Source: Flavobacteriales bacterium (GTDB taxonomy: Bacteria > Bacteroidota > Bacteroidia > Flavobacteriales_D > Sanyastnellaceae). Taken from it: a stretch of DNA of 64,000 nt. Shown in pieces: positions 1 through 64,000 of this stretch; the first letter of the stretch is position 1, and each line of letters opens with the position of its first letter. Location of the stretch: the NCBI GenBank assembly GCA_002863125.1, contig PKEB01000022.1, positions 1 through 64,000 of the forward strand. The letters are read 5' to 3'. The notes under the pieces are model-generated. The model was given only the letters and a program-made list of their open reading frames with translations, made no database searches and was not told the DNA's origin. A program made the position numbers and the translations under genes.

Positions 1-316
1 ATTGGTGGACGAATGCTTCGAAGCCGTCAACAGCCGCGAGAAAGTGCTGCGCATCCTGGCCATTGCCAAAAGCGCCATCCGCCACAACATGGCCGCGGAC
101 TTGCCGGCGATGACCGTGCCGGTGTGCCTGATCTGGGGCAAGAACGACATCATCACACCGCCTGAAGTCGCCGAAGAATTCAAGGCGGGATTCCCCGACA
201 GCGACCTCTTCTGGATCGAGGAATGCGGCCACGCGCCCATGATGGAGCACCCCGAAACGTTCAACGAAATCCTCGAGGCGTGGTACGACGCGCGGGGCAT
301 CGGAAAAGCGGGCTGA
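1..316 (+). CDS. Alpha/beta hydrolase, C-terminal fragment
   Basis: This is the last ~104 residues of an alpha/beta-hydrolase-fold enzyme; the reading frame runs off the left edge, so the nucleophile elbow is outside the window. The acidic member of the triad is visible in WGKNDIITPP and the catalytic His in ECGHAPMMEHPE, the normal order and spacing near the end of this fold. The substrate cannot be told. It ends 6 bases before engB, so the two are probably co-transcribed. Confidence 0.85.
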   Translation, partial: LVDECFEAVNSREKVLRILAIAKSAIRHNMAADLPAMTVPVCLIWGKNDIITPPEVAEEFKAGFPDSDLFWIEECGHAPMMEHPETFNEILEAWYDARGIGKAG

Positions 317-322
317 GCAGCG

Positions 323-952
323 ATGGAGGTCAAAACGGCGGAGTTCCTGAAATCGAGTGCACACCCGAAGGAGTGCCCCCCTGCTGACCGCCCGGAATAC
401 GCGTTCATCGGCCGCTCGAACGTGGGCAAGTCGTCCCTCATCAACATGCTGACCAACCGCAAGGGACTGGCCAAGATTTCATCCACCCCCGGCAAAACGC
501 AGCTCATCAATCATTTCATGATCGACGAAGGCCGCGAGCAGACGGGAGACGGAACCAGCTGGTACCTGGTGGATTTGCCTGGGTTTGGCTACGCAAAAGT
601 CAGCAAGAAGAGCCGGGTCAAATGGCAACGCACCAGCGAGCAATTTCTGACGGGGAGGCCCAATTTGATGTGTGTCATGATGCTGCTCGACAGCCGCCAC
701 CCACCGCAAAAGGTCGACCTCGAATTCATGGCTTGGATGGGAGAAAATCAACTACCCTTCGTTATGGTCTTCACCAAAGTCGATAAACTCAATCAGGCGG
801 AGCGCACTGGATTTCTGCCGCGCTACGAGGTGGAAATGCTCAAGCAATGGCATCGCATGCCGCCCGTATACGTTACGAGTTCAGAGAAGGGTGAAGGCCG
901 CGAGGAATTGCTGCGGTTCATCGAGCAGACCAACGCCCTGTACGAGGCGTAA
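323..952 (+). CDS. engB: Ribosome biogenesis GTPase EngB/YsxC/YihA
   Basis: Cytoplasmic TrmE-Era-EngA-like GTPase needed for late assembly of the large ribosomal subunit. All GTPase motifs are present in normal order: G1 GRSNVGKSS near residues 30-38, G3 DLPGFG near 90, G4 TKVDK near 150 and G5 SS near 187. The 209-residue length is typical for the family. It follows the hydrolase by 6 bases and converges on gldC with one base between the stop codons. An antisense open frame inside it is a shadow. Confidence 0.97.
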   Translation: MEVKTAEFLKSSAHPKECPPADRPEYAFIGRSNVGKSSLINMLTNRKGLAKISSTPGKTQLINHFMIDEGREQTGDGTSWYLVDLPGFGYAKVSKKSRVKWQRTSEQFLTGRPNLMCVMMLLDSRHPPQKVDLEFMAWMGENQLPFVMVFTKVDKLNQAERTGFLPRYEVEMLKQWHRMPPVYVTSSEKGEGREELLRFIEQTNALYEA

Positions 953-953
953 C

Positions 954-1283
954 TCAATCCTTCAGGACGCCCAGGCGCTTCGCGAGTTCCTCGGTGAAGC
1001 TGCGCATGGCCAGGGCATGAGCCTTGTCGTTGGTCGCTTTTTCCAAGGTGTTGGCCAGGGTCATCATGGTTTGGCAAACGAAGTGACGCATTTCTTCGAC
1101 GCTCATTTGCTTCGTCCAAAGGTCCATGTGCACCGCGTTGCCCTGGGCCTCGTCCCACATGGCGAGGGACATGGCTTTGGCGGTTTGGTTAGCGACGTCG
1201 CTGTCGTCCGCTGACCAGGTGATGGCGGTGGGCACTTTGTTTTCATCCGTTTGAACCCGGACGGTGATCTGTGAATCGGCCAT
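954..1283 (-). CDS. gldC: Gliding motility protein GldC
   Basis: Small (109 aa) soluble protein matching the GldC family of Bacteroidota, recalled from motifs such as the DLWTKQMSVEEM segment and the C-terminal helix around LAKRLGVLKD. In Flavobacterium johnsoniae, GldC supports gliding/T9SS function but is not absolutely required, and it is encoded next to gldB. Here gldC follows gldB by 32 bases on the same strand, so they form a gldB-gldC unit as in known gliders. No signal peptide or membrane segment is seen. Its biochemical role is unknown. Confidence 0.9.
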   Translation of the reverse strand: MADSQITVRVQTDENKVPTAITWSADDSDVANQTAKAMSLAMWDEAQGNAVHMDLWTKQMSVEEMRHFVCQTMMTLANTLEKATNDKAHALAMRSFTEELAKRLGVLKD

Positions 1284-1315
1284 GAGCGTAAAAATTGAGG
1301 TGCAAAGGTGGTGAA

Positions 1316-2359
1316 TTACAAGGGCCGGTACGCCTTCACGACGGGATTGATGTCGGTCACTTCCACCAGCGCGGCCAAATCGACCTCAGGATGCTTGTCC
1401 ATGAAATCGCTGACCATGCGCCATCCCATGTACGCGCCGAGCCTGTCGGGGCTGTCCTGTGGAATGGCCCCGTAACGGGTGAAAGGACCTTCGCTGAACC
1501 ATTTGCCAAACTGCGTGCGGTCGGTATCGAACAGCGCATCTTGGGGCTGCAGCTCCAACCAGATGTCGTGTTCGTGGGCCGCTGCCCAAGACCAGGCTTC
1601 AGGCGTCCAGTCCAGCAGGTCCGCTTTGGACGCGTCGGGCATGCACTGTTCCATGATGTACAAGACCTTGCCCCAGTAGAGCAACTCGTCCACACACCGG
1701 TCGGTGCGGTACCACGGGTCACTGAAGTGCACGAGTAGCCAGCCTCGGAAGGCCGATGCCGAGATGCGATCCGGCTCCATCCGGTTGCGCATGTACTGCG
1801 GAAACATCTCCGGAGGCAGGGTGGACACGATCGGGTGGTTGGTACCCAAGTACCATTCCAATCCGACCCCGAGGTGCTCAGCAGTGGGGTACACCGCATA
1901 ATTGAACCCCGTGTTCATCCACATCAGCCGCGGCAGCTGCGCCTCTGGGAACCAGTGGTGAAACCGTTGGAATGCGCGGGTCAATTCCGCCCCGCTCTGC
2001 GCCAATTGTTCCGGTGCGCCGCTCGTGGAGTCGATGGCCGCTTCGATGGGTGCGACATTGGGGTGGGTCAGAAATGTTTCGAATTCGGCCACGGTGGCAG
2101 AGTCGTCGCCGGCGCCGATGCGCAGGATGTCCTCGGTGTACGCGTAGCCGAATGCGCCGGTGGCCGATTGCCACGCGTCAAAATCGCCCAGCGCCATCAT
2201 TGCACGCACGTCCACCGGCTCGGGCACATCGGCATCAAAGGCCGAGGCCGGCACGTGAAAATTCCGTTCTTTCCCGCAGCCGAAAAATGCCATGCCTGCG
2301 CAGCAGAGCAGCAAGGCCAGGGCCGGTGGTCTTAAACATTGAGACGTGAGCATTGGCAT
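1316..2359 (-). CDS. gldB: Gliding motility lipoprotein GldB
   Basis: Predicted lipoprotein of 347 residues. I start it at 2359, where a basic-poor but hydrophobic leader ends in a lipobox with FFGC and the lipid-accepting Cys at residue 28. The open frame extends to 2731, but that extension has no leader and overlaps the divergent barrel gene. The C-terminal half matches GldB, with a GKVLYIMEQCMPD-type segment and GAYMGWRMVSDFM. GldB stabilises other Gld proteins such as GldJ and is required for gliding/T9SS in F. johnsoniae. It is transcribed ahead of gldC. The 2360-2443 gap must carry divergent promoters. Confidence 0.9.
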   Translation of the reverse strand: MPMLTSQCLRPPALALLLCCAGMAFFGCGKERNFHVPASAFDADVPEPVDVRAMMALGDFDAWQSATGAFGYAYTEDILRIGAGDDSATVAEFETFLTHPNVAPIEAAIDSTSGAPEQLAQSGAELTRAFQRFHHWFPEAQLPRLMWMNTGFNYAVYPTAEHLGVGLEWYLGTNHPIVSTLPPEMFPQYMRNRMEPDRISASAFRGWLLVHFSDPWYRTDRCVDELLYWGKVLYIMEQCMPDASKADLLDWTPEAWSWAAAHEHDIWLELQPQDALFDTDRTQFGKWFSEGPFTRYGAIPQDSPDRLGAYMGWRMVSDFMDKHPEVDLAALVEVTDINPVVKAYRPL

Positions 2360-2392
2360 GGTCTTCGTAGTGAACGTTTCAAAACCACGAAT

Positions 2393-2400
2393 TAGTTTTG
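2393..2400 (+). promoter_or_regulatory. Candidate Bacteroidota -7 box (TAGTTTTG)
   Basis: TAGTTTTG matches TAnnTTTG. It lies only 14 bases before the first ATG (2414) but 44 before the second (2444), which supports the second ATG as the real start of the barrel gene. No clear -33 TTTG was found at the expected distance. Confidence 0.4.
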
Positions 2401-2443
2401 AATCGTTGCAAAGATGAAACACTCCCCGCGCAATCCCCATTTC

Positions 2444-3226
2444 ATGAAGAACTTCCTCCTTACGGCCGCCTGTTTTGTCAGCGCATGCACAGCGGTTCAG
2501 GCGCAGGGCTACCACCTCGGTCTGACTTTGTCCCCGAATGTTTCCTTCACGGATTCGCGTGAATTGTCGCATGTAGGGGTTGGCGGTCAAGCCCACTTCG
2601 GTTACGGTTTCATCTTCGATGCCTTGTTCACCGAAACGTATGCCATTGGGACCGGGGTCAACGTCTTTTTCAACGGTGGTCGCATAGCCTATTTCGAGGG
2701 TACTACAACACCGGAGGGCGCTGTCATCCATCGAGTGGAACTCGAACTAAAGCAGCAGTATGTGGAAATCCCCCTGACCTTCAAGATGCGGACCAAGGAG
2801 ATTGGGTACAGCACGTACTACGGTCAATTCGGCGTGGGACTGGGGCTCAACGTCCGCTCAGAAGGAACACGAACAGCCAGCCTGTTTGCCACGAGTGATT
2901 CGCTGGGCGCGTGGGATGTTGTCAACGAGGCGCCAGGCGATCCTGCGTTGGTTTCGTTGGTCGATCAAACGTTGCTGTTCCGCCCCAGCATGATCATCGG
3001 GCTCGGTTTTGAACGCCGATTCACCGGTACCACAGGACTTGCTGTAGGATTGCGCTACAACATGGCGCTGCGTAACCAGTACCAGGCCTTCCCGATCTAC
3101 CAGACCCGAACTGGCAACGAGTTTCTGTTTGAATTTGACGAAAACACAGGCGTTGAACAGCCTGTTGCTGGTGAAATGAAAGGCAAGACCGGGCAAATTG
3201 AACTTTGTGTCGGTGTGATGTTTTAA
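2444..3226 (+). CDS. Outer-membrane beta-barrel protein (PorT/OMP_b-brl type)
   Basis: Exported protein of about 260 residues with a cleavable leader (MKNFLLTAACFVSACTAVQAQ) followed by alternating strands such as YHLGLTLSPNVSF, YYGQFGVGLGLNV and IELCVGVMF. The last ends in a hydrophobic/aromatic residue as expected of a C-terminal barrel strand. An in-frame ATG at 2414 gives ten extra residues, but the leader and the promoter box favour 2444. It resembles the small PorT-like barrel family of Bacteroidota. Its specific role is unknown. It sits between gldB and nadE. Confidence 0.75.
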   Translation: MKNFLLTAACFVSACTAVQAQGYHLGLTLSPNVSFTDSRELSHVGVGGQAHFGYGFIFDALFTETYAIGTGVNVFFNGGRIAYFEGTTTPEGAVIHRVELELKQQYVEIPLTFKMRTKEIGYSTYYGQFGVGLGLNVRSEGTRTASLFATSDSLGAWDVVNEAPGDPALVSLVDQTLLFRPSMIIGLGFERRFTGTTGLAVGLRYNMALRNQYQAFPIYQTRTGNEFLFEFDENTGVEQPVAGEMKGKTGQIELCVGVMF

Positions 3227-3231
3227 GAGGT

Positions 3232-4008
3232 ATGAACGCACAGGCTCAACACATCGTTTCTTGGCTGCAGGAGTACGCGCGCACCGCCAACATGAACGGC
3301 TGGGTGGTGGGCGTCAGCGGTGGGATTGACTCCGCCGTTACTTCCACCTTGTGCGCCGAAACGGGCTTGCCCACGTGCGTTGTGGAAATGCCAATCCATC
3401 AACACCCGAGCCAGGTGTCCCGCGCTCAGGCCCATATGCAAGCCTTAGAGGCGCGCTTCGAAAACGTCTCCCGTGCACGGGTCGATTTGACCACAGTCTA
3501 CGATGGATTGGTGGCGGCATTGCCCGAAGCGGATGACGCTTCAGGTGGGCTGGCTTTGGCCAATTCAAGGGCGCGCTTGCGCATGACGACGTTGTACGCC
3601 CTGGCCGCTCAGCGCCGCGCGCTGGTTGCCGGCACGGGCAACAAGGTGGAGGACTTCGGCGTGGGCTTTTACACCAAATACGGTGACGGCGGCGTCGACG
3701 TGAGTCCCATTGCGGATTTGGTCAAAACCGAAGTGTTCGCCCTGGGAGCGGCGCTGGGCGTCGGACAAGAAATCCTCGATGCACCGCCCACAGACGGCTT
3801 GTGGGGCGATGACCGCACCGACGAGGACCAGCTGGGCGCCACGTACCCCGAACTCGAATGGGCCATGGCCAACACCGATGCAGATCCCTCGGCGTGGACG
3901 GAGCGCCAGCGCGAGGTCATGGCGGTTTACACCCGCCTCAACCGGGCCAACCAGCACAAGATGAACCCCATCCCAGTCTGCCTGATTCCAGATCACTTGC
4001 GGGCTTGA
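3232..4008 (+). CDS. nadE: NAD+ synthase, ammonia-dependent
   Basis: Catalyses ATP-dependent amidation of nicotinate adenine dinucleotide to NAD+. The PP-loop ATP motif GVSGGIDSAVTS is near residues 24-35, and the family block GTGNKVEDFGVGFYTKYGDG is near 134-153. At 258 residues it has only the synthase domain and no glutaminase domain, so ammonia is the likely nitrogen donor. The ATG at 3232 lies just behind an AGAGG sequence. The open frame upstream of it belongs to the barrel gene region. It follows the barrel gene by 5 bases. Confidence 0.95.
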   Translation: MNAQAQHIVSWLQEYARTANMNGWVVGVSGGIDSAVTSTLCAETGLPTCVVEMPIHQHPSQVSRAQAHMQALEARFENVSRARVDLTTVYDGLVAALPEADDASGGLALANSRARLRMTTLYALAAQRRALVAGTGNKVEDFGVGFYTKYGDGGVDVSPIADLVKTEVFALGAALGVGQEILDAPPTDGLWGDDRTDEDQLGATYPELEWAMANTDADPSAWTERQREVMAVYTRLNRANQHKMNPIPVCLIPDHLRA

Positions 4009-4018
4009 GGCCCAACGA

Positions 4019-6880
4019 TTACTCGGCTGCTTCGACAGCCACTTCCGGTCCCTTCAGCCCTTCGCCTGACTCGGTTCTGAATTGCAATTGATAGGTGCCG
4101 AGGGCAGGGAATTCCACTCCTTCATCCGTCGTCCATTGCGCGGGAATGCTCAGCGTTTGCCACCCCTTCTCAACGACCCCCGTGTCATCCACGGGTTGTT
4201 CGGTTCCTGTACTGTCCAACCAAAGCCACTGGCCTTCGGTGCGTTCCGGTGCAAAGGCGTCGAACGCCACTTCCACCGTGCGTGGTTCGCTCCATGCCCA
4301 TCCTTTTTGTCCCCACCGATCGCTCCACTCCAAGGCAACCGCCTCGTCTGTGGTCCATTCGGTGGCGATGGCTTCGCCGGCTCGATCGAGCCACGGGTTC
4401 AGGTCGGCCACCCAAATGCTGCGCCCGTGGGTGCCAATGACGAGTTCGTTCTCGCGTTCTTGGATGACGAGGTCGTGCACGGGGACACGCGGCAGATCGG
4501 GGTGGAGGGTGGACCACGTGGCTCCGCGGTCCAAACTCGCATAGCATCCGCCGTCGGTGCCCACGAAGAGGCAATCTTCCCAGTCCGCGGACTCAATGAG
4601 GGCGTTCACCGGCTCGGCAGGCAGGCCGACGGCTTCCGTTCGATCGCCCAAGCGCTTCCACGTGCGGCCGTCGTTTTCGGTGACGAAGACGTACGAGTCA
4701 AAATGATCCAAGCGGTAGGCATTGAGCCCCACGTACAGCCGGTTGGAGTGGTGCGCACTCCAGAGCACTTCGCTCACCCAGAACGTCCGTTCGTTTTTCG
4801 GGTCCTGCGGCACCGGTGAGGTCAATTGCGTCCAGCTGTACCCGCCGTCGCGGCTGACCTGGATCAGCCCATCATCCGTTCCGACCGCCAGTTGGCCAAA
4901 GCGCAACGGACTTTCGTGCAGGCTGGTGATGGTACCAAACGGCACGTTGCCGGGGATGCCGCCGCGGGTCAGGTCGCCGCTGAGGGTTTCCCAATTGACT
5001 CCCTGGTCAAACGACCGGTGCACCCGGTTCGATGCCATGTACAAGATGTCGTTCTGGTGCCGGCTCAACCAGATGGGCGTTTGCCAATTCCAGCGCAACG
5101 GCGTTTCGCCGAGGGCGTGTTGAGGATGGATGCCCGTGTAGGCATCGGCATTGAAGTCTTGGCGGCTGTAATAGCCAAACTGCGATCCGGTGAAGACCAC
5201 ATCGGGGTCGCGCGGATCCACTTCGATCTGCATTCCGTCACCACCTCCAATGGAAGTCCACGCGTAATGTCCACTCTGGTGCCATCCGGGGGTGTCGCGG
5301 TAGGTGGAGGGGCCGCGCCAAGTGCCGTTGTCCTGAAGACCGCCATAGATGCGGTAAGGCTCAGCGTTGTCGACTTCGACGGCGTAAAATTGGCCGACTT
5401 CCGGGCTGTTGCATTTGACCCAGTTTTCGCCGCGGTCCCAGCTGATGTTGATGCCGCCGTCGTTTCCGTTGATGAGGTGGTCGGGGTTAGCGGGGTCAAT
5501 CCAGAGGTGGTGGTGGTCAACGTGGACGTTGGGCGCGCCAATGGACGACCACGTTTCGCCTCCATCTTCGGACTGGATGAGCGGTACTCCGGCGATGTAC
5601 AACCGGTCGGCATCCGTAGGGTCGACTTCGATCAAACCGAAATAATACCCATAGGTGTAGCAAACGTCTTCCAGCGCCTCAGAATGCGTTCGAACCCATT
5701 GCGCTCGGTCAGCGGGCAGGCGGTAGACTTCTGCGCCGGCGATGTCGGCTTCGAACAGGGCGCGGTTGCCGTCGGTGAGGTAATCGTAAAAGTCCCGCGG
5801 TACGAGTGCGCCCGCAGCTACATCTTCCAATGCCGAAGCCGCAGTGGCTTCGCGCGGGAAATTATTTTCTTCCAGGTACGCCTCCAGCAAGGCCGTGTCG
5901 AGGGCGGCAAATTCAGCGGGCGTCATGACCTTAAAATCGTCCGGCGCATAGGACGCCTCGCCATCTTCTTCAGCCGGAAGGGGGGCTTGGTTGTCAACCA
6001 AGGCAAACAGCTGCTCGCTTTCGGCGTGCCAGGCCAAGCCGATGCGGCCGGTGTATTCGGATTTCGGGAATCCATCCATGGCCGACAATTCCGACCAAGT
6101 TGCCCCTGCATCTGTGCTTTCCCAGATGCCGCTGCCGGATCCGTTGCCGCGGAAGTCCCACGCCCGGCGTGTGCGGTCCCACAGGGCCGCGAAGAGGCGA
6201 TTGGAATTGGACGGGTCGATGATGAGGTCCACCGCCCCGGCGTCGCCGTGGTCGCCGGCTTGTTGCAACACGCGTTTCCAAGTGGTACCGCCGTCGCTGG
6301 TTTTCCAGACACCGCCGCTGGTGTTGGCAGAGTAGAGCGGTCCCAAGACGGCCGCATACGCGATGTCCGGATTGCCCGGGTCCAGCACGATGCGTCCAAT
6401 GTGGTGGGCGTCCGCCAATCCGGCGTGTTGCCACGTCTCGCCGCCGTCGTCGCTCGTGTACATGCCGGTGCCGGCGTACGAACTACGAGAGCTGTTCACT
6501 TCGCCGGTTCCGGCCCAGATGCGGCCGGTTTCAGGGTGCACAGCGATCGCCCCCAAGGTGATGGTCAAGGCGTCATCGAACAGGGGTTCGAAGGAGGTGC
6601 CGTGGTTGATCGTGCGCCAAAGTCCGCCCGATGCGTAGGCAACGTAGAAGGTGCGTCCGTCCGGGCTGTCAACGGCGATGTCCACGACGCGTCCGCTCAT
6701 GACCGTTGGCCCCACGCAACGGAGGTCGAGACCGGCGGTCCAAGAAGCGGCATCGCTGTTGGTGTGCTGGTCGACCACGGATAGGCGCTCTGTGGCCGAA
6801 GTGGGCGCCAGGCGGTTGCGCTGGGCGAGGCCGTTGGTTCCAACAGCAGCAAGGGCGAGGAGAAGGAGGATGCGGTTCAT
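4019..6880 (-). CDS. Secreted BNR/Asp-box repeat (VPS10/sialidase-like) protein
   Basis: Large exported protein (953 aa) with a clean leader ending at residue ~19 (GTNGLAQ). At least nine Asp-box-like repeats of form S/T-x-D-x-G-x-T-W are visible, for example TSDDGGETW, TSDGGTTW, STDAGATW, SEDGGETW, SWDRGENW, SRDGGYSW and SLDRGATW. These predict one or two beta-propellers like those annotated as VPS10/sortilin-like or glycosidase-like in Bacteroidota. No sialidase catalytic set is recognised, and the last ~100 residues look like a beta-sandwich without a recognisable T9SS type A tail. It overlaps the MazG-like gene by 4 bases (ATGA), a surprising operon partner. Function unknown. Confidence 0.85.
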   Translation of the reverse strand: MNRILLLLALAAVGTNGLAQRNRLAPTSATERLSVVDQHTNSDAASWTAGLDLRCVGPTVMSGRVVDIAVDSPDGRTFYVAYASGGLWRTINHGTSFEPLFDDALTITLGAIAVHPETGRIWAGTGEVNSSRSSYAGTGMYTSDDGGETWQHAGLADAHHIGRIVLDPGNPDIAYAAVLGPLYSANTSGGVWKTSDGGTTWKRVLQQAGDHGDAGAVDLIIDPSNSNRLFAALWDRTRRAWDFRGNGSGSGIWESTDAGATWSELSAMDGFPKSEYTGRIGLAWHAESEQLFALVDNQAPLPAEEDGEASYAPDDFKVMTPAEFAALDTALLEAYLEENNFPREATAASALEDVAAGALVPRDFYDYLTDGNRALFEADIAGAEVYRLPADRAQWVRTHSEALEDVCYTYGYYFGLIEVDPTDADRLYIAGVPLIQSEDGGETWSSIGAPNVHVDHHHLWIDPANPDHLINGNDGGINISWDRGENWVKCNSPEVGQFYAVEVDNAEPYRIYGGLQDNGTWRGPSTYRDTPGWHQSGHYAWTSIGGGDGMQIEVDPRDPDVVFTGSQFGYYSRQDFNADAYTGIHPQHALGETPLRWNWQTPIWLSRHQNDILYMASNRVHRSFDQGVNWETLSGDLTRGGIPGNVPFGTITSLHESPLRFGQLAVGTDDGLIQVSRDGGYSWTQLTSPVPQDPKNERTFWVSEVLWSAHHSNRLYVGLNAYRLDHFDSYVFVTENDGRTWKRLGDRTEAVGLPAEPVNALIESADWEDCLFVGTDGGCYASLDRGATWSTLHPDLPRVPVHDLVIQERENELVIGTHGRSIWVADLNPWLDRAGEAIATEWTTDEAVALEWSDRWGQKGWAWSEPRTVEVAFDAFAPERTEGQWLWLDSTGTEQPVDDTGVVEKGWQTLSIPAQWTTDEGVEFPALGTYQLQFRTESGEGLKGPEVAVEAAE

Positions 6881-7215
6881 TGGAGTTTGGGGTTGTTGCG
6901 GTGGCGGTCGGCGTCGCGCCGGGTTTTCTTTTCGATGTTGGCTTGAAAGGCCTCGGACAAATCAACGCCGGTCTGATTGGCGAGGGCGGCGAGGACCCAC
7001 AAGATGTCGGCCATCTCATCGGCGAGGTTGGCTTGGCGATCCGATTCCTTTTCGCTTTGGTCGCCGTACCGGCGCGCCATGATGCGGGCGAGTTCGCCCA
7101 CTTCTTCGGTGAGGATGGCCATGTTGGTCAATTCACTGAAATAGCGGACGCCAATGGTCGTGATCCATTCGTCCACTTGGGCTTGGACCGATTGAAGGGT
7201 GGGGGAAGTGTTCAT
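6877..7215 (-). CDS. MazG-like nucleotide pyrophosphohydrolase
   Basis: All-alpha NTP pyrophosphohydrolase of 112 residues. The metal-binding ExxE pair is in [12 protein letters not shown] (near residue 35), with the second acidic motif in [12 protein letters not shown] (near 63). Such proteins hydrolyse non-canonical or surplus (d)NTPs to NMP and pyrophosphate. It is translationally coupled on both sides: its start overlaps the dtd stop by 4 bases, and its stop overlaps the BNR protein start by 4 bases. The exact substrate cannot be read from sequence. Confidence 0.9.
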
Positions 7216-7664
7216 GCTTTGTTTTTCGTGTCGATCCAGATGGTCACGGGTCCGTCGTTGACGAGTGCGACTTTCATGTCCGCTCCGAATTCGCCGGTCG
7301 CGGCCGGGGTCGTGGTGAGTGCATTGAATGCCTGGATAAAGGCCTCGTAAAGCGGGATGGCGTGTTCGGGGCGCGCCGCTTTGATGAAGCTGGGCCGGGT
7401 GCCTTTTTTGGTGGCGGCGTGGAGGGTGAATTGGCTGATGATCAAGGCCCGCCCTTCCACGTCCACGAGCGACCGGTTCATTTTGCCTTCAGCGTCGCTG
7501 AAAATGCGCAGCCCAGCGATTTTGTTGGCCAACCATTCGACGTCTTCCATGCCGTCCTCCGCTTCCACGCCAAGCAAGATGACCAAGCCGTGGTCGATGG
7601 CCCCGCGGACCTCCTGATCGATGCGCACCGATGCTTCGCTCACCCGTTGAATGACCGCTCTCAT
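7212..7664 (-). CDS. dtd: D-aminoacyl-tRNA deacylase
   Basis: Removes D-amino acids wrongly attached to tRNA. The 150-residue length is canonical. The two signature motifs are present: SQFTL (near residues 78-82) and the C-terminal NDGPVT (near 138-143), which carries the cross-subunit Gly-Pro. I start it at the ATG at 7664 because the protein then begins MRAVIQRV as in the family; the longer open frame to 7796 runs into the purL promoter. First gene of the dtd-mazG-BNR unit. Confidence 0.96.
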
Positions 7665-7669
7665 GGTCC

Positions 7670-7677
7670 CGAAATTA
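7670..7677 (-). promoter_or_regulatory. Candidate -7 box of the dtd operon (TAATTTCG)
   Basis: On the minus strand TAATTTCG lies 5 bases upstream of the dtd ATG and differs by one base from TAnnTTTG. A TTG lies about 21 bases further upstream on the same strand. The short leader is common in Bacteroidota, but the call rests on a loose motif. Confidence 0.35.
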
Positions 7678-7751
7678 CAACACCCCTCGCACCGTTGACA
7701 ACTGGTGAGTAAACGGGCAAAAAATCTCACGGTCAGGTCCAACGCGCAGCG

Positions 7752-7759
7752 TAATTTTG
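7752..7759 (+). promoter_or_regulatory. Candidate -7 box of purL (TAATTTTG)
   Basis: TAATTTTG is an exact TAnnTTTG match 18 bases upstream of the purL ATG. No good -33 TTTG is visible at the usual 19-21 bases upstream, so confidence is moderate. It also shows that the longer frame (TTG at 7757) is unlikely to be the translated start. Confidence 0.4.
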
Positions 7760-7777
7760 CTCGCAAAATCCCGCACA

Positions 7778-10021
7778 ATGAACGCCTCGACAGCACCGGC
7801 CACGTTGGAACAAGCCCAAGACATGGGTTTGACGGCAGATGAATTCAAAAAAATCGAAGAAATCCTCGGCCGCACGCCGAATTTCACGGAGATGTGCATC
7901 TACTCCGTCATGTGGAGCGAGCACTGTTCGTACAAGAATTCCATCAAGTACCTCAAGACGCTGCCCAAGGAAGGCCCCCACATGCTCGTCAAGGCGGGAG
8001 AGGAAAACGCCGGAATCGTGGACATCGGCGACGGCTTGGGCTGTGCCTTCAAAATTGAATCCCACAACCACCCCTCCGCATTGGAACCCTACCAAGGTGC
8101 GGCAACCGGCGTGGGCGGCATCAACCGGGACATCTTCACTATGGGCGCGCGCCCCATTGCCCAGCTCAACAGCTTGCGGTTCGGGGACCTCGAGAACCCC
8201 CGCACCAAATGGCTTCTCGAGGGCGTTGTGAAGGGCATCGGCGATTACGGCAACAGCTTCGGTGTACCCATCGTCGGCGGCGAGGTCTTTTTCGATCCGT
8301 GTTACCAGGTAAATCCACTGGTGAACGCCATGTCTGTAGGCATCCTCGAAACCGATAAAATCATCAGTGCCACAGCTTCCGGTGTCGGCAACCCCGTATT
8401 CATCGTGGGGTCGGCCACAGGAAAGGACGGCATTCAAGGAGCGTCATTTGCCTCGAAGGACATTACCGCAGAGAGCGCAGAGGATTTGCCAGCCGTGCAG
8501 GTCGGCGATCCGTTCCAAGAAAAGCTACTGCTTGAGGCGACCCTCGAACTCGCCGCAACCGATTCGGTGCGCGGCATGCAGGACATGGGCGCGGCGGGCA
8601 TCACCTGCTCGACCTCGGAAATGTCAGCTGCCGGTGGAGTGGGGATGGATATTGATTTGGACAAAGTGCCGTTGCGCCAGTCGGATATGCAGCCGTTTGA
8701 AATCCTCCTCAGTGAGTCCCAGGAGCGCATGCTTGTGGTGGTGAAAAAGGGCGATGAAGCGGTCGTAGAAGGCATTTTTGACAAGTGGGATTTGCACGCG
8801 GAATGCATTGGTACGGTCACGGAAGGCAACCAGATTCGCTTCTACAAGGACGGCGACTTGGTGGCCGAGGTGCCAGCCGACACCCTCGTACTAGGCGGCG
8901 GCGCCCCAGTTTATGACCGCGAGTACAGCGAGCCAGCGTGGTACGCTGACGCTCAAGCATGGGATGCCTCGTCGGTACCAGTACCATCGATTGAAGAAGC
9001 CAAAGACATTGCCGATCGCCTGATCCAATCCCCCAACATCGCTTCCAAAAAGTGGGTGTGGGAGCAATACGACAGCATGGTGGGCACCATCAACCGCAGC
9101 ACGAACCGACCTTCCGATGCAGGCGTGGTCAGTGTACGCGGCACCAAAAAGGCCTTGGCGCTCACGGTGGATTGTAACGCGCGTTACGTGGAGATGGATC
9201 CTGAGATCGGGACCGCCATCGCAGTCGCCGAAGCCGCCCGCAACATCAGCTGCTCCGGCGGGGTGCCCAGTGCCATCACCAACTGCTTGAACTTCGGCAA
9301 CCCCTACAACCCGGAGGTGTACTGGCAGTTTGTCAAGGCCATCGAAGGCATGGGCCGATCGTGCCGCCACTTCAATACGCCAGTGACCGGTGGAAACGTG
9401 AGCTTCTACAACCAATCGGCTCAGCCCGACGGTTCAGCCGTAGCCGTTTTCCCGACCCCAACCATTGGTATGGTCGGTGTCATCGAGGACCGCGCCAACC
9501 ACATGTCGCTTGATTTCAAAGAGAAGGGAGAGCTGATCTTCTTGCTCGGTGATGTCACCAACTGCATCAACGCTTCGGAATACCTCGCGAGCATCGCAGG
9601 GGTTGACCGGTCGCCCGCTCCTCACTTCAATTTGGAAGCGGAGGGCAAGGTGCAAGGCTGCGTGCAGAAGGCCATCGACCGGGGCTGCATTCGCGCCGCG
9701 CACGACGTGGCCGACGGCGGCTTGTTCGTGAGCTTGCTCGAGATGGCGATGCCGAACGGACTTGGGTTCGACGTGGTCACCGACGATGACATCCGTTTGG
9801 ACGCGTTCTTGTTCGGTGAAGGACAGGGCCGCATCGTGGTGAGCTGCGAAGAAAACCAGCAGGATCGCCTGCTCGATATCATCGAAGAATTCGATGTGCC
9901 GATTGTGCTGCTCGGTCACGTGACCAAAGGCAAAATCGTCGTCGACAACACGCATTTTGGATTCTGCGAAGAGTGGCGAAATACCTTTGATAATGCCTTG
10001 GAAGAGGAGTTGATGGGTTAA
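7778..10021 (+). CDS. purL: Phosphoribosylformylglycinamidine synthase, PurL subunit
   Basis: Fourth step of purine synthesis: converts FGAR to FGAM with ATP and ammonia. The N-terminal signature [11 protein letters not shown] is near residues 45-55 and the Gly-rich FGAM-synthase blocks ([30 protein letters not shown]) follow in order. At 747 residues it is the small, Bacillus-type PurL lacking the glutaminase domain, so separate PurQ and PurS should exist elsewhere; neither is in this window. The start at ATG 7778 is preferred over the TTG at 7757. Confidence 0.95.
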
Positions 10022-10079
10022 CTTGGGGCGTGATGTGCACGCAGCATACCATTTCCGAGCAATCCACGTTGATGAACGC

Positions 10080-10880
10080 ATGAAGCAGTGGTTTCGCTAC
10101 ATCTTCAGCCGTTCCTTTCTCCGCACGGCTTTCCGGCTCGGAATCGCGTGGATGGTGCTGTTGGGTGGGTTGTGGATTTATTTGAAGGTGTACACCCAGC
10201 CGGGATCCACGCGGGAAATGCCAGCATTGAAAAGCGCGACATTGCAGGAAGCCTCAGAGCAATTGGCAGCGTTGGGACTCATCCCAGTGCACCTGGACAG
10301 CATCTACAGCCGCAATGGCCGGCCGTTCGAAGTCATCGATCAAGTGCCGCCCGCCGCATCCAAAATCAAGGCTGGCCGTAAAGTTTATTTGACCACGTAC
10401 CGCAGCACACCTCCGTACGAACGACTTGGAATTGAGGAGGGCCAGGACCCCGGCATCGCCCGCATCATCTTGGAGAACAAGGGCTTTGAAGTGGAAGAGG
10501 CATTCGAGCCCAACGTGGCCTTGGTGGGGCGCGTGATTCGGATGGAAGACAAACGTGGCAAGACGCTGTCAGCCGATGATCGACGTCCAAAAGGGACCCG
10601 TGTGGTTTTGATTTCTGGAACAACAATGCGTGAGATGGTGGGCGTGCCGAATGTCAAGGGACTCACGCTGGAGGAGGCGCGAACGGCTTTGCTGGAAGCC
10701 AAATTGAGTGTGGGCCTTGTGGAATTTGCGGAGTCGGTAGAAGACGCGAGCGATTCGGCCCGTGCGAAAGTGCTTGAGCAGCACCTGCTGCCGACGCGAG
10801 ACAAGGCCGTACCGGCTGGAACTGAATTGGATTTATACCTCGGCTTGCGGTGGGATCGGGGAAGAACAGAACAGAATTAA
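10080..10880 (+). CDS. Membrane-anchored PASTA-domain protein
   Basis: Protein of 266 residues with a short basic N-terminus, one membrane span around residues 17-38, and an outside region with three PASTA-like repeats (about 46-107, 108-180 and 184-258; the third contains VPNVKGLTLEEARTALLEA). PASTA domains bind peptidoglycan fragments or act as spacers. Unlike Gram-positive homologues there is no kinase domain. Stand-alone PASTA proteins beside a pseudouridine synthase are familiar in Bacteroidota. The ATG at 10080 is chosen because the upstream in-frame part has no coding character. Confidence 0.85.
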   Translation: MKQWFRYIFSRSFLRTAFRLGIAWMVLLGGLWIYLKVYTQPGSTREMPALKSATLQEASEQLAALGLIPVHLDSIYSRNGRPFEVIDQVPPAASKIKAGRKVYLTTYRSTPPYERLGIEEGQDPGIARIILENKGFEVEEAFEPNVALVGRVIRMEDKRGKTLSADDRRPKGTRVVLISGTTMREMVGVPNVKGLTLEEARTALLEAKLSVGLVEFAESVEDASDSARAKVLEQHLLPTRDKAVPAGTELDLYLGLRWDRGRTEQN

Positions 10881-10883
10881 GGC

Positions 10884-12851
10884 ATGCAAAATTGGAATGA
10901 CAACCGTGCGATGACAGTTTGCTTTTGGAAGCAGCACCTGTTGCTTTTGGGCTTTGCCGCTGCATGGGCGCTGCAGCCCGTGGCTGCTCAAACGCCAGCG
11001 TCAACCCACGAATCCGAACGTGACTTGGTGGCCGTGCCGATGGTGAACGATACCGATGAGGAGCCGCGGCGGCTCCGCGCAGGGGTGCGAGGTGCTGCAT
11101 TGTCGATTCCGTTTTTTGACGACTTTTCGACGCCTTCCATGCCCGGTCCGGGTTACGAAGGCTTCGAAGCGTACCAGCGATGGGAGTCGGGTTCGGCCCG
11201 CATCACGTCCACCTACGCGCTGAACGCGCCAACCATCGGATGTGCGACCTTGGACGGGCTGGACCGGACGGGCTACCCGTACAATTTTGTCGAGGTGAAT
11301 ACGCCTGATTGGGCCGACACCTTGACGTCCATGCCCATCGCGCTCAATGGGTACTTCCCGGAGTCCAACATCCACCTCATGTTCTATGTGCAAGGGGGCG
11401 GAAGGGGCAATGCACCGGATCCGGGCGAAGACGAATTGGTGCTTGAATTCAAATCGGAAGACGACGTGACCGGCGAGGTGATTTGGACGCAGGTGTGGTC
11501 ATCAGACAGTGCGACGACCGAAACGTTTGAACGGGTGTTCGTCGCCGTGGACCAATTCCAATGGCTGGACAATGCATTCCAATTCCGCTTCCGCAACTGG
11601 GGCGCGCTGGCGGGCAACGTAGACCTCTGGCATTTGGACTACATCTTGCTCGACGACCAAATCGATCCGCTGACGTTTGAAGTTCAAAGTGAGGTGGCCA
11701 TCGTGGAACCGGTCAACACATTCTTGCGCGAATACACGCGCATGCCGTGGAACCACTTCACGGCCAACCCGGCGTTTTACATGCGCGACAGCTTGGTGAT
11801 GGAACAGCGCAACCTCAGCACGACCCAGGCGGACAACATCGAAAGCGGATTTTCCATTGCCTTCAATGGAGCGGCGGCAACCTACCCGAGTCCCTTCCAA
11901 AACACCAACGTCTTGCCAGAGGCGCCGTTCACAACACCGATTTACTTGGGCAACAACCCGCAAGGGGAGGATTTTGTCTTCGATACGTCGGTGAGCGATA
12001 CCACGGCGGTGTTTGACGTGGCCGTCTGGCAAAGTTCCATTGGCTTGTTCCACACGGAGAAAGTGGGGGTGCCGGACAACGACAGCATCACCTTCCAGCA
12101 GGTATTCGACATCGACTTTGCCTATGACGACGGCACTGCCGAAAAGGCCTACGCTTTGACGGCTGCCGGCGGAAAAATTGCCATGCGCTATGCGCTGGAA
12201 GTACCGGACACGCTGTTGGGACTGGCCATTCATTTTACCCCGTATTACAACAACGCGGACGCCGAGACCTTCTTGCTGCGTGCTTGGGCAGACAGTTCGG
12301 GTGTGCCCGGTGTCGAACTGGGGGAGAATTACCAATTCCACACCCCGGAGTATTTCACCGATGGGTATGGCGTGTTTGCCTACTATGCATACGACGATCC
12401 CATTCCTGTAGATGGCAACATTCACGTGGGACTTGTCCAAGGCAGTGAGGCGATGCTCAATTTTGGATTGGACAAAAACACCAACGCCAATGCGGGCCAG
12501 CTGCATTACCAACTTGGTCTAGGAGGAGCGTGGTTCAATTCCGACATCGAAGGCACGGTCATGATCCGTCCGGTCATGCGTGCGGACCTGCTGGACAGCT
12601 GGGTGGGCATCGCCGATCAGGATGTTCCACAAACCCTGCGGGTGTTCCCGAATCCGGTGACGGCTGGCACCATGCAGGTGGAAGTCCTTGCGCCGGGCAT
12701 GTGGTGCTTGTTCGACGCCTATGGCCGGCAGCTCCGCAACGGACAATGGATGGCCCCTGGCACCCAAAGCCTCGACGTTGCTGGCCTTGCTAGCGGAACG
12801 TACATTTTGACCACAGCAGAAGGGCAGTTCGCGCGATTTATGGTCGACTGA
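10884..12851 (+). CDS. Secreted protein with T9SS type A sorting domain
   Basis: Exported protein of ~655 residues. A leader ends near QPVAAQ; an internal ATG at 10911 would give a more standard leader. The last ~70 residues are a T9SS C-terminal domain: LRVFPNPVTAGTMQVEV opens it, followed by LFDAYGRQLRNG and the closing strand GTYILTTAEG. The middle looks beta-rich (LDYILLDDQ, choice of many Asp/Trp) and no enzyme motif is recognised. It is cargo for the GldKLMN machine encoded 5 kb downstream. Its stop overlaps the next start (TGATG). Confidence 0.88.
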   Translation: MQNWNDNRAMTVCFWKQHLLLLGFAAAWALQPVAAQTPASTHESERDLVAVPMVNDTDEEPRRLRAGVRGAALSIPFFDDFSTPSMPGPGYEGFEAYQRWESGSARITSTYALNAPTIGCATLDGLDRTGYPYNFVEVNTPDWADTLTSMPIALNGYFPESNIHLMFYVQGGGRGNAPDPGEDELVLEFKSEDDVTGEVIWTQVWSSDSATTETFERVFVAVDQFQWLDNAFQFRFRNWGALAGNVDLWHLDYILLDDQIDPLTFEVQSEVAIVEPVNTFLREYTRMPWNHFTANPAFYMRDSLVMEQRNLSTTQADNIESGFSIAFNGAAATYPSPFQNTNVLPEAPFTTPIYLGNNPQGEDFVFDTSVSDTTAVFDVAVWQSSIGLFHTEKVGVPDNDSITFQQVFDIDFAYDDGTAEKAYALTAAGGKIAMRYALEVPDTLLGLAIHFTPYYNNADAETFLLRAWADSSGVPGVELGENYQFHTPEYFTDGYGVFAYYAYDDPIPVDGNIHVGLVQGSEAMLNFGLDKNTNANAGQLHYQLGLGGAWFNSDIEGTVMIRPVMRADLLDSWVGIADQDVPQTLRVFPNPVTAGTMQVEVLAPGMWCLFDAYGRQLRNGQWMAPGTQSLDVAGLASGTYILTTAEGQFARFMVD

Positions 12852-13924
12852 TGGCAACGGAAATTCACGAAGAAAACGACGGCGCAGAGGAGCTTTTTGA
12901 GCACCACCGCTTGGTGGCCGATGCCGGCCAACAACCGCTGCGCGTCGATAAATTCGTGACCAACTTGATTTCCAAAATGTCGCGGTCGCGGCTACAGGCC
13001 TCCGCCAAGGCCGGCTATGTCCGGGTCAACGGCGAGTCTGTGAAGCCGAATTTCAAGGTCAAATCCGGCGACGTGGTGACCATTGAGTTTCCCAATCCAG
13101 TGCGCACGTTTGAGCTCGTACCTGAAGCCATGGAGCTGGACATTTTGTTCGAAGACGAGCACGTGTTGGTCCTCAACAAACCCGCTGGGCTGGTGGTCCA
13201 CCCCGGTAACGGCAACTACACGGGCACGTTGGTTCACGGAGTCGCCCACCACTTGCTCCAACAAAAGCTGGAGTTGCCGCCTGATACCTCCTCGCCGGAT
13301 TTTGCGGCGGACGAAGCGGCGATTCCGCGGCCGGGGTTGGTGCACCGCCTTGATAAAGACACCACGGGTGTGATGGTCTTGGGCAAAACGGAGGAAGCAA
13401 TGACGGCGTTGAGCATGCAGTTTTTTGAGCGCACGGTGGAGCGGCGCTATACGGCCCTCGTATGGGGAGATCTGGAAACCGACGGCACCATCGAAGGGCA
13501 CATCGGCCGGAACCGCCGGAACCGCAAGATCCAGGCGGTCTATCCAGACGGGGAAGAAGGCAAACACGCGGTGACCCACTATAGCGTGCTTGAGCGGTTG
13601 GGTCCGGTGACCTTAACGGAATGCAAACTCGAGACTGGCCGTACGCACCAGATTCGAGTGCACATGGAACACACGGGACATCCTTTGTTTGGAGATGTTT
13701 CTTATGGTGGCAACCGAGCCGTTAAAGGGGTGCGAGGTGGGAAGTACCAGGCTTTCCTAAACAATTGCTTTGAGCGCCTACCTCGACAGGCTTTGCATGC
13801 GCGCAGCCTTGGATTTACGCATCCAAATACAGGGAAGTGGATGGAATTCGACACGTCGCTGCCCGAGGACATGCAAGAAGTCTTGTCGAAGTGGAAAGCT
13901 TACTTGGGCGGCCTATCGGCCTGA
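12851..13924 (+). CDS. rluD: RluD-family 23S rRNA pseudouridine synthase
   Basis: Isomerises specific uridines of large-subunit rRNA. An N-terminal S4 RNA-binding domain (LRVDKFVTNL through VRVNGESVKPN, about residues 28-75) is followed by the RluA catalytic domain with the signature PGLVHRLDKDTTG, whose Asp is the catalytic residue. At 357 residues it is a normal RluD-type protein. Translationally coupled to the upstream T9SS cargo gene through a one-base TGATG overlap. The exact rRNA site (RluD versus a paralogue) is inferred from family resemblance. Confidence 0.92.
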   Translation: MATEIHEENDGAEELFEHHRLVADAGQQPLRVDKFVTNLISKMSRSRLQASAKAGYVRVNGESVKPNFKVKSGDVVTIEFPNPVRTFELVPEAMELDILFEDEHVLVLNKPAGLVVHPGNGNYTGTLVHGVAHHLLQQKLELPPDTSSPDFAADEAAIPRPGLVHRLDKDTTGVMVLGKTEEAMTALSMQFFERTVERRYTALVWGDLETDGTIEGHIGRNRRNRKIQAVYPDGEEGKHAVTHYSVLERLGPVTLTECKLETGRTHQIRVHMEHTGHPLFGDVSYGGNRAVKGVRGGKYQAFLNNCFERLPRQALHARSLGFTHPNTGKWMEFDTSLPEDMQEVLSKWKAYLGGLSA

Positions 13925-13928
13925 AAAG

Positions 13929-14870
13929 TTACCGACGACGCGAAATGCGATCGAGGGCGCGCTCAAAGGACGAGCGTGTGTCGATGGTGCGTGCCAGCGT
14001 CACCTGAATGGTGCCGTAACTGTCGTTCGTCTCCGGGTTGCCGCGGAAGGTGCCGCCTTCGTTGTACTGGTGATTGTACACGTTGCCCGATGCGGGATCG
14101 TTGATGGCTGCAATGGTGGCCTCATTAGCCTGTGAACTGATGGCCTCCGCCAATGGAGACAGGTAGTCAGGATTGGCGTACATACCCGAGATGTCGTCCA
14201 AGTAGTCGGTGAAGGTTGATCTCCATGACCCTTCAACACCCAAAATCCAGCCGTAACCTAGGCCAAACTCGATGCCCAGACCAACCGGTATCGCGGCGAT
14301 GAGTGACGCATATTCTTCCACTTGGCCTTCAGTCCGTAGCGGTCGAAGGTCGTACCATCGATCCTCCCACTCGTTATTAGGATCGTGGGTAATTTGTGCC
14401 TGGGGATTGTGCATGACACCATAGGCGCCTGTAAAAACGAATCCTTTGACTGAAAGCCTTCCAGGTCTAGCGAAGTTGCGGTTGCCGCTACGGTCTGAAA
14501 TTTGAAAGACCGTGAAGTCCGTACGGAAGCCAAACTCGACCATGCGGTTGCGAAAATTCAGGTTACGGGCTTGTCGAGCGGGATCTTGTGCGTTACGATC
14601 GGCCTGTCGAATGTGCACGTAATTCACCTCACCCGAAATTCGAACGCGGTCGTTTGCAGCATAGCGCAGGAATGCTCCGAAAGTGGGGGAGGTGGTGATT
14701 ATGTCTGTGTCGAGCAGTGACGCGCGTGGCTCATATTTGCCACCAATTTCACCGAGGTAGTTCGCTCCTCCCAGTACGAAACCAGCGGATAACGGGATTT
14801 GCTGAGCGAGGCCAATGCTGGCGCTCATGAGCAGAGCAACGATGGGGATGAAACGCTTCACAATCTGCAT
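13929..14870 (-). CDS. PorG-like / DUF6089 outer-membrane protein
   Basis: Exported ~313-residue protein starting at MQIVKRFIPIVALLM with a leader ending near IGLAQQ. The following sequence has barrel-type strands (SAGFVLGGANYLGEIGGKYE, GAFLRYAANDRVRISGEV, VEFGFRTDFTVFQI). The NYLGE...GG start and overall plan match DUF6089 proteins, a family that I recall includes PorG, a T9SS barrel associated with the PorK/PorN ring. This fits the gldKLMN cluster 3 kb away, but the PorG identity is inference. The ATG at 14888 would add six residues before the leader. Confidence 0.7.
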   Translation of the reverse strand: MQIVKRFIPIVALLMSASIGLAQQIPLSAGFVLGGANYLGEIGGKYEPRASLLDTDIITTSPTFGAFLRYAANDRVRISGEVNYVHIRQADRNAQDPARQARNLNFRNRMVEFGFRTDFTVFQISDRSGNRNFARPGRLSVKGFVFTGAYGVMHNPQAQITHDPNNEWEDRWYDLRPLRTEGQVEEYASLIAAIPVGLGIEFGLGYGWILGVEGSWRSTFTDYLDDISGMYANPDYLSPLAEAISSQANEATIAAINDPASGNVYNHQYNEGGTFRGNPETNDSYGTIQVTLARTIDTRSSFERALDRISRRR

Positions 14871-14964
14871 ACGACGAAAATCCAGCATATGTTGCGAATC
14901 CGGAAGCCAAAAATGACATTAGTGGACCCACTTTTAAACAGTGGTTATTAACAACTTGATGGCT

Positions 14965-16926
14965 TCATTGGCCTGTGTTATCGGTTTTTTCCAGGCGTTC
15001 GCTGGCCTCGGTCCACTTCTCAAAAGCATTGTTTAATTCCTTTTGGATTGCCTCGTATTGGTACGCGAGCTCCGTGAGTTTTTGCCGGTCATTCGGGTCG
15101 ATTTCGGCCATGGCGGCGTCCATATCTTTCAATGCCTGCTCTTTCTCTTGAACCCGGGATTCGTATTTCTTGACCTGGTTCTTCAACTTGCGCTCGTCCC
15201 GTTCGCGCTGCTTGCGCTCTTGGTAGGTTTCCTTCTGTTCAGAAGGTGTTGCCTTGGGTTTGGAGGCGATGGTTTTCGCGACAGTTTCGCCTTTTTTCGA
15301 CTCGTACGCGCGGATGCTCGTAGCGTGTTTTTCGTGCAAGAATTGTTTGATGTCGCCGATGTATTGCTTCAACCCGTTGGGTGTGACCTCGTACACGAGG
15401 TCCGTCAGTCCGGAGAGGAAATCCCGGTCGTGCGAAACGACGATCAACGTCCCGTCAAAGGCCTGTAAGGCGCCTTTGAGGACCTCTTTGGCTTTGATAT
15501 CCAAGTGGTTGGTCGGCTCGTCAAGGATCAGGAGGTTGTAGGGGTGGAGCAACAATTTGCACAACGCAAGCCGTGCTTTCTCTCCCCCGGAGAGGACCTT
15601 GACCTTTTTGTCGACGTCTTCGCCCGAGAACAGGAATGATCCGAGGATGGAACGCAAGCGCTTTCGGATTTCGCCCACAGCTACTTCGTCGAGGGTCTCA
15701 AAAACCGTCAGTTCACCATCCAATTCTTCGGCTTGGTTTTGCGCATAATAACCGATGTCGACGTTGTGCCCGATGGTCAATTCCCCGCCGCTGGTTTCCA
15801 AGCCCATGAAGATGCGGGTGAGTGTCGTCTTTCCCGCGCCGTTCTTTCCGACCAAAGCGACCTTCTGCTGACGGGGTAGGATGAAGTCAAGTTCTTTGAA
15901 GACATGCAGGTCATCGAAGGACTTGCTCAGGTCTTTGGCTTCGATGCTCACCTTACCGGAGCGCGGAGCTGGTGGGAAGCGGAATCGAATCTCCGCTTTG
16001 TCGGCAGCATCCACTTCGATGCGGTCGAGCTTTTCCAGCTTCTTGATCAACGATTGAGCAAAAGCGGCCTTATTTTTTTTCGCGCGAAACTTGTTGATCA
16101 GGACTTCGGTGTCCTCGATGTATTTCTGCTGGTTCTTGTAGGCCTGTTCTTGGCGAGTCCGCTCATCTTCTCGCCAGACTTGGTATTTCGTGTAGCTCGC
16201 TTTGTGGTCGAAGAGCTTGATGGGCGTGACTTCGATGGTGCGCGTGGTCAGGTTGTCCAGAAATGCTCGGTCGTGAGAAATCAGGAGGATGGCGCTTGAG
16301 CTCTGCAGCAGGAATTGCTCCAACCACTCGATGCTTTCGAGGTCCAAGTGGTTCGTCGGCTCATCGAGCAAGAGCAAGTCGGGACTGCGGAGTAAGAGCT
16401 TGGCCAATTCAACGCGCATTTTCCACCCGCCGGAGAACTCGCTCATCGTGCGGGTCATGTCTTTCGCAAGAAAGCCGAGGCCTTGCAGGATACGCTGCAC
16501 CTGTTCTTCCTGCGAAGCTCCTCCGAGGAGGTCGATGCGCTCGTTGGCCGCGGTCAATTCTTCGATGATGCGGCTGTATTCTAGGCTTTCGTAATCAGTG
16601 CGGTTCGTCAGTTCGTTCGAAAGTTCTTCCACCCGCTCTTCCAACCGCTGGGTCTCCGCAAATGCGCTCATGGCTTCCTCCAAGATTGTCGCCTCTTCGT
16701 TGTGTTCCATCTCTTGGGGCAGATAGCCCACTTGAGCCTCTTTAGGCAGCCCTACGGAACCCTCTGATGGCCGCTGGATACCCGCGATGATTTTGAGGAG
16801 GGTGGATTTACCGGCGCCATTCCGACCGACCAATCCTACGCGTTCCCGCTGGCCGATGAACAAATCGATGTGTTCGAACAGGGTTCGCTGTCCAAAATGC
16901 ACGGTGATGTTCGTCAGGCTCAACAT
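14965..16926 (-). CDS. ABC-F family ATPase (ribosome-associated)
   Basis: Soluble protein of 653 residues with two ABC ATPase cassettes and no membrane spans: Walker A GRNGAGKST (near residue 36) and GKNGAGKTT (near 350), signature-type motifs SEFSGGW and LSGGEKARLA, and two LLLDEPTNHLD/LILDEPTNHLD Walker B blocks. The linker after the first cassette is charged and helical, and the C-terminus is a predicted coiled coil (KNQVKKYESRVQEKEQAL). This is the Uup/YdiF/EttA type acting on ribosomes. The start at MLSLTN (16926) is chosen because the open-frame extension to 16974 lies across the gldN terminator. Confidence 0.93.
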   Translation of the reverse strand: MLSLTNITVHFGQRTLFEHIDLFIGQRERVGLVGRNGAGKSTLLKIIAGIQRPSEGSVGLPKEAQVGYLPQEMEHNEEATILEEAMSAFAETQRLEERVEELSNELTNRTDYESLEYSRIIEELTAANERIDLLGGASQEEQVQRILQGLGFLAKDMTRTMSEFSGGWKMRVELAKLLLRSPDLLLLDEPTNHLDLESIEWLEQFLLQSSSAILLISHDRAFLDNLTTRTIEVTPIKLFDHKASYTKYQVWREDERTRQEQAYKNQQKYIEDTEVLINKFRAKKNKAAFAQSLIKKLEKLDRIEVDAADKAEIRFRFPPAPRSGKVSIEAKDLSKSFDDLHVFKELDFILPRQQKVALVGKNGAGKTTLTRIFMGLETSGGELTIGHNVDIGYYAQNQAEELDGELTVFETLDEVAVGEIRKRLRSILGSFLFSGEDVDKKVKVLSGGEKARLALCKLLLHPYNLLILDEPTNHLDIKAKEVLKGALQAFDGTLIVVSHDRDFLSGLTDLVYEVTPNGLKQYIGDIKQFLHEKHATSIRAYESKKGETVAKTIASKPKATPSEQKETYQERKQRERDERKLKNQVKKYESRVQEKEQALKDMDAAMAEIDPNDRQKLTELAYQYEAIQKELNNAFEKWTEASERLEKTDNTGQ

Positions 16927-16955
16927 GGGCTGCAAAGGTCGGTTAGGGAAGGGCC

Positions 16956-16986
16956 AAAAAAAAGCCGGCTCCAAAGGACCGGCTTT
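16956..16986 (-). terminator. Rho-independent terminator after gldN
   Basis: Read on the minus strand, an 8-bp stem AAAGCCGG/CCGGCTTT (16979-16986 with 16961-16968) with a 10-base loop is followed by a T run (16956-16960 plus stem Ts). It closes the porP-gldKLMN unit before the ABC-F gene. Confidence 0.85.
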
Positions 16987-17004
16987 CTTGTAGAAGGGGA
17001 TGTA

Positions 17005-17865
17005 TCAGTAGTGCCAGAGATCGTGCTCCAACAGGAAGAGATCTTCCTTGATGCGTTCTGACTCAGCCAACGCGTCCAACCCACGGGCGTAGGCTGAAAT
17101 GGGGCGGTCGTACACATTGCTCTCTTTCACAATGAAGCTGCTGAAGAATCGTTTCTGAAAAAGGTCTTCATAGGTGCGGCGCTGTGCATCGTTCATGGGA
17201 TTGAACGCGTCTGCATTTGCCAACACATAGCGGCATTCTGGGTAATACAACCAGAATAGGGTTTTAAAGCCCTTGGATATTCCATCTTCATCGAATTCCT
17301 CGATGCGGGGAGCGATGCCTATGATGCGAACGTAGCGTTCGCCGCGTTGGCGGTCCCAAATCCAATCTTCTTTGATTGCGTAGCGTGTAATGGCCGAAGA
17401 TTCCAGCGTCACGGTGCCGATACTGTCAGGGAGCCGTTCGTTGGTAGCCAAATCATACTTCTCAAACCGTACAGTGGGATTCAACAAGGAATCCACTTGG
17501 TTAGGGGACAGCGGGTACCGAAATTCATCATCATCTCCCGCAGGACCTGTGCCATACGCTACCAATGAGCCTTCCACCAACAACGCCGTGCGTAGCACGT
17601 CGAAAAGGTTTTTGCGGTCAGCGATGGGCTTGACAGGGTAGTAATACGGGTGATTGATTTTCTCGCGCAAGTCCATTTCCTGCCAAATGCGCTGGGTATA
17701 CATCACATCGGCTTCACGCAATGCTGGGTAGGGCACAACGCGCTTGGTGATGTTCGACTCTTTGACGTATGCACCGTCAAGCACGTTGGATACTTGAGCG
17801 GTTGCAGGCATCGTCAAGGCGAGGCTCACAAAACAGAGGATAAGGGGTGTTATGAACTTACTCAT
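17005..17865 (-). CDS. gldN: T9SS/gliding protein GldN (PorN)
   Basis: Periplasmic ring component of the type IX secretion system that partners with the lipoprotein GldK. It has a leader (LILCFVSLALTMPATAQ) and the family features SNVLDGAYVKESNI at the mature N-terminus, a VVPYPALREADVMYTQRIW segment, and a C-terminal region with RTYEDLFQKRFFSSFIVKE. The 286-residue length is normal. It starts 12 bases after gldM stops and is the last gene of porP-gldK-gldL-gldM-gldN, ending before a clear terminator. Confidence 0.95.
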   Translation of the reverse strand: MSKFITPLILCFVSLALTMPATAQVSNVLDGAYVKESNITKRVVPYPALREADVMYTQRIWQEMDLREKINHPYYYPVKPIADRKNLFDVLRTALLVEGSLVAYGTGPAGDDDEFRYPLSPNQVDSLLNPTVRFEKYDLATNERLPDSIGTVTLESSAITRYAIKEDWIWDRQRGERYVRIIGIAPRIEEFDEDGISKGFKTLFWLYYPECRYVLANADAFNPMNDAQRRTYEDLFQKRFFSSFIVKESNVYDRPISAYARGLDALAESERIKEDLFLLEHDLWHY

Positions 17866-17877
17866 GGGATGAGGTTG

Positions 17878-19593
17878 TTAGTTGACTTTTAGCTTCATGG
17901 CTGCTACCTGACGTTCGGTACCGTCAGGCATGCCTACAATGATGTCTTCAAAGTAGACCACGTTGCCACGGGATACACGATTGAAGAGTTGCTTCATATC
18001 CTGCGTCAGTCGATTGTTATTGGATTTCTTTTCGACCAACGTTCCATCGCGGCTAACCGAGACACTGAAGCTCTTGACAACGACGCGTACGTCGAAATCA
18101 AAGTTGACCATTTGAGCGCCAATTCCGTCGGCTCCAACCAATGCTTGTTTCGAAATCGTTCGATTGGAGGGTGTTTTCCCGACGAAGAATGGCACAGGAT
18201 CCGGAATTCGTTTTACGCGGAATTCGCGCGCCGGCAGCGTTTTTTTACTGCCATCTGGCAATTGTGCTGAAACTGTGATGTTGGCTTTCTTATCCGTGCC
18301 AGGTGTAATCGTAAATGTACCGTCCGATTCTTTTTTCAACCGGTGGTTTCCGGAAATACGGACATCGATTTTATCACCAGGCACACCTGGAACCGACACC
18401 TCCACTGGATTGGGGAGTCCCCGGTAGAACACGTTCATCTTCGTCGGAGACACCACCAAAGCCGGTTCAGCAACCGTGAACTTGGGTGTGTAGTACGGGA
18501 AGTCTTGGATGTTCCCATCGGGACCCTGAAAACGGATCAAGCCTTTGTAGTTCGATTCTCCAAGCGACATACCGCGCGTCGAGATGCGGAGCTTTCCGAG
18601 GCCATCGGTGCCAATAGGCAGTGCGTCGATGTTCTCGTATTCCAAAAGCGACGAATCGCGTTCGTTCCACTTCTTGGAATCCACGTAAATGTCCGGTGGA
18701 TTGGTCCCGTCAAACGCAGCAAGCAAGACGTCTGCGCGGAATGAATCTCCCCGCAGGATGTAATTGCTCTCGGGTACGACAAGCGGCATCAAGTTGGTGA
18801 ACTTGTACGACTTCGCGTCGACAGAGCCCAGCAACCAAGAAAGGATGTCGTCCTGAATGTCTTGGATGTCGAGGGTCATTTTGGTCATCAGCGGCATGAC
18901 CGCTGCCAAAGGGACGTGGTAGAAGTTGGCGTGCTCCCAGCTTACTTCTTCACCTTCCTGGATTTCGGTCGGGAAAGCGAACGTCTCGTCAATCTGGTCC
19001 TTCAAATATTGAGGAAGATCGCGGCGCGTGCCTTGGTTGTCCACCACGCTGGTGTTATTCAACTGGCTGCTGAAGGCTTCGAGTTTTTGCTTCAACTCGA
19101 CTGCCGTCCAAGGTCCTTCGAGGGGGTCTTTGGGCTCAGCCATGCCCACGAAGGTGGTCAGGTTCTGGTATTCGTCTTTGATCGGAATCAAAGCCAAATT
19201 CAATACCGTATCCATCCCATTCTCATCCTTACCGATGTAGTTGCCAACGGCAAGTTCGCCGGCATCATTGTAGTCTCCGGACGAGGCGGCCATAATGCGC
19301 GCCTTCATCTCCGTGATGTACGAGATCAACTCGGCTGAAGAGGCATTGACCTGTTGGGCCTTGTCGTAGAAAGGCTTGACCTTTTCTTGGTTCTGAAGGT
19401 ACTTGGTCTCGAGTTCCGTGCTGGTTTCGTTGACTTTTGCGTTCAACGTGCCTTGCGTGGTCCGCAGGCTATTTTCCACCTTCACAAAACCATTGAGGAC
19501 CTCCTTCGAAATGTTCAGTGCGAGAAGTGCGGTCAGGACGAGGTACATCATCCCGATCATCTTCTGCCTGGGTGTTTCTTTAGCTCCTGCCAT
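17878..19593 (-). CDS. gldM: T9SS/gliding motor protein GldM (PorM)
   Basis: Inner-membrane protein of 571 residues with one N-terminal span (MMYLVLTALLALNISKEVL, residues ~14-33) and a long periplasmic part with several beta-sandwich domains. With GldL it forms the proton-driven rotary motor powering T9SS and gliding. Arg9 in KETPRQK is at the position that, in the F. johnsoniae GldLM structure, pairs with the key Glu of GldL. It lies between gldL (34-base gap) and gldN (12-base gap). Confidence 0.96.
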   Translation of the reverse strand: MAGAKETPRQKMIGMMYLVLTALLALNISKEVLNGFVKVENSLRTTQGTLNAKVNETSTELETKYLQNQEKVKPFYDKAQQVNASSAELISYITEMKARIMAASSGDYNDAGELAVGNYIGKDENGMDTVLNLALIPIKDEYQNLTTFVGMAEPKDPLEGPWTAVELKQKLEAFSSQLNNTSVVDNQGTRRDLPQYLKDQIDETFAFPTEIQEGEEVSWEHANFYHVPLAAVMPLMTKMTLDIQDIQDDILSWLLGSVDAKSYKFTNLMPLVVPESNYILRGDSFRADVLLAAFDGTNPPDIYVDSKKWNERDSSLLEYENIDALPIGTDGLGKLRISTRGMSLGESNYKGLIRFQGPDGNIQDFPYYTPKFTVAEPALVVSPTKMNVFYRGLPNPVEVSVPGVPGDKIDVRISGNHRLKKESDGTFTITPGTDKKANITVSAQLPDGSKKTLPAREFRVKRIPDPVPFFVGKTPSNRTISKQALVGADGIGAQMVNFDFDVRVVVKSFSVSVSRDGTLVEKKSNNNRLTQDMKQLFNRVSRGNVVYFEDIIVGMPDGTERQVAAMKLKVN

Positions 19594-19627
19594 GATTTAT
19601 CTGTTCAATCGGATAAAACTTCAGGGC

Positions 19628-20374
19628 TTATTTGCCCATGGCGTTGAGCATGTTCGCGTAAACCGTGTTCAGTGAAGACAAATTCTTGGCGAGGTCGGCG
19701 ATGTTCTCCTTGTACGCCTTCGTGTCCTCGACCGAGTCGCTCAAATTCTGAACGAGTTCGCCCATGCTGCTGTACAGCTGACTGTTCACTTCCAATTGTT
19801 TCAATTGGCCCTCGTACATTTCGTTCAATGATCCGAGGTTGGTGCTCATCTGCTGCATCGCAGCACCGACAGACTCCCCCATTTCATTGGCGTCCTTCAA
19901 GCCGTTGAGTGATTCGCTGACCTGGGTGTAAGTTCCGGACAATGCCTTCACTTGGTTCGTTGCTTCTTCCAATGAATCGGAGTAATTCTGCGCTGCGGCG
20001 CCTACGTCAGCAGCCTCGCCCATCTTGGCGGCTTGTTCGCCCAAATGGCGCATGCCATCGCCCAAGTTGCTGATGAGTTCCTCGTCGATGTTGGCCTTGG
20101 CCAGCATGTCATCAAGCTGGCGGGTGGGAGGCTTAGGACCGTCAGCAGGGAATGCCAATTCGGGGTAAACCAGGGACCAGTCTGGATCTTCGTGTGGAGG
20201 TTCAAATGCAGAGAAGAAGAAGATAATCGCCTCTGTAGACAATCCAACCACCAGCATCTCGGACGCACCGGGATAGTGGTTGATTTTGAACATTGCTCCA
20301 ATAATTACGATGGCGGCACCAATACCGTACATCTTCGCCATCAGGTTTTTCCAGCCTTTACTTCCTGGTTTCAT
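19628..20374 (-). CDS. gldL: T9SS/gliding motor protein GldL (PorL)
   Basis: Inner-membrane proton-channel subunit of the GldLM motor. Two transmembrane helices are evident: about residues 13-30 (AKMYGIGAAIVIIGAMFK) and 39-56 (EMLVVGLSTEAIIFFFSAF). The second contains Glu48, the likely proton-path residue. A long soluble region of coiled-coil character (ALSGTYTQVSESLNGL and similar) follows. At 248 residues it matches the family. The gap to gldK is 69 bases and could hold an internal start signal, but none is clear. Confidence 0.96.
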   Translation of the reverse strand: MKPGSKGWKNLMAKMYGIGAAIVIIGAMFKINHYPGASEMLVVGLSTEAIIFFFSAFEPPHEDPDWSLVYPELAFPADGPKPPTRQLDDMLAKANIDEELISNLGDGMRHLGEQAAKMGEAADVGAAAQNYSDSLEEATNQVKALSGTYTQVSESLNGLKDANEMGESVGAAMQQMSTNLGSLNEMYEGQLKQLEVNSQLYSSMGELVQNLSDSVEDTKAYKENIADLAKNLSSLNTVYANMLNAMGK

Positions 20375-20443
20375 TTTTTACTTGCTTTTGGTTTCAATTT
20401 TATTTCTCGCAGTTCAAAGCGGTGCTGAGTCACCGGTTTTGAA

Positions 20444-21808
20444 TTAATTCCATTCTTCAGGGTCGCCGCTCTTGCCACGTCCCATGTACGACATCACGCT
20501 ACGGAAGCCAATGTATGCCTTGCTTGTGTCTCGGTACTCAAATGAACGCGTACCGGTCTGGCAATAGTATCCGATGTCCTTCCACGATCCGCCGCGGGTC
20601 ACCTTGCGGTGGAGGGCAGGGGGATCTGTAACCTTAGCGTGGTAGGTGTACTCTGGGCTGAGCTCGTGAGAGAACTCGTACACGGTTTCATCGTAAGCGG
20701 TGCTGGTCCACTCGGCCACATTGCCCGCCATGTTGTACAAACCGTAATCGTTCGGGCTGTAGCTCGAAATGTCTACGGTGTATGCACCGCCATCTTCTAC
20801 GTAGTCCCCGCGCATCGGCTTGAAGTTGGCCAACGGACAGCCCTGAGCATTGCGCATGTAAGGGCCACCCCATGGGAAGGGACTCAATTCAAGACCACCG
20901 CGTGCGGCGTATTCCCATTCTGCCTCTGTAGGCAGGCGGAAACGCTGAACGTCCGCTTGGCCATTGCTGCTGCGCCAGTTGTTCATGAGTTGGGTTCTCC
21001 AAGCATTGAATGCCTTGGCTTGGCTCCAGGTAACACCGACGACGGGGTAGTTGTCGTATGCAGGATGCCAGAAGTAATCAGCCAGTGGCTCATTGAATCC
21101 GTAGGTGAAATCACGCACCCAAACGAGCGTATCCGGGAAGATGTTGATCGTTTCTTCCACCACGAACTGCGAACGGTCGCTGTGGCCTCGAACCGAATGC
21201 AGCTGGTTCAAGCTGTTGGTCTCGCTGTATTCTGAATCGCGACTCTCCTTGCTCGCAGCCGCATCAAAGTTCAACCACCAGTAGCGGTAGTTCAACTTGC
21301 GCGTGTCGTATTGACGGCGGTTGTAGTACAGGTCAGAGCCTTGCAAATAGTACTCGTCATACAGCAAATCGAAAATGTCCTCGTCTTCCCAATCGATGGG
21401 TGTCTCCCAGTTGAGGACATATCCCTTGTCGATGAAACGGTCCAGCTCGATTCCGTCTTCGGTCTCCGCGAAGAAGTAATCTTCGTTGTCGTCTTCAGCT
21501 AGCGTATTTCGGTACAAGGAGTCCTTGACCCACTCACAGAACTGGCGGTATTCGTTGTTTGAAATTTCGTGAACATCGATGTAGAAGGGCGGCATGGTTA
21601 CCGTCTTTGATCGCGTGTTCATGGCGAAAGGAACATCTTGGTCACTCGGGCCCATGGTGTAGGAGCCTAGGTGAATGTAGTTCATGCCGTAAGGATTCAC
21701 TTGAATCCATTGTTCACGGGGATAAACTCCAACCAATTCGCCTTGGGGTCCGGCAGTGCAGCTGAATAACGCAGCAGCCGTAATGAGGATGAGAAGGATG
21801 TTTTTCAT
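20444..21808 (-). CDS. gldK: T9SS/gliding lipoprotein GldK (PorK)
   Basis: Outer-membrane-anchored lipoprotein of 454 residues forming the periplasmic ring with GldN. The leader ends in LFSC with the lipidated Cys at residue 17. The body is an FGE-sulfatase (SUMF-type) fold: FYIDVHEISNNEYRQF, then LPTEAEWEYAARGG and YNMAGNVAEWTSTAY, ending in TRGGSWKD...FRSVM. These folds are used structurally here rather than as formylglycine-generating enzymes. It follows porP by 72 bases. Confidence 0.96.
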   Translation of the reverse strand: MKNILLILITAAALFSCTAGPQGELVGVYPREQWIQVNPYGMNYIHLGSYTMGPSDQDVPFAMNTRSKTVTMPPFYIDVHEISNNEYRQFCEWVKDSLYRNTLAEDDNEDYFFAETEDGIELDRFIDKGYVLNWETPIDWEDEDIFDLLYDEYYLQGSDLYYNRRQYDTRKLNYRYWWLNFDAAASKESRDSEYSETNSLNQLHSVRGHSDRSQFVVEETINIFPDTLVWVRDFTYGFNEPLADYFWHPAYDNYPVVGVTWSQAKAFNAWRTQLMNNWRSSNGQADVQRFRLPTEAEWEYAARGGLELSPFPWGGPYMRNAQGCPLANFKPMRGDYVEDGGAYTVDISSYSPNDYGLYNMAGNVAEWTSTAYDETVYEFSHELSPEYTYHAKVTDPPALHRKVTRGGSWKDIGYYCQTGTRSFEYRDTSKAYIGFRSVMSYMGRGKSGDPEEWN

Positions 21809-21880
21809 ATTACTTGCAGGCTAATCCTTGAAATAGGATATACGAGTACTAACTCCAATTTGTTGCTGTTTCGTATTCCG

Positions 21881-22840
21881 TTAGAGGAAACGAGGGTTGG
21901 CGTAACGGTTCGTTACCGGGATGGTTTCGAACTTGAAGCAGTAGCTCAAGAATACCTCATGAGAACCTGAGGAATAGTTACTTAGTTCAGATGTGGTCGC
22001 ATCGTAGCTGTATCCCAATCGGAATACTTGCTGGGAAGTACTGGTACGATCACTCGAATCCATCGCATATTCAAAACCGACTGTAGGTGCGACCGCATCC
22101 CCGGGGCGCCAGCTCAGACCACCCCATACCATTTGATTCCACAGTACGTTCACGTTGATGTCTGCGATTGTAGCGGCGATGTCTGTTTTGGCGAGCACGT
22201 TGGTGCGGAGCAGCAGGTAATCGCCGTCGAGTTGGTGTGTGTATCCACCCATGGCGTAGATGTGCCGGCGGGGTTGAATGCTCAAGTCGGTCAATTCTGT
22301 TTCAAGCAGGTGCGACGCCGAAAGACCCGCGTAGAACGAACCGGGCTTGCGGATAAATACGCCGAAATCGAGGTCAATTGTACTCGATGAAGTGGAGTTG
22401 TTCGGAATTGCGGCGTCCTGCGTGTAGTCGTCAATGGCAATCCAGTCGTTGCCTAATTTCTTCTGGAACATACTCGCTGCAAGGCCCGCACTGATAATCG
22501 CTCCATTGGCAAGCGGTTCCAAATGGTATGCGTAACCCAAACGAGCCATAAAGTTCTCCTCTTGACCTAACGCATCCTGGTACACCGAAAGCAAAACGCC
22601 TCCTTTGATTGGATCTACAAACGTGTGGGCCGTCAACATCGACGTGTTGGGGTCTCGGTCCAACCCTTCCCATTGGTTGCGGTAAGTCCCTGAAACGCAC
22701 GTCAGATCACTGTTTCCTGCCACGGCAGGATTGAACGATGCGGGCTCCATATACCACTGGGTGAACTGCGGGTCTTGCTGAGCTGTTAGGGTGCTCAGGG
22801 CCAAAGAACAAGCGCTCGCGAGGAGTAGAAGTCGAGTCAT
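21881..22840 (-). CDS. PorP/SprF-family T9SS outer-membrane protein
   Basis: Exported 319-residue barrel protein with leader (LASACSLALSTLTAQ) followed by the family opening QDPQFTQWYMEPASFNPAVAG and TYRNQWEGL. PorP/SprF proteins are outer-membrane partners of T9SS; several paralogues usually exist, some coupled to SprB-type adhesins. This copy heads the gldKLMN unit, the same order as porPKLMN in Porphyromonas, so it is probably the core secretion copy. The 120-base gap upstream should hold the operon promoter, but no good TAnnTTTG box was found there. Confidence 0.93.
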   Translation of the reverse strand: MTRLLLLASACSLALSTLTAQQDPQFTQWYMEPASFNPAVAGNSDLTCVSGTYRNQWEGLDRDPNTSMLTAHTFVDPIKGGVLLSVYQDALGQEENFMARLGYAYHLEPLANGAIISAGLAASMFQKKLGNDWIAIDDYTQDAAIPNNSTSSSTIDLDFGVFIRKPGSFYAGLSASHLLETELTDLSIQPRRHIYAMGGYTHQLDGDYLLLRTNVLAKTDIAATIADINVNVLWNQMVWGGLSWRPGDAVAPTVGFEYAMDSSDRTSTSQQVFRLGYSYDATTSELSNYSSGSHEVFLSYCFKFETIPVTNRYANPRFL

Positions 22841-22960
22841 GTTAACTAGTTGATTTACAGCAGGTTTTTTCTCGAGGGAGCAACCCCAAGAATGCTAATA
22901 TAGAGAAATTCTAAAACTTGTGAATTCCAGCGTCGTAAATCGCCGTGCTCTCGCCTCGTT

Positions 22961-24121
22961 TCAGTTCAGTTTCTGCAGGGTTTTCCACCATCGATCGGGC
23001 ATCCTGCCCGCACTGGCTTCGAGGTAATCCTCGTAGGCACAACCGACGATGTGAGCACCGGATTTTTGACCGGGAAATGGCACCTCCATCCACCACCGAT
23101 CGCTCTTGCTGGATTTGTAAAAAACCACGGCCTGTTCCACCTCGCTCAAGTCGACTACATAGCGAGCGTATTCGTCCAGTCCACACTTCGGATAATCGGA
23201 TTTCTGGGCATAGATACCATCGAGGACGTGCCATACGACTTGGCCGATGAGTTGAGCACCCAAATTGCGGTTATCGAGGTTGGGGTTGTGTTCGAAAATG
23301 CCGATTGCTTTCATCTGGTCGCTCATTCCTGCATAGCGAGCTAGTTGGCACATGGTTCGGGCATCGATGCCGTTGGGACCCGCATCTGTATGTGCCACAT
23401 GGTCCGAGCCCTGAATGACTGATGTGTCAATGGAGATGAGGTCGGCATCGCGCAAGACGGGCTCCATCAACGCGGGATTACGGTTGATCTCGCCGAGTCG
23501 GATGCTCTCGAACTGCATCTTGTCGAGCAACTCGAGCGTATCGGGGTCGGTGAGATAGCCCTGATGGCCGACATTGGTGTAATTGAACAGGTAATTGGGC
23601 TCGTGTAGGATGATGTCGTTCATGAAGTTCCGCGACGTGCCTTGGTCGGGGTCTGCACCAAAATCCAGTCGAGAATCGAGGGTGACCAACTGCACGGGTT
23701 TGCCGAATGGCTGCAGCGCCAGGTAAAGCGCCGTGGTTAAGTCCTGTCCGCCACCGAGAACGACAGGAATGATGCCTTGTTGCGTCAATTCGGCGACGAC
23801 GGATTGCACCGCAGCAGCCGTATCGGCTTCCGTGACTCCTGGCCTAAGGTCGCCGAGGTCAATGGTGGTCTGCCAATGCGCGTGCGGCGTCAATCGGTAC
23901 AACACCTCCCGAATGCGAGCAGGCCCTTCACTGCACCCTTCGTTGTCGCCGCTTTTTCGCCCATCCATGACGCCGAAAAGGGCCACGCGGGCGCCTTCCA
24001 ATTCCGGACGGTGATCGAATTGGTGAACGTCGATGCGTTCGGCGATGCGCTGGGAGCCTTCCGCATTGCTGTAATGCGGGGTGGTTACCGATTCAAACAG
24101 GTCGTATATGCCATCCAACAT
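22961..24121 (-). CDS. Arginase/formimidoylglutamase-fold protein, probably non-catalytic
   Basis: Ureohydrolase-fold protein of 386 residues (ATG at 24121; a TTG three codons upstream also possible). The fold landmarks are present: LGGGQDL at ~123-128, LVTLDSRLDFG at ~146-156, SIDTS at ~230-234 and FEHNP at ~276-280. Three of the six classical manganese ligands are replaced: the His of GGxH is Gln126, the His of DAHxD is Arg151, and the second Asp of SxDxD is Ser234. Normal hydrolysis of arginine-like substrates is therefore unlikely. I recall similar degenerate homologues beside topA and gld genes in other Flavobacteriia, which suggests a conserved non-enzymatic or altered role. Confidence 0.8.
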   Translation of the reverse strand: MLDGIYDLFESVTTPHYSNAEGSQRIAERIDVHQFDHRPELEGARVALFGVMDGRKSGDNEGCSEGPARIREVLYRLTPHAHWQTTIDLGDLRPGVTEADTAAAVQSVVAELTQQGIIPVVLGGGQDLTTALYLALQPFGKPVQLVTLDSRLDFGADPDQGTSRNFMNDIILHEPNYLFNYTNVGHQGYLTDPDTLELLDKMQFESIRLGEINRNPALMEPVLRDADLISIDTSVIQGSDHVAHTDAGPNGIDARTMCQLARYAGMSDQMKAIGIFEHNPNLDNRNLGAQLIGQVVWHVLDGIYAQKSDYPKCGLDEYARYVVDLSEVEQAVVFYKSSKSDRWWMEVPFPGQKSGAHIVGCAYEDYLEASAGRMPDRWWKTLQKLN

Positions 24122-24201
24122 GGAAGGCAATTTCGCAGATTACAGCGGCGGAAGCGCTGAAAACCGGAAAGGTTGCTGACACCGAATCGGTGATATTCTG
24201 C

Positions 24202-26517
24202 TCAGCTCATGCGTCGGCGGCCTTTCGGACGCTTGGCGGCTTCTTCAATCAACTCTTGGGCGCGTTCCCACGTGATCGAATCGGGGTCTTCCGTCTTCGG
24301 AATGGTGACGTTTTTCTTGCCGGCTTTTATGTAGGGTCCGTAACGCCCTTCCAGGATGCGGACGGTTTCATCTTCTTCAAATACCTTAATTAGGGCTTTG
24401 GCGTCTGCCGCTTTTTTGGCAACAATCAATTCAATCGCCCGCGCTAAGGTCACCGTGTAGGGGTCGTCCCCATCCGCGGCTTTCAACGATACAAATGTTC
24501 CGTCGTACCGGACGTAAGGACCAAATCGACCAATGGCAGCGGTCACCACCTTGCCTTCATGTTCGCCCAGTCGGCGTGGCAATTTGAAGAGGTCCAGCGC
24601 CTCCTCCAAGGTGATGGTCTCCAAGCTTTGGGTCTTGAGCAACGAAGCGAATTCCTTCTTCTCGTCGTCGGGATCGCCGATTTGCGCGAGCGGGCCGTAA
24701 CGACCAATGCGCACCAGGATTGTTTTTCCGCTCTCGGGGTGCTGGCCCAAGATGCGCTCACCCGAGGCGCGTTCTGCGTTTTCTTGGGTGTTGTCCACGT
24801 CTTTTTTGAAGCCGTGGTAAAAATCCTTCAGCATGGTGCGCCAGTCCATTTGGCCTTGGGCGATGACGTCAAATTTCTCCTCCACTTCAGCGGTGAAGTT
24901 GAAATCCATGATGTTGTCAAAATGCTGGAGCAAGAAGTCGTTCACGACCATACCGATGTCGGTGGGGAAGAGCTTGGCGCGCTCGACCCCGGTGTTTTCG
25001 GTTTCGGTCTTCGCGTCGACTTGGCCGTTGTTCAACGTCAACACGCGGAAGTCACGGGGCGTTCCGTCGCGGTCTCCCTTTTCAACGTAACCGCGCTTTT
25101 GCACCGTTGAAATCGTTGGAGCGTAAGTGGAAGGTCGTCCGATGCCCAGTTCTTCCAAGCGCTTGACAAGGCTGGCTTCCGTGTAACGCGGTGCGTGCTT
25201 CGAAAACCGCTCGGTGGCGACAATGCTCGAGCAGGGCAACGTTTGCCCTTCTTTCATCTCAGGCAGGTGGCCTTCTTGTTCCTTGTCATCGCCCTCATCG
25301 TCCTTGCCCTCGAGGTAAACCTTGAGGAAGCCATCGAAGGTGATGACCTGACCTTTAGCTGCAAAATTTTCCTCACGGGTAGAAACCGCAATGGTCGCCG
25401 TGGTGTTTTCCAATTCCGCTTCCGCCATCTGGGAGGAAACAGTGCGCTTCCAAATCAGGTCGTAAAGGCGTTCCTGGTCGCGTTCGCCCGACATGGACTT
25501 GCGACCCAGATCGGACGGGCGAATGGCCTCGTGCGCTTCTTGCGCACCTTTGGATTTTTTGCCGGTGTACTGCTTGGGGTTGGAATACTTTCCGCCGTAC
25601 TCGTCTGTGATGACTTGTTTAGCTTGCTTCAGAGCGAGGTCACTCAAGTTGGTGCTGTCCGTACGCATGTACGTGATGAGCCCGCTTTCATAGAGGCCCT
25701 GTGCAACGCGCATGGTGCGCGAAACGGAGAAACCGAGCTTACGCGAGGCCTCCTGCTGCAGGGTCGATGTCGTGAACGGTGCCGCTGGCTTGCGTTTTGT
25801 CGGTTTGGTGACGAGTGACTTCACCGTGTATTCCGCTCCAATGCAATCGGTCAAGAAGGCGTTGGCGTCGGCTTCAGTTTTGAAACGCTTGTTCAGTGGG
25901 GCTTTGATGGTGAGTCCATCGACGGTGAATTCTCCCACCACACGGAAATCGGCTACGGGTTGGAATCCCGCAATCTCGCGCTCGCGCTCCACTATGATCC
26001 GAACGGCGACGCTCTGGACGCGTCCCGCACTCAGCCCGGGTTTCACTTTCTTCCACAGCACGGGGCTCAGGTCAAAACCCACCAGTCGATCCAAGATGCG
26101 CCGCGCTTGCTGGGCATTCACCAAGTTGACGTCCACCGTTCTGGGGTTTTCAATCGACTTGAGGATGGCTGTTTTCGTGATTTCCGAGAAGACAATGCGC
26201 TTGGTGGATTCGGGCTTGAGCTTCAACGTCTCGTATAAGTGCCACGAAATGGCTTCTCCTTCTCGGTCCTCATCCGTCGCGAGCCACACCACTTCCGCTT
26301 TGGATGCAGCTTGCTTGAGCTCTTTCACGAGTTGCTTTTTGTCGTCAGCCACCACGTATTTGGGTTCAAATCCCCTGTCCACATCCACGCTTTCGCTGCC
26401 TTTAGGAAGGTCCCGAATGTGCCCGTAACTGCTTTTGACTACGAAGTCTTTGCCCAGGTAACCTTCGATGGTTTTGGCCTTTGCAGGGGACTCGACGATG
26501 ACTAAATTTTTCGACAT
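24202..26517 (-). CDS. topA: DNA topoisomerase I
   Basis: Type IA topoisomerase of 771 residues relaxing negative supercoils. Toprim domain at the N-terminus (MSKNLVIVESPAKAKTIEGY, with DEDREGEAISWH near residue 85), the active-site Tyr in GLITYMRTDSTNLS (near 290), and a C-terminal tail of repeated Gly/Tyr-Gly-Pro modules (RIGRYGPL, AIGRFGPYVRYD, LEGRYGPYIKAGK) instead of Cys zinc fingers, the usual arrangement in Bacteroidota. I start at ATG 26517, which gives the family N-terminus; the open frame continues to 26601 without resemblance. Followed by the arginase-like gene after 80 bases. Confidence 0.97.
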   Translation of the reverse strand: MSKNLVIVESPAKAKTIEGYLGKDFVVKSSYGHIRDLPKGSESVDVDRGFEPKYVVADDKKQLVKELKQAASKAEVVWLATDEDREGEAISWHLYETLKLKPESTKRIVFSEITKTAILKSIENPRTVDVNLVNAQQARRILDRLVGFDLSPVLWKKVKPGLSAGRVQSVAVRIIVEREREIAGFQPVADFRVVGEFTVDGLTIKAPLNKRFKTEADANAFLTDCIGAEYTVKSLVTKPTKRKPAAPFTTSTLQQEASRKLGFSVSRTMRVAQGLYESGLITYMRTDSTNLSDLALKQAKQVITDEYGGKYSNPKQYTGKKSKGAQEAHEAIRPSDLGRKSMSGERDQERLYDLIWKRTVSSQMAEAELENTTATIAVSTREENFAAKGQVITFDGFLKVYLEGKDDEGDDKEQEGHLPEMKEGQTLPCSSIVATERFSKHAPRYTEASLVKRLEELGIGRPSTYAPTISTVQKRGYVEKGDRDGTPRDFRVLTLNNGQVDAKTETENTGVERAKLFPTDIGMVVNDFLLQHFDNIMDFNFTAEVEEKFDVIAQGQMDWRTMLKDFYHGFKKDVDNTQENAERASGERILGQHPESGKTILVRIGRYGPLAQIGDPDDEKKEFASLLKTQSLETITLEEALDLFKLPRRLGEHEGKVVTAAIGRFGPYVRYDGTFVSLKAADGDDPYTVTLARAIELIVAKKAADAKALIKVFEEDETVRILEGRYGPYIKAGKKNVTIPKTEDPDSITWERAQELIEEAAKRPKGRRRMS

Positions 26518-26571
26518 GTGCTCGCTTAAAATCAAACGCAAAGAAAGGGACGGAATTTCAATTCGAGCAAA

Positions 26572-26600
26572 TTGCGTTCTGAGCGGAGGGTGTAATTTCA
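26572..26600 (+). promoter_or_regulatory. Candidate promoter for the GT-C gene (TTG-N18-TGTAATTTC)
   Basis: A TTG at 26572-26574 is spaced about 18 bases from TAATTTCA, resembling TTTG-N19-TAnnTTTG. It sits about 11 bases before the ATG at 26611, implying a very short leader. One mismatch in each box, so tentative. Confidence 0.3.
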
Positions 26601-26610
26601 CGCCGAGAGC

Positions 26611-28233
26611 ATGAGCGCAGCCACTGCAATTTCTTCCGTTTCCCGCGTGGATATCAAGACCAAAATTATGTTTTGGCTCGGGGCCCTATTGCTGCTTTTT
26701 GCGGTGTACGATTTGGGGCACGTCGGCGACAAAATGCCCTACGGAATGCACGAGTGGCGCCAATGTGATGCGTATTCGATGGCGTTGAATTATGCGATGG
26801 AGCCGCGCGGTTTGTTCGAGCCAGCGATTCATTTTCAACACGGCGCCGGCGGAGGCGAGGCCGTTGGCGAATTTCCCCTGACGTATTTCCTCAATGGAAA
26901 ACTCTGGAAAGCGATTGGGCTTAAACCCTGGACCCTCCGATGGACCCATTTGGCGCTTTTGCTCCTCGGTTGCTGGTGTTTGTTCCGGACACTGAGCCAG
27001 TTGGCATCGCCGAGCAGTTCGCTGGCCCTGACGTGGTTGACGATGGGCTCGGGACTCATGGCGTTCTACGGCCCCAATTACCTCGTCAATGCCGCGGGAT
27101 TGGGCTTGGTCTACGTTGGATGGTGGGAAGCGTACAAATGGTGGCAGACCGGTTGCACGGCGCGCAAGCCGCAGGCCTTGATGGTCTTGGCCTTTACCCT
27201 GGCGTTGTTGTTTCGTCCCACCATGGTCCTTGGTCTGATTCCGCCGGCGCTGGCCGTCTTCGGAACCAAAAAGTGGTGGCGATGGATGGTCTCGCTTGGG
27301 ATTCCGTTGGTCATTGGGGTGGCGTGGGTGGTTTGGGCCAAATGGCTCAACAGCCAGAACGAGAGCGTGTACTTCTTGACGACCATCCGTCCGCTCTGGG
27401 AAGCGGAATCCATCGAGGCCACCTGGCGCGCTTTTCGGGAGGATGTCTTGCCGCACTGGTACCACCCGTATGTCATCATGTTGGCACTCATTGGGTTGGT
27501 TGCGTCAATTGTACGCCCTGCCATCAGACCCAACGGGACCGACCATTGGCTCGCGGCATCGGCGGGTGCAATTGCCGCAGCTTCGGTGGGTTACATCGCG
27601 CTGTGGTTCGAGAACTTGAATGTCCACGATTATTACCTGATCGAATTGCAGTTGGGAGTGCCCGTTGTCGCGGCGTGGGCAGTGACGCGTTGGAAGGCTG
27701 TCGGACCTGCGGTAAAACGCGCGACTTGGGGCGTGTTTATTGCAGCCATGGTTTTGCAATTGGCGGATGCAGGCTTGCGAACGCGGATGAAGCACCGACC
27801 GGCCGGCGGATGGTTGTACGAACAGGTGGTGCCTTCTCGGGAGCGTGACATCTGGGCGTGGTTCCATTGGGACCAGAACAACCGATTTGGCAACGCGAGC
27901 GAATGGACCGATGTGCTGCGATCGCTGGGCATTCAGCGCGATGACCTGGTGCTGTCTGTGACCGATCCGAGTCCCAACATTTCGCTGAGTCTGATGGATC
28001 AGAAAGGGTTTACCAACTTGTATGATGACGCCGTGCAGGGGGAAGAACGCATTGCATTTTATGTGGGCAAAGGAGCGTCGTACTTGGTGTGCAACGATCC
28101 CGCGTGGTTTGAAGTGCACAAGGAGAGCCGTTGGTTGTCTCAACAAATGACACAACTGGGAAACTTCCGGGTGTTCGATTTGTTGAATTCTGACGCAAAG
28201 TTGCAACCGCAAAACGCGGAAACGAATCAATAG
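26611..28233 (+). CDS. GT-C fold membrane glycosyltransferase (GT39-like)
   Basis: Integral membrane protein of 540 residues with about ten predicted spans (first around 19-37, FWLGALLLLFAVYDLGHV). An acidic motif, MHEWRQCDAYS near 46-56, lies in the first outside loop, where GT-C enzymes such as ArnT and protein O-mannosyltransferases bind a lipid-linked sugar. GEFPLTYF near 92-99 resembles the Pro-Leu-x-Tyr block of GT39 proteins. A soluble C-terminal part follows residue ~400. Substrate and acceptor cannot be told. Divergent from topA. Confidence 0.7.
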   Translation: MSAATAISSVSRVDIKTKIMFWLGALLLLFAVYDLGHVGDKMPYGMHEWRQCDAYSMALNYAMEPRGLFEPAIHFQHGAGGGEAVGEFPLTYFLNGKLWKAIGLKPWTLRWTHLALLLLGCWCLFRTLSQLASPSSSLALTWLTMGSGLMAFYGPNYLVNAAGLGLVYVGWWEAYKWWQTGCTARKPQALMVLAFTLALLFRPTMVLGLIPPALAVFGTKKWWRWMVSLGIPLVIGVAWVVWAKWLNSQNESVYFLTTIRPLWEAESIEATWRAFREDVLPHWYHPYVIMLALIGLVASIVRPAIRPNGTDHWLAASAGAIAAASVGYIALWFENLNVHDYYLIELQLGVPVVAAWAVTRWKAVGPAVKRATWGVFIAAMVLQLADAGLRTRMKHRPAGGWLYEQVVPSRERDIWAWFHWDQNNRFGNASEWTDVLRSLGIQRDDLVLSVTDPSPNISLSLMDQKGFTNLYDDAVQGEERIAFYVGKGASYLVCNDPAWFEVHKESRWLSQQMTQLGNFRVFDLLNSDAKLQPQNAETNQ

Positions 28234-28248
28234 GGCCAAGCGTCATCC

Positions 28249-28446
28249 ATGGGGTTGAAATCGATTTTTTCGAAGGAGAAGGGCAAAGAATACCGCAAGG
28301 TTTTCAAAGAGCAGGGCTTCAAAGGCTTGGTCAAAAAGTACGGGTGGAAATTGGTGCTCGCGGTCTTCATGTATTACTTGATTCGCGACTCCATTTTGTA
28401 CATCCTGATTCCCTACTTAATCGCGAAAGGGCTGTTCGGCGGGTGA
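28249..28446 (+). CDS. Small membrane protein, 65 aa
   Basis: Short open frame beginning ATG 28249, 15 bases after the GT-C gene. Charged amphipathic N-terminal half (SKEKGKEYRKVFKEQGFKG) followed by a hydrophobic stretch (LVLAVFMYYLIRDSILYILI, residues ~35-54) that is one long or two short membrane spans. The base composition and close spacing support a real gene, probably co-transcribed with the GT-C gene. No family recognised. Confidence 0.65.
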   Translation: MGLKSIFSKEKGKEYRKVFKEQGFKGLVKKYGWKLVLAVFMYYLIRDSILYILIPYLIAKGLFGG

Positions 28447-28462
28447 GGCGTGAGTGTTAAGG

Positions 28463-28479
28463 ACTGACAAACTGTCAGT
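28463..28479. promoter_or_regulatory. Inverted repeat ACTGACA-N3-TGTCAGT upstream of miaB
   Basis: Perfect 7-bp arms separated by three bases, core CTGAC-N5-GTCAG. It lies 46 bases before the miaB ATG, where the -33 region of the TACATTTG promoter should be. The same core with identical spacing is found upstream of groES (33086-33102). There is no T run behind it on either strand, so it is not a terminator; it reads as an operator. Confidence 0.6.
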
Positions 28480-28496
28480 TATTTACATAGAATCCG

Positions 28497-28504
28497 TACA
28501 TTTG
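28497..28504 (+). promoter_or_regulatory. Candidate -7 box of the miaB operon (TACATTTG)
   Basis: Exact TAnnTTTG match 21 bases before the miaB ATG. The -33 element would fall within the right arm of the 28463-28479 inverted repeat, so a protein bound there should interfere with RNA polymerase. Confidence 0.5.
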
Positions 28505-28524
28505 CATTCTACTTTATTGCAGCC

Positions 28525-29988
28525 ATGGCCAACGAATCCTCGAATCCACAGGACCACAACCACGAACTCATGCACGAATCGCTGCAGGGTTCGCCTACCG
28601 TGATTTCAAGCACACCTTCTAATGGACGCAAGCTCTATTTGGAGAGCTATGGCTGCCAGATGAACTTCAGCGATTCGGAGATTGTGGCAAGCATCCTCAA
28701 CGAAGCGGGATTCGCGACCACGCGAGATGAAGAAGAGGCGGATTTGATCCTCTTGAATACCTGTGCCATCCGCGAGAACGCAGAGCAACGCGTGCGCACC
28801 CGCCTGCGGCAGTTCAAAAAAGCGAAGCAACACCGGCCGGAATTGGTGGTGGGTGTTCTCGGATGCATGGCAGAACGTCTGAAAGAATCGTTGCTCGAGC
28901 AGGAGAAACTCGTGGATTTGGTGGTCGGTCCGGATGCGTACCGCGACATTCCCAACCTCGTTGATCAGGTTCACGGCGGGCAAAAGGCGGTCAACGTTCT
29001 GCTGAGCCGAGAGGAGACCTACGCCGAAATCAGCCCGGTGCGGTTGGATTCGAATGGCGTTACGGCGTTCATCAGCATTATGCGGGGCTGCGACAACATG
29101 TGCAGTTTCTGTGTGGTTCCGTTCACCCGAGGCCGCGAGCGCAGCCGAGACCCGGAGAGCGTTGTACGAGAAGCCCATGAGTTGTTTGAGGCGGGCTACC
29201 GCGAAGTGACGCTGCTCGGCCAAAACGTCGACAGCTACAAATGGAACATCGACAACAAAGGCAACATCAAAAACGAGGGTGAGCCGGTGGTGCGTTTTGC
29301 CGAGCTGCTTGAACGCGTCGCTGCAGTCAACCCCGATCTGCGTGTCCGGTTTTCGACCAGCCACCCCAAGGACATGACCGACGACGTGCTCCACGCCATG
29401 GCTCGGCACGAAAACATTTGCAAGTACATCCATTTGCCCGTTCAGTCTGGAAACAGCGACAACCTCAAGCGAATGAACCGGGGCTACACCCGTGAGTGGT
29501 ACCTCGAGCGCATTGACGCCATCCGCCGCATCATGCCGGATTGCGCGATTTCCACCGACATCATCGCAGGATTTTGCGGAGAAACGGAGGAGGAGCACCA
29601 AGACACCCTGAGTTTGATGGAGGCAGTGCAGTACGACATGTCCTACATGTTCCAGTACAGCGAGCGGCCGCGAACGCTGGCCCAGCGCAAGTACGAGAAC
29701 GATGTACCGGACGAAGTCAAAGGCCGTCGTTTGCAGGAAATCATTGCGTTGCAAAAGGGCCACGGAGCGGGTCGAACCAAGGCGCTGGTCGGCCGGACGT
29801 ACCGGGTGCTCATCGAAGGCACATCGAAGAAGCGGGACGACCAGTACTTCGGACGAACTACGTACAACACGGTTGTCGTCTTCCCGAAGGAGAACGCGCA
29901 ACGCGGCACGTACGTCAATGTCCACGTTCATGACTGCACCGCGGTCACGTTGCTGGGAACCATCACCGACAAACCCGCCGTCGCCTAA
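28525..29988 (+). CDS. miaB: tRNA-2-methylthio-N6-dimethylallyladenosine synthase
   Basis: Radical-SAM methylthiotransferase that adds the ms2 group to i6A37 of tRNAs. N-terminal MTTase domain ligates one 4Fe-4S cluster through Cys44 (YGCQMN), Cys80 (NTCAIREN) and Cys114 (LGCMAE). The radical-SAM cluster uses Cys189, Cys193 and Cys196 (GCDNMCSFC). A TRAM domain fills the last ~65 residues. At 487 aa it is slightly longer than average because of a ~30-residue polar N-terminal extension. It heads a run with the sigma-54 activator and lptE, an order I recognise from other Bacteroidota. Confidence 0.97.
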
Positions 29989-29998
29989 ACGCCCTGCC

Positions 29999-31282
29999 AT
30001 GGATGCACTTTCAATCAAACGACGATTTGGCATCATCGGGACGAGCCCGGCGTTGGACCGTGCGGTAACGGTGGCGTCACAGGTGGCGCCGACAGACTTA
30101 TCGGTACTCGTGCTCGGAGAAAGTGGGGTGGGAAAAGAGGTTATGCCGCGCGTGGTTCATCATTTTTCACGGCGCAAGCACGGCCCATTCATCGCTGTCA
30201 ACTGCGGTGCCATTCCGGAAGGCACGATCGACAGCGAACTGTTCGGCCACGAAAAGGGGGCGTTCACGGGAGCTACCGAATCGCGCAAAGGCTATTTCGA
30301 AGAAGCGAATGGCGGAACCATTTTTCTCGATGAGGTTGCAGAATTGCCCTTGACGACCCAGGTGCGTTTGTTGCGCGTTCTGGAAACGGGCGAATTCATC
30401 CGCGTCGGTTCGTCCAAGGTGCAGAAAACGGACGTCCGCGTGGTCGCGGCGACGAACGTGGATTTTGCGGACGCCATCCAGCGCGGTCAATTCCGCGAAG
30501 ACCTGTATTACCGTTTGAGTCAGGTGCCGATTGATGTGCCGCCGCTTCGAGCGCGCGCTGGAGACATTCATTTGCTCTTCCGCAAATTCACCACCGACTT
30601 TTCCGAGCAATACCAAATGCCGCCGCTTTCGCTCGGTGAGGATGCCGTTGAAGTACTGGAAAATTACCCGTGGCCTGGCAACATTCGCCAGCTCAAAAAT
30701 ACCACGGAGCAGATGTCCATCTTGGAGATCGAACGCCGCATTGACGCGGATACCTTGCTGAGCTATTTGCCGGAATCCCACCAAAGCCGGTTGCCCATGC
30801 GGGAGGCGCCCGATGCGGCTTCTAACCTGAATGAGCGCGAAATTCTGTACAAGGTGCTATTTGACATGCGCCAAGAAATGCAGGACCTCAAAAAACTCGT
30901 CTACGACCTCATGCAAAGCGATGCGTCGCACGTGAGTCCCGAGCTCGCCCAACGCGTATTCAATCAGCCGCCGCCGTCCTTGAAGGGCCTTCCTGTCGGG
31001 CGGGAGGATACACAGCCCGATGCGGAGGATGCGTTTGAAACCGAGTGGTCGCCTGCACGCTGGCAAGGCGGGTCGTCCTTGCAACCCACCGCAGCAACGC
31101 CCCATGACGAAGTGGAAGAAGCGCAGGAAGTGGAGGAGGTGCTTTCGTTGCAGGACTCAGAGCGCGAGTTGATCCGAAGGGCGCTTGCCAAGCACCGCAA
31201 CCGGCGCAAGTATGCAGCGCTTGAACTGGGCATCTCCGAGCGGACGCTGTACCGTAAAATCAAAGAATACGGCTTGAAATGA
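29999..31282 (+). CDS. Orphan sigma-54-dependent activator (AAA+ with Fis-type HTH)
   Basis: Bacterial enhancer-binding protein of 427 residues. It begins directly with the AAA+ domain: Walker A GESGVGKE (residues 40-47), sigma-54 contact loop GAFTGA (87-92), Walker B TIFLDE (107-112), and arginine-finger region [10 protein letters not shown] low-complexity acidic linker (~300-390) leads to a Fis-type helix-turn-helix ([17 protein letters not shown]). There is no receiver, GAF or PAS domain, so activity must be controlled by partner binding or abundance, as with PspF. It overlaps lptE by 4 bases and follows miaB by 10. Open-frame extension upstream of 29999 overlaps miaB and is rejected. Confidence 0.95.
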
Positions 31283-31788
31283 GGGCCGCTCGCCACATCC
31301 GATGGGGCCTGTTGGTCGCAGTGGCCTTGTGCACCGGCAGCTGCGGAATTTATTCGCCCTATGGCGCTCAAACCTCAGGTGCTTCAACCTACTCGGTGGC
31401 GGCTTTTGAGATGCTGACGCCGTTGGCGACGGCGTCCAGTTCGCTGGCGCTGACGGAGGCGCTGCGGGACCGCATCCAGCGGCAATCGACCCTGCGCTTG
31501 GTGGACGAAGCAGGGGAGCTTCAATTCACCGGTGAAATCACCACCTGGGAAGTGACCCCCGTCAATGTGCAAGGCGACGAAACCGCCGCATCCAACCGAC
31601 TGACCATCGGACTTTCCATTCACTACGAGAATACCAAGGATCCCGAGTTGGGGTTTGACCGCAACTTCACCCGCTTCGCGGATTACAGCAGCGATTTGGA
31701 CCTGTTGCAAGTGGAGGACGCACTCGTGGAGGACATCGGAGCCCAATTGTCGCAGGACATCTTCAACGCTTCTTTGGGAAATTGGTGA
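31279..31788 (+). CDS. LptE-family LPS-assembly lipoprotein
   Basis: Exported 169-residue lipoprotein: leader ends TGSC with the lipidated Cys at residue 22, followed by the GIYSPYGA-type opening of the Bacteroidota LptE-like family and a small alpha/beta body (FTGEITTWEVTPVNVQ, NRLTIGLSIHYENT). LptE plugs the LptD barrel and helps deliver lipopolysaccharide to the outer leaflet. Its start overlaps the sigma-54 activator stop by 4 bases (ATGA), implying translational coupling. Confidence 0.85.
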   Translation: MRAARHIRWGLLVAVALCTGSCGIYSPYGAQTSGASTYSVAAFEMLTPLATASSSLALTEALRDRIQRQSTLRLVDEAGELQFTGEITTWEVTPVNVQGDETAASNRLTIGLSIHYENTKDPELGFDRNFTRFADYSSDLDLLQVEDALVEDIGAQLSQDIFNASLGNW

Positions 31789-31815
31789 TATACTTGAATC
31801 GAACGCACCGCTGTC

Positions 31816-32661
31816 ATGCACCTCCAACGCCTTCAAGAACTCATTGAATTCCCAGAACGGGTCGAAGCTTCTGACCGGGAGGGGTTGAAAGCGTGGAGCG
31901 AAAAGCACCCCTATGCCGGGGCCATTGCGATGTTGCTCGCCCGGGCGAGTGCCGTAGGAGGGCACATGGACCAGGAAGCAGATTTGTTGAAAGCAGCGAC
32001 GCACGGAACGTACCGTCAGCCGCTGTATGATCTGCTTATCCGAGAGCGCTTGATTGCCGAGGCCAAGGCGGTGGAGCAATGGGTGGACGAAATGCCAGAG
32101 GAGGCCGAAACCGTTGAGGCCGAGGTTGAAGCGGCAGGAGCAGAACCCCACTTGGACCCGGAATCGCCCATGGAGCGCGAAGCCCTCATTGCAGCGATTG
32201 GTCGGACCATCGAGCGTGAGGTTGAGCCAACAGCGGCAGAGCCGACCGTTCAAGAAACGCACGACATGGAGCGCATCCGTGCGGCTGCCTCGTCGCCCTT
32301 CGCGGCTTGGTTGGCCCAGCGCGCCGCCGCGGTGGGTTTTGGTGAAGCGGGCCAGGGATTGCCGGCGTCGAATTCATCAGCGGAGACCGAGGGATTGGAT
32401 GCCAATGCCTTGATCGACCGGTTCATCGAACAGCAGCCCCGCATCGGGAAGTTGCGCGAGGTCGAAGCTCCGGTGGAGGAATGGGCCAAGGCCAGCGTCA
32501 TGGAAGACCCCACCTTGGTGACCGAGACCATGGCCCGAATTTTTGCGCAGCAAGGCCAAATCGGCAAGGCGCGCAAAGCTTATCGCCATTTGGCATTGAC
32601 TTATCCGGCAAAAAGCACTTATTTTGCAGCCCAATTGAAAAAACTCAACCAACGCCAATGA
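31816..32661 (+). CDS. Helical-repeat (TPR-like) protein of unknown function
   Basis: Soluble 281-residue protein without leader or membrane span. Helical N-terminal part (residues 1-95), an acidic low-complexity linker rich in Glu/Ala/Val (EEAETVEAEVEAAGAE, ~98-120), and a C-terminal helical pair typical of TPR units (ETMARIFAQQGQIGKARKAYRHL, written here as separate helices ETMARIFAQQGQIG and KARKAYRHL) ending LTYPAKSTYFAAQLKKL. Probably a scaffold. Found between lptE and secG, where other Bacteroidota carry a similar tetratricopeptide protein. Specific role unknown. Confidence 0.7.
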   Translation: MHLQRLQELIEFPERVEASDREGLKAWSEKHPYAGAIAMLLARASAVGGHMDQEADLLKAATHGTYRQPLYDLLIRERLIAEAKAVEQWVDEMPEEAETVEAEVEAAGAEPHLDPESPMEREALIAAIGRTIEREVEPTAAEPTVQETHDMERIRAAASSPFAAWLAQRAAAVGFGEAGQGLPASNSSAETEGLDANALIDRFIEQQPRIGKLREVEAPVEEWAKASVMEDPTLVTETMARIFAQQGQIGKARKAYRHLALTYPAKSTYFAAQLKKLNQRQ

Positions 32662-32693
32662 GGCCGCTTGGTTTGAATGAATAAAAGGAAACC

Positions 32694-32990
32694 ATGGGAT
32701 ACTTTTTGATGGTCGTGATTTTGATAGTCTGTGTCTTGCTCGGCGCCGTAATTCTGGTTCAGAATCCGAAAGGTGGCGGCTTGGCAACAGGCTTCCAAGG
32801 TGCAGGCCAAATGGGCGGAGTGCAGAAGACGACGGACTTCCTGGTCAAAGCCACTTGGTACTTGACCGGAGCGCTGTTTGTGTTGTGCATCGTTGCGGGT
32901 GTTTACTTCGGCAATGCACGCCAAGAAACCGGCATCGAAGGCCGAGGCATCGCGCCAACGACTGCGGTCGACACACCGATTGCAGAATAA
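32694..32990 (+). CDS. secG: Preprotein translocase subunit SecG
   Basis: Inner-membrane SecYEG component of 98 residues with two spans: the first ~3-22 (FLMVVILIVCVLLGAVILVQ) and the second ~56-76. The family block NPKGGGLATGFQGAGQMGG lies between them, and TDFLVKATWYL leads into the second. The Gly-rich cytoplasmic loop and size are diagnostic. An AAGGAAA-like sequence precedes the ATG. A terminator follows at 33011-33044. Confidence 0.95.
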   Translation: MGYFLMVVILIVCVLLGAVILVQNPKGGGLATGFQGAGQMGGVQKTTDFLVKATWYLTGALFVLCIVAGVYFGNARQETGIEGRGIAPTTAVDTPIAE

Positions 32991-33010
32991 TCAACCAACG
33001 ACGATAAAAC

Positions 33011-33044
33011 AGCGCGTCCCCTTCACGAGGTGGCGCGCTTTTTT
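33011..33044 (+). terminator. Rho-independent terminator after secG
   Basis: Stem AGCGCG/CGCGCT (33011-33016 with 33034-33039) followed by a T6 run at 33039-33044. It separates the miaB-to-secG run from groESL, so groESL needs its own promoter. Confidence 0.8.
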
Positions 33045-33085
33045 GTGCCACAACCTGACATCTTTGCCTGCGTCTTGCGCCAAAG

Positions 33086-33102
33086 CCTGACGGCGTGTCA
33101 GG
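33086..33102. promoter_or_regulatory. Inverted repeat CCTGAC-N5-GTCAGG upstream of groES
   Basis: Perfect 6-bp arms with the same CTGAC-N5-GTCAG core and spacing as at miaB. An extra half-site, CCTGAC, lies at 33054-33059, 32 bases (about three helical turns) upstream. The centre is about 55 bases upstream of the start predicted from the -24/-12 promoter at 33124-33139. No T run follows, so not a terminator. Confidence 0.6.
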
Positions 33103-33123
33103 GAAGGAATGCGGGAGGCCTGT

Positions 33124-33139
33124 TGGCATGGAAATCGCT
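33124..33139 (+). promoter_or_regulatory. Candidate sigma-54 (-24/-12) promoter of groESL
   Basis: TGGCATG-N4-TCGCT: the invariant GG (33125-33126) and GC (33137-33138) are exactly 12 bases apart as in TGGCACG-N4-TTGCW. Predicted transcription start is near 33150, giving a leader of about 29 bases to the groES ATG. No TAnnTTTG box is seen in the same gap. Confidence 0.55.
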
Positions 33140-33178
33140 ACTTCCCTAGCAAAACCAAACACCCAAAACTACAGACAC

Positions 33179-33454
33179 ATGTCAGTAAACATTCAACCCC
33201 TCGCAGACCGGGTTCTTGTTGAGCCCGCTGCTGCAGAAGAAAAGACGGCCAGTGGGATCATCATTCCCGATACCGCCAAGGAGAAGCCTCAGCGGGGTAC
33301 CGTTGTTGCAGTTGGACCCGGCAAGCCGGATGAGCCAACGACCGTGAAGGTGGGCGATGTTGTATTGTACGGCAAATACGCCGGCACCGAACTCCAAGTT
33401 GAAGGAGTGGATTACATGATGATGCGCGAGAGCGACATCTTGGCAATCGTTTAA
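33179..33454 (+). CDS. groES: Co-chaperonin GroES
   Basis: Ten-kilodalton lid of the GroEL folding chamber, 91 residues. Starts [16 protein letters not shown] as expected; the open frame extends upstream to 33095 through the promoter region and is rejected. Mobile-loop region [18 protein letters not shown] and the C-terminal block [16 protein letters not shown] are present. Followed by groEL after 20 bases; the two form a classical operon. Confidence 0.98.
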
Positions 33455-33471
33455 CAATCGAAATCAACTGA

Positions 33472-35109
<1,638 letters not shown>

Positions 35110-35130
35110 GCCTGACCAGAACGCAATGAA

Positions 35131-35160
35131 AAAGCCACTCCAATCGGGGTGGCTTTTTTG
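35131..35160 (+). terminator. Rho-independent terminator after groEL
   Basis: An 11-bp stem (35131-35141 with 35146-35156, one T-G pair) closed by the loop AATC and followed by TTTTTT. The next gene, gldA, starts only 33 bases later and so must have its own promoter or depend on read-through. Confidence 0.9.
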
Positions 35161-35192
35161 TTCCCTTGGGAATCATCGTACCTTCGCTGCCG

Positions 35193-35900
35193 ATGTCGGT
35201 TTCGGTCAAAAACGTGAAGCGCATGTTCGGTCAACAGGCTGCCTTGAACGGGGTTAGTTTGGACGTGCCGAGCCCCCAAGTGCTGGGCCTTCTTGGTCCA
35301 AATGGGGCGGGTAAGTCCACGTTGATGCGCCTCATTGCGGGGTATTTGCCTCCAAGCGAAGGGCGGGTGGAAGTGTGCGGGCAAGATGTAGAAGCGCACC
35401 CGATTGACACCAAAAAGCACATCGGCTACCTGCCGGAACACAACCCGATCCACCTCGAGATGTACGTCCGAGAATACCTCGATTATGTGGCGCAATTGTA
35501 CCGGTTACCGGACCGCAAGGCCAAGGTTGAGGAGGTCATCGAACGCGTGGGGTTGACGCCAGAGGCCCACAAGCTCATTGGTCAGCTTTCAAAAGGCTAC
35601 CGCCAGCGGGTCGGATTGGCTCAAGCACTGATCCACGATCCGGAGGTGTTGATTTTCGACGAACCAACGTCTGGTTTGGATCCCATCCAGTTGGTTGACA
35701 TCCGCAACCTCATCAAAGAGGTGGGTAAGAAGCGCACGGTGATTCTTTCCACGCACATCATGCAGGAGGTCGAGGCGATGTGTGAACGGGTGGTCATGAT
35801 CCACCGCGGCCAACTTGTCGCTGACGATACGGTGGCCAATCTGTCGAGCCAACCGGGAGGTTTGGAAGCGGCGTTTCAATCCCTCGGCACATCCGCTTGA
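35193..35900 (+). CDS. gldA: Gliding-associated ABC transporter ATPase GldA
   Basis: ABC ATPase of 235 residues: Walker A GPNGAGKST (~36-44), signature LSKGYRQRVGLAQAL (~133-147), Walker B VLIFDEPTSGLDP (~154-166) and H-loop STHIMQEVE. The stretches GYLPEHNPIHLEMYVREYL and IGQLSKGYRQRVGLA are close to GldA of F. johnsoniae, where GldA works with the membrane proteins GldF and GldG. Neither partner is in this window; gldA is also separate from gldFG in F. johnsoniae. Start at MSVSVKN (35193) rather than the upstream TTG. Its stop overlaps rsgA (TGATG). Confidence 0.85.
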   Translation: MSVSVKNVKRMFGQQAALNGVSLDVPSPQVLGLLGPNGAGKSTLMRLIAGYLPPSEGRVEVCGQDVEAHPIDTKKHIGYLPEHNPIHLEMYVREYLDYVAQLYRLPDRKAKVEEVIERVGLTPEAHKLIGQLSKGYRQRVGLAQALIHDPEVLIFDEPTSGLDPIQLVDIRNLIKEVGKKRTVILSTHIMQEVEAMCERVVMIHRGQLVADDTVANLSSQPGGLEAAFQSLGTSA

Positions 35901-36856
35901 TGGAGATTCGGCAAACACGTGGCGTTGTGTTGCGCTCCACTGGTTCGTGGTACGAAGTGTGCGATGCCGATTCAGGAAACGTTTATTCGTGCCGGGCAGG
36001 AGGGCGTTTGCGCTTGCAGGGCGACCGGTCGACCAACCCGTTTGCTGTGGGCGATGACGTCGTGATTGAATTTCACGGCGAGGATGAGCCGCCACTCATC
36101 GTAGAGCGCAAGAAGCGCCGAAATGCCATCGTGCGCCGCTCGGTCAATCTGTCCAAGCAAAGCCACATTGTTGCCGCCAACTTGGACCGGGCTTTTCTCA
36201 TTGTTACCATTGCCAGCCCAGAAACGAGCACGGGCTTCATCGATCGGTTCCTCGTTACGGCGGAGGCCTATGGGGTACCGACGACCTTGGTCTTTAACAA
36301 ATGCGATTTGTACGGTGGTCAACCGGATGCGACGGCTCGCCTTGAATACCTCGAAGCGGTGTACCAGCTGGCCGGCTACACCACACTTCGTACCTCCGCT
36401 GAAACCGGCGAGGGCCTGAACGAATTGAAGGCAGCCCTCGCTTCCGCAGGCATCAACCTGCTTTCGGGGCACAGCGGTGTGGGCAAAAGCACGTTGATCA
36501 ACCGGTTATTGCCCGGCCTTGAATTGAAAACTGGTGACGTCTCGAGTGCGCACCAAAAGGGCAAGCACACCACCACTTTTGCCGAGATGTTTGCCTTGCC
36601 CGAAGGCGGTTACCTCGTGGACACACCTGGTATCAAAGGATTTGGGCTGGTGGAACTCGAACGGGACCAGTTGCATCACTATTTTCCTGAGCTGTTCGCC
36701 AAACTCCCCGCGTGCAAATTTCACAATTGCCTGCACCGTTCGGAGCCCCAGTGCGCGGTCCGTGCAGCCGTTGAGAAAGGAGAAATCGCAGAAGAACGGT
36801 ACGTCAACTACCTCGATTTGTATGAAAACTTCGAGGCTGATACCGCCTACCGATAG
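35900..36856 (+). CDS. rsgA: Ribosome small-subunit GTPase RsgA
   Basis: Circularly permuted GTPase (318 aa) that checks 30S maturation. N-terminal OB-fold, then G4 VFNKCDL (~133-139) before G1 GHSGVGKST (~191-199) and G3 DTPGIKGFG (~239-247), the reversed order typical of this family. The C-terminal zinc knuckle is CKFHNCLHRSEPQC (~271-284). ATG at 35900 overlaps the gldA stop by one base. Converges on the CysQ-like gene with 3 bases between. Confidence 0.96.
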   Translation: MEIRQTRGVVLRSTGSWYEVCDADSGNVYSCRAGGRLRLQGDRSTNPFAVGDDVVIEFHGEDEPPLIVERKKRRNAIVRRSVNLSKQSHIVAANLDRAFLIVTIASPETSTGFIDRFLVTAEAYGVPTTLVFNKCDLYGGQPDATARLEYLEAVYQLAGYTTLRTSAETGEGLNELKAALASAGINLLSGHSGVGKSTLINRLLPGLELKTGDVSSAHQKGKHTTTFAEMFALPEGGYLVDTPGIKGFGLVELERDQLHHYFPELFAKLPACKFHNCLHRSEPQCAVRAAVEKGEIAEERYVNYLDLYENFEADTAYR

Positions 36857-36859
36857 CCT

Positions 36860-37645
36860 TTATAAACGCGAGGCGTAAAGATTCCCCACGCGCAGGCTCA
36901 TGGAGTTGTAGGTGAGTGGTTGGTTGGTTTCGCGGTCGCGCACGGCAATGCCCATGCTGCGTAAAATGCCATCGCCAGCTGCACAATCCCACTCCATATA
37001 CGAGGCGCTCCGTGCATGCACATCGGCTTCACCGGTGGCGAGGAGGCAGAATTTCAATGCACCACTGACTGCTTCCATTAGAAACGCGCCAGCGTCCAAG
37101 GATGCGGGAAGCAGGTCTTCTTTCGATAGCGCCTCATTCCAACTTGTAACGAGGCGGTATGGCCGGGTGGCGGGTCGTGGTGTGATGGGCCGGTGCTCGC
37201 TCAAATTGGTGAGGGAAACCGTCAAAGGCGCTCGGGATCGCGTGCCCGCAAAAATCCGGTCGGACAACGGATCGGCGACGACACCGAGGACGGGTCCTGA
37301 TGCATCGCATAGGGCAATGTTGATGGCAAAGCCTTCCCGGTGGTCGAGGTACGACTGGGTGCCATCCAATGGGTCCACGAGCCAAAAAAGCGGCCAGTTG
37401 GAACGTTCGGCGTAGGGGGGCAAGTCGCCTTCTTCGCTGATGATGGGGATGCCGTGCGGCGCCAACACCTTTTGGATGGCGGTGTGGCTTTCGAGGTCCA
37501 CCGCCGACACCGGACTGCCGTCCCGTTTGGCGCGGATGACGAGGCGATCGTTTTGGTGGGACAGGTGGTGAAGGAGCACTGCCGAGCCGGCCGCAGCCGC
37601 TTCAAGCGCGGCATCCAGAAGCAGGTCCAGTCGCTCGTTCTCCAT
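36860..37645 (-). CDS. cysQ: 3'(2'),5'-bisphosphate nucleotidase CysQ-like
   Basis: Inositol-monophosphatase-fold, magnesium-dependent phosphatase of 261 residues; CysQ removes 3'-phosphate from PAP/PAPS in sulfate assimilation. Metal-binding motifs: SEEGD (~75-79), DPLDGTQ (~96-102) and EWDCAAGDGIL near 215-225. I use the ATG at 37645; the open frame to 37891 crosses the riboswitch. Could instead act on another sugar or nucleotide phosphate. Divergent from the TonB receptor, with a shared 183-base gap. Confidence 0.88.
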   Translation of the reverse strand: MENERLDLLLDAALEAAAAGSAVLLHHLSHQNDRLVIRAKRDGSPVSAVDLESHTAIQKVLAPHGIPIISEEGDLPPYAERSNWPLFWLVDPLDGTQSYLDHREGFAINIALCDASGPVLGVVADPLSDRIFAGTRSRAPLTVSLTNLSEHRPITPRPATRPYRLVTSWNEALSKEDLLPASLDAGAFLMEAVSGALKFCLLATGEADVHARSASYMEWDCAAGDGILRSMGIAVRDRETNQPLTYNSMSLRVGNLYASRL

Positions 37646-37668
37646 GGCGACAAGATACAGATTTGATG

Positions 37669-37676
37669 TACATTTG
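37669..37676 (+). promoter_or_regulatory. -7 box of the riboswitch transcript (TACATTTG)
   Basis: Exact TAnnTTTG match ending 10 bases before the first conserved riboswitch base, so transcription would start almost exactly at the aptamer. The same octamer is used before miaB. Confidence 0.5.
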
Positions 37677-37680
37677 TCCC

Positions 37681-37757
37681 GTCGCAGGGGTGCCTCGATT
37701 CCGAGTGCTGAGAACATACCCTCATAACCTGACCGGATAATACCGGTAGGGGAGCTG
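37681..37757 (+). promoter_or_regulatory. TPP (THI-box) riboswitch
   Basis: All conserved aptamer blocks are in order: AGGGGTGCC (37686-37694), CTGAGAA (37708-37714), TACCC (37717-37721), ACCTGA (37727-37732), CCGGATAATACCGG (37733-37746) and TAGGGGAGCTG (37747-37757). It binds thiamin pyrophosphate and normally lowers expression of the downstream gene when TPP is plentiful. Two small hairpins follow (37761-37776 and 37781-37794), possibly the expression platform; neither has a long T run. The gene controlled is a TonB receptor starting at 37829. Confidence 0.93.
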
Positions 37758-37828
37758 AGCCAGGCCGTTGGGCCTGAATTGGGGTCGTGCCCCCTTGCGT
37801 CGTTTTGTTGAATGAACCTCAAAAAACG

Positions 37829-40084
37829 ATGAATCGATTCACCTTCATTTTGCTCTGCGCGCTGGCCTACCATGTGCCCGGTGTCGCCCAATCTCCCTCC
37901 GCTGCAGCAGTGGACTCCGTGCTGAAAACCGTTCAGTTACTTCCGGCTACAGTCTCTGCCATTCAGGCGCCTGAACGCGCTCCGTTTCCCACTCAAACCG
38001 TCGAGGCGGTTGAACTCGCCAAGCGGGACGCTTCCATGGACATGCCGTTCTTGCTGCGGTTCACGCCTTCCCTCGTCGTGACTTCAGACGCCGGTGCCGG
38101 GGTTGGGTACACGTCCATGCGCATCCGGGGATCGGACCAGACGCACATCAACGTGACCATCAACGGCGTGGCCCTCAACGACGCTGAATCCCATCAGGTG
38201 TACTGGGTGGATTTGCCGGATTTGGCCAGCAGTGTGGACAACCTGACCATCCAACGTGGTGTAGGAAGTTCGTCCAATGGTGCTGGAGCCTTCGGTGCGA
38301 CGGTGGCCATCCAAACCATGGAATTCAATGAGGAGGCCGGTGGCCGGGTCGTACTCTCCGGCGGCTCCTTCGGCACGCTGCGCAGCATGGCACAGTGGAG
38401 CACGGGTGAAATTGGTTCGGGCTTCTACATGGAAGGCCGGGCCTCACGGATTTTGTCCGATGGCTACATGGACCGGTCAGCCAGTGACTTGTCGAGCATG
38501 CAGTTAGGCCTTGGATACCGCTGGGACTCGGGTCAAATTGCCTATTCGGCGATGTTGGGCCACGAGCGGACGCAGCAGGCTTGGTACGGTGTGCCCCGCA
38601 TCGGATTGGACGCGCCAGCCGATTCCATTTGGGCGTGGGCTGCCAATTCGTACGAATACGGATACGGCGCTGACTCGGCGCGCATTGAAGATTTGATAGC
38701 CCGAGGTCGCCAGCACAACTACTACAACTACGCCGATCAGGTGGACGATTACCGCCAAGATCACCATCAGATCCACGCGAGCCAGCGCTGGGCGGGCTGG
38801 GACTTGGGAGCCACGTTGCACTACACGGCAGGAGCGGGCTATTACGAGCAGTACCGAGAAGGGGACGACATTGCCCTCTACGGGGGAACGCCTGTGATCA
38901 CCGCCGAGGACACCGTTGCCACCGCGAATGTGATTCGCCGCCGCTGGTTGGATAACGACTATGTGGGGGGCGTTTTCCAGGGCAGCCGCACGTTTGAGGA
39001 TGGCGGTGTCCAATTCGGATTGGGGGCTTTCCACTACGCAGGAGAACATTTTGGCAATCCCATTTGGATGGAAGCCGGTGGACAGTCGCTCGGGCCGCAG
39101 CACCGGTACTACGATAACCTTGGCGAAAAATCAGACCGCTACGGTTTCATCGGTGGCGACAAACGCTTGGCGGACGACAAAATCAATCTTCGCGGAGAAA
39201 TTCAAATGCGCCAAGTCGGGTACACCGTGAACGGTACCGACAACGATTTGCGCACCCTCGAGGTCGATACCACGATGCTTTTCATCAACCCCAAAATTGG
39301 CTTGGACTACATCGTCAATCCAAGCAGCCGGGTCTTCGCCTCGGTTGCGCGTGGAAGCCGAGAACCTGTGCGCAATGATTTCATCGACCGGGCCACCGCG
39401 GCTTACCCGAAAGCCGAGCAGCTGACCGACCTCGAATTGGGTTGGGAAATCTCAACGCCGGAATGGAGCATGCAGGCGGTCGGTTATTTCATGCAATACG
39501 AAAATCAGTTGGTGCTTACCGGGGCGTTGAACGATGTGGGTTCACCGATCCGACAAAACGTAGCGAGCAGCTACCGGGCCGGTGTGGAGTGGACCAACGT
39601 GTGGCGTCCGATGAACGGGCTGCAGTGGTACAGCACCGTGACCGCTTCCCAGAACCGCATCACCGATTTCGGATTTGACTCGGGCATGCAGCCGGCAGAC
39701 ATCAGCTTTTCGCCCAATTTCACCGCATCGAGCGTTGTGACGTGGGAGGCATTGAACCGCTTGGATGAACAAGGGATCGGTTCGACATGCCTGCTTGAAT
39801 GGTCTGCCCGCCACGTGGGAAAGCAATTCTTGGACAACACCTCGAGCGATGTGCGCTCTTTGGATGCGTACAATGTGCACGATGCACGCGTCCGCTGGAT
39901 GTGGCACCGTCCGAATGGTTCGTATGTCGCAGTTTCCGGTTACTTACGCAATTTCTTGGACGCCCAGTACAGCGCCAACGGCTGGGCCTATTTCTACGAG
40001 GTGGGGGGAGAGGAAATTTCGGAAGTTTACGTCTACCCGCAAGCGGGACGCCACGGCCTTGTGGCCTTGGAATTCTCGTTCTGA
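37829..40084 (+). CDS. TonB-dependent outer-membrane receptor, thiamine-regulated
   Basis: Outer-membrane active transporter of 751 residues: leader ending GVAQ, a plug domain (~60-170) with the usual MRIRGSDQTHINVTINGV and NLTIQRGVGSSSNGAGAFG segments, then a 22-strand barrel ending in the aromatic strand LVALEFSF. No carboxypeptidase-like N-terminal domain, so it is not of SusC type. Because a TPP riboswitch is in its leader, it most probably imports thiamine or a precursor. That substrate is inference from regulation. The GTG frame at 37787 lies inside the regulatory leader and is rejected. Confidence 0.92.
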   Translation: MNRFTFILLCALAYHVPGVAQSPSAAAVDSVLKTVQLLPATVSAIQAPERAPFPTQTVEAVELAKRDASMDMPFLLRFTPSLVVTSDAGAGVGYTSMRIRGSDQTHINVTINGVALNDAESHQVYWVDLPDLASSVDNLTIQRGVGSSSNGAGAFGATVAIQTMEFNEEAGGRVVLSGGSFGTLRSMAQWSTGEIGSGFYMEGRASRILSDGYMDRSASDLSSMQLGLGYRWDSGQIAYSAMLGHERTQQAWYGVPRIGLDAPADSIWAWAANSYEYGYGADSARIEDLIARGRQHNYYNYADQVDDYRQDHHQIHASQRWAGWDLGATLHYTAGAGYYEQYREGDDIALYGGTPVITAEDTVATANVIRRRWLDNDYVGGVFQGSRTFEDGGVQFGLGAFHYAGEHFGNPIWMEAGGQSLGPQHRYYDNLGEKSDRYGFIGGDKRLADDKINLRGEIQMRQVGYTVNGTDNDLRTLEVDTTMLFINPKIGLDYIVNPSSRVFASVARGSREPVRNDFIDRATAAYPKAEQLTDLELGWEISTPEWSMQAVGYFMQYENQLVLTGALNDVGSPIRQNVASSYRAGVEWTNVWRPMNGLQWYSTVTASQNRITDFGFDSGMQPADISFSPNFTASSVVTWEALNRLDEQGIGSTCLLEWSARHVGKQFLDNTSSDVRSLDAYNVHDARVRWMWHRPNGSYVAVSGYLRNFLDAQYSANGWAYFYEVGGEEISEVYVYPQAGRHGLVALEFSF

Positions 40085-40094
40085 TCGCGCTGGG

Positions 40095-40865
40095 TTAAAC
40101 CTGCTCTTCGGCTGGATTGGCCTTAGCACTGAACGCCTCGGGATGTGGCAACCAATCCAGCTGAAAGGGCCGGCTTTCGATAGCGTGTCCGATGACCACG
40201 AGGTCGGCTCCGGCTTGCCAGGCGGCTTCGATGCCCGCGGCATCGCCAATGCCTCCACCGACGATGATGGGGCATCCCACGGCATTGCGCACGGCGCGGA
40301 TGGTAGACGGCGAAACGCATTGTTGCGCCCCGCTTCCGGCGTCCATGAACAGGGCGCCGAGGCCAAGCATTTCACCAGCGACCGCCGTAGCGACTGCGAT
40401 TTCTTTTTTGGCCGAAGGAATGGGCAGGCTGTTGCTCATGTATGCGGCAGTCGTTAACGGTCCATCGCCGATGAGCATGTAGCCCGTCGGAACTACGTCC
40501 ATCCCCATTTCGCGGATGCGCATGCCGCTTTCTACGTGCCGACCGATGAGCAGATCAGGGTTGCGACCGGAGATGAAGGAAAGAAAGAGGACCGCGTCGG
40601 CACCGGGCGTGACCTGTTCAGGACTCCCTGGAAAAAGCGTAACTCGTCCGGTGTAGTGGGCGCGCAGCGAATGCAAAATATCCCTGACATTCCGGGAGGT
40701 GAGTAGGCTGCCACCAACAAAAATGTCTGTGATTGGCGAAGCGTTGAGTCCGTCCATGAAGCGGGTCCAGTCGCGCCCGGTTGGCAAATCGTCCGGGTCA
40801 AGCAATGCGGCGAGGCGCTTGCGTCCGTGCCATTGATCGTTTTGAAGGTCGTGGAACCAACTCAT
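40095..40865 (-). CDS. Geranylgeranylglyceryl phosphate synthase family protein
   Basis: TIM-barrel prenyltransferase of the GGGPS/PcrB family, 256 residues. Family markers: KRLAALLDPDD (~16-26), DIFVGGSLL, LFPGSPEQV (~76-84), PTGYMLIGDG, MDAGSGA and IIVGGGIGD, which forms the phosphate-binding loop. In archaea the enzyme makes the first ether bond of membrane lipids (prenyl diphosphate plus glycerol-1-phosphate). Homologues with this activity are known in Bacteroidota, with unclear end product. Overlaps the upstream hydrolase by 4 bases. Confidence 0.9.
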   Translation of the reverse strand: MSWFHDLQNDQWHGRKRLAALLDPDDLPTGRDWTRFMDGLNASPITDIFVGGSLLTSRNVRDILHSLRAHYTGRVTLFPGSPEQVTPGADAVLFLSFISGRNPDLLIGRHVESGMRIREMGMDVVPTGYMLIGDGPLTTAAYMSNSLPIPSAKKEIAVATAVAGEMLGLGALFMDAGSGAQQCVSPSTIRAVRNAVGCPIIVGGGIGDAAGIEAAWQAGADLVVIGHAIESRPFQLDWLPHPEAFSAKANPAEEQV

Positions 40866-41743
40866 GAACCGAAGATACAGCGAACAACTTCATTCATCGT
40901 TTCGGGTTTGAGCAGGTTGTGGCCGGACCGGACGGTTCGGAAGGATACGTGGGTCAGCTTTCGGGTCATGCGCCGGAGCCGGTTGGCATTTCGAACCGGA
41001 ATGATTTTATCGTACTTCCCGAAAACAAAGTCAACGTTGGGCACCTGCGCGAGGGCGGTAACGATGGCCGAGTGCCCCGGCCAACACGCCCGGTGTCCCC
41101 TCCAGCCCTTCCAGACCATCATGCGCATGGCGTGTGACGATGAATGGAAGTAGATGAACCCATGCAGGTGTTTGGAGATCAATCCCCACTTGAGCAGTGT
41201 ATCCGACCATTTCCACACCCATTGCTCGTGCCGGTCCATCCAAAACCAAGCCCACCGCCCCAAGCGGGTGTGTGCGGTGATGGCGTAAAACGGAGACTGC
41301 TTCAGTCCGTCCGGTGCTAAAAGCACCACATGGTGCCAGGCTTCAGGACGATTGACCAAAAGGGCGAGCGCAATCCTTCCCCCGATGCTGTAGCCGAGCA
41401 AGGTGCGTTTACCGGCGTTCGGAATTTCGCGGGAGATGATGGCGCCAATGATGCGGCTGAACGCCTCGGGTTCCATCGGGCGGTCACCCGGTCCGCTACC
41501 CGGAAGGGGTCCGCTACCCCCGTGGTGCGGCAGGTGGATGGACACCATGGCGTGCGGATGCGGCCAAACCTGGTGGGCTGCGCGCAAATCTTCCAATGGG
41601 CGCGCGAAACCGTGAAGAGCAATCACCACCGGGACTCCGTCTGACGGAAGGTCGCCGGTCGTCCAGGCAGCGTATTCAATGGCCCAGCCCTCGCATTCGA
41701 TGACCAGCCGCTGTCCCTGCTCCTCGGGTGTTGCAAACTCCAT
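40862..41743 (-). CDS. Alpha/beta hydrolase
   Basis: Soluble 293-residue alpha/beta hydrolase. Oxyanion region VIALHGFARP (~38-47), nucleophile elbow GYSIGG (~117-122), acid in VFGKYDKIIP (~238-247), and catalytic His in RSGHNLL (~271-277). No leader. It precedes the GGGPS gene on the same strand with a 4-base ATGA overlap, so the two may share a pathway, for example handling a lipid ester. The substrate is not predictable. Confidence 0.85.
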   Translation of the reverse strand: MEFATPEEQGQRLVIECEGWAIEYAAWTTGDLPSDGVPVVIALHGFARPLEDLRAAHQVWPHPHAMVSIHLPHHGGSGPLPGSGPGDRPMEPEAFSRIIGAIISREIPNAGKRTLLGYSIGGRIALALLVNRPEAWHHVVLLAPDGLKQSPFYAITAHTRLGRWAWFWMDRHEQWVWKWSDTLLKWGLISKHLHGFIYFHSSSHAMRMMVWKGWRGHRACWPGHSAIVTALAQVPNVDFVFGKYDKIIPVRNANRLRRMTRKLTHVSFRTVRSGHNLLKPETMNEVVRCIFGS

Positions 41744-41823
41744 ACTTCAAAGGTCGGGCGCAATGTGGATAGCGCGTGGAAATTGTGAATGACTTTTTTC
41801 GCAAGGATGAAAAGCCGCGTGTA

Positions 41824-41831
41824 ATTTTGTG
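41824..41831 (+). promoter_or_regulatory. Candidate -7 box of carB (TAATTTTG)
   Basis: Exact TAnnTTTG match 71 bases before the carB ATG; a T6 run at 41794-41799 lies a little too far upstream (24 bases) to be a good -33. The leader ends in an A-rich run directly before the ATG, common in Bacteroidota, which rely little on Shine-Dalgarno pairing. Confidence 0.4.
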
Positions 41832-41901
41832 CCCGGAAATGTCCCAAACGGTCTTGAAAATTTGCCGCCCGTTCACCTAGTGTGAGCGGGGTAAAAAAAA
41901 A

Positions 41902-44721
41902 ATGCCCAAAGACAAAAGCATCAAATCGGCTCTCCTCATTGGCAGTGGACCGATTGTCATTGGACAGGCTTGCGAGTTTGATTATTCCGGATCCCAAGCC
42001 TTGCGGTCCCTTCGCGAAGAAGGCATCGAAACCACCCTCATCAATTCCAACCCTGCGACCATCATGACCGACCCGGTCATGGCGGACCACGTGTACCTCG
42101 AGCCGCTGGAACCTGCTTCCATCGAAAAGATTCTTGAGAAGCATCCCAACATTGATTCGGTGCTGCCGACGATGGGGGGGCAGACGGCGTTGAACCTGTG
42201 CATTCAGTGCGATGAGATGGGCATTTGGAAGGAGCACAACGTGCGGATGATCGGTGTGGATATTGATGCAATCGAAATCACCGAGAACCGCGAGCGCTTC
42301 CGCGACCTGATGGAGTCCATGGGCATTCCCATGGCGCCTCAAGCCACGGCCAAGAGTTTCCTCGAAGGCAAAGAAGCAGCTCAGCAATTCGGATTTCCGC
42401 TGTGCATTCGTGCGAGCTACACGCTTGGTGGAGCCGGTGCGAGCATCATCTACGACCCGGCCGATTTCGATGAGGCCTTGACCCGGGGCTTGCACCTGAG
42501 CCCCATCCACGAGGTTATGATCGATAAAGCGGTCATGGGCTGGAAGGAATACGAACTGGAGCTCTTGCGCGATAGCAATGACAACGTGACCATCATCTGT
42601 TCCATCGAGAACTTCGACCCGATGGGCATCCACACCGGGGACAGCATCACAGTTGCTCCAGCGATGACCCTGAGCGACACGACGTTCCAGCGCATGCGCG
42701 ACATGGCCATCCGCATGATGCGTGAGATTGGTGACTTTGCCGGCGGTTGCAATGTGCAGTTTGCGGTCTCAAACGATGAAAAGGAAGACATCATCGCCAT
42801 CGAGATCAACCCGCGTGTGAGCCGCTCTTCGGCCCTCGCATCGAAAGCCACGGGTTATCCGATTGCGAAGATTGCCGCCAAGTTGGCCATCGGCTACCAC
42901 CTCGATGAATTGCCCAACCCCATCACCGGCACGACCAGCGCCATGTTCGAGCCCACCCTCGACTACGTCGTGGTCAAGGTGCCGCGGTGGAACTTTGACA
43001 AGTTCAAAGGAGCGAACCGCGAACTGGGGCTTCAAATGAAGGCCGTCGGTGAGGTGATGGCCATCGGCCGGTCTTTCCAAGAGGCACTTCAGAAAGCCGC
43101 CCAATCACTGGAAGTGGGCCGCAATGGATTGGGCTGTGACGGCCGCGAGCTCCGCGACCAAGACGCCATCTTCAACAGCTTGCGCCACGCGAGTTGGAAC
43201 CGCTTGTTCCACTTGTACGACGCCATGAAGCTGGGCATTCCAATCCGAAAGATTTACGAAATCACCAAGATCGACCCCTGGTTCTTGCGCCAGATTGAGG
43301 AACTCGTTCACTTGGAAGAAGAGATTGGTAAGTACTCGTTGGACACGATTCCGGAGGTGGTTTTGCGTGAAGCCAAACAAAAAGGCTACGCAGACCGACA
43401 GATCGCGCATATGCTCGAATGCCTCGAGTCGGAAGTGCACGCGCACCGCGTCAACCTCGGCATCATTCGAACCTACAAACTCGTGGATACGTGTGCGGCG
43501 GAATTCCCGGCGCAAACCCCGTATTACTACTCCACGTTTGAGGTGGAAAATGAGAGCATCGTCACCGACCGGAAGAAAATCGTGGTGCTGGGCAGTGGCC
43601 CCAACCGCATCGGCCAGGGAATCGAATTCGATTACTGTTGTGTGCACGGGGTGCTCGCCGCAAAGGAATGCGGTTACGAGACCATTATGATCAACTGCAA
43701 TCCCGAGACGGTGTCGACCGACTCGGATACAGCGGATAAACTTTACTTCGAGCCGGTTTTCTGGGAGCACATTTACGACATCATTCTGCACGAAAAGCCC
43801 GAGGGGGTCATCGTGCAGCTGGGCGGCCAGACCGCATTGAAGCTGGCAGAGAAGCTCGAGCGGTATGGCATCAAGATCATCGGTACGAGCTACCGTGCGT
43901 TGGACTTGGCGGAAGACCGCGGGTCGTTCTCGTCCTTGCTGCGCGACGAAGGGGTACCATACCCGGACTTCGGCGTGGTGGAAACCGCCGACGAAGCCAA
44001 CGAGCTCAGCAAGAAGCTCGGTTTCCCGTTGCTGGTGCGACCGAGCTACGTTTTGGGCGGACAGCGCATGAAGATTGTCATCAACGAAGATGAACTTGAG
44101 CGGCACGTCATCGATATTTTCCGGGACATGCCGGACAACAAGGTCCTGCTCGATCACTACCTCGATGGGGCCATCGAATGCGAAGCCGATGCCATCTGCG
44201 ACGGCGATGAGGTGCGCATCATCGGCATCATGCAGCACATCGAGCCCGCCGGCATTCACAGCGGCGATAGTTATGCAGTCCTGCCGCCTTACAACTTGGG
44301 CGATTTGATCATCAGCCAGATTGAAGAGTACACCAAGCGCATCGCGTTGGCTTTGGAAACAGTGGGCTTGATCAACATCCAGTTTGCCGTCAAGGATGAC
44401 CAGGTGTACATCATCGAAGCCAACCCGCGTGCCTCGCGAACGGTACCATTCATCGCGAAAGCCTGCGGCGAACCGTACGTGAACCACGCGACGAAAGTGA
44501 TGATGGGTGAGGCGAAGTTGAAGGACCTGCCCCACAACCCTGAACTCGACGGTTACGCCGTGAAAATCCCGGTCTTCTCCTATGAGAAATTCCCCGAAGT
44601 CAATAAAGAATTGGGGCCGGAGATGAAGTCGACCGGTGAGGGCATTCGGTTCATTCCCGATTTGCGGGATCCCTTCTTCCGCAAGGTGTACAGCGAGCGG
44701 AACTTGTACTTGAGCAAGTAA
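41902..44721 (+). CDS. carB: Carbamoyl phosphate synthase large subunit (no MGS domain)
   Basis: Makes carbamoyl phosphate for arginine and pyrimidine synthesis from bicarbonate, ammonia and two ATP. Two homologous ATP-grasp halves are present: the first opens with LIGSGPIVIGQACEFDYSG (~12-30) and the second with VLGSGPNRIGQGIEFDYC (~563-580). FVSRSS-type and NPRASRT blocks mark both active sites. The protein stops at 939 residues, right after the second ATP-grasp domain, so the ~130-residue C-terminal MGS-like regulatory domain of E. coli CarB is absent. carA is not in the window. A long antisense frame within it is a shadow. Confidence 0.96.
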   Translation: MPKDKSIKSALLIGSGPIVIGQACEFDYSGSQALRSLREEGIETTLINSNPATIMTDPVMADHVYLEPLEPASIEKILEKHPNIDSVLPTMGGQTALNLCIQCDEMGIWKEHNVRMIGVDIDAIEITENRERFRDLMESMGIPMAPQATAKSFLEGKEAAQQFGFPLCIRASYTLGGAGASIIYDPADFDEALTRGLHLSPIHEVMIDKAVMGWKEYELELLRDSNDNVTIICSIENFDPMGIHTGDSITVAPAMTLSDTTFQRMRDMAIRMMREIGDFAGGCNVQFAVSNDEKEDIIAIEINPRVSRSSALASKATGYPIAKIAAKLAIGYHLDELPNPITGTTSAMFEPTLDYVVVKVPRWNFDKFKGANRELGLQMKAVGEVMAIGRSFQEALQKAAQSLEVGRNGLGCDGRELRDQDAIFNSLRHASWNRLFHLYDAMKLGIPIRKIYEITKIDPWFLRQIEELVHLEEEIGKYSLDTIPEVVLREAKQKGYADRQIAHMLECLESEVHAHRVNLGIIRTYKLVDTCAAEFPAQTPYYYSTFEVENESIVTDRKKIVVLGSGPNRIGQGIEFDYCCVHGVLAAKECGYETIMINCNPETVSTDSDTADKLYFEPVFWEHIYDIILHEKPEGVIVQLGGQTALKLAEKLERYGIKIIGTSYRALDLAEDRGSFSSLLRDEGVPYPDFGVVETADEANELSKKLGFPLLVRPSYVLGGQRMKIVINEDELERHVIDIFRDMPDNKVLLDHYLDGAIECEADAICDGDEVRIIGIMQHIEPAGIHSGDSYAVLPPYNLGDLIISQIEEYTKRIALALETVGLINIQFAVKDDQVYIIEANPRASRTVPFIAKACGEPYVNHATKVMMGEAKLKDLPHNPELDGYAVKIPVFSYEKFPEVNKELGPEMKSTGEGIRFIPDLRDPFFRKVYSERNLYLSK

Positions 44722-44722
44722 C

Positions 44723-44935
44723 GTGGGACTTCTTCGACTGATTGCAACGGCCGCGTTGGTGTGGTTTGTGTTTCGTTGGTTGGACCGCTTATTCGGTGGC
44801 CGGCGAAGCGCCACACAGAATCAGGCCGACACGACGCGCCGTGGCCCGCGAGGCGGCAGCCAGCACCAGACTTCTCAACCCAAAGACGACGGGTTGGGTG
44901 ACTACGTGGATTTCGAGGAGGTTGATGAGCCTTGA
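44723..44935 (+). CDS. DUF4834-like small membrane protein
   Basis: Seventy-residue protein starting at GTG 44723, one base after the carB stop. One N-terminal membrane span (LLRLIATAALVWFVFRWL, residues 3-20), a basic polar middle, and an acidic C-terminus DYVDFEEVDEP that resembles the conserved end of DUF4834 proteins of Bacteroidota, often encoded beside a YfhO-like gene as here. Function unknown. The GTG start is the only one giving the membrane span. Confidence 0.75.
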   Translation: MGLLRLIATAALVWFVFRWLDRLFGGRRSATQNQADTTRRGPRGGSQHQTSQPKDDGLGDYVDFEEVDEP

Positions 44936-44974
44936 GGGTGTTCCCCGTAACTTGGGCCTAAATCAAAATTGCGG

Positions 44975-47542
44975 ATGGAACGATTGAAAGCTCATTTCCA
45001 AAAACATGCCTTGCACTACGTGGCAGTGCTTGTTTTTTACGCACTAGCTTCGGCCTTGCTGTCGAAGTCCTTTGACGGCTACGTGGTGCGCCAAGGCGAC
45101 ATCCAAAACTGGGGGGGCATGAGCAAGGAGGCAAGAGATGCAGCGGTTCTATTCGGTGAAAGCCCGGGCTGGACCAATTCCATGTTTGGGGGGATGCCCA
45201 CGACCCACATCTCGCCCGCAAAGCCATCGTTTGATGTGGTAAGGCAATCCAAGCGAGTGATCAATTCCTTCGTGGGATACAATGGCATATCGGTTTTTTG
45301 GTTGGCCATGATTGGCGGCTACATCCTTGCACTCGCTTTGGGCGCGTCGCCTTGGATCGCCCTGATCTGTGGGGTGGGGATGGGATTGAGTTCATTCGAA
45401 GTGCTCTATTTCTCTGCCGGTCACAACACGAAAGTGCAGGCCATTGCGTACATGCCGTTTGTGCTCGCGGGTGTCGTTTGGGCGTACCGGGGGCGCTTGT
45501 TTGCAGGTAGTGCCCTGGCGGCATTTGCAACGGCACTGCACGTTTCATCCGGTCACCCGCAGATGACGTATTACCTGCTCTTCTTGCTGGTGGCCATCGG
45601 ATTGGCCGAGACCTGGCGATTGGGTGTGAAGGAGCAAAACTGGCCCAAGGCGCTGCGGACCAATGCCCTGGTGCTGTTGGCGGGCATCATTGGGGTCCTT
45701 CCCAGCTATGCTCACCTGAAGGAAACGCAGGAATACGCCCAATACACCATCCGGGGCGAGCGCATTCTTGAAGATGCGGGTCCGGCTGAAGCGGCTGAGG
45801 GATTGGATCGCGATTACATTTTGGAATACAGCATGGCGGACGGAGAGTGGCTGTCCATCCTTTGCCCGGACATCAAAGGCGGGAACAGCCCCCTCTACTG
45901 GGGAGAACAGACCTTTTCAGGCGGGGCATTTTACTTCGGTGCCATCCTCGTTGCGTTGTTCTTCATGTTCCTTGTGGCCGGACGCGACCGCCTGCGGTGG
46001 CCGCTGTTGGTCATTACCGCTTTGGCGGTGTTTTTAAGCCGGCGAGATGGCGGCGTCTTGATGGATTTCTTCCTGGATTACGTGCCCGCGTTCAGTAAAT
46101 TCCGCGACACCAAAATGATGCTCGTGTTGGTCCTGATGACCGTTTCCATGGGAGCGGCACTCGGCTTGAAAGAAATGGTGGCCGAGGCAACGCAGCCTGG
46201 GGGAATGCCGAACAAGCGCCGTTGGTGGTGGTTGGGGAGTGCGCTGGGATTGGTGGTGTTGTTTGCCGGGTTTTACGGTGTGCCGGAGGCCTTCTTCGAT
46301 TTCCAATCTTCCATCCGCAGAGACGTGGCGGTGGAGCAATTGGGATACCAAGAGGCTCTTGCGCGCCGGCTCGAGGTGTTCCGAGCAGATGTACTGCGGA
46401 CCTTGGGCCTGCTGCTCGTGCTTTCAGGCGTGATTGCCGCCATGGCCTGGAATAAGCTCAAGCCCACCTTCGCGTTGCTTGCGCTTGCGCTCGTGACCAC
46501 GGTCGATTTGTGGAATGTGGATCAGCGGTATTTCAACGACGAAAAGGTCAATGGGATGTACCGCAATTGGGTCAAACAGGTAGACCATGCCTTCCCGTTC
46601 ACACCGGAGCCACAAATGATGAAGTTGTTGGCTCAGGACTTCAGGAGCAACCCGGTTAACGAAGAGCGAGCCGCACGTTTGTACGACCATTACCTCGAAC
46701 GATTTGACGGCATTCGGTTGACCCGTGCAGAAAAAGATCGGCTCGAGGCCGTCAGTCAATTCGGGGCCATGCGTTTCAGTGCGGCGTACCGGGTGCTCCG
46801 CTGGGACAACCCATTCACGGATGCTTCTGCCTCGTATTTTTTCCAAAGCATTGGCGGCTATCATGCTGCGAAACTTCGCCGCTACCAAGATTTCATCGAA
46901 CGGGTCCTGACTCCCGAGCGCAGTCGTTTTGCCGAAAAAATCCAAGCCGGTGACATGGAATCGGCGTTCGCAACGCTGGTTGGACACCAGATGCTCAACA
47001 CCCGGTACATCATCTTCGGTCAAATGGCGGATCCGTTAGCGGTACCCGGTGCAAGGGGGTTTGCATGGGTCGCCTCAGATTGGCAGTGGGCTGCTTCACC
47101 TGACGATGAAATCAACATGACCGCGGCGTTGGATGCTCCGGTACGTGCCGTCGTGCACGAGGAGTATCAAGGAAGTATGGAAGGCATATCACCCGGCGCC
47201 ACGGGCACCATCCAGCTGGTGAATTACACTCCGGACTACTTGGAATACGAGTCGAATTTGTCCGCAGAAGGACTCGGTGTGTTCTCTGAAATTTGGTACC
47301 CTGAAGGTTGGGTGGCGCGCATCGATGGCGAGCCCGTGGAAACCTTACGTGCCAACTATGTGTTAAGGGCTTTGAAGGTTCCTGCTGGTGAACACACCAT
47401 CACTTGGGAGTATGCCCAAAAGCATGCTTCTTGGATGGATGTGTTGTTCAACGTGCTCTTGTTGCTCTTTGTTTTGGGCACGGGATGGTGGGGATGGAAA
47501 GCATCGAATGAAGAACACCAAGGAAAAGCCCAGCGGGCGTGA
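44975..47542 (+). CDS. YfhO-family polytopic membrane protein
   Basis: Integral membrane protein of 855 residues with roughly 12 spans in the first two-thirds and a periplasmic beta-rich C-terminal domain, ending with one more span (LFNVLLLLFVLGTGWWGW). The outside loop block SMFGGMPTTHISPAK near ~70-84 is typical of the Bacteroidota YfhO-like family. YfhO in Firmicutes glycosylates lipoteichoic acid; here the acceptor is unknown, perhaps an envelope lipid. ATG at 44975 is used (a TTG two codons upstream is possible). It overlaps the next gene by 35 bases. Confidence 0.85.
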   Translation: MERLKAHFQKHALHYVAVLVFYALASALLSKSFDGYVVRQGDIQNWGGMSKEARDAAVLFGESPGWTNSMFGGMPTTHISPAKPSFDVVRQSKRVINSFVGYNGISVFWLAMIGGYILALALGASPWIALICGVGMGLSSFEVLYFSAGHNTKVQAIAYMPFVLAGVVWAYRGRLFAGSALAAFATALHVSSGHPQMTYYLLFLLVAIGLAETWRLGVKEQNWPKALRTNALVLLAGIIGVLPSYAHLKETQEYAQYTIRGERILEDAGPAEAAEGLDRDYILEYSMADGEWLSILCPDIKGGNSPLYWGEQTFSGGAFYFGAILVALFFMFLVAGRDRLRWPLLVITALAVFLSRRDGGVLMDFFLDYVPAFSKFRDTKMMLVLVLMTVSMGAALGLKEMVAEATQPGGMPNKRRWWWLGSALGLVVLFAGFYGVPEAFFDFQSSIRRDVAVEQLGYQEALARRLEVFRADVLRTLGLLLVLSGVIAAMAWNKLKPTFALLALALVTTVDLWNVDQRYFNDEKVNGMYRNWVKQVDHAFPFTPEPQMMKLLAQDFRSNPVNEERAARLYDHYLERFDGIRLTRAEKDRLEAVSQFGAMRFSAAYRVLRWDNPFTDASASYFFQSIGGYHAAKLRRYQDFIERVLTPERSRFAEKIQAGDMESAFATLVGHQMLNTRYIIFGQMADPLAVPGARGFAWVASDWQWAASPDDEINMTAALDAPVRAVVHEEYQGSMEGISPGATGTIQLVNYTPDYLEYESNLSAEGLGVFSEIWYPEGWVARIDGEPVETLRANYVLRALKVPAGEHTITWEYAQKHASWMDVLFNVLLLLFVLGTGWWGWKASNEEHQGKAQRA

Positions 47543-48767
47543 ATCATCGACCCTATCTGACGGTACGGAAGTCAATTGGTATTGGGGGGTCGATGCGGTG
47601 AAAGCCGTCAATTGGGATGCTTGGGATGCCTTTTTGACGGCTGCGGCCCAGCCCTCGGTGTTTCTCGATCGCCGCATGATGCGAGCGCTGCTGCAGGCAC
47701 CAGACCGACCTGTTGCGGCCGTGCAGTGGAAACGAGACGGAAACCTGATTGGATTGGCCTGCGTCGAAGATGCCAAGGCAGAGAGCGTGAACCTCGATGG
47801 CCACGTGCAATCCGAGCGCAGTTGGTTTTCCGGTATCAGTAAACTCCTCCACGGGAAGGACGGTAGCTTTCAATTCCGCGTGCGCGTGGTGGGCACGGTT
47901 CTGGGAAGTGGAGAACACGCCCAGTGCTGGACTCCCACGATTTCAGCCGAGGAGGCGCGCCGACTGTTGACCGAATCCGTTTTTGAGCCGCATCGTTTGG
48001 ACGGCGTCCGGGTGCCTCGGGTGGTCATGATCAAGGACCAACCCATCCTCGACGCTGCCCCGCGTCAGGTCCAGCACAAGGGCTGGACGCCTCTGGAATT
48101 CGACCCGGAGATGCTGTTTCACGTCGATCCAGCGTGGAACCATTTTGACGATTACTTGCATGGGTTGAAGACCAAATCGCGGACCAAGATCAAACGCATC
48201 TTGACCCTGTCTGCTGACTTTGAACTCCGCACGCTGTCGGGTGATGAATTAGCCGAGCGCTGTAACGAACTCATCGCGCTGTACCAAGGTGTATACGAAC
48301 GCTCGGGGTTCCGCTTGGGGTCGCTGCACGCAGAGGAATTGCTCACCTCCAAAGCGGAGTGGGGCGATGATTTTGTGGTGACCATTTACGAACTCGAGGG
48401 CGTGCTGAAGGGGTTTCAATGCGCCTATGTTGGGAGGGAGGAAACGGAAGCTTTTTTTGTGGGTTTCGACCCCGAACTGCGCAAAACCCATGCAGTCTAC
48501 CAGCGTATGTTGATCGAGTTCATTTGCCTCGGGATAGAGCGCTGGAGCAAGCGGGTGAACATGGGGCGTACGGCCCTTGAGATCAAGTCTTCGGTGGGGG
48601 CACTGCCCCGGCGTTTAATGTGCGAAGTGCGGTTCAGGAATCCACTGTTTCATGCCGTGGTGAATCGCTACACGCAAGGCTACAACCCGGTGGTGCCGAA
48701 ATTACGTCAGCCGTGGAAGGCCGATGCGCATGCCCCATCGGCGCACTCAGAACTCCATGCCCTCTGA
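47508..48767 (+). CDS. FemAB/GNAT-like acyltransferase
   Basis: Soluble 419-residue protein with features of the FemAB-like double-GNAT fold: YLHGLKTKSRTKIKRI (~210-225), LIALYQGVYERSGF (~249-262) and an acyl-CoA/aminoacyl-tRNA loop-like QCAYVGREETEAFFVGFDPEL followed by HAVYQRMLIEFI. Proteins of this type transfer amino acids or acetyl groups to cell-envelope molecules. The start is ATG 47508, 35 bases inside the YfhO gene, because no later Met leaves the first domain intact. The last 21 bases overlap the end of the convergent TonB receptor. Confidence 0.75.
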   Translation: MKNTKEKPSGRESSTLSDGTEVNWYWGVDAVKAVNWDAWDAFLTAAAQPSVFLDRRMMRALLQAPDRPVAAVQWKRDGNLIGLACVEDAKAESVNLDGHVQSERSWFSGISKLLHGKDGSFQFRVRVVGTVLGSGEHAQCWTPTISAEEARRLLTESVFEPHRLDGVRVPRVVMIKDQPILDAAPRQVQHKGWTPLEFDPEMLFHVDPAWNHFDDYLHGLKTKSRTKIKRILTLSADFELRTLSGDELAERCNELIALYQGVYERSGFRLGSLHAEELLTSKAEWGDDFVVTIYELEGVLKGFQCAYVGREETEAFFVGFDPELRKTHAVYQRMLIEFICLGIERWSKRVNMGRTALEIKSSVGALPRRLMCEVRFRNPLFHAVVNRYTQGYNPVVPKLRQPWKADAHAPSAHSELHAL

Positions 48768-51281
48768 GCCTCCCCCGTTGTAACCTCCGCGGCCACCACC
48801 CGAACGACGGCGTTCTTCCAACTTTCCGATTTTCCACGTCGCCGTCAGAAACAGGTTGCGGGATTCGCGTTTGAAGCGGTTTTCCTGATACAGGGTGGCG
48901 AAATCTGAGAGGTAGGACCACTCGCGCGTGTCGAACACATCGCTCAGTTTGAGTGCAAGCGTCAGGTCGCCGTCCAGCAGGATTCGTTGGATGTTGGCGT
49001 CCATGAAGGCGTACCCGTAGAACTGCCCTTGCGGTGTGATTGAAGGCCCACGGTACATGCCGTTGATCTGCCATTTCCACTGCCCATCGCCTCCGAGGGA
49101 TTGGTTGGCAAAGAAGTTCAGGTCGTACGACCAGCCGGTGGCGTCGTTGGCAAATTCGACGTCGCCAACGCTGTTTTGCAAATGATACACCGAGGCGGTC
49201 AGCCGCACTTGGCCGCGTCCCGGAAGCGGAGCCATAGCGATAACTTCCAGTCCTTCATTCTGGCGTTGCCCTTGGTTGATCCAACTGGACGTTCGGATGC
49301 CTTGTTCGTCGATGCTGGAGTACCGCTGGATGATGTCGTTGGTGATTTTCCAAAACAACGACGTCGTGATGGACATCCGGTTCCGCGTCCATTGGTGACC
49401 GATTTCCATGCTGTTGGTGTATTCGGGGCGCAGCTCGGGGTTGCCCGTGCGGATGTTGCGGCTGTCGCTGTCGTCGATGAACGGGGTGACCGAGCGGCCG
49501 CGGGGGCGGTTGACTCGCCGGCTGTAACTCGCAATCCAACTCACTTCATCGTTGCGCTGTTTGGACAAGTTGAACGACGGATAAACCGAGAAGTAGTCAT
49601 TTTCAAACGACTGGTCGCCTTCCCACAGCGCTTCCGTGAAGACCTGCTCCAGCCGCAGCCCGCCCTGCACGCCGTAGACTCCGAATTTTCGTCCCAGCGT
49701 GGAGTAGATGGCGTGAACATCCTCCCGGTACAAGAAATCAAACGCGGCAGCGACCGGCTCGACAGGGACCAGAATGCCTTCTTGCCAGATGGCCGTATCC
49801 GAGGCCAAGTATTCGAAACGGTCGTCCTTGATGGACAGGTTCGATTTCCAGCCCCATTCCCATTTGCCATCACCGGCCAGCGGCTTTTCGAAATCGAGTT
49901 GAGCCACGGTGCGGATGGTAGCATTCAACTGGATGTTGGTATCCAATGCCAGGGGCCCGCTGTCGTCCCCGCGCACCGACTCCGAAATGAATTCATCGGA
50001 GCGCGATTCGGAGCGTGAGTGCCGGATTTGGGCGGTCAAGACGTGCTTGGGGTTGTTGTTGAACTCCTTGCGGTAGTTGCCGTCCACGTCCCATCCTTGT
50101 CCATTCGATCCTTCGTTAGACAGGCGGTCGGTGGCGTATGAGGTTCCGGTATCCCAGCTTTCGTCGTTCTCCAACAGGTTGTGATAGGAACGGTCGTTTT
50201 GGTTGACGTTTACATTCAAGCCGATGACTTCGGACGACGAAGGGTACCACTCCATGCCCAACCGCCCATTCAAGCTGGTTCGGAGTTGATTTCCGTCGCG
50301 TACCTGGTCGGTGAAGGATGAACTGTCGGGGCCTGTCAACTCACGGTAGGTTTCCCCGGCACGGAACATATCGCGGTGATTCCAGCTGGCGCTGCTGAAC
50401 ACTGAAAACTTCTCATTCTTGAAATTGAGGGAGAGGGACGCGTTGTGGTTCCCCCCGGTACCAGGCGTGGCTTGTGCCTGACCGTGAAAGCCCTGCAGCT
50501 TGTTTTTCTTGAGGATGATGTTGAGGATGCCAGCCATGCCATCCGGATCGTACTTCGCCGATGGATTGGTGATGACCTCCACGCGGTCAATGGAGCTCGC
50601 CGGAATCTGCTCGAGAAACGCGTTTTGGGCGGCACCAGTCAATCCGGAAGGCCTGCCGTCGATGAGGATTTGCACCTGCGAAGAGCCCCGCAGCGATACG
50701 TTGCCATCGATGTCCACGGCCACGGAAGGTACATTGACCAGCAGTTCGCTGGCGGTGCCCCCGGCGGCGGAGAGGTCATTTCCGACGTTGAACACCCTGC
50801 GGTCGATGAGCATTTCAAGAGAGCTTGCTTCCTCAACGACCACCGCTTCTTCCAAAGCGTTGACGCGGGGGCTGAGGGCAATGCTACCGGCGTCGTATGA
50901 CGTCGTTGTCCGTGGCGACAGCATGATGGGGTCCGAGCTGTACGGGGCGTAACCCATGAAGTTTACCTGGAGTCGGTACCGTCCAAAAGGCAATTCTGTC
51001 AGGCTGAATGCCCCGTCATCCCCGGCTAATTGACCGGCGACAATGCTGCTGTCCCGCATGCTCATTAGGGCGACTGAGGCGAAGGGGACCGCACCGCCTT
51101 CCGCTGCTTCAGTCACAGTTCCTGAAACCGCACAAATGGCTGGTTTTTCGCCGCCATAACGGCCCGGAGGTCCGCCGGCGCGTTGGCTCCAAGCCGGCGA
51201 GGCCAACAGGAGGGAACAGAGGATGAGCCAGCCCGCGCGCAGGGGCATCATTGCAGCTGGTGGGCGTCGAGTTTCTTGCAT
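48747..51281 (-). CDS. TonB-dependent receptor, carboxypeptidase-regulatory type
   Basis: Outer-membrane protein of ~844 residues. Leader ending SPAWSQ, then a carboxypeptidase-regulatory-like beta-sandwich (VSGTVTEAAEGGAVPFASVAL opening, ~45-120), a plug domain with VQILIDGRPSGLTG and RVEVITNPSAKYDPDG, and an OMP_b-brl_3-type barrel. It ends in an unusual Gly/Arg-rich tail (RRRSGGGRGGYNGGGSEG then MEF) after the expected last strand. The open frame to 51443 overlaps the neighbouring DUF1853 gene; the ATG at 51281 gives the leader. Substrate unknown. Confidence 0.88.
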   Translation of the reverse strand: MQETRRPPAAMMPLRAGWLILCSLLLASPAWSQRAGGPPGRYGGEKPAICAVSGTVTEAAEGGAVPFASVALMSMRDSSIVAGQLAGDDGAFSLTELPFGRYRLQVNFMGYAPYSSDPIMLSPRTTTSYDAGSIALSPRVNALEEAVVVEEASSLEMLIDRRVFNVGNDLSAAGGTASELLVNVPSVAVDIDGNVSLRGSSQVQILIDGRPSGLTGAAQNAFLEQIPASSIDRVEVITNPSAKYDPDGMAGILNIILKKNKLQGFHGQAQATPGTGGNHNASLSLNFKNEKFSVFSSASWNHRDMFRAGETYRELTGPDSSSFTDQVRDGNQLRTSLNGRLGMEWYPSSSEVIGLNVNVNQNDRSYHNLLENDESWDTGTSYATDRLSNEGSNGQGWDVDGNYRKEFNNNPKHVLTAQIRHSRSESRSDEFISESVRGDDSGPLALDTNIQLNATIRTVAQLDFEKPLAGDGKWEWGWKSNLSIKDDRFEYLASDTAIWQEGILVPVEPVAAAFDFLYREDVHAIYSTLGRKFGVYGVQGGLRLEQVFTEALWEGDQSFENDYFSVYPSFNLSKQRNDEVSWIASYSRRVNRPRGRSVTPFIDDSDSRNIRTGNPELRPEYTNSMEIGHQWTRNRMSITTSLFWKITNDIIQRYSSIDEQGIRTSSWINQGQRQNEGLEVIAMAPLPGRGQVRLTASVYHLQNSVGDVEFANDATGWSYDLNFFANQSLGGDGQWKWQINGMYRGPSITPQGQFYGYAFMDANIQRILLDGDLTLALKLSDVFDTREWSYLSDFATLYQENRFKRESRNLFLTATWKIGKLEERRRSGGGRGGYNGGGSEGMEF

Positions 51282-51352
51282 GTCCTCTGTATAAGACGTT
51301 TGAATGTCCGATTTGTTTAATTCGAACAAAACGCCCGCAAAGATGAGCGAAT

Positions 51353-52279
51353 TCACGGCTGCGGCCAACGGTCGTGGACCACAATTCCGCGCACCGTTTC
51401 TCGGCACACATCGCCTTCGCGTTCGACCATGGCCACCATGCAAGCGCGGTTTTTGAGCAGATCAGCAGGGAGCTCATCAGCGCTCTTCAAGTCCACAACG
51501 TCCGCCGTGTTGTGCCGAACGCGCAACCAGTGTTGCGGAGCGATGGCCACCCAATCGCCAGCAGCCGACCAGATTCCTGGCCAGTCCACGGCATGGCACC
51601 ACCACCCCACATTGCAGTCGGGTGAAGCATCCGCAGGGAGAATGGGCGTGGCCATGCGCTTGAAATGTTCGAAAAACCACCCCTTCATCCACACGCTCCG
51701 TTCGTCCACCTCCCAGCCAAACTGTTTGAGGTGCGAGGCGACTTCGGGCTGCGCACTGAGGGCGATCTGTGTTTTGAATTTGTCCAATTTGATATCCAAG
51801 CGATCGACAGGATCTACGCCCACCCACGTGTCCCACTGCGCAGAACCAGCAGTGCCCAAATAGAATTTCACGGCCAACTCGAGGTGCAGGATTTCGCCAG
51901 CGCGTTCCACCAGCAAGTCGATCTCACCTGCGGTCCGTTTGCCCAACTGCACCACGTGGTTGGCGGCCTTGATATCCCACTCAGGGTGGTGCCGGAACCA
52001 AGTAGAAACGCACGTTTCGAAGCGGTGGCCCAGGCGCCGGTTGCTCGGTCCTTGTTCCAGCGAAGCGCCTTCAAACCCCGCTGACATCGCACATTGCATC
52101 CATGCCTCAAAGCCCGATCGCGCTGCCTCCGCAACGTCTTCCCCACTGTGGTTCACACCCGGGCTGGACCCCATCAACGGAGGGCTTCCCACGCACCACG
52201 CGATTTCTTGGAGCGCACGCGTCGGACAGGCGTTGAGCACGTCGTCGAGCGGTGGGGGCCAATTGCGCTGAATTCCCAT
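51353..52279 (-). CDS. DUF1853-family protein (nuclease-like fold)
   Basis: Soluble 308-residue protein. LGHRFETCVSTWFRHHP (~82-98) and GEIDLLVERAGEILHLELAVKFYLG (split as GEIDLLVERAG at ~117 and HLELAVKFYLG at ~131) match DUF1853. The E-x-D ... E-x-A-x-K arrangement resembles a PD-(D/E)xK nuclease core. I infer a possible nucleic-acid role; none has been shown for the family to my knowledge. It lies upstream of the TonB receptor on the same strand with a 71-base gap and is divergent from the 75-residue gene. Confidence 0.8.
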   Translation of the reverse strand: MGIQRNWPPPLDDVLNACPTRALQEIAWCVGSPPLMGSSPGVNHSGEDVAEAARSGFEAWMQCAMSAGFEGASLEQGPSNRRLGHRFETCVSTWFRHHPEWDIKAANHVVQLGKRTAGEIDLLVERAGEILHLELAVKFYLGTAGSAQWDTWVGVDPVDRLDIKLDKFKTQIALSAQPEVASHLKQFGWEVDERSVWMKGWFFEHFKRMATPILPADASPDCNVGWWCHAVDWPGIWSAAGDWVAIAPQHWLRVRHNTADVVDLKSADELPADLLKNRACMVAMVEREGDVCRETVRGIVVHDRWPQP

Positions 52280-52318
52280 GGTTGAAGGCCTATCTTCGCG
52301 TCAAGTTACTCGAAAACC

Positions 52319-52546
52319 ATGCGAATCGTCGCCCACGTACCGCACCCGCTCATGCGCATCACCATCAACCACTGGAACGATAAGTACCAGTTGCGCTACG
52401 AGTTGGACCGGTACGAGCAGACGTACAAATTCGATGCAGATGTGGTTTCCCTCGAGGACGTAAAATCAAGTGCTGAACGCATGGCCGATGACGTGCTCAA
52501 ATGCTTTGTCTCCATGCGGTCGCTGTTACTGCAAGACACCCCATAA
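52319..52546 (+). CDS. Small conserved protein, 75 aa
   Basis: Seventy-five residues beginning MRIVAHVPHPLMRITI and containing YELDRYEQTYKFDADVVS. The pattern (an HP near residue 8-9, a strand pair, then an EQTYK block and a C-terminal helix) recalls short uncharacterised proteins of Flavobacteriia, a resemblance I cannot verify here. Followed 9 bases later by the OmpH-like gene, so probably in one operon with it and the DUF4924 gene. Function unknown. Confidence 0.75.
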   Translation: MRIVAHVPHPLMRITINHWNDKYQLRYELDRYEQTYKFDADVVSLEDVKSSAERMADDVLKCFVSMRSLLLQDTP

Positions 52547-52555
52547 CCCCATTTC

Positions 52556-53176
52556 ATGAACAACCAGCTTGTTTCCATTCTCATCGCCTGTTTGGGCATT
52601 TGGCTCGCCATCTTGACCTACATCCAAGTCGGTGACTCGGCCCCTGAATTCTCCGCATCCCTGCAAGAAGGGCAGGCGGCGACGGTGGCGTATGTCCACG
52701 GAGACTCCATCCAGGCCAATTACGAATTCATCGCCGAGCGCGAACGCGCGTTGTTCGGAGCGGTGCAACAAGCCCAAATGGCCGTCGAGCGCATGGCCAC
52801 ACCTTTGCAGGAAGAGGCCCAGGAGTTGATTGCCTACGCCAGCGGACCCAATGTGGCGGAGGATGAGGTGCAAATCGCCCAGTCGCGGTTGTACGAGATC
52901 GAAGCGCAGCTGGCCCAGATTCAGAATGAATCGCAAACACGCTTGGTGCAGTTGGAAAACCAACTCCAAGCGGAAGTAGCGGCGCGGTTGAGTGACGAGG
53001 TGTCCGTGTTTGCTAAAGAAAATGGATTGGAAGTAGTCTTGAACTGGGGCTTGTCCGGCGAAGGTGTCCTGTACGGTTCTCCAGATTACGACATCACCAA
53101 TGCCCTGCTGGAATTCATGAACGACCGGCATGAACCGCCGGCCGGGGAAGCAAATACGGAGGAGAGCGCAGAATGA
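52556..53176 (+). CDS. OmpH/Skp-family periplasmic chaperone-like protein
   Basis: Protein of 206 residues with an N-terminal hydrophobic leader or anchor (LVSILIACLGIWLAILTYI), then VAYVHGDSIQANYEF, which corresponds to the conserved Skp start, a long coiled coil (~60-150) and a second small beta part (LEVVLNWGLSGEGVLYGSPDYDIT, given as LEVVLNWGLSGEG and LYGSPDYDIT) ending in NALLEFMN. Skp holds unfolded outer-membrane proteins in the periplasm; Bacteroidota often have several copies. Overlaps the next gene by 4 bases. Confidence 0.85.
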   Translation: MNNQLVSILIACLGIWLAILTYIQVGDSAPEFSASLQEGQAATVAYVHGDSIQANYEFIAERERALFGAVQQAQMAVERMATPLQEEAQELIAYASGPNVAEDEVQIAQSRLYEIEAQLAQIQNESQTRLVQLENQLQAEVAARLSDEVSVFAKENGLEVVLNWGLSGEGVLYGSPDYDITNALLEFMNDRHEPPAGEANTEESAE

Positions 53177-53688
53177 GTACCGCAGCCGCCAAGAAGAACG
53201 CCCACATTGTCGAGTACGTGTTGTACGTCTGGCAGATGGAGGATTTGGTGCGCGCAGCCCAGTTTTCGGAAACGGCCATTGAAGGCTTGTTCAACGGAGA
53301 GGGCGGGGCCGATTGCGATTGGTTGCTGAAGCTCAACACGCAGATGCAGCGCGAGAAACTGGAGGAAAAGGGCCACATTTCCGATGTGCTCGAGGTGCAG
53401 ACCGAACTGGCCTTGTTGCATGACTTGCTCACCGGTCCCATGGAGGATGAGATCTACGTCAGCGCCTTCCAGACTGCTGAGCCGATTTTGCAGGAATTGG
53501 AGCAAAACAAAATGGGGGAGGGCATGCGCCATCCGACCGAAACCATGCTAACCGCGTTGTACGGTTGGCTGGTGCTCAAAATGCGAAAGGAGGGTGTGAC
53601 GTTGGAAACCCAATCTGCCCTGCAACCCATCCGGGAAATGGCGAATGCACTGGCCCGCGGCCACGTCAAGATTTACCAAGGGAAATAG
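53173..53688 (+). CDS. DUF4924-family protein
   Basis: Soluble helical protein of 171 residues. The N-terminal block HIVEYVLYVWQMEDLVRAAQ (~11-30) matches DUF4924, a family confined largely to Bacteroidota. No catalytic motif is evident. Start overlaps the OmpH-like stop by 4 bases (ATGA), so its translation is coupled to that gene. Its stop is 3 bases from the stop of the convergent unknown gene. Function unknown. Confidence 0.85.
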   Translation: MSTAAAKKNAHIVEYVLYVWQMEDLVRAAQFSETAIEGLFNGEGGADCDWLLKLNTQMQREKLEEKGHISDVLEVQTELALLHDLLTGPMEDEIYVSAFQTAEPILQELEQNKMGEGMRHPTETMLTALYGWLVLKMRKEGVTLETQSALQPIREMANALARGHVKIYQGK

Positions 53689-53691
53689 GCC

Positions 53692-54114
53692 TCAACGGCT
53701 CTGGAGTCGCCGCATGTGGCGGTTTCGACTGATGGCGATGCGTAACACATGCGATTCGCTTCGCAGCCGGTCGATGACCTCCGTTGAAAGGGCATCGGAT
53801 GACAAGGTGATGGAGTTGGGCGGCCACGCTTGCATGTCGGCCTCACCGATGACCATGCACCGGAAATATTCGTGCGCTTCGGCAGCGCGCTTCGCCAATG
53901 CTTTGAAGGAGGAATTGCCCTGCATTTCTTCATCGACAATGAGCCATGCCGATTGGTGCTTGGCGTTGGCATGAACAAATTCCGCATCCGACACATCGGC
54001 GTCAGCAAGGGCGTGTGCTTCGGAAAAATCCCGAATGCGTTCCGCAAAGCTTTCGCTTTCGGCGTTAGTTCCGAAGGCGACCCAAATGAGCGGGGTGGAG
54101 TTAAAGGGTGTCAT
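53692..54114 (-). CDS. Unknown protein, 140 aa, divergent from the signalling cassette
   Basis: Begins MTPFNSTPLIWVAFGTN. An alpha/beta alternation (PLIWVAFGT, AEFVHANA, SAWLIVDEEMQ, YFRCMVIGEAD, VLRIAISRN) is compatible with a degraded receiver-like or Rossmann-like fold; the WLIVDEEMQG stretch sits where a receiver would have its phospho-Asp. No family recognised. It is separated by 138 bases from the divergent ThiF gene, so it may belong to that system as a regulator, but this is speculation. The open frame to 54240 has no better start. Confidence 0.55.
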   Translation of the reverse strand: MTPFNSTPLIWVAFGTNAESESFAERIRDFSEAHALADADVSDAEFVHANAKHQSAWLIVDEEMQGNSSFKALAKRAAEAHEYFRCMVIGEADMQAWPPNSITLSSDALSTEVIDRLRSESHVLRIAISRNRHMRRLQSR

Positions 54115-54252
54115 GCAGCGTAAATCGCGTTTGGCGAGGTTACGAGTGTGGCCCCGAAAAGGTTGCAGATTCTCACAACGGCCGTGTTCAAAACATAATC
54201 GGAGACGCCGGCCATCCCGGGCTTTACCCACGAACTTCACGTGTTTAACGCC

Positions 54253-55326
54253 ATGTCTATCGACGCCACCTCATTCGCTACACAGCCTGTTCTCTACCGG
54301 CTGGAAAACCGTGCAGAACGCACGGCGTGTGAGGAAGCCATGCGTCACCGGAAAGGCGAGGTCGTCGACACCCTCGAGGAACAGTTGGTGGAGTGGTTGG
54401 TGACGGAAACGCCTTCCTTGCGCCAGCAACCGGACGCCTTGGCCCAGGCTATTCAGGACCAAATTGGCGAAGCAGGCTGGGAGGCATTCGGCACATGGGC
54501 CTGGTTCCCGTGGCGCCAGACGTGGGTGCGTTTGTTGCCCGAAGCGGCATTCATCGCTGTACGCACCAACCGCAACCGCAACAAGATTACTTCCGAGGAG
54601 CAGGACATTCTTGCCGCCAAATGTGTGGGTATCGCCGGGCTCTCGGTGGGCAGTGCATTGACCATGACGTTGGTCATGGAGCGCACGTGTGGCAAGTTGA
54701 AATTGGCGGATTTTGATGTGCTTGAGTTGTCCAACTTGAATCGCATTCCAACCGGTGTGCACCATCTGGGTTTGCCGAAAGCGGTGGCCATTGCACGCGC
54801 CATTGCCGAAGTGGACCCCTACTTCGAGGTGGAGCTGTTTCCGGATGGATTCACGGCAGAAAATGCCGAGGCGTTCATGGAAGGGTTGGACTTCGTTTGC
54901 GATGCGTGTGACCAAGTGCGCGCCAAGGCCAACCTCCGCTGGCACGCCAAGGCCAATGGCATTCCCCTCATCATGGAAACTTCCGACCGTGGCATGATTG
55001 ACATCGAACGCTACGATGAGGAGGATAAACCGTTCTTGCATGGCCGGATTTCCGATACCATGCTCGAAGCCATGCGCAATGCCTCGGCTTGGGAGCCGGA
55101 GTTTTTTGATGCGTTCATCGATGTGAATCAAGCATCGGAGCGCGGCGTGGCGAGTTTGCAAGCCGTCGGGAAGACGCTGGTCGGCTGGCCCCAATTGTAT
55201 ACCGATGTTGCCGCAGGGGGTGCCCATGCGGCCCAAATCATCCGAAGCATTTTTCTCGGTGAGCACATTCCAGATGCTCGTCATTACCTCGAATGGAATG
55301 AGCAGCTCCTTGAATCCGTCAATTGA
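54253..55326 (+). CDS. ThiF/E1-like adenylyltransferase (Rv1355c-type)
   Basis: Soluble 357-residue protein. N-terminal helical region (~1-110) then a ThiF/MoeB-type Rossmann domain: nucleotide loop GIAGLSVGS (126-134), acidic strand ADFDVLELSNLNR (152-164, supplying Asp and the catalytic Asn/Arg), and DACD (217-220) for magnesium. These are the residues that adenylate a C-terminal carboxylate in E1 enzymes. No CxxC zinc pairs and no obvious catalytic Cys are seen. It resembles the ThiF half of Rv1355c-type proteins, which also carry a nitroreductase-like half absent here. Overlaps the acyltransferase start by 29 bases. Confidence 0.8.
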   Translation: MSIDATSFATQPVLYRLENRAERTACEEAMRHRKGEVVDTLEEQLVEWLVTETPSLRQQPDALAQAIQDQIGEAGWEAFGTWAWFPWRQTWVRLLPEAAFIAVRTNRNRNKITSEEQDILAAKCVGIAGLSVGSALTMTLVMERTCGKLKLADFDVLELSNLNRIPTGVHHLGLPKAVAIARAIAEVDPYFEVELFPDGFTAENAEAFMEGLDFVCDACDQVRAKANLRWHAKANGIPLIMETSDRGMIDIERYDEEDKPFLHGRISDTMLEAMRNASAWEPEFFDAFIDVNQASERGVASLQAVGKTLVGWPQLYTDVAAGGAHAAQIIRSIFLGEHIPDARHYLEWNEQLLESVN

Positions 55327-56059
55327 TCGCGCCCGGAAGGCAGAACGCATTGCCGAGGCTGAAGTGCACGTATTTCGTGCCGACCAGCATGCGGACGTCT
55401 GCCATGAATTGGTGGACGGCCACCAGGCGGTGCTCCAGGCGTACGGCATCAAGAAGTTGACCACCTTCAACCGCGATTGGATCGGGAACCCCAACGTCAT
55501 CGTCATTGCTGCGTTGGGGCAAGGAACGGGTGTGGACGGTCGCAGCCGTCGTGTGCTTGGCGGTGCGCGCATGCACGGTGCTCAAACCGTCGACCAACTG
55601 CCGTTGATGAAGGCCATTGGTGGCCTAGACCCCCAACTCGGCGGTCACATGGAACGCTACGTGGAGGAAGGGGCTTTCGAATTGGGGGGTATGTGGAACA
55701 GCATTGAAATGGCCGGGATGGGCGTAGAAGCGACCTTCTTGATCCAGGCGGCCATGGCCACCTTGACCATGGTCGGGGGGCGTCATTTGTTCGCGTTGAC
55801 TTCACCGGTTACCCGGCGCATGCAAAAGCCGCTCGCATTCTTCACAGAAGAGGGCATCGGAGACGATGGGTATTTCACCTACCCCACACCCAAACTGCGA
55901 GCGACCATCGCCCGGTACACCTTCCCCGAACAACTCGAGGATGCCCAGCCCGAGGTTCGGGCGTTGCTCGAAGGCATCTGGCAAGACCCCGAAGGCATGG
56001 TGCACCAGGTGCACGGTCCCAAAGGAGAGTTGAACCTCAGATTCAGACTGGAAGTGTGA
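55298..56059 (+). CDS. GNAT-fold N-acyltransferase (LuxI/FeeM-like)
   Basis: Protein of 253 residues with a GNAT layout: VIVIAAL (~67-73), RVLGGARMHGA (85-95), then ELGGMWNSIEMAGMGVEATF (128-147), the acyl-CoA pyrophosphate-binding turn being around AGMGVEATFLIQAA, and a closing HLFALTSPVTRRMQKPLAF (163-181). The Arg91 and Glu128 positions parallel the conserved Arg and Glu of acyl-homoserine-lactone and N-acyl-amino-acid synthases, but the identity is by pattern only. The start is ATG 55298, overlapping the ThiF gene by 29 bases; the stop overlaps the kinase start by one base. An ordinary acetyltransferase remains possible. Confidence 0.6.
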   Translation: MSSSLNPSIDRARKAERIAEAEVHVFRADQHADVCHELVDGHQAVLQAYGIKKLTTFNRDWIGNPNVIVIAALGQGTGVDGRSRRVLGGARMHGAQTVDQLPLMKAIGGLDPQLGGHMERYVEEGAFELGGMWNSIEMAGMGVEATFLIQAAMATLTMVGGRHLFALTSPVTRRMQKPLAFFTEEGIGDDGYFTYPTPKLRATIARYTFPEQLEDAQPEVRALLEGIWQDPEGMVHQVHGPKGELNLRFRLEV

Positions 56060-58197
56060 TGGCCATTGCCACAAGAACACGGCAGTGGCACGCGTGGTGC
56101 GTTTTGGTGTTCATGGCGGTGGCTACAGCCGGTGCAGCACAATCGCTCATCGGAAAACGCGTCGAGGTCCTGCAAGACTCTTTGCAAGCGGACCTGATGG
56201 GATTGTCCGAAGTCGTTCAATACGATGCGTGGGATCCGGCCAACCAGACCGTGCCGAGTTTGGGCTTATCGGATGACGTGAGTTGGATCCGATTGAAGTT
56301 GGACAGCCGCAGCGAGAACGGCCAGCTCATCGAGATTCAAAATGCCGGCATCGACGAATTGACAGGTTACATGGTCTGCGACGGCAAGGTAATTGCGACC
56401 TACAACCGCGGCGTGTTGCAGGATGGAGCCAATGACGGGGCCTTCGGCACGTACCCCACTTTTCCCATTCCATTGGTCGAGTGCGGGGAATTGTATGCAG
56501 TGTTCCGCATGAAGTCCTCCAAACCGCTGCTGTTGCCGATGCGCATCGCAGGTCCGCGTGAGGTGTTGAACGATGCCCACCAGCGGGATATCTTGTTCGC
56601 CGCTTATTTCGGTGTGATTCTGGTCATGCTGCTCTACAACCTCTTCCTGTTTTTCAGTGTGGGGGACCGGAGTTACCTGGAGTATTCGCTGTTCATTTTC
56701 ATGATCGGCGGGACCCAGCTCGTGCTCAACGGCTACGCGCCGTATTTCAACGTGGAGGCGTGGCCCTGGTTTAACACGCGCATCACCCACTTTTTCGGGG
56801 TGTTCAGCGGGTTAACGACCATTGTTTTTGCCCAAAACTTTCTCCGACTCAGCCGCTACGTTCCCTGGCTGCACAAGCTGCTGAACGGGTATTTTGTTGT
56901 GTACCTCGTGGCGCTCGCGTTGGCCATATCTGGCCAGCTCGTGTGGGCGTACAACGTGATCAATTTCTGTGCGGCAGCGATTTTCTTTTTCATCCCCGGC
57001 GCGATTATCACCATGCGCAAGGGATACAGCCCCGCGAAGTATTTCCTGCTCGCCTTTTCAATTTTTATTGGTGCCGTGGTGGTCTTTGTCATGAAAGACG
57101 CCGGGGTCATTCCCTACAATGCGTGGACTTTCTTCGCCTTGCCGTTGGGCAGTGCGATTGAAATGGTGCTGCTCAGCCTTGCGTTGGCCAGCCGCATCAA
57201 TCAGCTCAAAAAGGAAAGTGCCCATGCCCGGGAAGAGCAATTGCGCATCTCCCAAATCAACGAGCGCATGGTGCGGGAGCAAAACACGAAACTTGAGGAA
57301 CGAGTCCGCGACCGCACGGCTGATCTCCAGGAGGTCAATGCCAACATGCGCAGAACCTTGGAAGAATTGCAGTCTGCGCAGCAACAGTTGGTGCAATCGG
57401 AAAAGCTGGCATCCATCGGTCAGTTGACAGCGGGGATTGCCCACGAACTGAACAACCCCATTAATTTCGTTTCATCCAGCGCGCAATCGTTGCGTCGGGA
57501 TTTTGAAGACCTCAACGCCATCATCGACCTCATCAAGGCCATGGATCCTGCGGCGGACGATTTAAATGAGCAGGTCAATGGGGTAAAAGAGAAGCTGTCC
57601 CAGCTGGACATTGAGTTCACCCAACAGGAAATTGAGGAACTGCTCAACGGCATTGAGGACGGCACCGTCCGAACCTCAGAAATCGTGAAAGGCCTGCGCA
57701 TTTTCAGCCGCATGGACGGGGACAATTTTATCCAGGCCCAACTCAACGAATTGATCGAATCCACCCTCATTGTCTTGCGAAGCAATTTCAAGGATGCGGC
57801 TGTGTTGCAATTGGATTTGGGTGAAGAGATGCCGCCCGTGATGTGCCAGCCCGGGCAGTTGAACCAGGTTTTCATGAATATCGTTACCAACGCCATTCAA
57901 GCAATGGACGGACTCGGTCGGGATGCAGAGGAGAACATTTTGTCCATCGCAACGGACCGCGTAGAGAGCATTGGGCAGGCATGGGCAGAGGTGCGCATCA
58001 AGGACGTCGGTCCCGGGATGTCCGAGGCCGTGAAATCGCAGATTTTCGATCCGTTTTTTACCACGAAGCCGGTGGGCGAAGGGACAGGCCTGGGCTTGAG
58101 CATCGTGATGGGCATATTGCGCGATCACAATGCTGAAGTCGAAGTCGAGTCCGAAGAAGGCGTGGGCACTGAATTCATCATCCGATTCCCATTATGA
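56059..58197 (+). CDS. 7TMR-DISM sensor histidine kinase
   Basis: Membrane kinase of 712 residues: leader (~1-27), a periplasmic beta-sandwich of the 7TMR-DISM extracellular type (~30-165, a possible ligand site), seven predicted spans (~180-380), a coiled coil (~380-445), HisKA with phospho-accepting His462 in GIAHELNNPINF, and a HATPase domain with NQVFMNIVTNAIQAM (N box), DVGPGM (G1) and FFTTKPVGEGTGLGLS (G2). All catalytic boxes look intact. Start ATG 56059 overlaps the acyltransferase stop; stop overlaps the response regulator by 4 bases. Confidence 0.95.
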   Translation: MAIATRTRQWHAWCVLVFMAVATAGAAQSLIGKRVEVLQDSLQADLMGLSEVVQYDAWDPANQTVPSLGLSDDVSWIRLKLDSRSENGQLIEIQNAGIDELTGYMVCDGKVIATYNRGVLQDGANDGAFGTYPTFPIPLVECGELYAVFRMKSSKPLLLPMRIAGPREVLNDAHQRDILFAAYFGVILVMLLYNLFLFFSVGDRSYLEYSLFIFMIGGTQLVLNGYAPYFNVEAWPWFNTRITHFFGVFSGLTTIVFAQNFLRLSRYVPWLHKLLNGYFVVYLVALALAISGQLVWAYNVINFCAAAIFFFIPGAIITMRKGYSPAKYFLLAFSIFIGAVVVFVMKDAGVIPYNAWTFFALPLGSAIEMVLLSLALASRINQLKKESAHAREEQLRISQINERMVREQNTKLEERVRDRTADLQEVNANMRRTLEELQSAQQQLVQSEKLASIGQLTAGIAHELNNPINFVSSSAQSLRRDFEDLNAIIDLIKAMDPAADDLNEQVNGVKEKLSQLDIEFTQQEIEELLNGIEDGTVRTSEIVKGLRIFSRMDGDNFIQAQLNELIESTLIVLRSNFKDAAVLQLDLGEEMPPVMCQPGQLNQVFMNIVTNAIQAMDGLGRDAEENILSIATDRVESIGQAWAEVRIKDVGPGMSEAVKSQIFDPFFTTKPVGEGTGLGLSIVMGILRDHNAEVEVESEEGVGTEFIIRFPL

Positions 58198-58730
58198 TCA
58201 ACGTACTCTACCTCGACGATGAGGCGCACAACCTGACGGCGTTTCGAGCAGCCTTTCGGCGGGATTTTCAGGTGCACGTCACCACCGAACCGACCGATGC
58301 GGTGCGGATCCTCAAGGAGCATCCCATCGAGGTCATCATCTCGGACCAGAAAATGCCCAAGCTGAGCGGGGTGGAGTTTTTTGAGCTCATCGCGCCCGAT
58401 TACCCCGACCCGGTGCGGATGCTCCTCACGGGCCACGCGGATATCGATGCGGTCATTGACGCGATTAACAAAGGGCAGATTTACAAGTACATCGCCAAAC
58501 CTTGGAACGAATCCGAGTTGCGGGATCTGGTGAATGAGGCGTCGCAATTGTACCACGACCGCCAGGCCATCGTACTGCGGGGCGAGGACTTGCAGGACCG
58601 CATGAGCAAAGCCGAGCAGGAGGCCGTGAAAATCCAATCCCTCACAGCGGGGAAAGACGCACTTTCTTCTGAAGAAACCGCGCGGGTATTTGACCTGGCC
58701 AACGCCATTCAGCGCTTGCTGCAGGCGTAA
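58194..58730 (+). CDS. Single-domain response regulator with helical tail
   Basis: Receiver of 178 residues: Asp8/Asp9 acidic pair, phosphorylation Asp51 in IISDQKMP, Thr79 in LLTGH and Lys102 in YKYIAKPW, so it should accept phosphate. The rest (~125-178) is a charged coiled coil with no DNA-binding, GGDEF, HD-GYP or other output motif. The receiver resembles those of RpfG-type proteins but the output domain is missing. The partner kinase is almost certainly the gene just upstream, with which it overlaps by 4 bases. Converges directly with the M42 gene. Confidence 0.93.
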   Translation: MINVLYLDDEAHNLTAFRAAFRRDFQVHVTTEPTDAVRILKEHPIEVIISDQKMPKLSGVEFFELIAPDYPDPVRMLLTGHADIDAVIDAINKGQIYKYIAKPWNESELRDLVNEASQLYHDRQAIVLRGEDLQDRMSKAEQEAVKIQSLTAGKDALSSEETARVFDLANAIQRLLQA

Positions 58731-59819
58731 TCAGCGGATGTACTTGAAGTCCTCGCCGGGTTGGATGTTCTTCAACGTGGCAAGGATCAACTTGATGCAA
58801 TTCTCCACGTCGTCACGGTGCACCATCTCAACGGTGGTGTGCATGTAGCGAAGTGGCAGACTGATCAACGCACTGGCCACGCCTTTGTTGGAGTAGGCAA
58901 ACGCGTCGGTATCAGTGCCGGTAAAACGGCTGGCAGCCATGCGTTGCAACGGAATTTTCTCCGCATCTGCGGTGTCGATGATGCGCTGCAAGAGGTTGTT
59001 TTGCACGGCCGGTCCGTAGGTCACGCCCGGACCTTTCCCCGCAGCCACGTCGCCGTTGTCGATTTTGTTCATCATCGGCGTGTGGGTGCAGTGGGTTACG
59101 TCGGTTACAATGGCCACATCCGGTGAAATCCGCTCCGCGATCATTTGCGCCCCGCGCAATCCAATCTCTTCTTGAACCGAATTGGTGATGTAAAGGCCAA
59201 ACGGCAACTTGGCGCCCTCTTCGTGCAGCAGACGGGCCACTTCTGCAATCATGAAACCCCCGGCGCGGTTGTCCAGCGCACGAGCTACGTACCAGTCCTT
59301 GTTTAAGACCATGAAGGTGTCCTCGTAGGTGACCACGCACCCGACGTGGATGCCCATCTTCTCAACCTCTTTCTTGTCCTTGGCGCCCACATCAAGGAAG
59401 ATGTTCTTCATCGTTGGTGCCTCCTCTTTGCCCGCGGTGCGGGTGTGAATTGCGGGCCACCCGAAGACGCCTTTGACGATGCCTTTTGGCGTGTGGATGT
59501 CGACGCGCTTGGACGGCGCGATCTGGTGGTCGCTGCCTCCGTTGCGCTTCAGGTAGATGTATCCGTCGGCGGTGATGTAGTGAACAAAGTAGCTGATCTC
59601 ATCGGCGTGTGCTTCGATTACCACCTTGTAGGGAGCGTCGGGATTGACCACTCCAACGACCGTGCCGTAGGTGTCGACGATGTGTTCGTCGATGTACGGA
59701 CGGATGTAGTCCAACCACAGTTGCTGCCCGCTGCTTTCGAATCCGGTCGGGCTTGCGTTATTGAGGTAAGCTTCGAGGAATTTCTCGGAAGCTTTATTGA
59801 GAATCGTCTTCTTTGCCAT
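58731..59819 (-). CDS. M42-family metalloaminopeptidase
   Basis: Cytoplasmic dinuclear-metal peptidase of 362 residues, of the M42 (glutamyl/tetrahedral aminopeptidase) group. Expected ligands are present: VIEAHADEIS (His, ~70), ARALDNRAGG (Asp, ~180), QEEIGLRGAQ (catalytic Glu pair, ~213), VTDVTHCTHTP (Asp ~236) and YMHTTVEMVH (His, ~330). It trims N-terminal residues from peptides. A hairpin terminator of the upstream acyl-CoA dehydrogenase gene lies directly before its start. Confidence 0.93.
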   Translation of the reverse strand: MAKKTILNKASEKFLEAYLNNASPTGFESSGQQLWLDYIRPYIDEHIVDTYGTVVGVVNPDAPYKVVIEAHADEISYFVHYITADGYIYLKRNGGSDHQIAPSKRVDIHTPKGIVKGVFGWPAIHTRTAGKEEAPTMKNIFLDVGAKDKKEVEKMGIHVGCVVTYEDTFMVLNKDWYVARALDNRAGGFMIAEVARLLHEEGAKLPFGLYITNSVQEEIGLRGAQMIAERISPDVAIVTDVTHCTHTPMMNKIDNGDVAAGKGPGVTYGPAVQNNLLQRIIDTADAEKIPLQRMAASRFTGTDTDAFAYSNKGVASALISLPLRYMHTTVEMVHRDDVENCIKLILATLKNIQPGEDFKYIR

Positions 59820-59824
59820 TGCAC

Positions 59825-59867
59825 AAAAATACCGGCCGGCGCAGCGGAGATTACGCTGGCCGGCCGG
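59825..59867 (-). terminator. Rho-independent terminator after the acyl-CoA dehydrogenase gene
   Basis: Long GC-rich stem (59832-59846 with 59854-59867, one bulged base) followed on the minus strand by TATTTTTG. The same octamer is an exact TAnnTTTG -7 box 4 bases before the M42 ATG (59819), so the T run may double as part of a promoter. Confidence 0.75.
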
Positions 59868-59912
59868 ATTGATTTCAACAAAGATTTCACCCGAATTTGC
59901 ACCCGCGGGTGA

Positions 59913-61703
59913 TCACAGCGTGTAGCCGTTCTTTTCGATGAGGTCCATGGCGATCAATTGACGCGCCTCTTTCGGATTGATGTCCTCGGTTTTGCAGAAT
60001 CGCTTCATGCCCATGAGCATCATCTTCAGTTCATCGCCTTCGGCAAAGCTCAGCAACGCTTCCTTGCCCGCACTGTGGATCCATTCGCTGGCTTCGTAGG
60101 TGTACACGTTCATGATGGCGAGCTGCACCGCGAGGTCGTCCGTTCCGCCTTTTTGTTGCGCCAACTTCTGCACGCGCAACACCGTGGATTCGATGGCGTA
60201 GACCCAGGTGGCCATGTCGGCGATGTTCATGAGGATTTCCTGCTCCTTGGCGAGGCTCATCATGAGCTTCTGCACGGCGGCGCCGGCGACCATAAGTATC
60301 GCCTTTTTCATGTTGGCGACGTAAGCCAATTGCCGCTCGAAGGAATCGCTGGATGGCGCGGTCATATCCGGCACTCCAGTCAGCTCGTTGGCCACTGCCA
60401 TGGCGGGGGTCATCAAATCCATCTCGCCCTTCATGGCTTTCTTGAGGATCATGTCCACTGTCAGCATACGGTTGATTTCATTGGTACCCTCGAAGATGCG
60501 GTTGATGCGCGCGTCGCGGTAGGCGAGTTCAGCGCGGGTTTCAGCACTATAGCCCATGCCGCCGTGGATTTGCACGGCTTCATCAACGCAATAGTCGAGG
60601 ACTTCGGAACCCAACACCTTCATCATGGCGCACTCGGGTGCGAAGTCTGCGATTCCCTTGAGCGTCGCCTCGCCGTGGTCCATGCCGCCCGCCTTCAGTG
60701 CCGCGATGGCATCGTCGATGTTTTGCGTGGCTCGGTAGATGGCCGATTCGCAGGTGTACAAGCGGATGGCGCTTTCCGCGAGTTTGTAGCGGATAGCACC
60801 GTACTTCGAAATGGGCCGCCCAAATTGCTCGCGTTCGTTGGCGTATCGCGTGGAGTGGGTGCACGCATCTTTTCCCGCCCCGAGCACCGCGCCGCCCAAT
60901 TTGATGCGACCAATGTTCAGGATGTTCACGGCGATTTTGAAGCCTTGCTCGCGCTCGTAAAGGAGGTTATCCACGGGCACGTGTACGTCGTTAAAGAAGA
61001 TTTGGCGGGTTGAGGATCCCTTGATGCCCATCTTCTTTTCCTCTGGGTTTTTGGTGATGCCCTCGGCGTGGCCATCGACGATGAACGCCGTGAGTTTTTC
61101 GTCATCATCGATTTTGGCGAATACAATCATCACGTCCGCGAACCCCCCGTTGGTGATCCACATCTTTTGGCCATTGATGATGTAGTGCTTGCCGTCTTCG
61201 GATAGGCGGGCCTTGGTTTTGCCGCTGTTGGCATCGGAACCGGCGCTGGGCTCGGTCAAGCAATAGCAGCCTTTCAGTTCGCCCGAGGCCAAGCCTGGCA
61301 TCCATTTTTTCTTCTGTTCTTCATTGCCGTAGTAGAGGATGGGCAAGGTGCCAATGCCAGTGTGGGCGCTGAAGCTTACGCTGAATGCATGCGCTCCCCC
61401 AATGGCTTCGGTGATGAGCATGGTGGTCTTGAAATCCAAGCCCATGCCGCCGTATTCCTCCGGAACCGAGCTACCAAGGAGTCCGAGTTCACCGGATTCG
61501 CGCATCAGACTCGGAACGAGGCCTTCCTCTTGGTTGTCGATTTCTTCGAGCTTGGGTAGGATGCGTTGTTCGACAAAGTCCAACGTCATCTGCTTCATCA
61601 TCAATTGCTCCTCCGTCCATTCTTCAGGGATGAAGATGTCGGCGGCTGTGGTGGGGCGGATCAAAAATTCACCGCCTCGGATCGCTGTTGAGTTTTCAGA
61701 CAT
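59913..61703 (-). CDS. Acyl-CoA dehydrogenase family protein
   Basis: FAD enzyme of 596 residues catalysing the first oxidation of acyl-CoA in beta-oxidation. N-terminal helices with GLLGSSVPEEYGGMG (~72-86), the FAD/substrate middle domain CYCLTEPSAGSDANSGKTKA (~147-166) and KMWITNGGFADV, then the C-terminal domain with IHGGMGYSAE and YEGTNEINRM, which carries the usual catalytic-Glu region. A ~170-residue C-terminal extension is typical of the Bacteroidota version. Starts 10 bases after the thiolase stop. Same operon as the thiolase and hydratase/dehydrogenase. Confidence 0.94.
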   Translation of the reverse strand: MSENSTAIRGGEFLIRPTTAADIFIPEEWTEEQLMMKQMTLDFVEQRILPKLEEIDNQEEGLVPSLMRESGELGLLGSSVPEEYGGMGLDFKTTMLITEAIGGAHAFSVSFSAHTGIGTLPILYYGNEEQKKKWMPGLASGELKGCYCLTEPSAGSDANSGKTKARLSEDGKHYIINGQKMWITNGGFADVMIVFAKIDDDEKLTAFIVDGHAEGITKNPEEKKMGIKGSSTRQIFFNDVHVPVDNLLYEREQGFKIAVNILNIGRIKLGGAVLGAGKDACTHSTRYANEREQFGRPISKYGAIRYKLAESAIRLYTCESAIYRATQNIDDAIAALKAGGMDHGEATLKGIADFAPECAMMKVLGSEVLDYCVDEAVQIHGGMGYSAETRAELAYRDARINRIFEGTNEINRMLTVDMILKKAMKGEMDLMTPAMAVANELTGVPDMTAPSSDSFERQLAYVANMKKAILMVAGAAVQKLMMSLAKEQEILMNIADMATWVYAIESTVLRVQKLAQQKGGTDDLAVQLAIMNVYTYEASEWIHSAGKEALLSFAEGDELKMMLMGMKRFCKTEDINPKEARQLIAMDLIEKNGYTL

Positions 61704-61713
61704 CTGATCAAGT

Positions 61714-62895
61714 TTATGCGTTCAAGTATTCAAAAACGCCGGCGGCCCCTTGGCCGGTGCCGACGCACATGGTCACCATGCCGTAGTTGGATTGGCGGGA
61801 TTTCAACTCGTGCATCATTTGCACAGTCAGCTTGGCGCCGGTGCACCCCAGTGGATGGCCCAACGCAATGGCGCCTCCGTTCGGGTTGACCATTGCCGGA
61901 TCCAGCCCGAGCTCCTTCACCACCGCAACCGATTGCGAGGCGAAGGCTTCGTTCAATTCCACGGCACCGAGGTCCTGTGCAGAGATGCCGGCTTTTTCCA
62001 ATGCTTTAGGAACGGCGTGGATGGGGCCGATTCCCATGATGCGCGGCTCCAAGCCACTCACATGGTAGCTGGCCAAGCGCGCAATGGGCTCGACGTTGAG
62101 TTCTTTGAGCATGCGCTCGGACACCACGAGCACGAAGGCTGCGCCGTCGGAGGTTTGGGAGCTGTTCCCTGCGGTTACCGAGCCACCTTGGGCGAAAACG
62201 GGCTTCAACCGAGCGAGGCCTTCCAGGGTAGAGTCGCGGCGCACGCCTTCATCGGTGTCGACGACGTGGGTGCGCTCTTGGCGTTTTTCGTTTCCATCGA
62301 GGTAGACCTCGTTGACGGTGATGGGGGCGATGCCCGGTGCGAATCGACCGGCGTCGATGGCCGCGGCTGCGCGCTGATGGCTTTCGAGCGCGAAGGCGTC
62401 TTGGTCCTCCCGGGAGACGTTGAAGTCTTTTGCGACCGCTTCTGCTGTGAGTCCCATGCCCCAGTACCAATCTGGGTTGGCTTTCGCAATGCGGGCATTG
62501 GGAACAATGCGCCACCCACCAAACGGGATGGGGGACATGGTCTCGATTCCACCGGCGAGGATGCAATCGGCCAGTCCGGCGTGGATTTTGGCGGATGCGA
62601 TGGCGATGGTTTCCAAACCGGAGGCACAGTAGCGGTTCACGGTCATGCCCGGCACCTTGTCGGTGTCGAGCCCCATCAAACTGACCATGCGACCGATGTT
62701 CAGGCCTTGCTCGGCCTCCGGGGTGGCATTGCCGACAATGACATCGTCGATGCGTTCCTTGTCCAACTGCGGAAAGTCGGAGAGCAGCTTTCGAATCACT
62801 TGCTCACCGAGGTCATCCGGTCGGACAAATCGAAAGGCGCCTTTGCCGGATTTGCCAACCGGCGAACGGTAGCCTCCTATGATGTATGCATTCAT
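61714..62895 (-). CDS. Acetyl-CoA C-acyltransferase (thiolase)
   Basis: Last step of beta-oxidation: cleaves 3-ketoacyl-CoA with CoA. Nucleophilic Cys in VNRYCASGLETI (~87-98), NEAFASQ, His in GAIALGHPLGCTGAK (~342-356) and the second Cys in TMCVGTGQGAA (~376-386). At 393 residues it is a normal degradative thiolase. It starts 5 bases after the hydratase/dehydrogenase stop and precedes the acyl-CoA dehydrogenase gene. Confidence 0.95.
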   Translation of the reverse strand: MNAYIIGGYRSPVGKSGKGAFRFVRPDDLGEQVIRKLLSDFPQLDKERIDDVIVGNATPEAEQGLNIGRMVSLMGLDTDKVPGMTVNRYCASGLETIAIASAKIHAGLADCILAGGIETMSPIPFGGWRIVPNARIAKANPDWYWGMGLTAEAVAKDFNVSREDQDAFALESHQRAAAAIDAGRFAPGIAPITVNEVYLDGNEKRQERTHVVDTDEGVRRDSTLEGLARLKPVFAQGGSVTAGNSSQTSDGAAFVLVVSERMLKELNVEPIARLASYHVSGLEPRIMGIGPIHAVPKALEKAGISAQDLGAVELNEAFASQSVAVVKELGLDPAMVNPNGGAIALGHPLGCTGAKLTVQMMHELKSRQSNYGMVTMCVGTGQGAAGVFEYLNA

Positions 62896-62900
62896 GGCGA

Positions 62901-64000
62901 TTAGTTTCTTAAGATTTTACCCTTCTGAATCAGGCTCTGCATACGCTCAAGGGATTTGCGTTGCATGCAAAGGGAGACAAACGCTTCGCGTTCGAGGTCG
63001 AGTAGGTACTGCTCCGAGACGGCCGTGCGCGCACTGAGGTCGCCTCCGCACATGACGTAACCGAGCTTTTCGCTGATCAATTGGTCGTGCTCGGAGATGT
63101 AGTTGCCACTCTTCATGCTGTGCGCACCTACGTATACGATGCCGAGGCCTTCTTGGCCGGCGACGGTGATGTCTTTGCGCTGCAGCGGCTGGGTGTAGCC
63201 AGCCTCGGACAACTCAATGGCGGCCCGCTTGGCCCGGGCGAGTTGATCGCGGCGGTTGACGACGACTTCGTCGATGCCTTCTCGCAGGTAGCCCAGTTCA
63301 AATGCCTCGTGTCCCGAAGTGGCGACCTTGGCTTGTCCGATGGTGAGGAAGCGGTCGCGCAGGCGGTTGATGCGCATGTCCCCGTCGTGCATCTCGTCGT
63401 TCAGGCGGAGCACGAATTCTTTGGTGCCGCCGCCCCCCGGGATGAGTCCGACGCCAAATTCCACAAGGCCCATGTAGGTCTCCGCGTGGGCGATGACCTT
63501 GTCGGCGTGAAGGCACATTTCACAACCGCCACCGAGGGCGAGCTGGTGAGGGGCCACAATGACCGGAATACCGGAGTAGCGCAGGCGCATGACGGTATTT
63601 TGGAACATCCGAATGGCGTAATTCAACTCATCGTACTCCTGTTCCACGGCCATCATGAAGATCATGCCCACATTGGCACCGGCGCTGAACTGCGCCCCTT
63701 CGTTGGATATGACCACGCCCCGCCATGCATCGTCGGACTCGGCGAGGTCAATGGCCTTGTTGACGCCCTCGAGCACTTCTGCACCGATGGAATTCATCTT
63801 GGTGTGGAAGGCAACATTGAGGATGCCGTCGCCCAAATCCTGAATGGTCGTTCCCGAATTGGACCAGACCGTGGCCGAATCGGGTAGCCAAGCCAATGAC
63901 AACCGGCCTTCTTGCCCTCCGACGGCTTCGTAAGCACCAGTGCGGGGGGCCCAGCATTGACGCACGCCATCGACGTTGCGGTAGAAGGTGCCTTCGCCTT
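62901..64000 (-). CDS. 3-hydroxyacyl-CoA dehydrogenase/enoyl-CoA hydratase, C-terminal part
   Basis: The frame runs off the right edge; about 366 C-terminal residues are visible. They contain a crotonase-type hydratase domain with the oxyanion-hole segments NEGAQFSAGANVGM and LALGGGCEMCLHAD and the acidic GLIPGGGGTKEF motif. The NAD-binding dehydrogenase domain should lie upstream outside the window, because Bacteroidota have the dehydrogenase first and the hydratase last in ~800-residue fusions. Works with the thiolase and acyl-CoA dehydrogenase that follow in the same operon. Confidence 0.9.
   Translation of the reverse strand, partial: GEGTFYRNVDGVRQCWAPRTGAYEAVGGQEGRLSLAWLPDSATVWSNSGTTIQDLGDGILNVAFHTKMNSIGAEVLEGVNKAIDLAESDDAWRGVVISNEGAQFSAGANVGMIFMMAVEQEYDELNYAIRMFQNTVMRLRYSGIPVIVAPHQLALGGGCEMCLHADKVIAHAETYMGLVEFGVGLIPGGGGTKEFVLRLNDEMHDGDMRINRLRDRFLTIGQAKVATSGHEAFELGYLREGIDEVVVNRRDQLARAKRAAIELSEAGYTQPLQRKDITVAGQEGLGIVYVGAHSMKSGNYISEHDQLISEKLGYVMCGGDLSARTAVSEQYLLDLEREAFVSLCMQRKSLERMQSLIQKGKILRN

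Follow-up and report, generated by a model that had tools for sequence, protein, structure and literature searches.

A probable oxazolone-type acyltransferase and cyclase pair co-encoded with a 7TMR-DISM sensor kinase in Bacteroidota

Results

A four-gene overlapping cassette

The DNA analysed here (the window) is a 64,000-nt stretch from Flavobacteriales bacterium (Sanyastnellaceae), assembly GCA_002863125.1, contig PKEB01000022.1, positions 1-64,000 of the forward strand. The ORF listing of the window places four plus-strand genes at 54253-58730, encoding a ThiF-like protein, an acyltransferase, a kinase, and a receiver (Table 1). As described in the initial annotation, all neighbours overlap: by 29 bases (ThiF/acyltransferase), 1 base (acyltransferase/kinase, TGATG), and 4 bases (kinase/receiver, ATGA). 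At the level of sequence, these overlaps imply that the cassette genes are obligately co-expressed. The ThiF-like gene could also start at a GTG (54241); its ATG at 54253 lines up with a methionine in the nearest relatives.

The junctions are well conserved. In all 13 loci of the same genus (L033-L045) the ThiF/acyltransferase overlap is 29 bases and the kinase/receiver overlap is 4 bases. The acyltransferase/kinase overlap is 1 base in 11 of the 13, with gaps of 5 bases in L041 and 23 bases in L045. In the more distant loci L046-L062, with start codons picked by script, the ThiF-acyltransferase junction overlaps in 17 out of 17.

Table 1. Features of the cassette and of the region upstream of it (window coordinates).
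Feature	Position	Strand	Basis
Divergent 140-aa gene, predicted receiver fold (pseudo-receiver)	53692..54114	-	13-sequence genus alignment, AlphaFold2, VIA, Foldseek
Divergent intergenic region, genus-conserved blocks about 54140-54196	54115..54252	.	Alignment of 13 genus sequences
Cyclase of the Rv1355c/TrzS family, ThiF-like (E1-like), without desaturase	54253..55326	+	NF005901, PF00899, catalytic residues
Acyltransferase, FeeM/AHL-synthase fold	55298..56059	+	AlphaFold2 model, Foldseek and VIA structure comparison
Sensor histidine kinase	56059..58197	+	Pfam domains, motifs, sole PF07695 match in genome
Kinase, DISMED2 sensor domain	56155-56547	+	Pfam
Kinase, 7TMR-DISM membrane domain	56587-57195	+	Pfam
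Kinase, HATPase domain	57853-58194	+	Pfam
Receiver, acceptor residues intact, 65-aa tail without output domain	58194..58730	+	PF00072, residues 4-113

The kinase and the receiver

The ThiF and kinase motifs, previously noted as intact, were confirmed. ThiF (E 2.7e-21), 7TMR-DISM_7TM (3.8e-43), 7TMR-DISMED2, HisKA, HATPase_c, and Response_reg all passed the Pfam cut-offs, and the catalytic and phosphotransfer residues are present. The kinase contains H462 (HisKA) and the N, G, and F boxes, and with its membrane domain and DISMED2 sensor domain it has the traits of the 7TMR-DISM histidine kinase class. The phosphorylation residues of the receiver (D8/D9, D51, T79, K102) are retained. The 2.27-Mb genome contains a single ThiF (PF00899) match and a single 7TMR-DISM (PF07695) match at E 0.001. 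Since these two sole matches are neighbours, the pairing of ThiF and kinase exceeds chance.

The description of the regulator as output-less is correct for the window but does not extend to its relatives: in the stretches fetched, 55 of 67 class-level loci show a longer gene that joins receiver and kinase, and for this reason the short output-less receiver of the window looks like a reduced state. Pfam detected no DNA-binding output in the cassette genes scanned, and the profiles built for this analysis targeted no such domain.

The ThiF-like protein

The ThiF-like protein matches NF005901 with E 4.3e-108 and 362.5 bits, covering profile positions 6-339 of 722. The score lies below the full-length cut-off of 476 bits because the window protein corresponds to the ThiF half alone. 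Seven residues of the catalytic region (D153, D155, N163, R164, K176, D220, K225) are common to the window protein and actinobacterial homologues. Together with the NF005901 match they mark a ThiF-like cyclase with an intact ATP site, one of the components of the oxazolone pathway.

The acyltransferase

Structure prediction agreed with the LuxI/FeeM-like acyltransferase of the initial annotation: a GNAT fold was predicted (AlphaFold2, pLDDT 86.7, pTM 0.85), and the nearest solved structures are FeeM (Foldseek E 2.2e-07; VIA Z 16.3) and the LuxI-type enzymes LasI (Z 15.4) and BjaI (Z 14.8). Identity in these structural alignments is just 10-12%, and general GNAT enzymes score almost as high (Z up to 14.7). 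Despite sharing the predicted fold of LasI and BjaI, the protein has no match to the LuxI-type Pfam profile, nor to any Pfam family (E 1) or NCBIfam family. Among 27 members of the acyltransferase family, Pfam found one weak FeeM match (E 0.017) and three Acetyltransf_1 matches (best 2e-06). A single-protein sequence search against solved structures returned no match. In the search with the family profile, conglutinin (E 0.8) was rejected as a chance match.

By profile comparison the acyltransferase family is weakly linked (hhalign probability 79, E 1.6e-05) to a hypothetical protein whose gene neighbours that of a TrzS homologue on a Rhodococcus plasmid. By its predicted fold and overlapping junction, the window protein is a candidate for the adjacent N-acyltransferase of FeeM/AHL-synthase fold that is known from the oxazolone pathway. 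The common fold, itself a prediction, leaves the substrate unfixed.

The missing desaturase

The third component of the pathway, a flavin-dependent oxidase of nitroreductase fold, fused or adjacent, was not found at the cassette. No flavin-dependent desaturase was detected with the FDO profile (E 1e-8) in the window's own genome or in 21 other members of the genus; three other nitroreductases are encoded elsewhere in the genome, away from the cassette. The genome therefore lacks the full known oxazolone pathway, having no desaturase of the TrzS kind, which counts against a complete assignment. Because the flavin oxidase is absent, the cassette is, judged by its gene content, a variant of the oxazolone pathway and not a full member.

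Among class-level relatives, 46 of 70 have a flavin desaturase fused to ThiF. On the ThiF tree (L043, L088, L089, L090, and L147 excluded as truncated, from the same genomes, or a remnant) the desaturase state shifts at least 13 times, and at least four of these shifts are forced by well-supported branches. L133 was counted as desaturase-free; its contig ends 246 bases past the ThiF stop codon, and a separate oxidase gene may lie beyond.

Linkage across Bacteroidota

According to the initial annotation, the proposal would suffer if the two enzyme genes occurred apart from the kinase in most relatives. A search for the same gene order gave the opposite result: ThiF, acyltransferase, and 7TMR-DISM kinase lie together in 62 of 66 testable loci of a class-wide draw, so that relatives, too, encode a synthase together with a sensor kinase. 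Of the 197 genera of the window's class in this draw, 39 yielded the family. The loci which break the linkage are L117, L126, L138, and L147. In L093 and L131 the contig ends within the kinase gene; both loci were scored as having it. At the phylum level the kinase is linked in 11 of 11 matches. Outside Bacteroidota, none of the three actinobacterial plasmid loci examined has a 7TMR-DISM kinase adjoining the ThiF gene.

The order scan yielded 111 of 299 genomes; its loci were fetched in part and are left out of the linkage counts. In L053, an order-level locus, an unrecognised ORF takes the place of the kinase as far as the contig end, and L032 was left out of the analysis (its contig begins beside the acyltransferase). 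The base rate of the kinase is 33 PF07695 matches over 21 hand-picked genomes, with 0-3 in each. Gene calls in relatives used self-chosen score thresholds and longest-start ORFs, which makes the lengths upper bounds, and unlabelled intervening genes were omitted.

The kinase stays while the desaturase changes, which suggests that it is tied to the acyltransferase-cyclase core and not to desaturation.

The divergent gene and the intergenic region

Upstream, a divergent gene at 53692-54114 is probably a further member of the cassette, beyond those initially described, on the basis of its position and predicted fold. Its AlphaFold2 model has a pLDDT of 90.0, and VIA places it mainly among receivers (Z 12.1). 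Foldseek was less specific: the best hit (E 1.2e-04) was to CpaE-like proteins, and TIR and other three-layer folds are among the best rows. The protein lacks the acidic pair and the conserved lysine of receivers, and is not expected to accept phosphate. No sequence tie was found between the window's divergent gene and the receiver gene of relatives (HMM E 0.0047; hhalign probabilities 0.4 and 1.3).

The composite motif of the intergenic region has a single site in the genome at up to 3 mismatches, the operon's own (54161-54195). The genome-wide search with this motif therefore uncovered no regulon and no second site. A 12-base piece of the motif occurs once in the window against 0.52 expected, which is no better than chance.

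Discussion

A putative oxazolone-type pathway with its own two-component system

The ThiF protein belongs to the Rv1355c/TrzS family and the acyltransferase has a predicted fold like that of FeeM and AHL synthases, as is reported for the pathway acyltransferase TyzA; the synthesis half of the cassette is therefore most probably oxazolone-type. The initial annotation had envisaged a small-molecule synthesis module, and its chemistry can be specified further: the pair resembles the oxazolone pathway and not a route of protein lipidation or envelope modification. On balance, the operon probably directs synthesis of an N-acyl amino acid, which is activated with ATP and cyclised to an N-acyl oxazolone (azlactone), the whole being coupled to its own two-component system.

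To judge from its fold, the FeeM-like enzyme would N-acylate an amino acid from acyl-CoA or acyl-ACP. The ThiF-like enzyme, as its family suggests, would then adenylate the carboxylate, and the ring would close to a five-membered oxazolone. Most relatives would next desaturate the ring with a fused flavin domain. As this domain is gone in the window's lineage, the expected product there is a saturated oxazolone, or the acyl amino acid formed by its hydrolysis. The 7TMR-DISM kinase, placed by gene order, may sense either the product or the pathway's state and phosphorylate the receiver, and the divergent (pseudo-)receiver may be an extra element of the signalling half. The product, ligand, and output given here are putative; as to role, a lipid signal or a stress-linked metabolite under feedback control is the likeliest.

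Among the closest known systems is TrzAS (Rv1356c-Rv1355c; N-acyl tryptazolone), in which a ThiF cyclase of the same NCBIfam family is likewise found beside an acyltransferase. According to the available text of PMC12856293, TrzA N-acylates Trp, and TrzS cyclises N-acyl tryptophan to the oxazolone and then desaturates it. The cyclised, non-oxidised intermediate builds up under oxygen limitation or with the R540A variant, so that cyclisation without desaturation has a precedent, but the cyclised saturated species was undetected in vivo in the Trz study (PMC12856293, same text). TrzS is a ThiF-flavin-oxidase fusion, as in the majority of class-level relatives, whereas the window genus has no desaturase. 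The window acyltransferase has at best remote similarity to TrzA, judged via the Rhodococcus homologue and not TrzA itself. While the window operon contains a sensor kinase and receivers, trzAS is adjoined by c-di-GMP turnover genes, and the terms histidine kinase, response regulator, and two-component are absent from the available text of PMC12856293.

The TyzACB/OxzAB systems (N-acyl tyrazolone; OxzAB characterised here via the available parts of PMC10404671 and PMC12856293 alone) share with the window a ThiF cyclase and an acyltransferase resembling FeeM and BjaI, both of which are among the nearest structures to TyzA (PMC10404671). Their flavin oxidase is absent from the window.

Alternative explanations

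Considerably less probable, though the most credible of the alternatives, is that the kinase senses envelope or antibiotic stress through its periplasmic domain and controls the enzymes, the lipid being a stress metabolite and not a signal. The DISMED2 domain is indeed predicted to face the periplasm, one linkage-breaking locus (L117) has a ThiF-oxidase in a genome without a PF07695 match, and oxazolones were induced by subinhibitory antibiotics in several proteobacteria, a stress link being drawn in the discussion (PMC12856293, available text). However, a kinase which only regulates should have a DNA-binding output, lacking in the cassette genes scanned, and its linkage persists while the desaturase changes. 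A rather unlikely alternative is an end product other than an oxazolone, namely an N-acyl amino acid or a conjugate; the ThiF enzyme of desaturase-free lineages would then activate the acyl amino acid for an amine acceptor, or act on something else. This would fit the desaturase missing from the window's genome and the producers of acyl dehydrotyrosine, which have ThiF and nitroreductase genes, in which no oxazolone was observed and the ThiF role is called enigmatic; that no oxazolone has yet been seen in acyl-tyrosine producers carrying ThiF genes also counts against the main reading (PMC12479983, available text). Yet the window ThiF falls in the TrzS family, a member of which makes the ring, and the catalytic residues checked are kept.

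Two protein-directed readings have very little probability. ThiF could be a true E1 acting on the C-terminus of a cassette protein, for small receivers end in a conserved EFxLRQxLLS-like tail: it lies at or near the end of at least one small receiver in 59 of the 59 class-level loci having one in the fetched stretch (50 by strict pattern, 9 by eye), and in 16 genomes 13 of 14 profile matches reaching the profile end are in cassettes (four of the 13 are profile members). At least six tails, however, run past the motif (L105, L120, L123, L133, L134, L135), and the divergent protein of the window has no such tail, on which grounds the protein-modification reading was demoted to a minor rival; furthermore, in the available literature text the characterised ThiF family members act on small molecules. 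Slightly less probable still, and already disfavoured, is a defence system of the E1-E2 kind. The window ThiF domain has generic similarity to E1-E2 models (best E 9.5e-12), but its match to the Rv1355c family is far stronger, and when seven genes of the window were scanned with Pfam, neither an E2 nor a ubiquitin-like nor a JAB domain was found.

Significance and relation to known signalling systems

The observation itself is real, and it points to a known pathway in changed form together with a new signalling partnership. It suggests that a group of Bacteroidota makes an amino-acid-derived ring lipid with a direct tie to signal transduction. What oxazolones do physiologically is called a major unresolved question, and cell-cell signalling is offered as a possibility only (PMC12856293, 2025; available text). 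Being co-encoded with oxazolone-type enzymes in nearly all testable loci (62/66), the kinase is a candidate receptor or controller, which gives a handle on this role. A different, saturated product is expected of the lineages without desaturase.

Searches of open-access literature, which did not cover the founding OxzAB paper, gave no title or listing that links a histidine kinase in Bacteroidota to oxazolones or to a ThiF/acyltransferase pair. Histidine kinases are likewise unmentioned in the available text of the oxazolone and acyl-tyrosine papers PMC10404671 and PMC12479983.

More speculatively, many Bacteroidota families might possess a system parallel to AHL quorum sensing: a FeeM/LuxI-fold enzyme and a cyclase would make an N-acyl oxazolone, a dedicated 7TMR-DISM kinase would sense it at the membrane, receivers would relay, and the desaturase would be optional tailoring whose repeated loss alters the signal. 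FeeM and LuxI-type AHL synthases (LasI, BjaI) resemble the window acyltransferase in predicted fold but differ in their low identity and in the Pfam profile, and LuxI systems are not known to have a ThiF partner. Autoinducer synthases can adjoin their own membrane kinase, e.g. LuxM-LuxN. Common to LuxM-LuxN and the cassette is an acyl small-molecule synthase next to a membrane kinase; the cassette differs in its enzyme families, its extra ATP-dependent cyclase, its 7TMR-DISM sensor, and a signal that is putative. The oxazolone ring is five-membered, like homoserine lactone.

Gene order and linkage of the cassette

The four genes of the cassette (see table) overlap at every junction, by 29, 1 and 4 bases in the window ORFs, which bears out the initial annotation of a fully overlapping four-gene unit. 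Among the 13 loci from the same genus (L033-L045), the first and last overlaps match those of the window without exception, and the middle one matches in all but two loci. In the wider set L033-L062 the ThiF-like and acyltransferase genes are adjacent in 30 of 30 loci and the 7TMR kinase lies within the cluster in 29; in the exception, L053, an ORF unrecognised by the profiles extends to the contig end. Those relatives that carry a name are metagenome-assembled genomes filed as Flavobacteriales, Crocinitomicaceae, Bacteroidetes or simply bacterium.

Genes of the cassette in the window
Feature	Position	Strand	Basis
ThiF-like gene	54253-55326	+	ORF
Acyltransferase gene	55298-56059	+	ORF
Sensor kinase gene	56059-58197	+	ORF
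Receiver gene	58194-58730	+	ORF

A phylum-wide draw of 395 genomes contained the family in 11 (E 1e-40), with the kinase within the cluster in all 11. A class-wide draw contained it in 70 of 395, and all 70 loci were inspected, the window included. The downstream part was lost at contig ends in four (L120, L133, L154, L155), and among the 66 testable loci ThiF, acyltransferase and 7TMR kinase occur together in 62. The association of the two enzymes with the kinase, first noted in the window, extends to most testable class-level relatives. Genes for 7TMR-DISM proteins are scarce (33 matches over 21 hand-picked genomes, 0-3 each), so chance adjacency is negligible. No such kinase was found at the three plasmid loci inspected outside Bacteroidota.

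The four exceptions differ in kind. In genome G633 the cassette is split in two: ThiF-oxidase stands on its own at L126, and acyltransferase, kinase, regulator and divergent receiver are together at L151. L138 (G627) consists of ThiF and acyltransferase only, and its genome encodes three 7TMR-DISM proteins at other sites. At L117 (G615) there is ThiF-oxidase only; this genome holds a lone tailed receiver, and no 7TMR-DISM match was found in it. L147 (G694; 7971-9080, minus strand) is a remnant: a single reading frame starts as the N-terminal part of ThiF and continues as the C-terminal end of the receiver-kinase, and the receiver still adjoins, as if a mid-cassette deletion had occurred; an assembly error is possible.

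The two enzymes

The ThiF-like gene matched NF005901 (NCBIfam, Rv1355c family) with an E-value of 4.3e-108, over profile positions 6-339 of 722 only and with 362.5 bits against a full-length cut-off of 476. To this family belongs TrzS, which closes N-acyl tryptophan to an oxazolone and then desaturates the ring (PMC12856293). In the catalytic region D153, D155, N163, R164, K176, D220 and K225 (numbered from the ATG at 54253) are identical in the window, Rhodococcus, Mycolicibacterium and Streptomyces homologues. D220 is likely the counterpart of D217, mutated in the M. smegmatis enzyme.

The acyltransferase was assigned to no sequence family by Pfam and NCBIfam scans. AlphaFold2 modelled the protein well (pLDDT 86.7, pTM 0.85), and FeeM or AHL synthases filled all of the top 13 Foldseek rows (FeeM: E 2.2e-07). 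VIA-align 2 likewise ranked FeeM first (Z 16.3, rmsd 2.5, 173 aligned), followed by LasI (Z 15.4) and BjaI (Z 14.8). The LuxI/FeeM-like fold suggested from the sequence is therefore upheld by the predicted structure, with a modest lead, since general acyltransferases follow closely at Z 14.7 or below. FeeM and BjaI are also the nearest structures given for TyzA in the consulted sections of its report (PMC10404671). In a profile comparison with hhalign the family weakly matches a hypothetical protein (E 1.6e-05, probability 79) that is encoded next to a TrzS homologue on a plasmid of Rhodococcus.

At the Rhodococcus locus L066 (plasmid NZ_CP096567, 1916-6064), a GGDEF gene lies close to a TrzS homologue, resembling the c-di-GMP genes described beside trzAS (PMC12856293). 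L067 (Streptomyces plasmid NZ_CP109451, 4917-6715) carries a ThiF homologue without oxidase that overlaps a GNAT gene of a different kind (PF13302), with no kinase; it is a further ThiF-acyltransferase pair from outside Bacteroidota. L095 (11026-12476) has a tandem pair of acyltransferase genes within a single cassette, which might serve to make two different acylated products or a heteromer.

Absence of the oxidase domain

Of the 70 class-level loci, 46 have an oxidase domain fused to ThiF and 24 do not; among the 24 are L147, the remnant, and L133, which lies at a contig end. At E 1e-8 no oxidase domain of the ThiF-fused type was found in the window's genome or 21 other members of the genus; three other nitroreductases are present in the window's genome. 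A ThiF tree of 100 rows, 56 with the fusion and 44 without it, requires at least 13 changes of state, of which four are forced by well-supported branches; the tree was made by a quick method, has many weak branches and does not resolve the direction of change.

TrzS yields a cyclised, non-oxidised intermediate under limited oxygen or in the R540A variant, according to the consulted part of the Trz study (PMC12856293), and this documented intermediate makes a cyclase working without an oxidase plausible by analogy. The Trz study saw no saturated rings in vivo, and the consulted text on acyl-tyrosine producers with ThiF genes reports no oxazolone so far (PMC12479983).

Around the established gene order, overlaps, domain content, predicted fold, family, linkage and oxidase absence, a pathway can be sketched in which the acyltransferase would N-acylate an amino acid, the ThiF-like enzyme would close the ring to an oxazolone in an ATP-dependent step, and the kinase would sense or control the pathway. 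As far as homology can tell, the initial annotation was right to propose small-molecule synthesis; perception by the kinase is plausible. Compared with published oxazolone clusters, in the portions consulted, the cassette newly adds a dedicated two-component system, a spread over the window's class and an oxidase-free form. A literature search whose scope did not take in the founding OxzAB paper returned no description of an oxazolone-type cassette with a two-component system.

Kinase, receivers and control region

The kinase contains DISMED2, 7TMR-DISM, HisKA and HATPase domains (Pfam), and its kinase motifs are present. The window receiver keeps its acceptor residues and no output domain was found by Pfam, in agreement with its earlier description as an output-less regulator. 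A longer receiver-plus-kinase gene is present in the fetched stretch of 55 of 67 class-level loci (one Pfam-scanned example: receiver, HisKA and HATPase), and the short receiver of the window therefore looks reduced. Short receivers also occur in L048, L058 and L060-L062.

A fifth gene, a small receiver, is found in the fetched stretch of 59 of 67 class-level loci, mostly divergent and beside ThiF. At least one small receiver carries an EFxLRQ-like tail in 59 of these 59 (50 by strict pattern, nine by eye). With a tailed-receiver profile (E 1e-15, 16 genomes), 13 of 14 matches reaching the profile end sit in cassettes, four of the 13 being themselves members of the profile; the remaining match is in G615, at a contig end. 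Such receivers, for example L080:7701-8171 (minus strand), have a conserved NxQLEFxLRQxLLS-like tail, mostly at the extreme C-terminus.

In loci of the window's family (L046, L055-L057) this receiver is in decay. The corresponding position in the window is taken by a 140-aa gene, aligned across 13 genus sequences, whose product has a predicted receiver fold (pLDDT 90.0, VIA Z 12.1; Foldseek by itself was less specific) and lacks the acidic pair and conserved Lys. Sequence comparison gave no proof linking this gene to the relatives' receiver gene. Genus-conserved blocks lie at 54140-54196, within the 138 bases that separate the divergent genes, and their composite occurs once in the genome; this fits a putative shared, regulated promoter region.

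At the other end of the cassette, the receiver stop codon touches that of a convergent ORF (58731-59819), presumably an M42-type peptidase, with zero bases between them (58730-58731). The stop codons of the receiver and convergent ORF likewise abut in L033.
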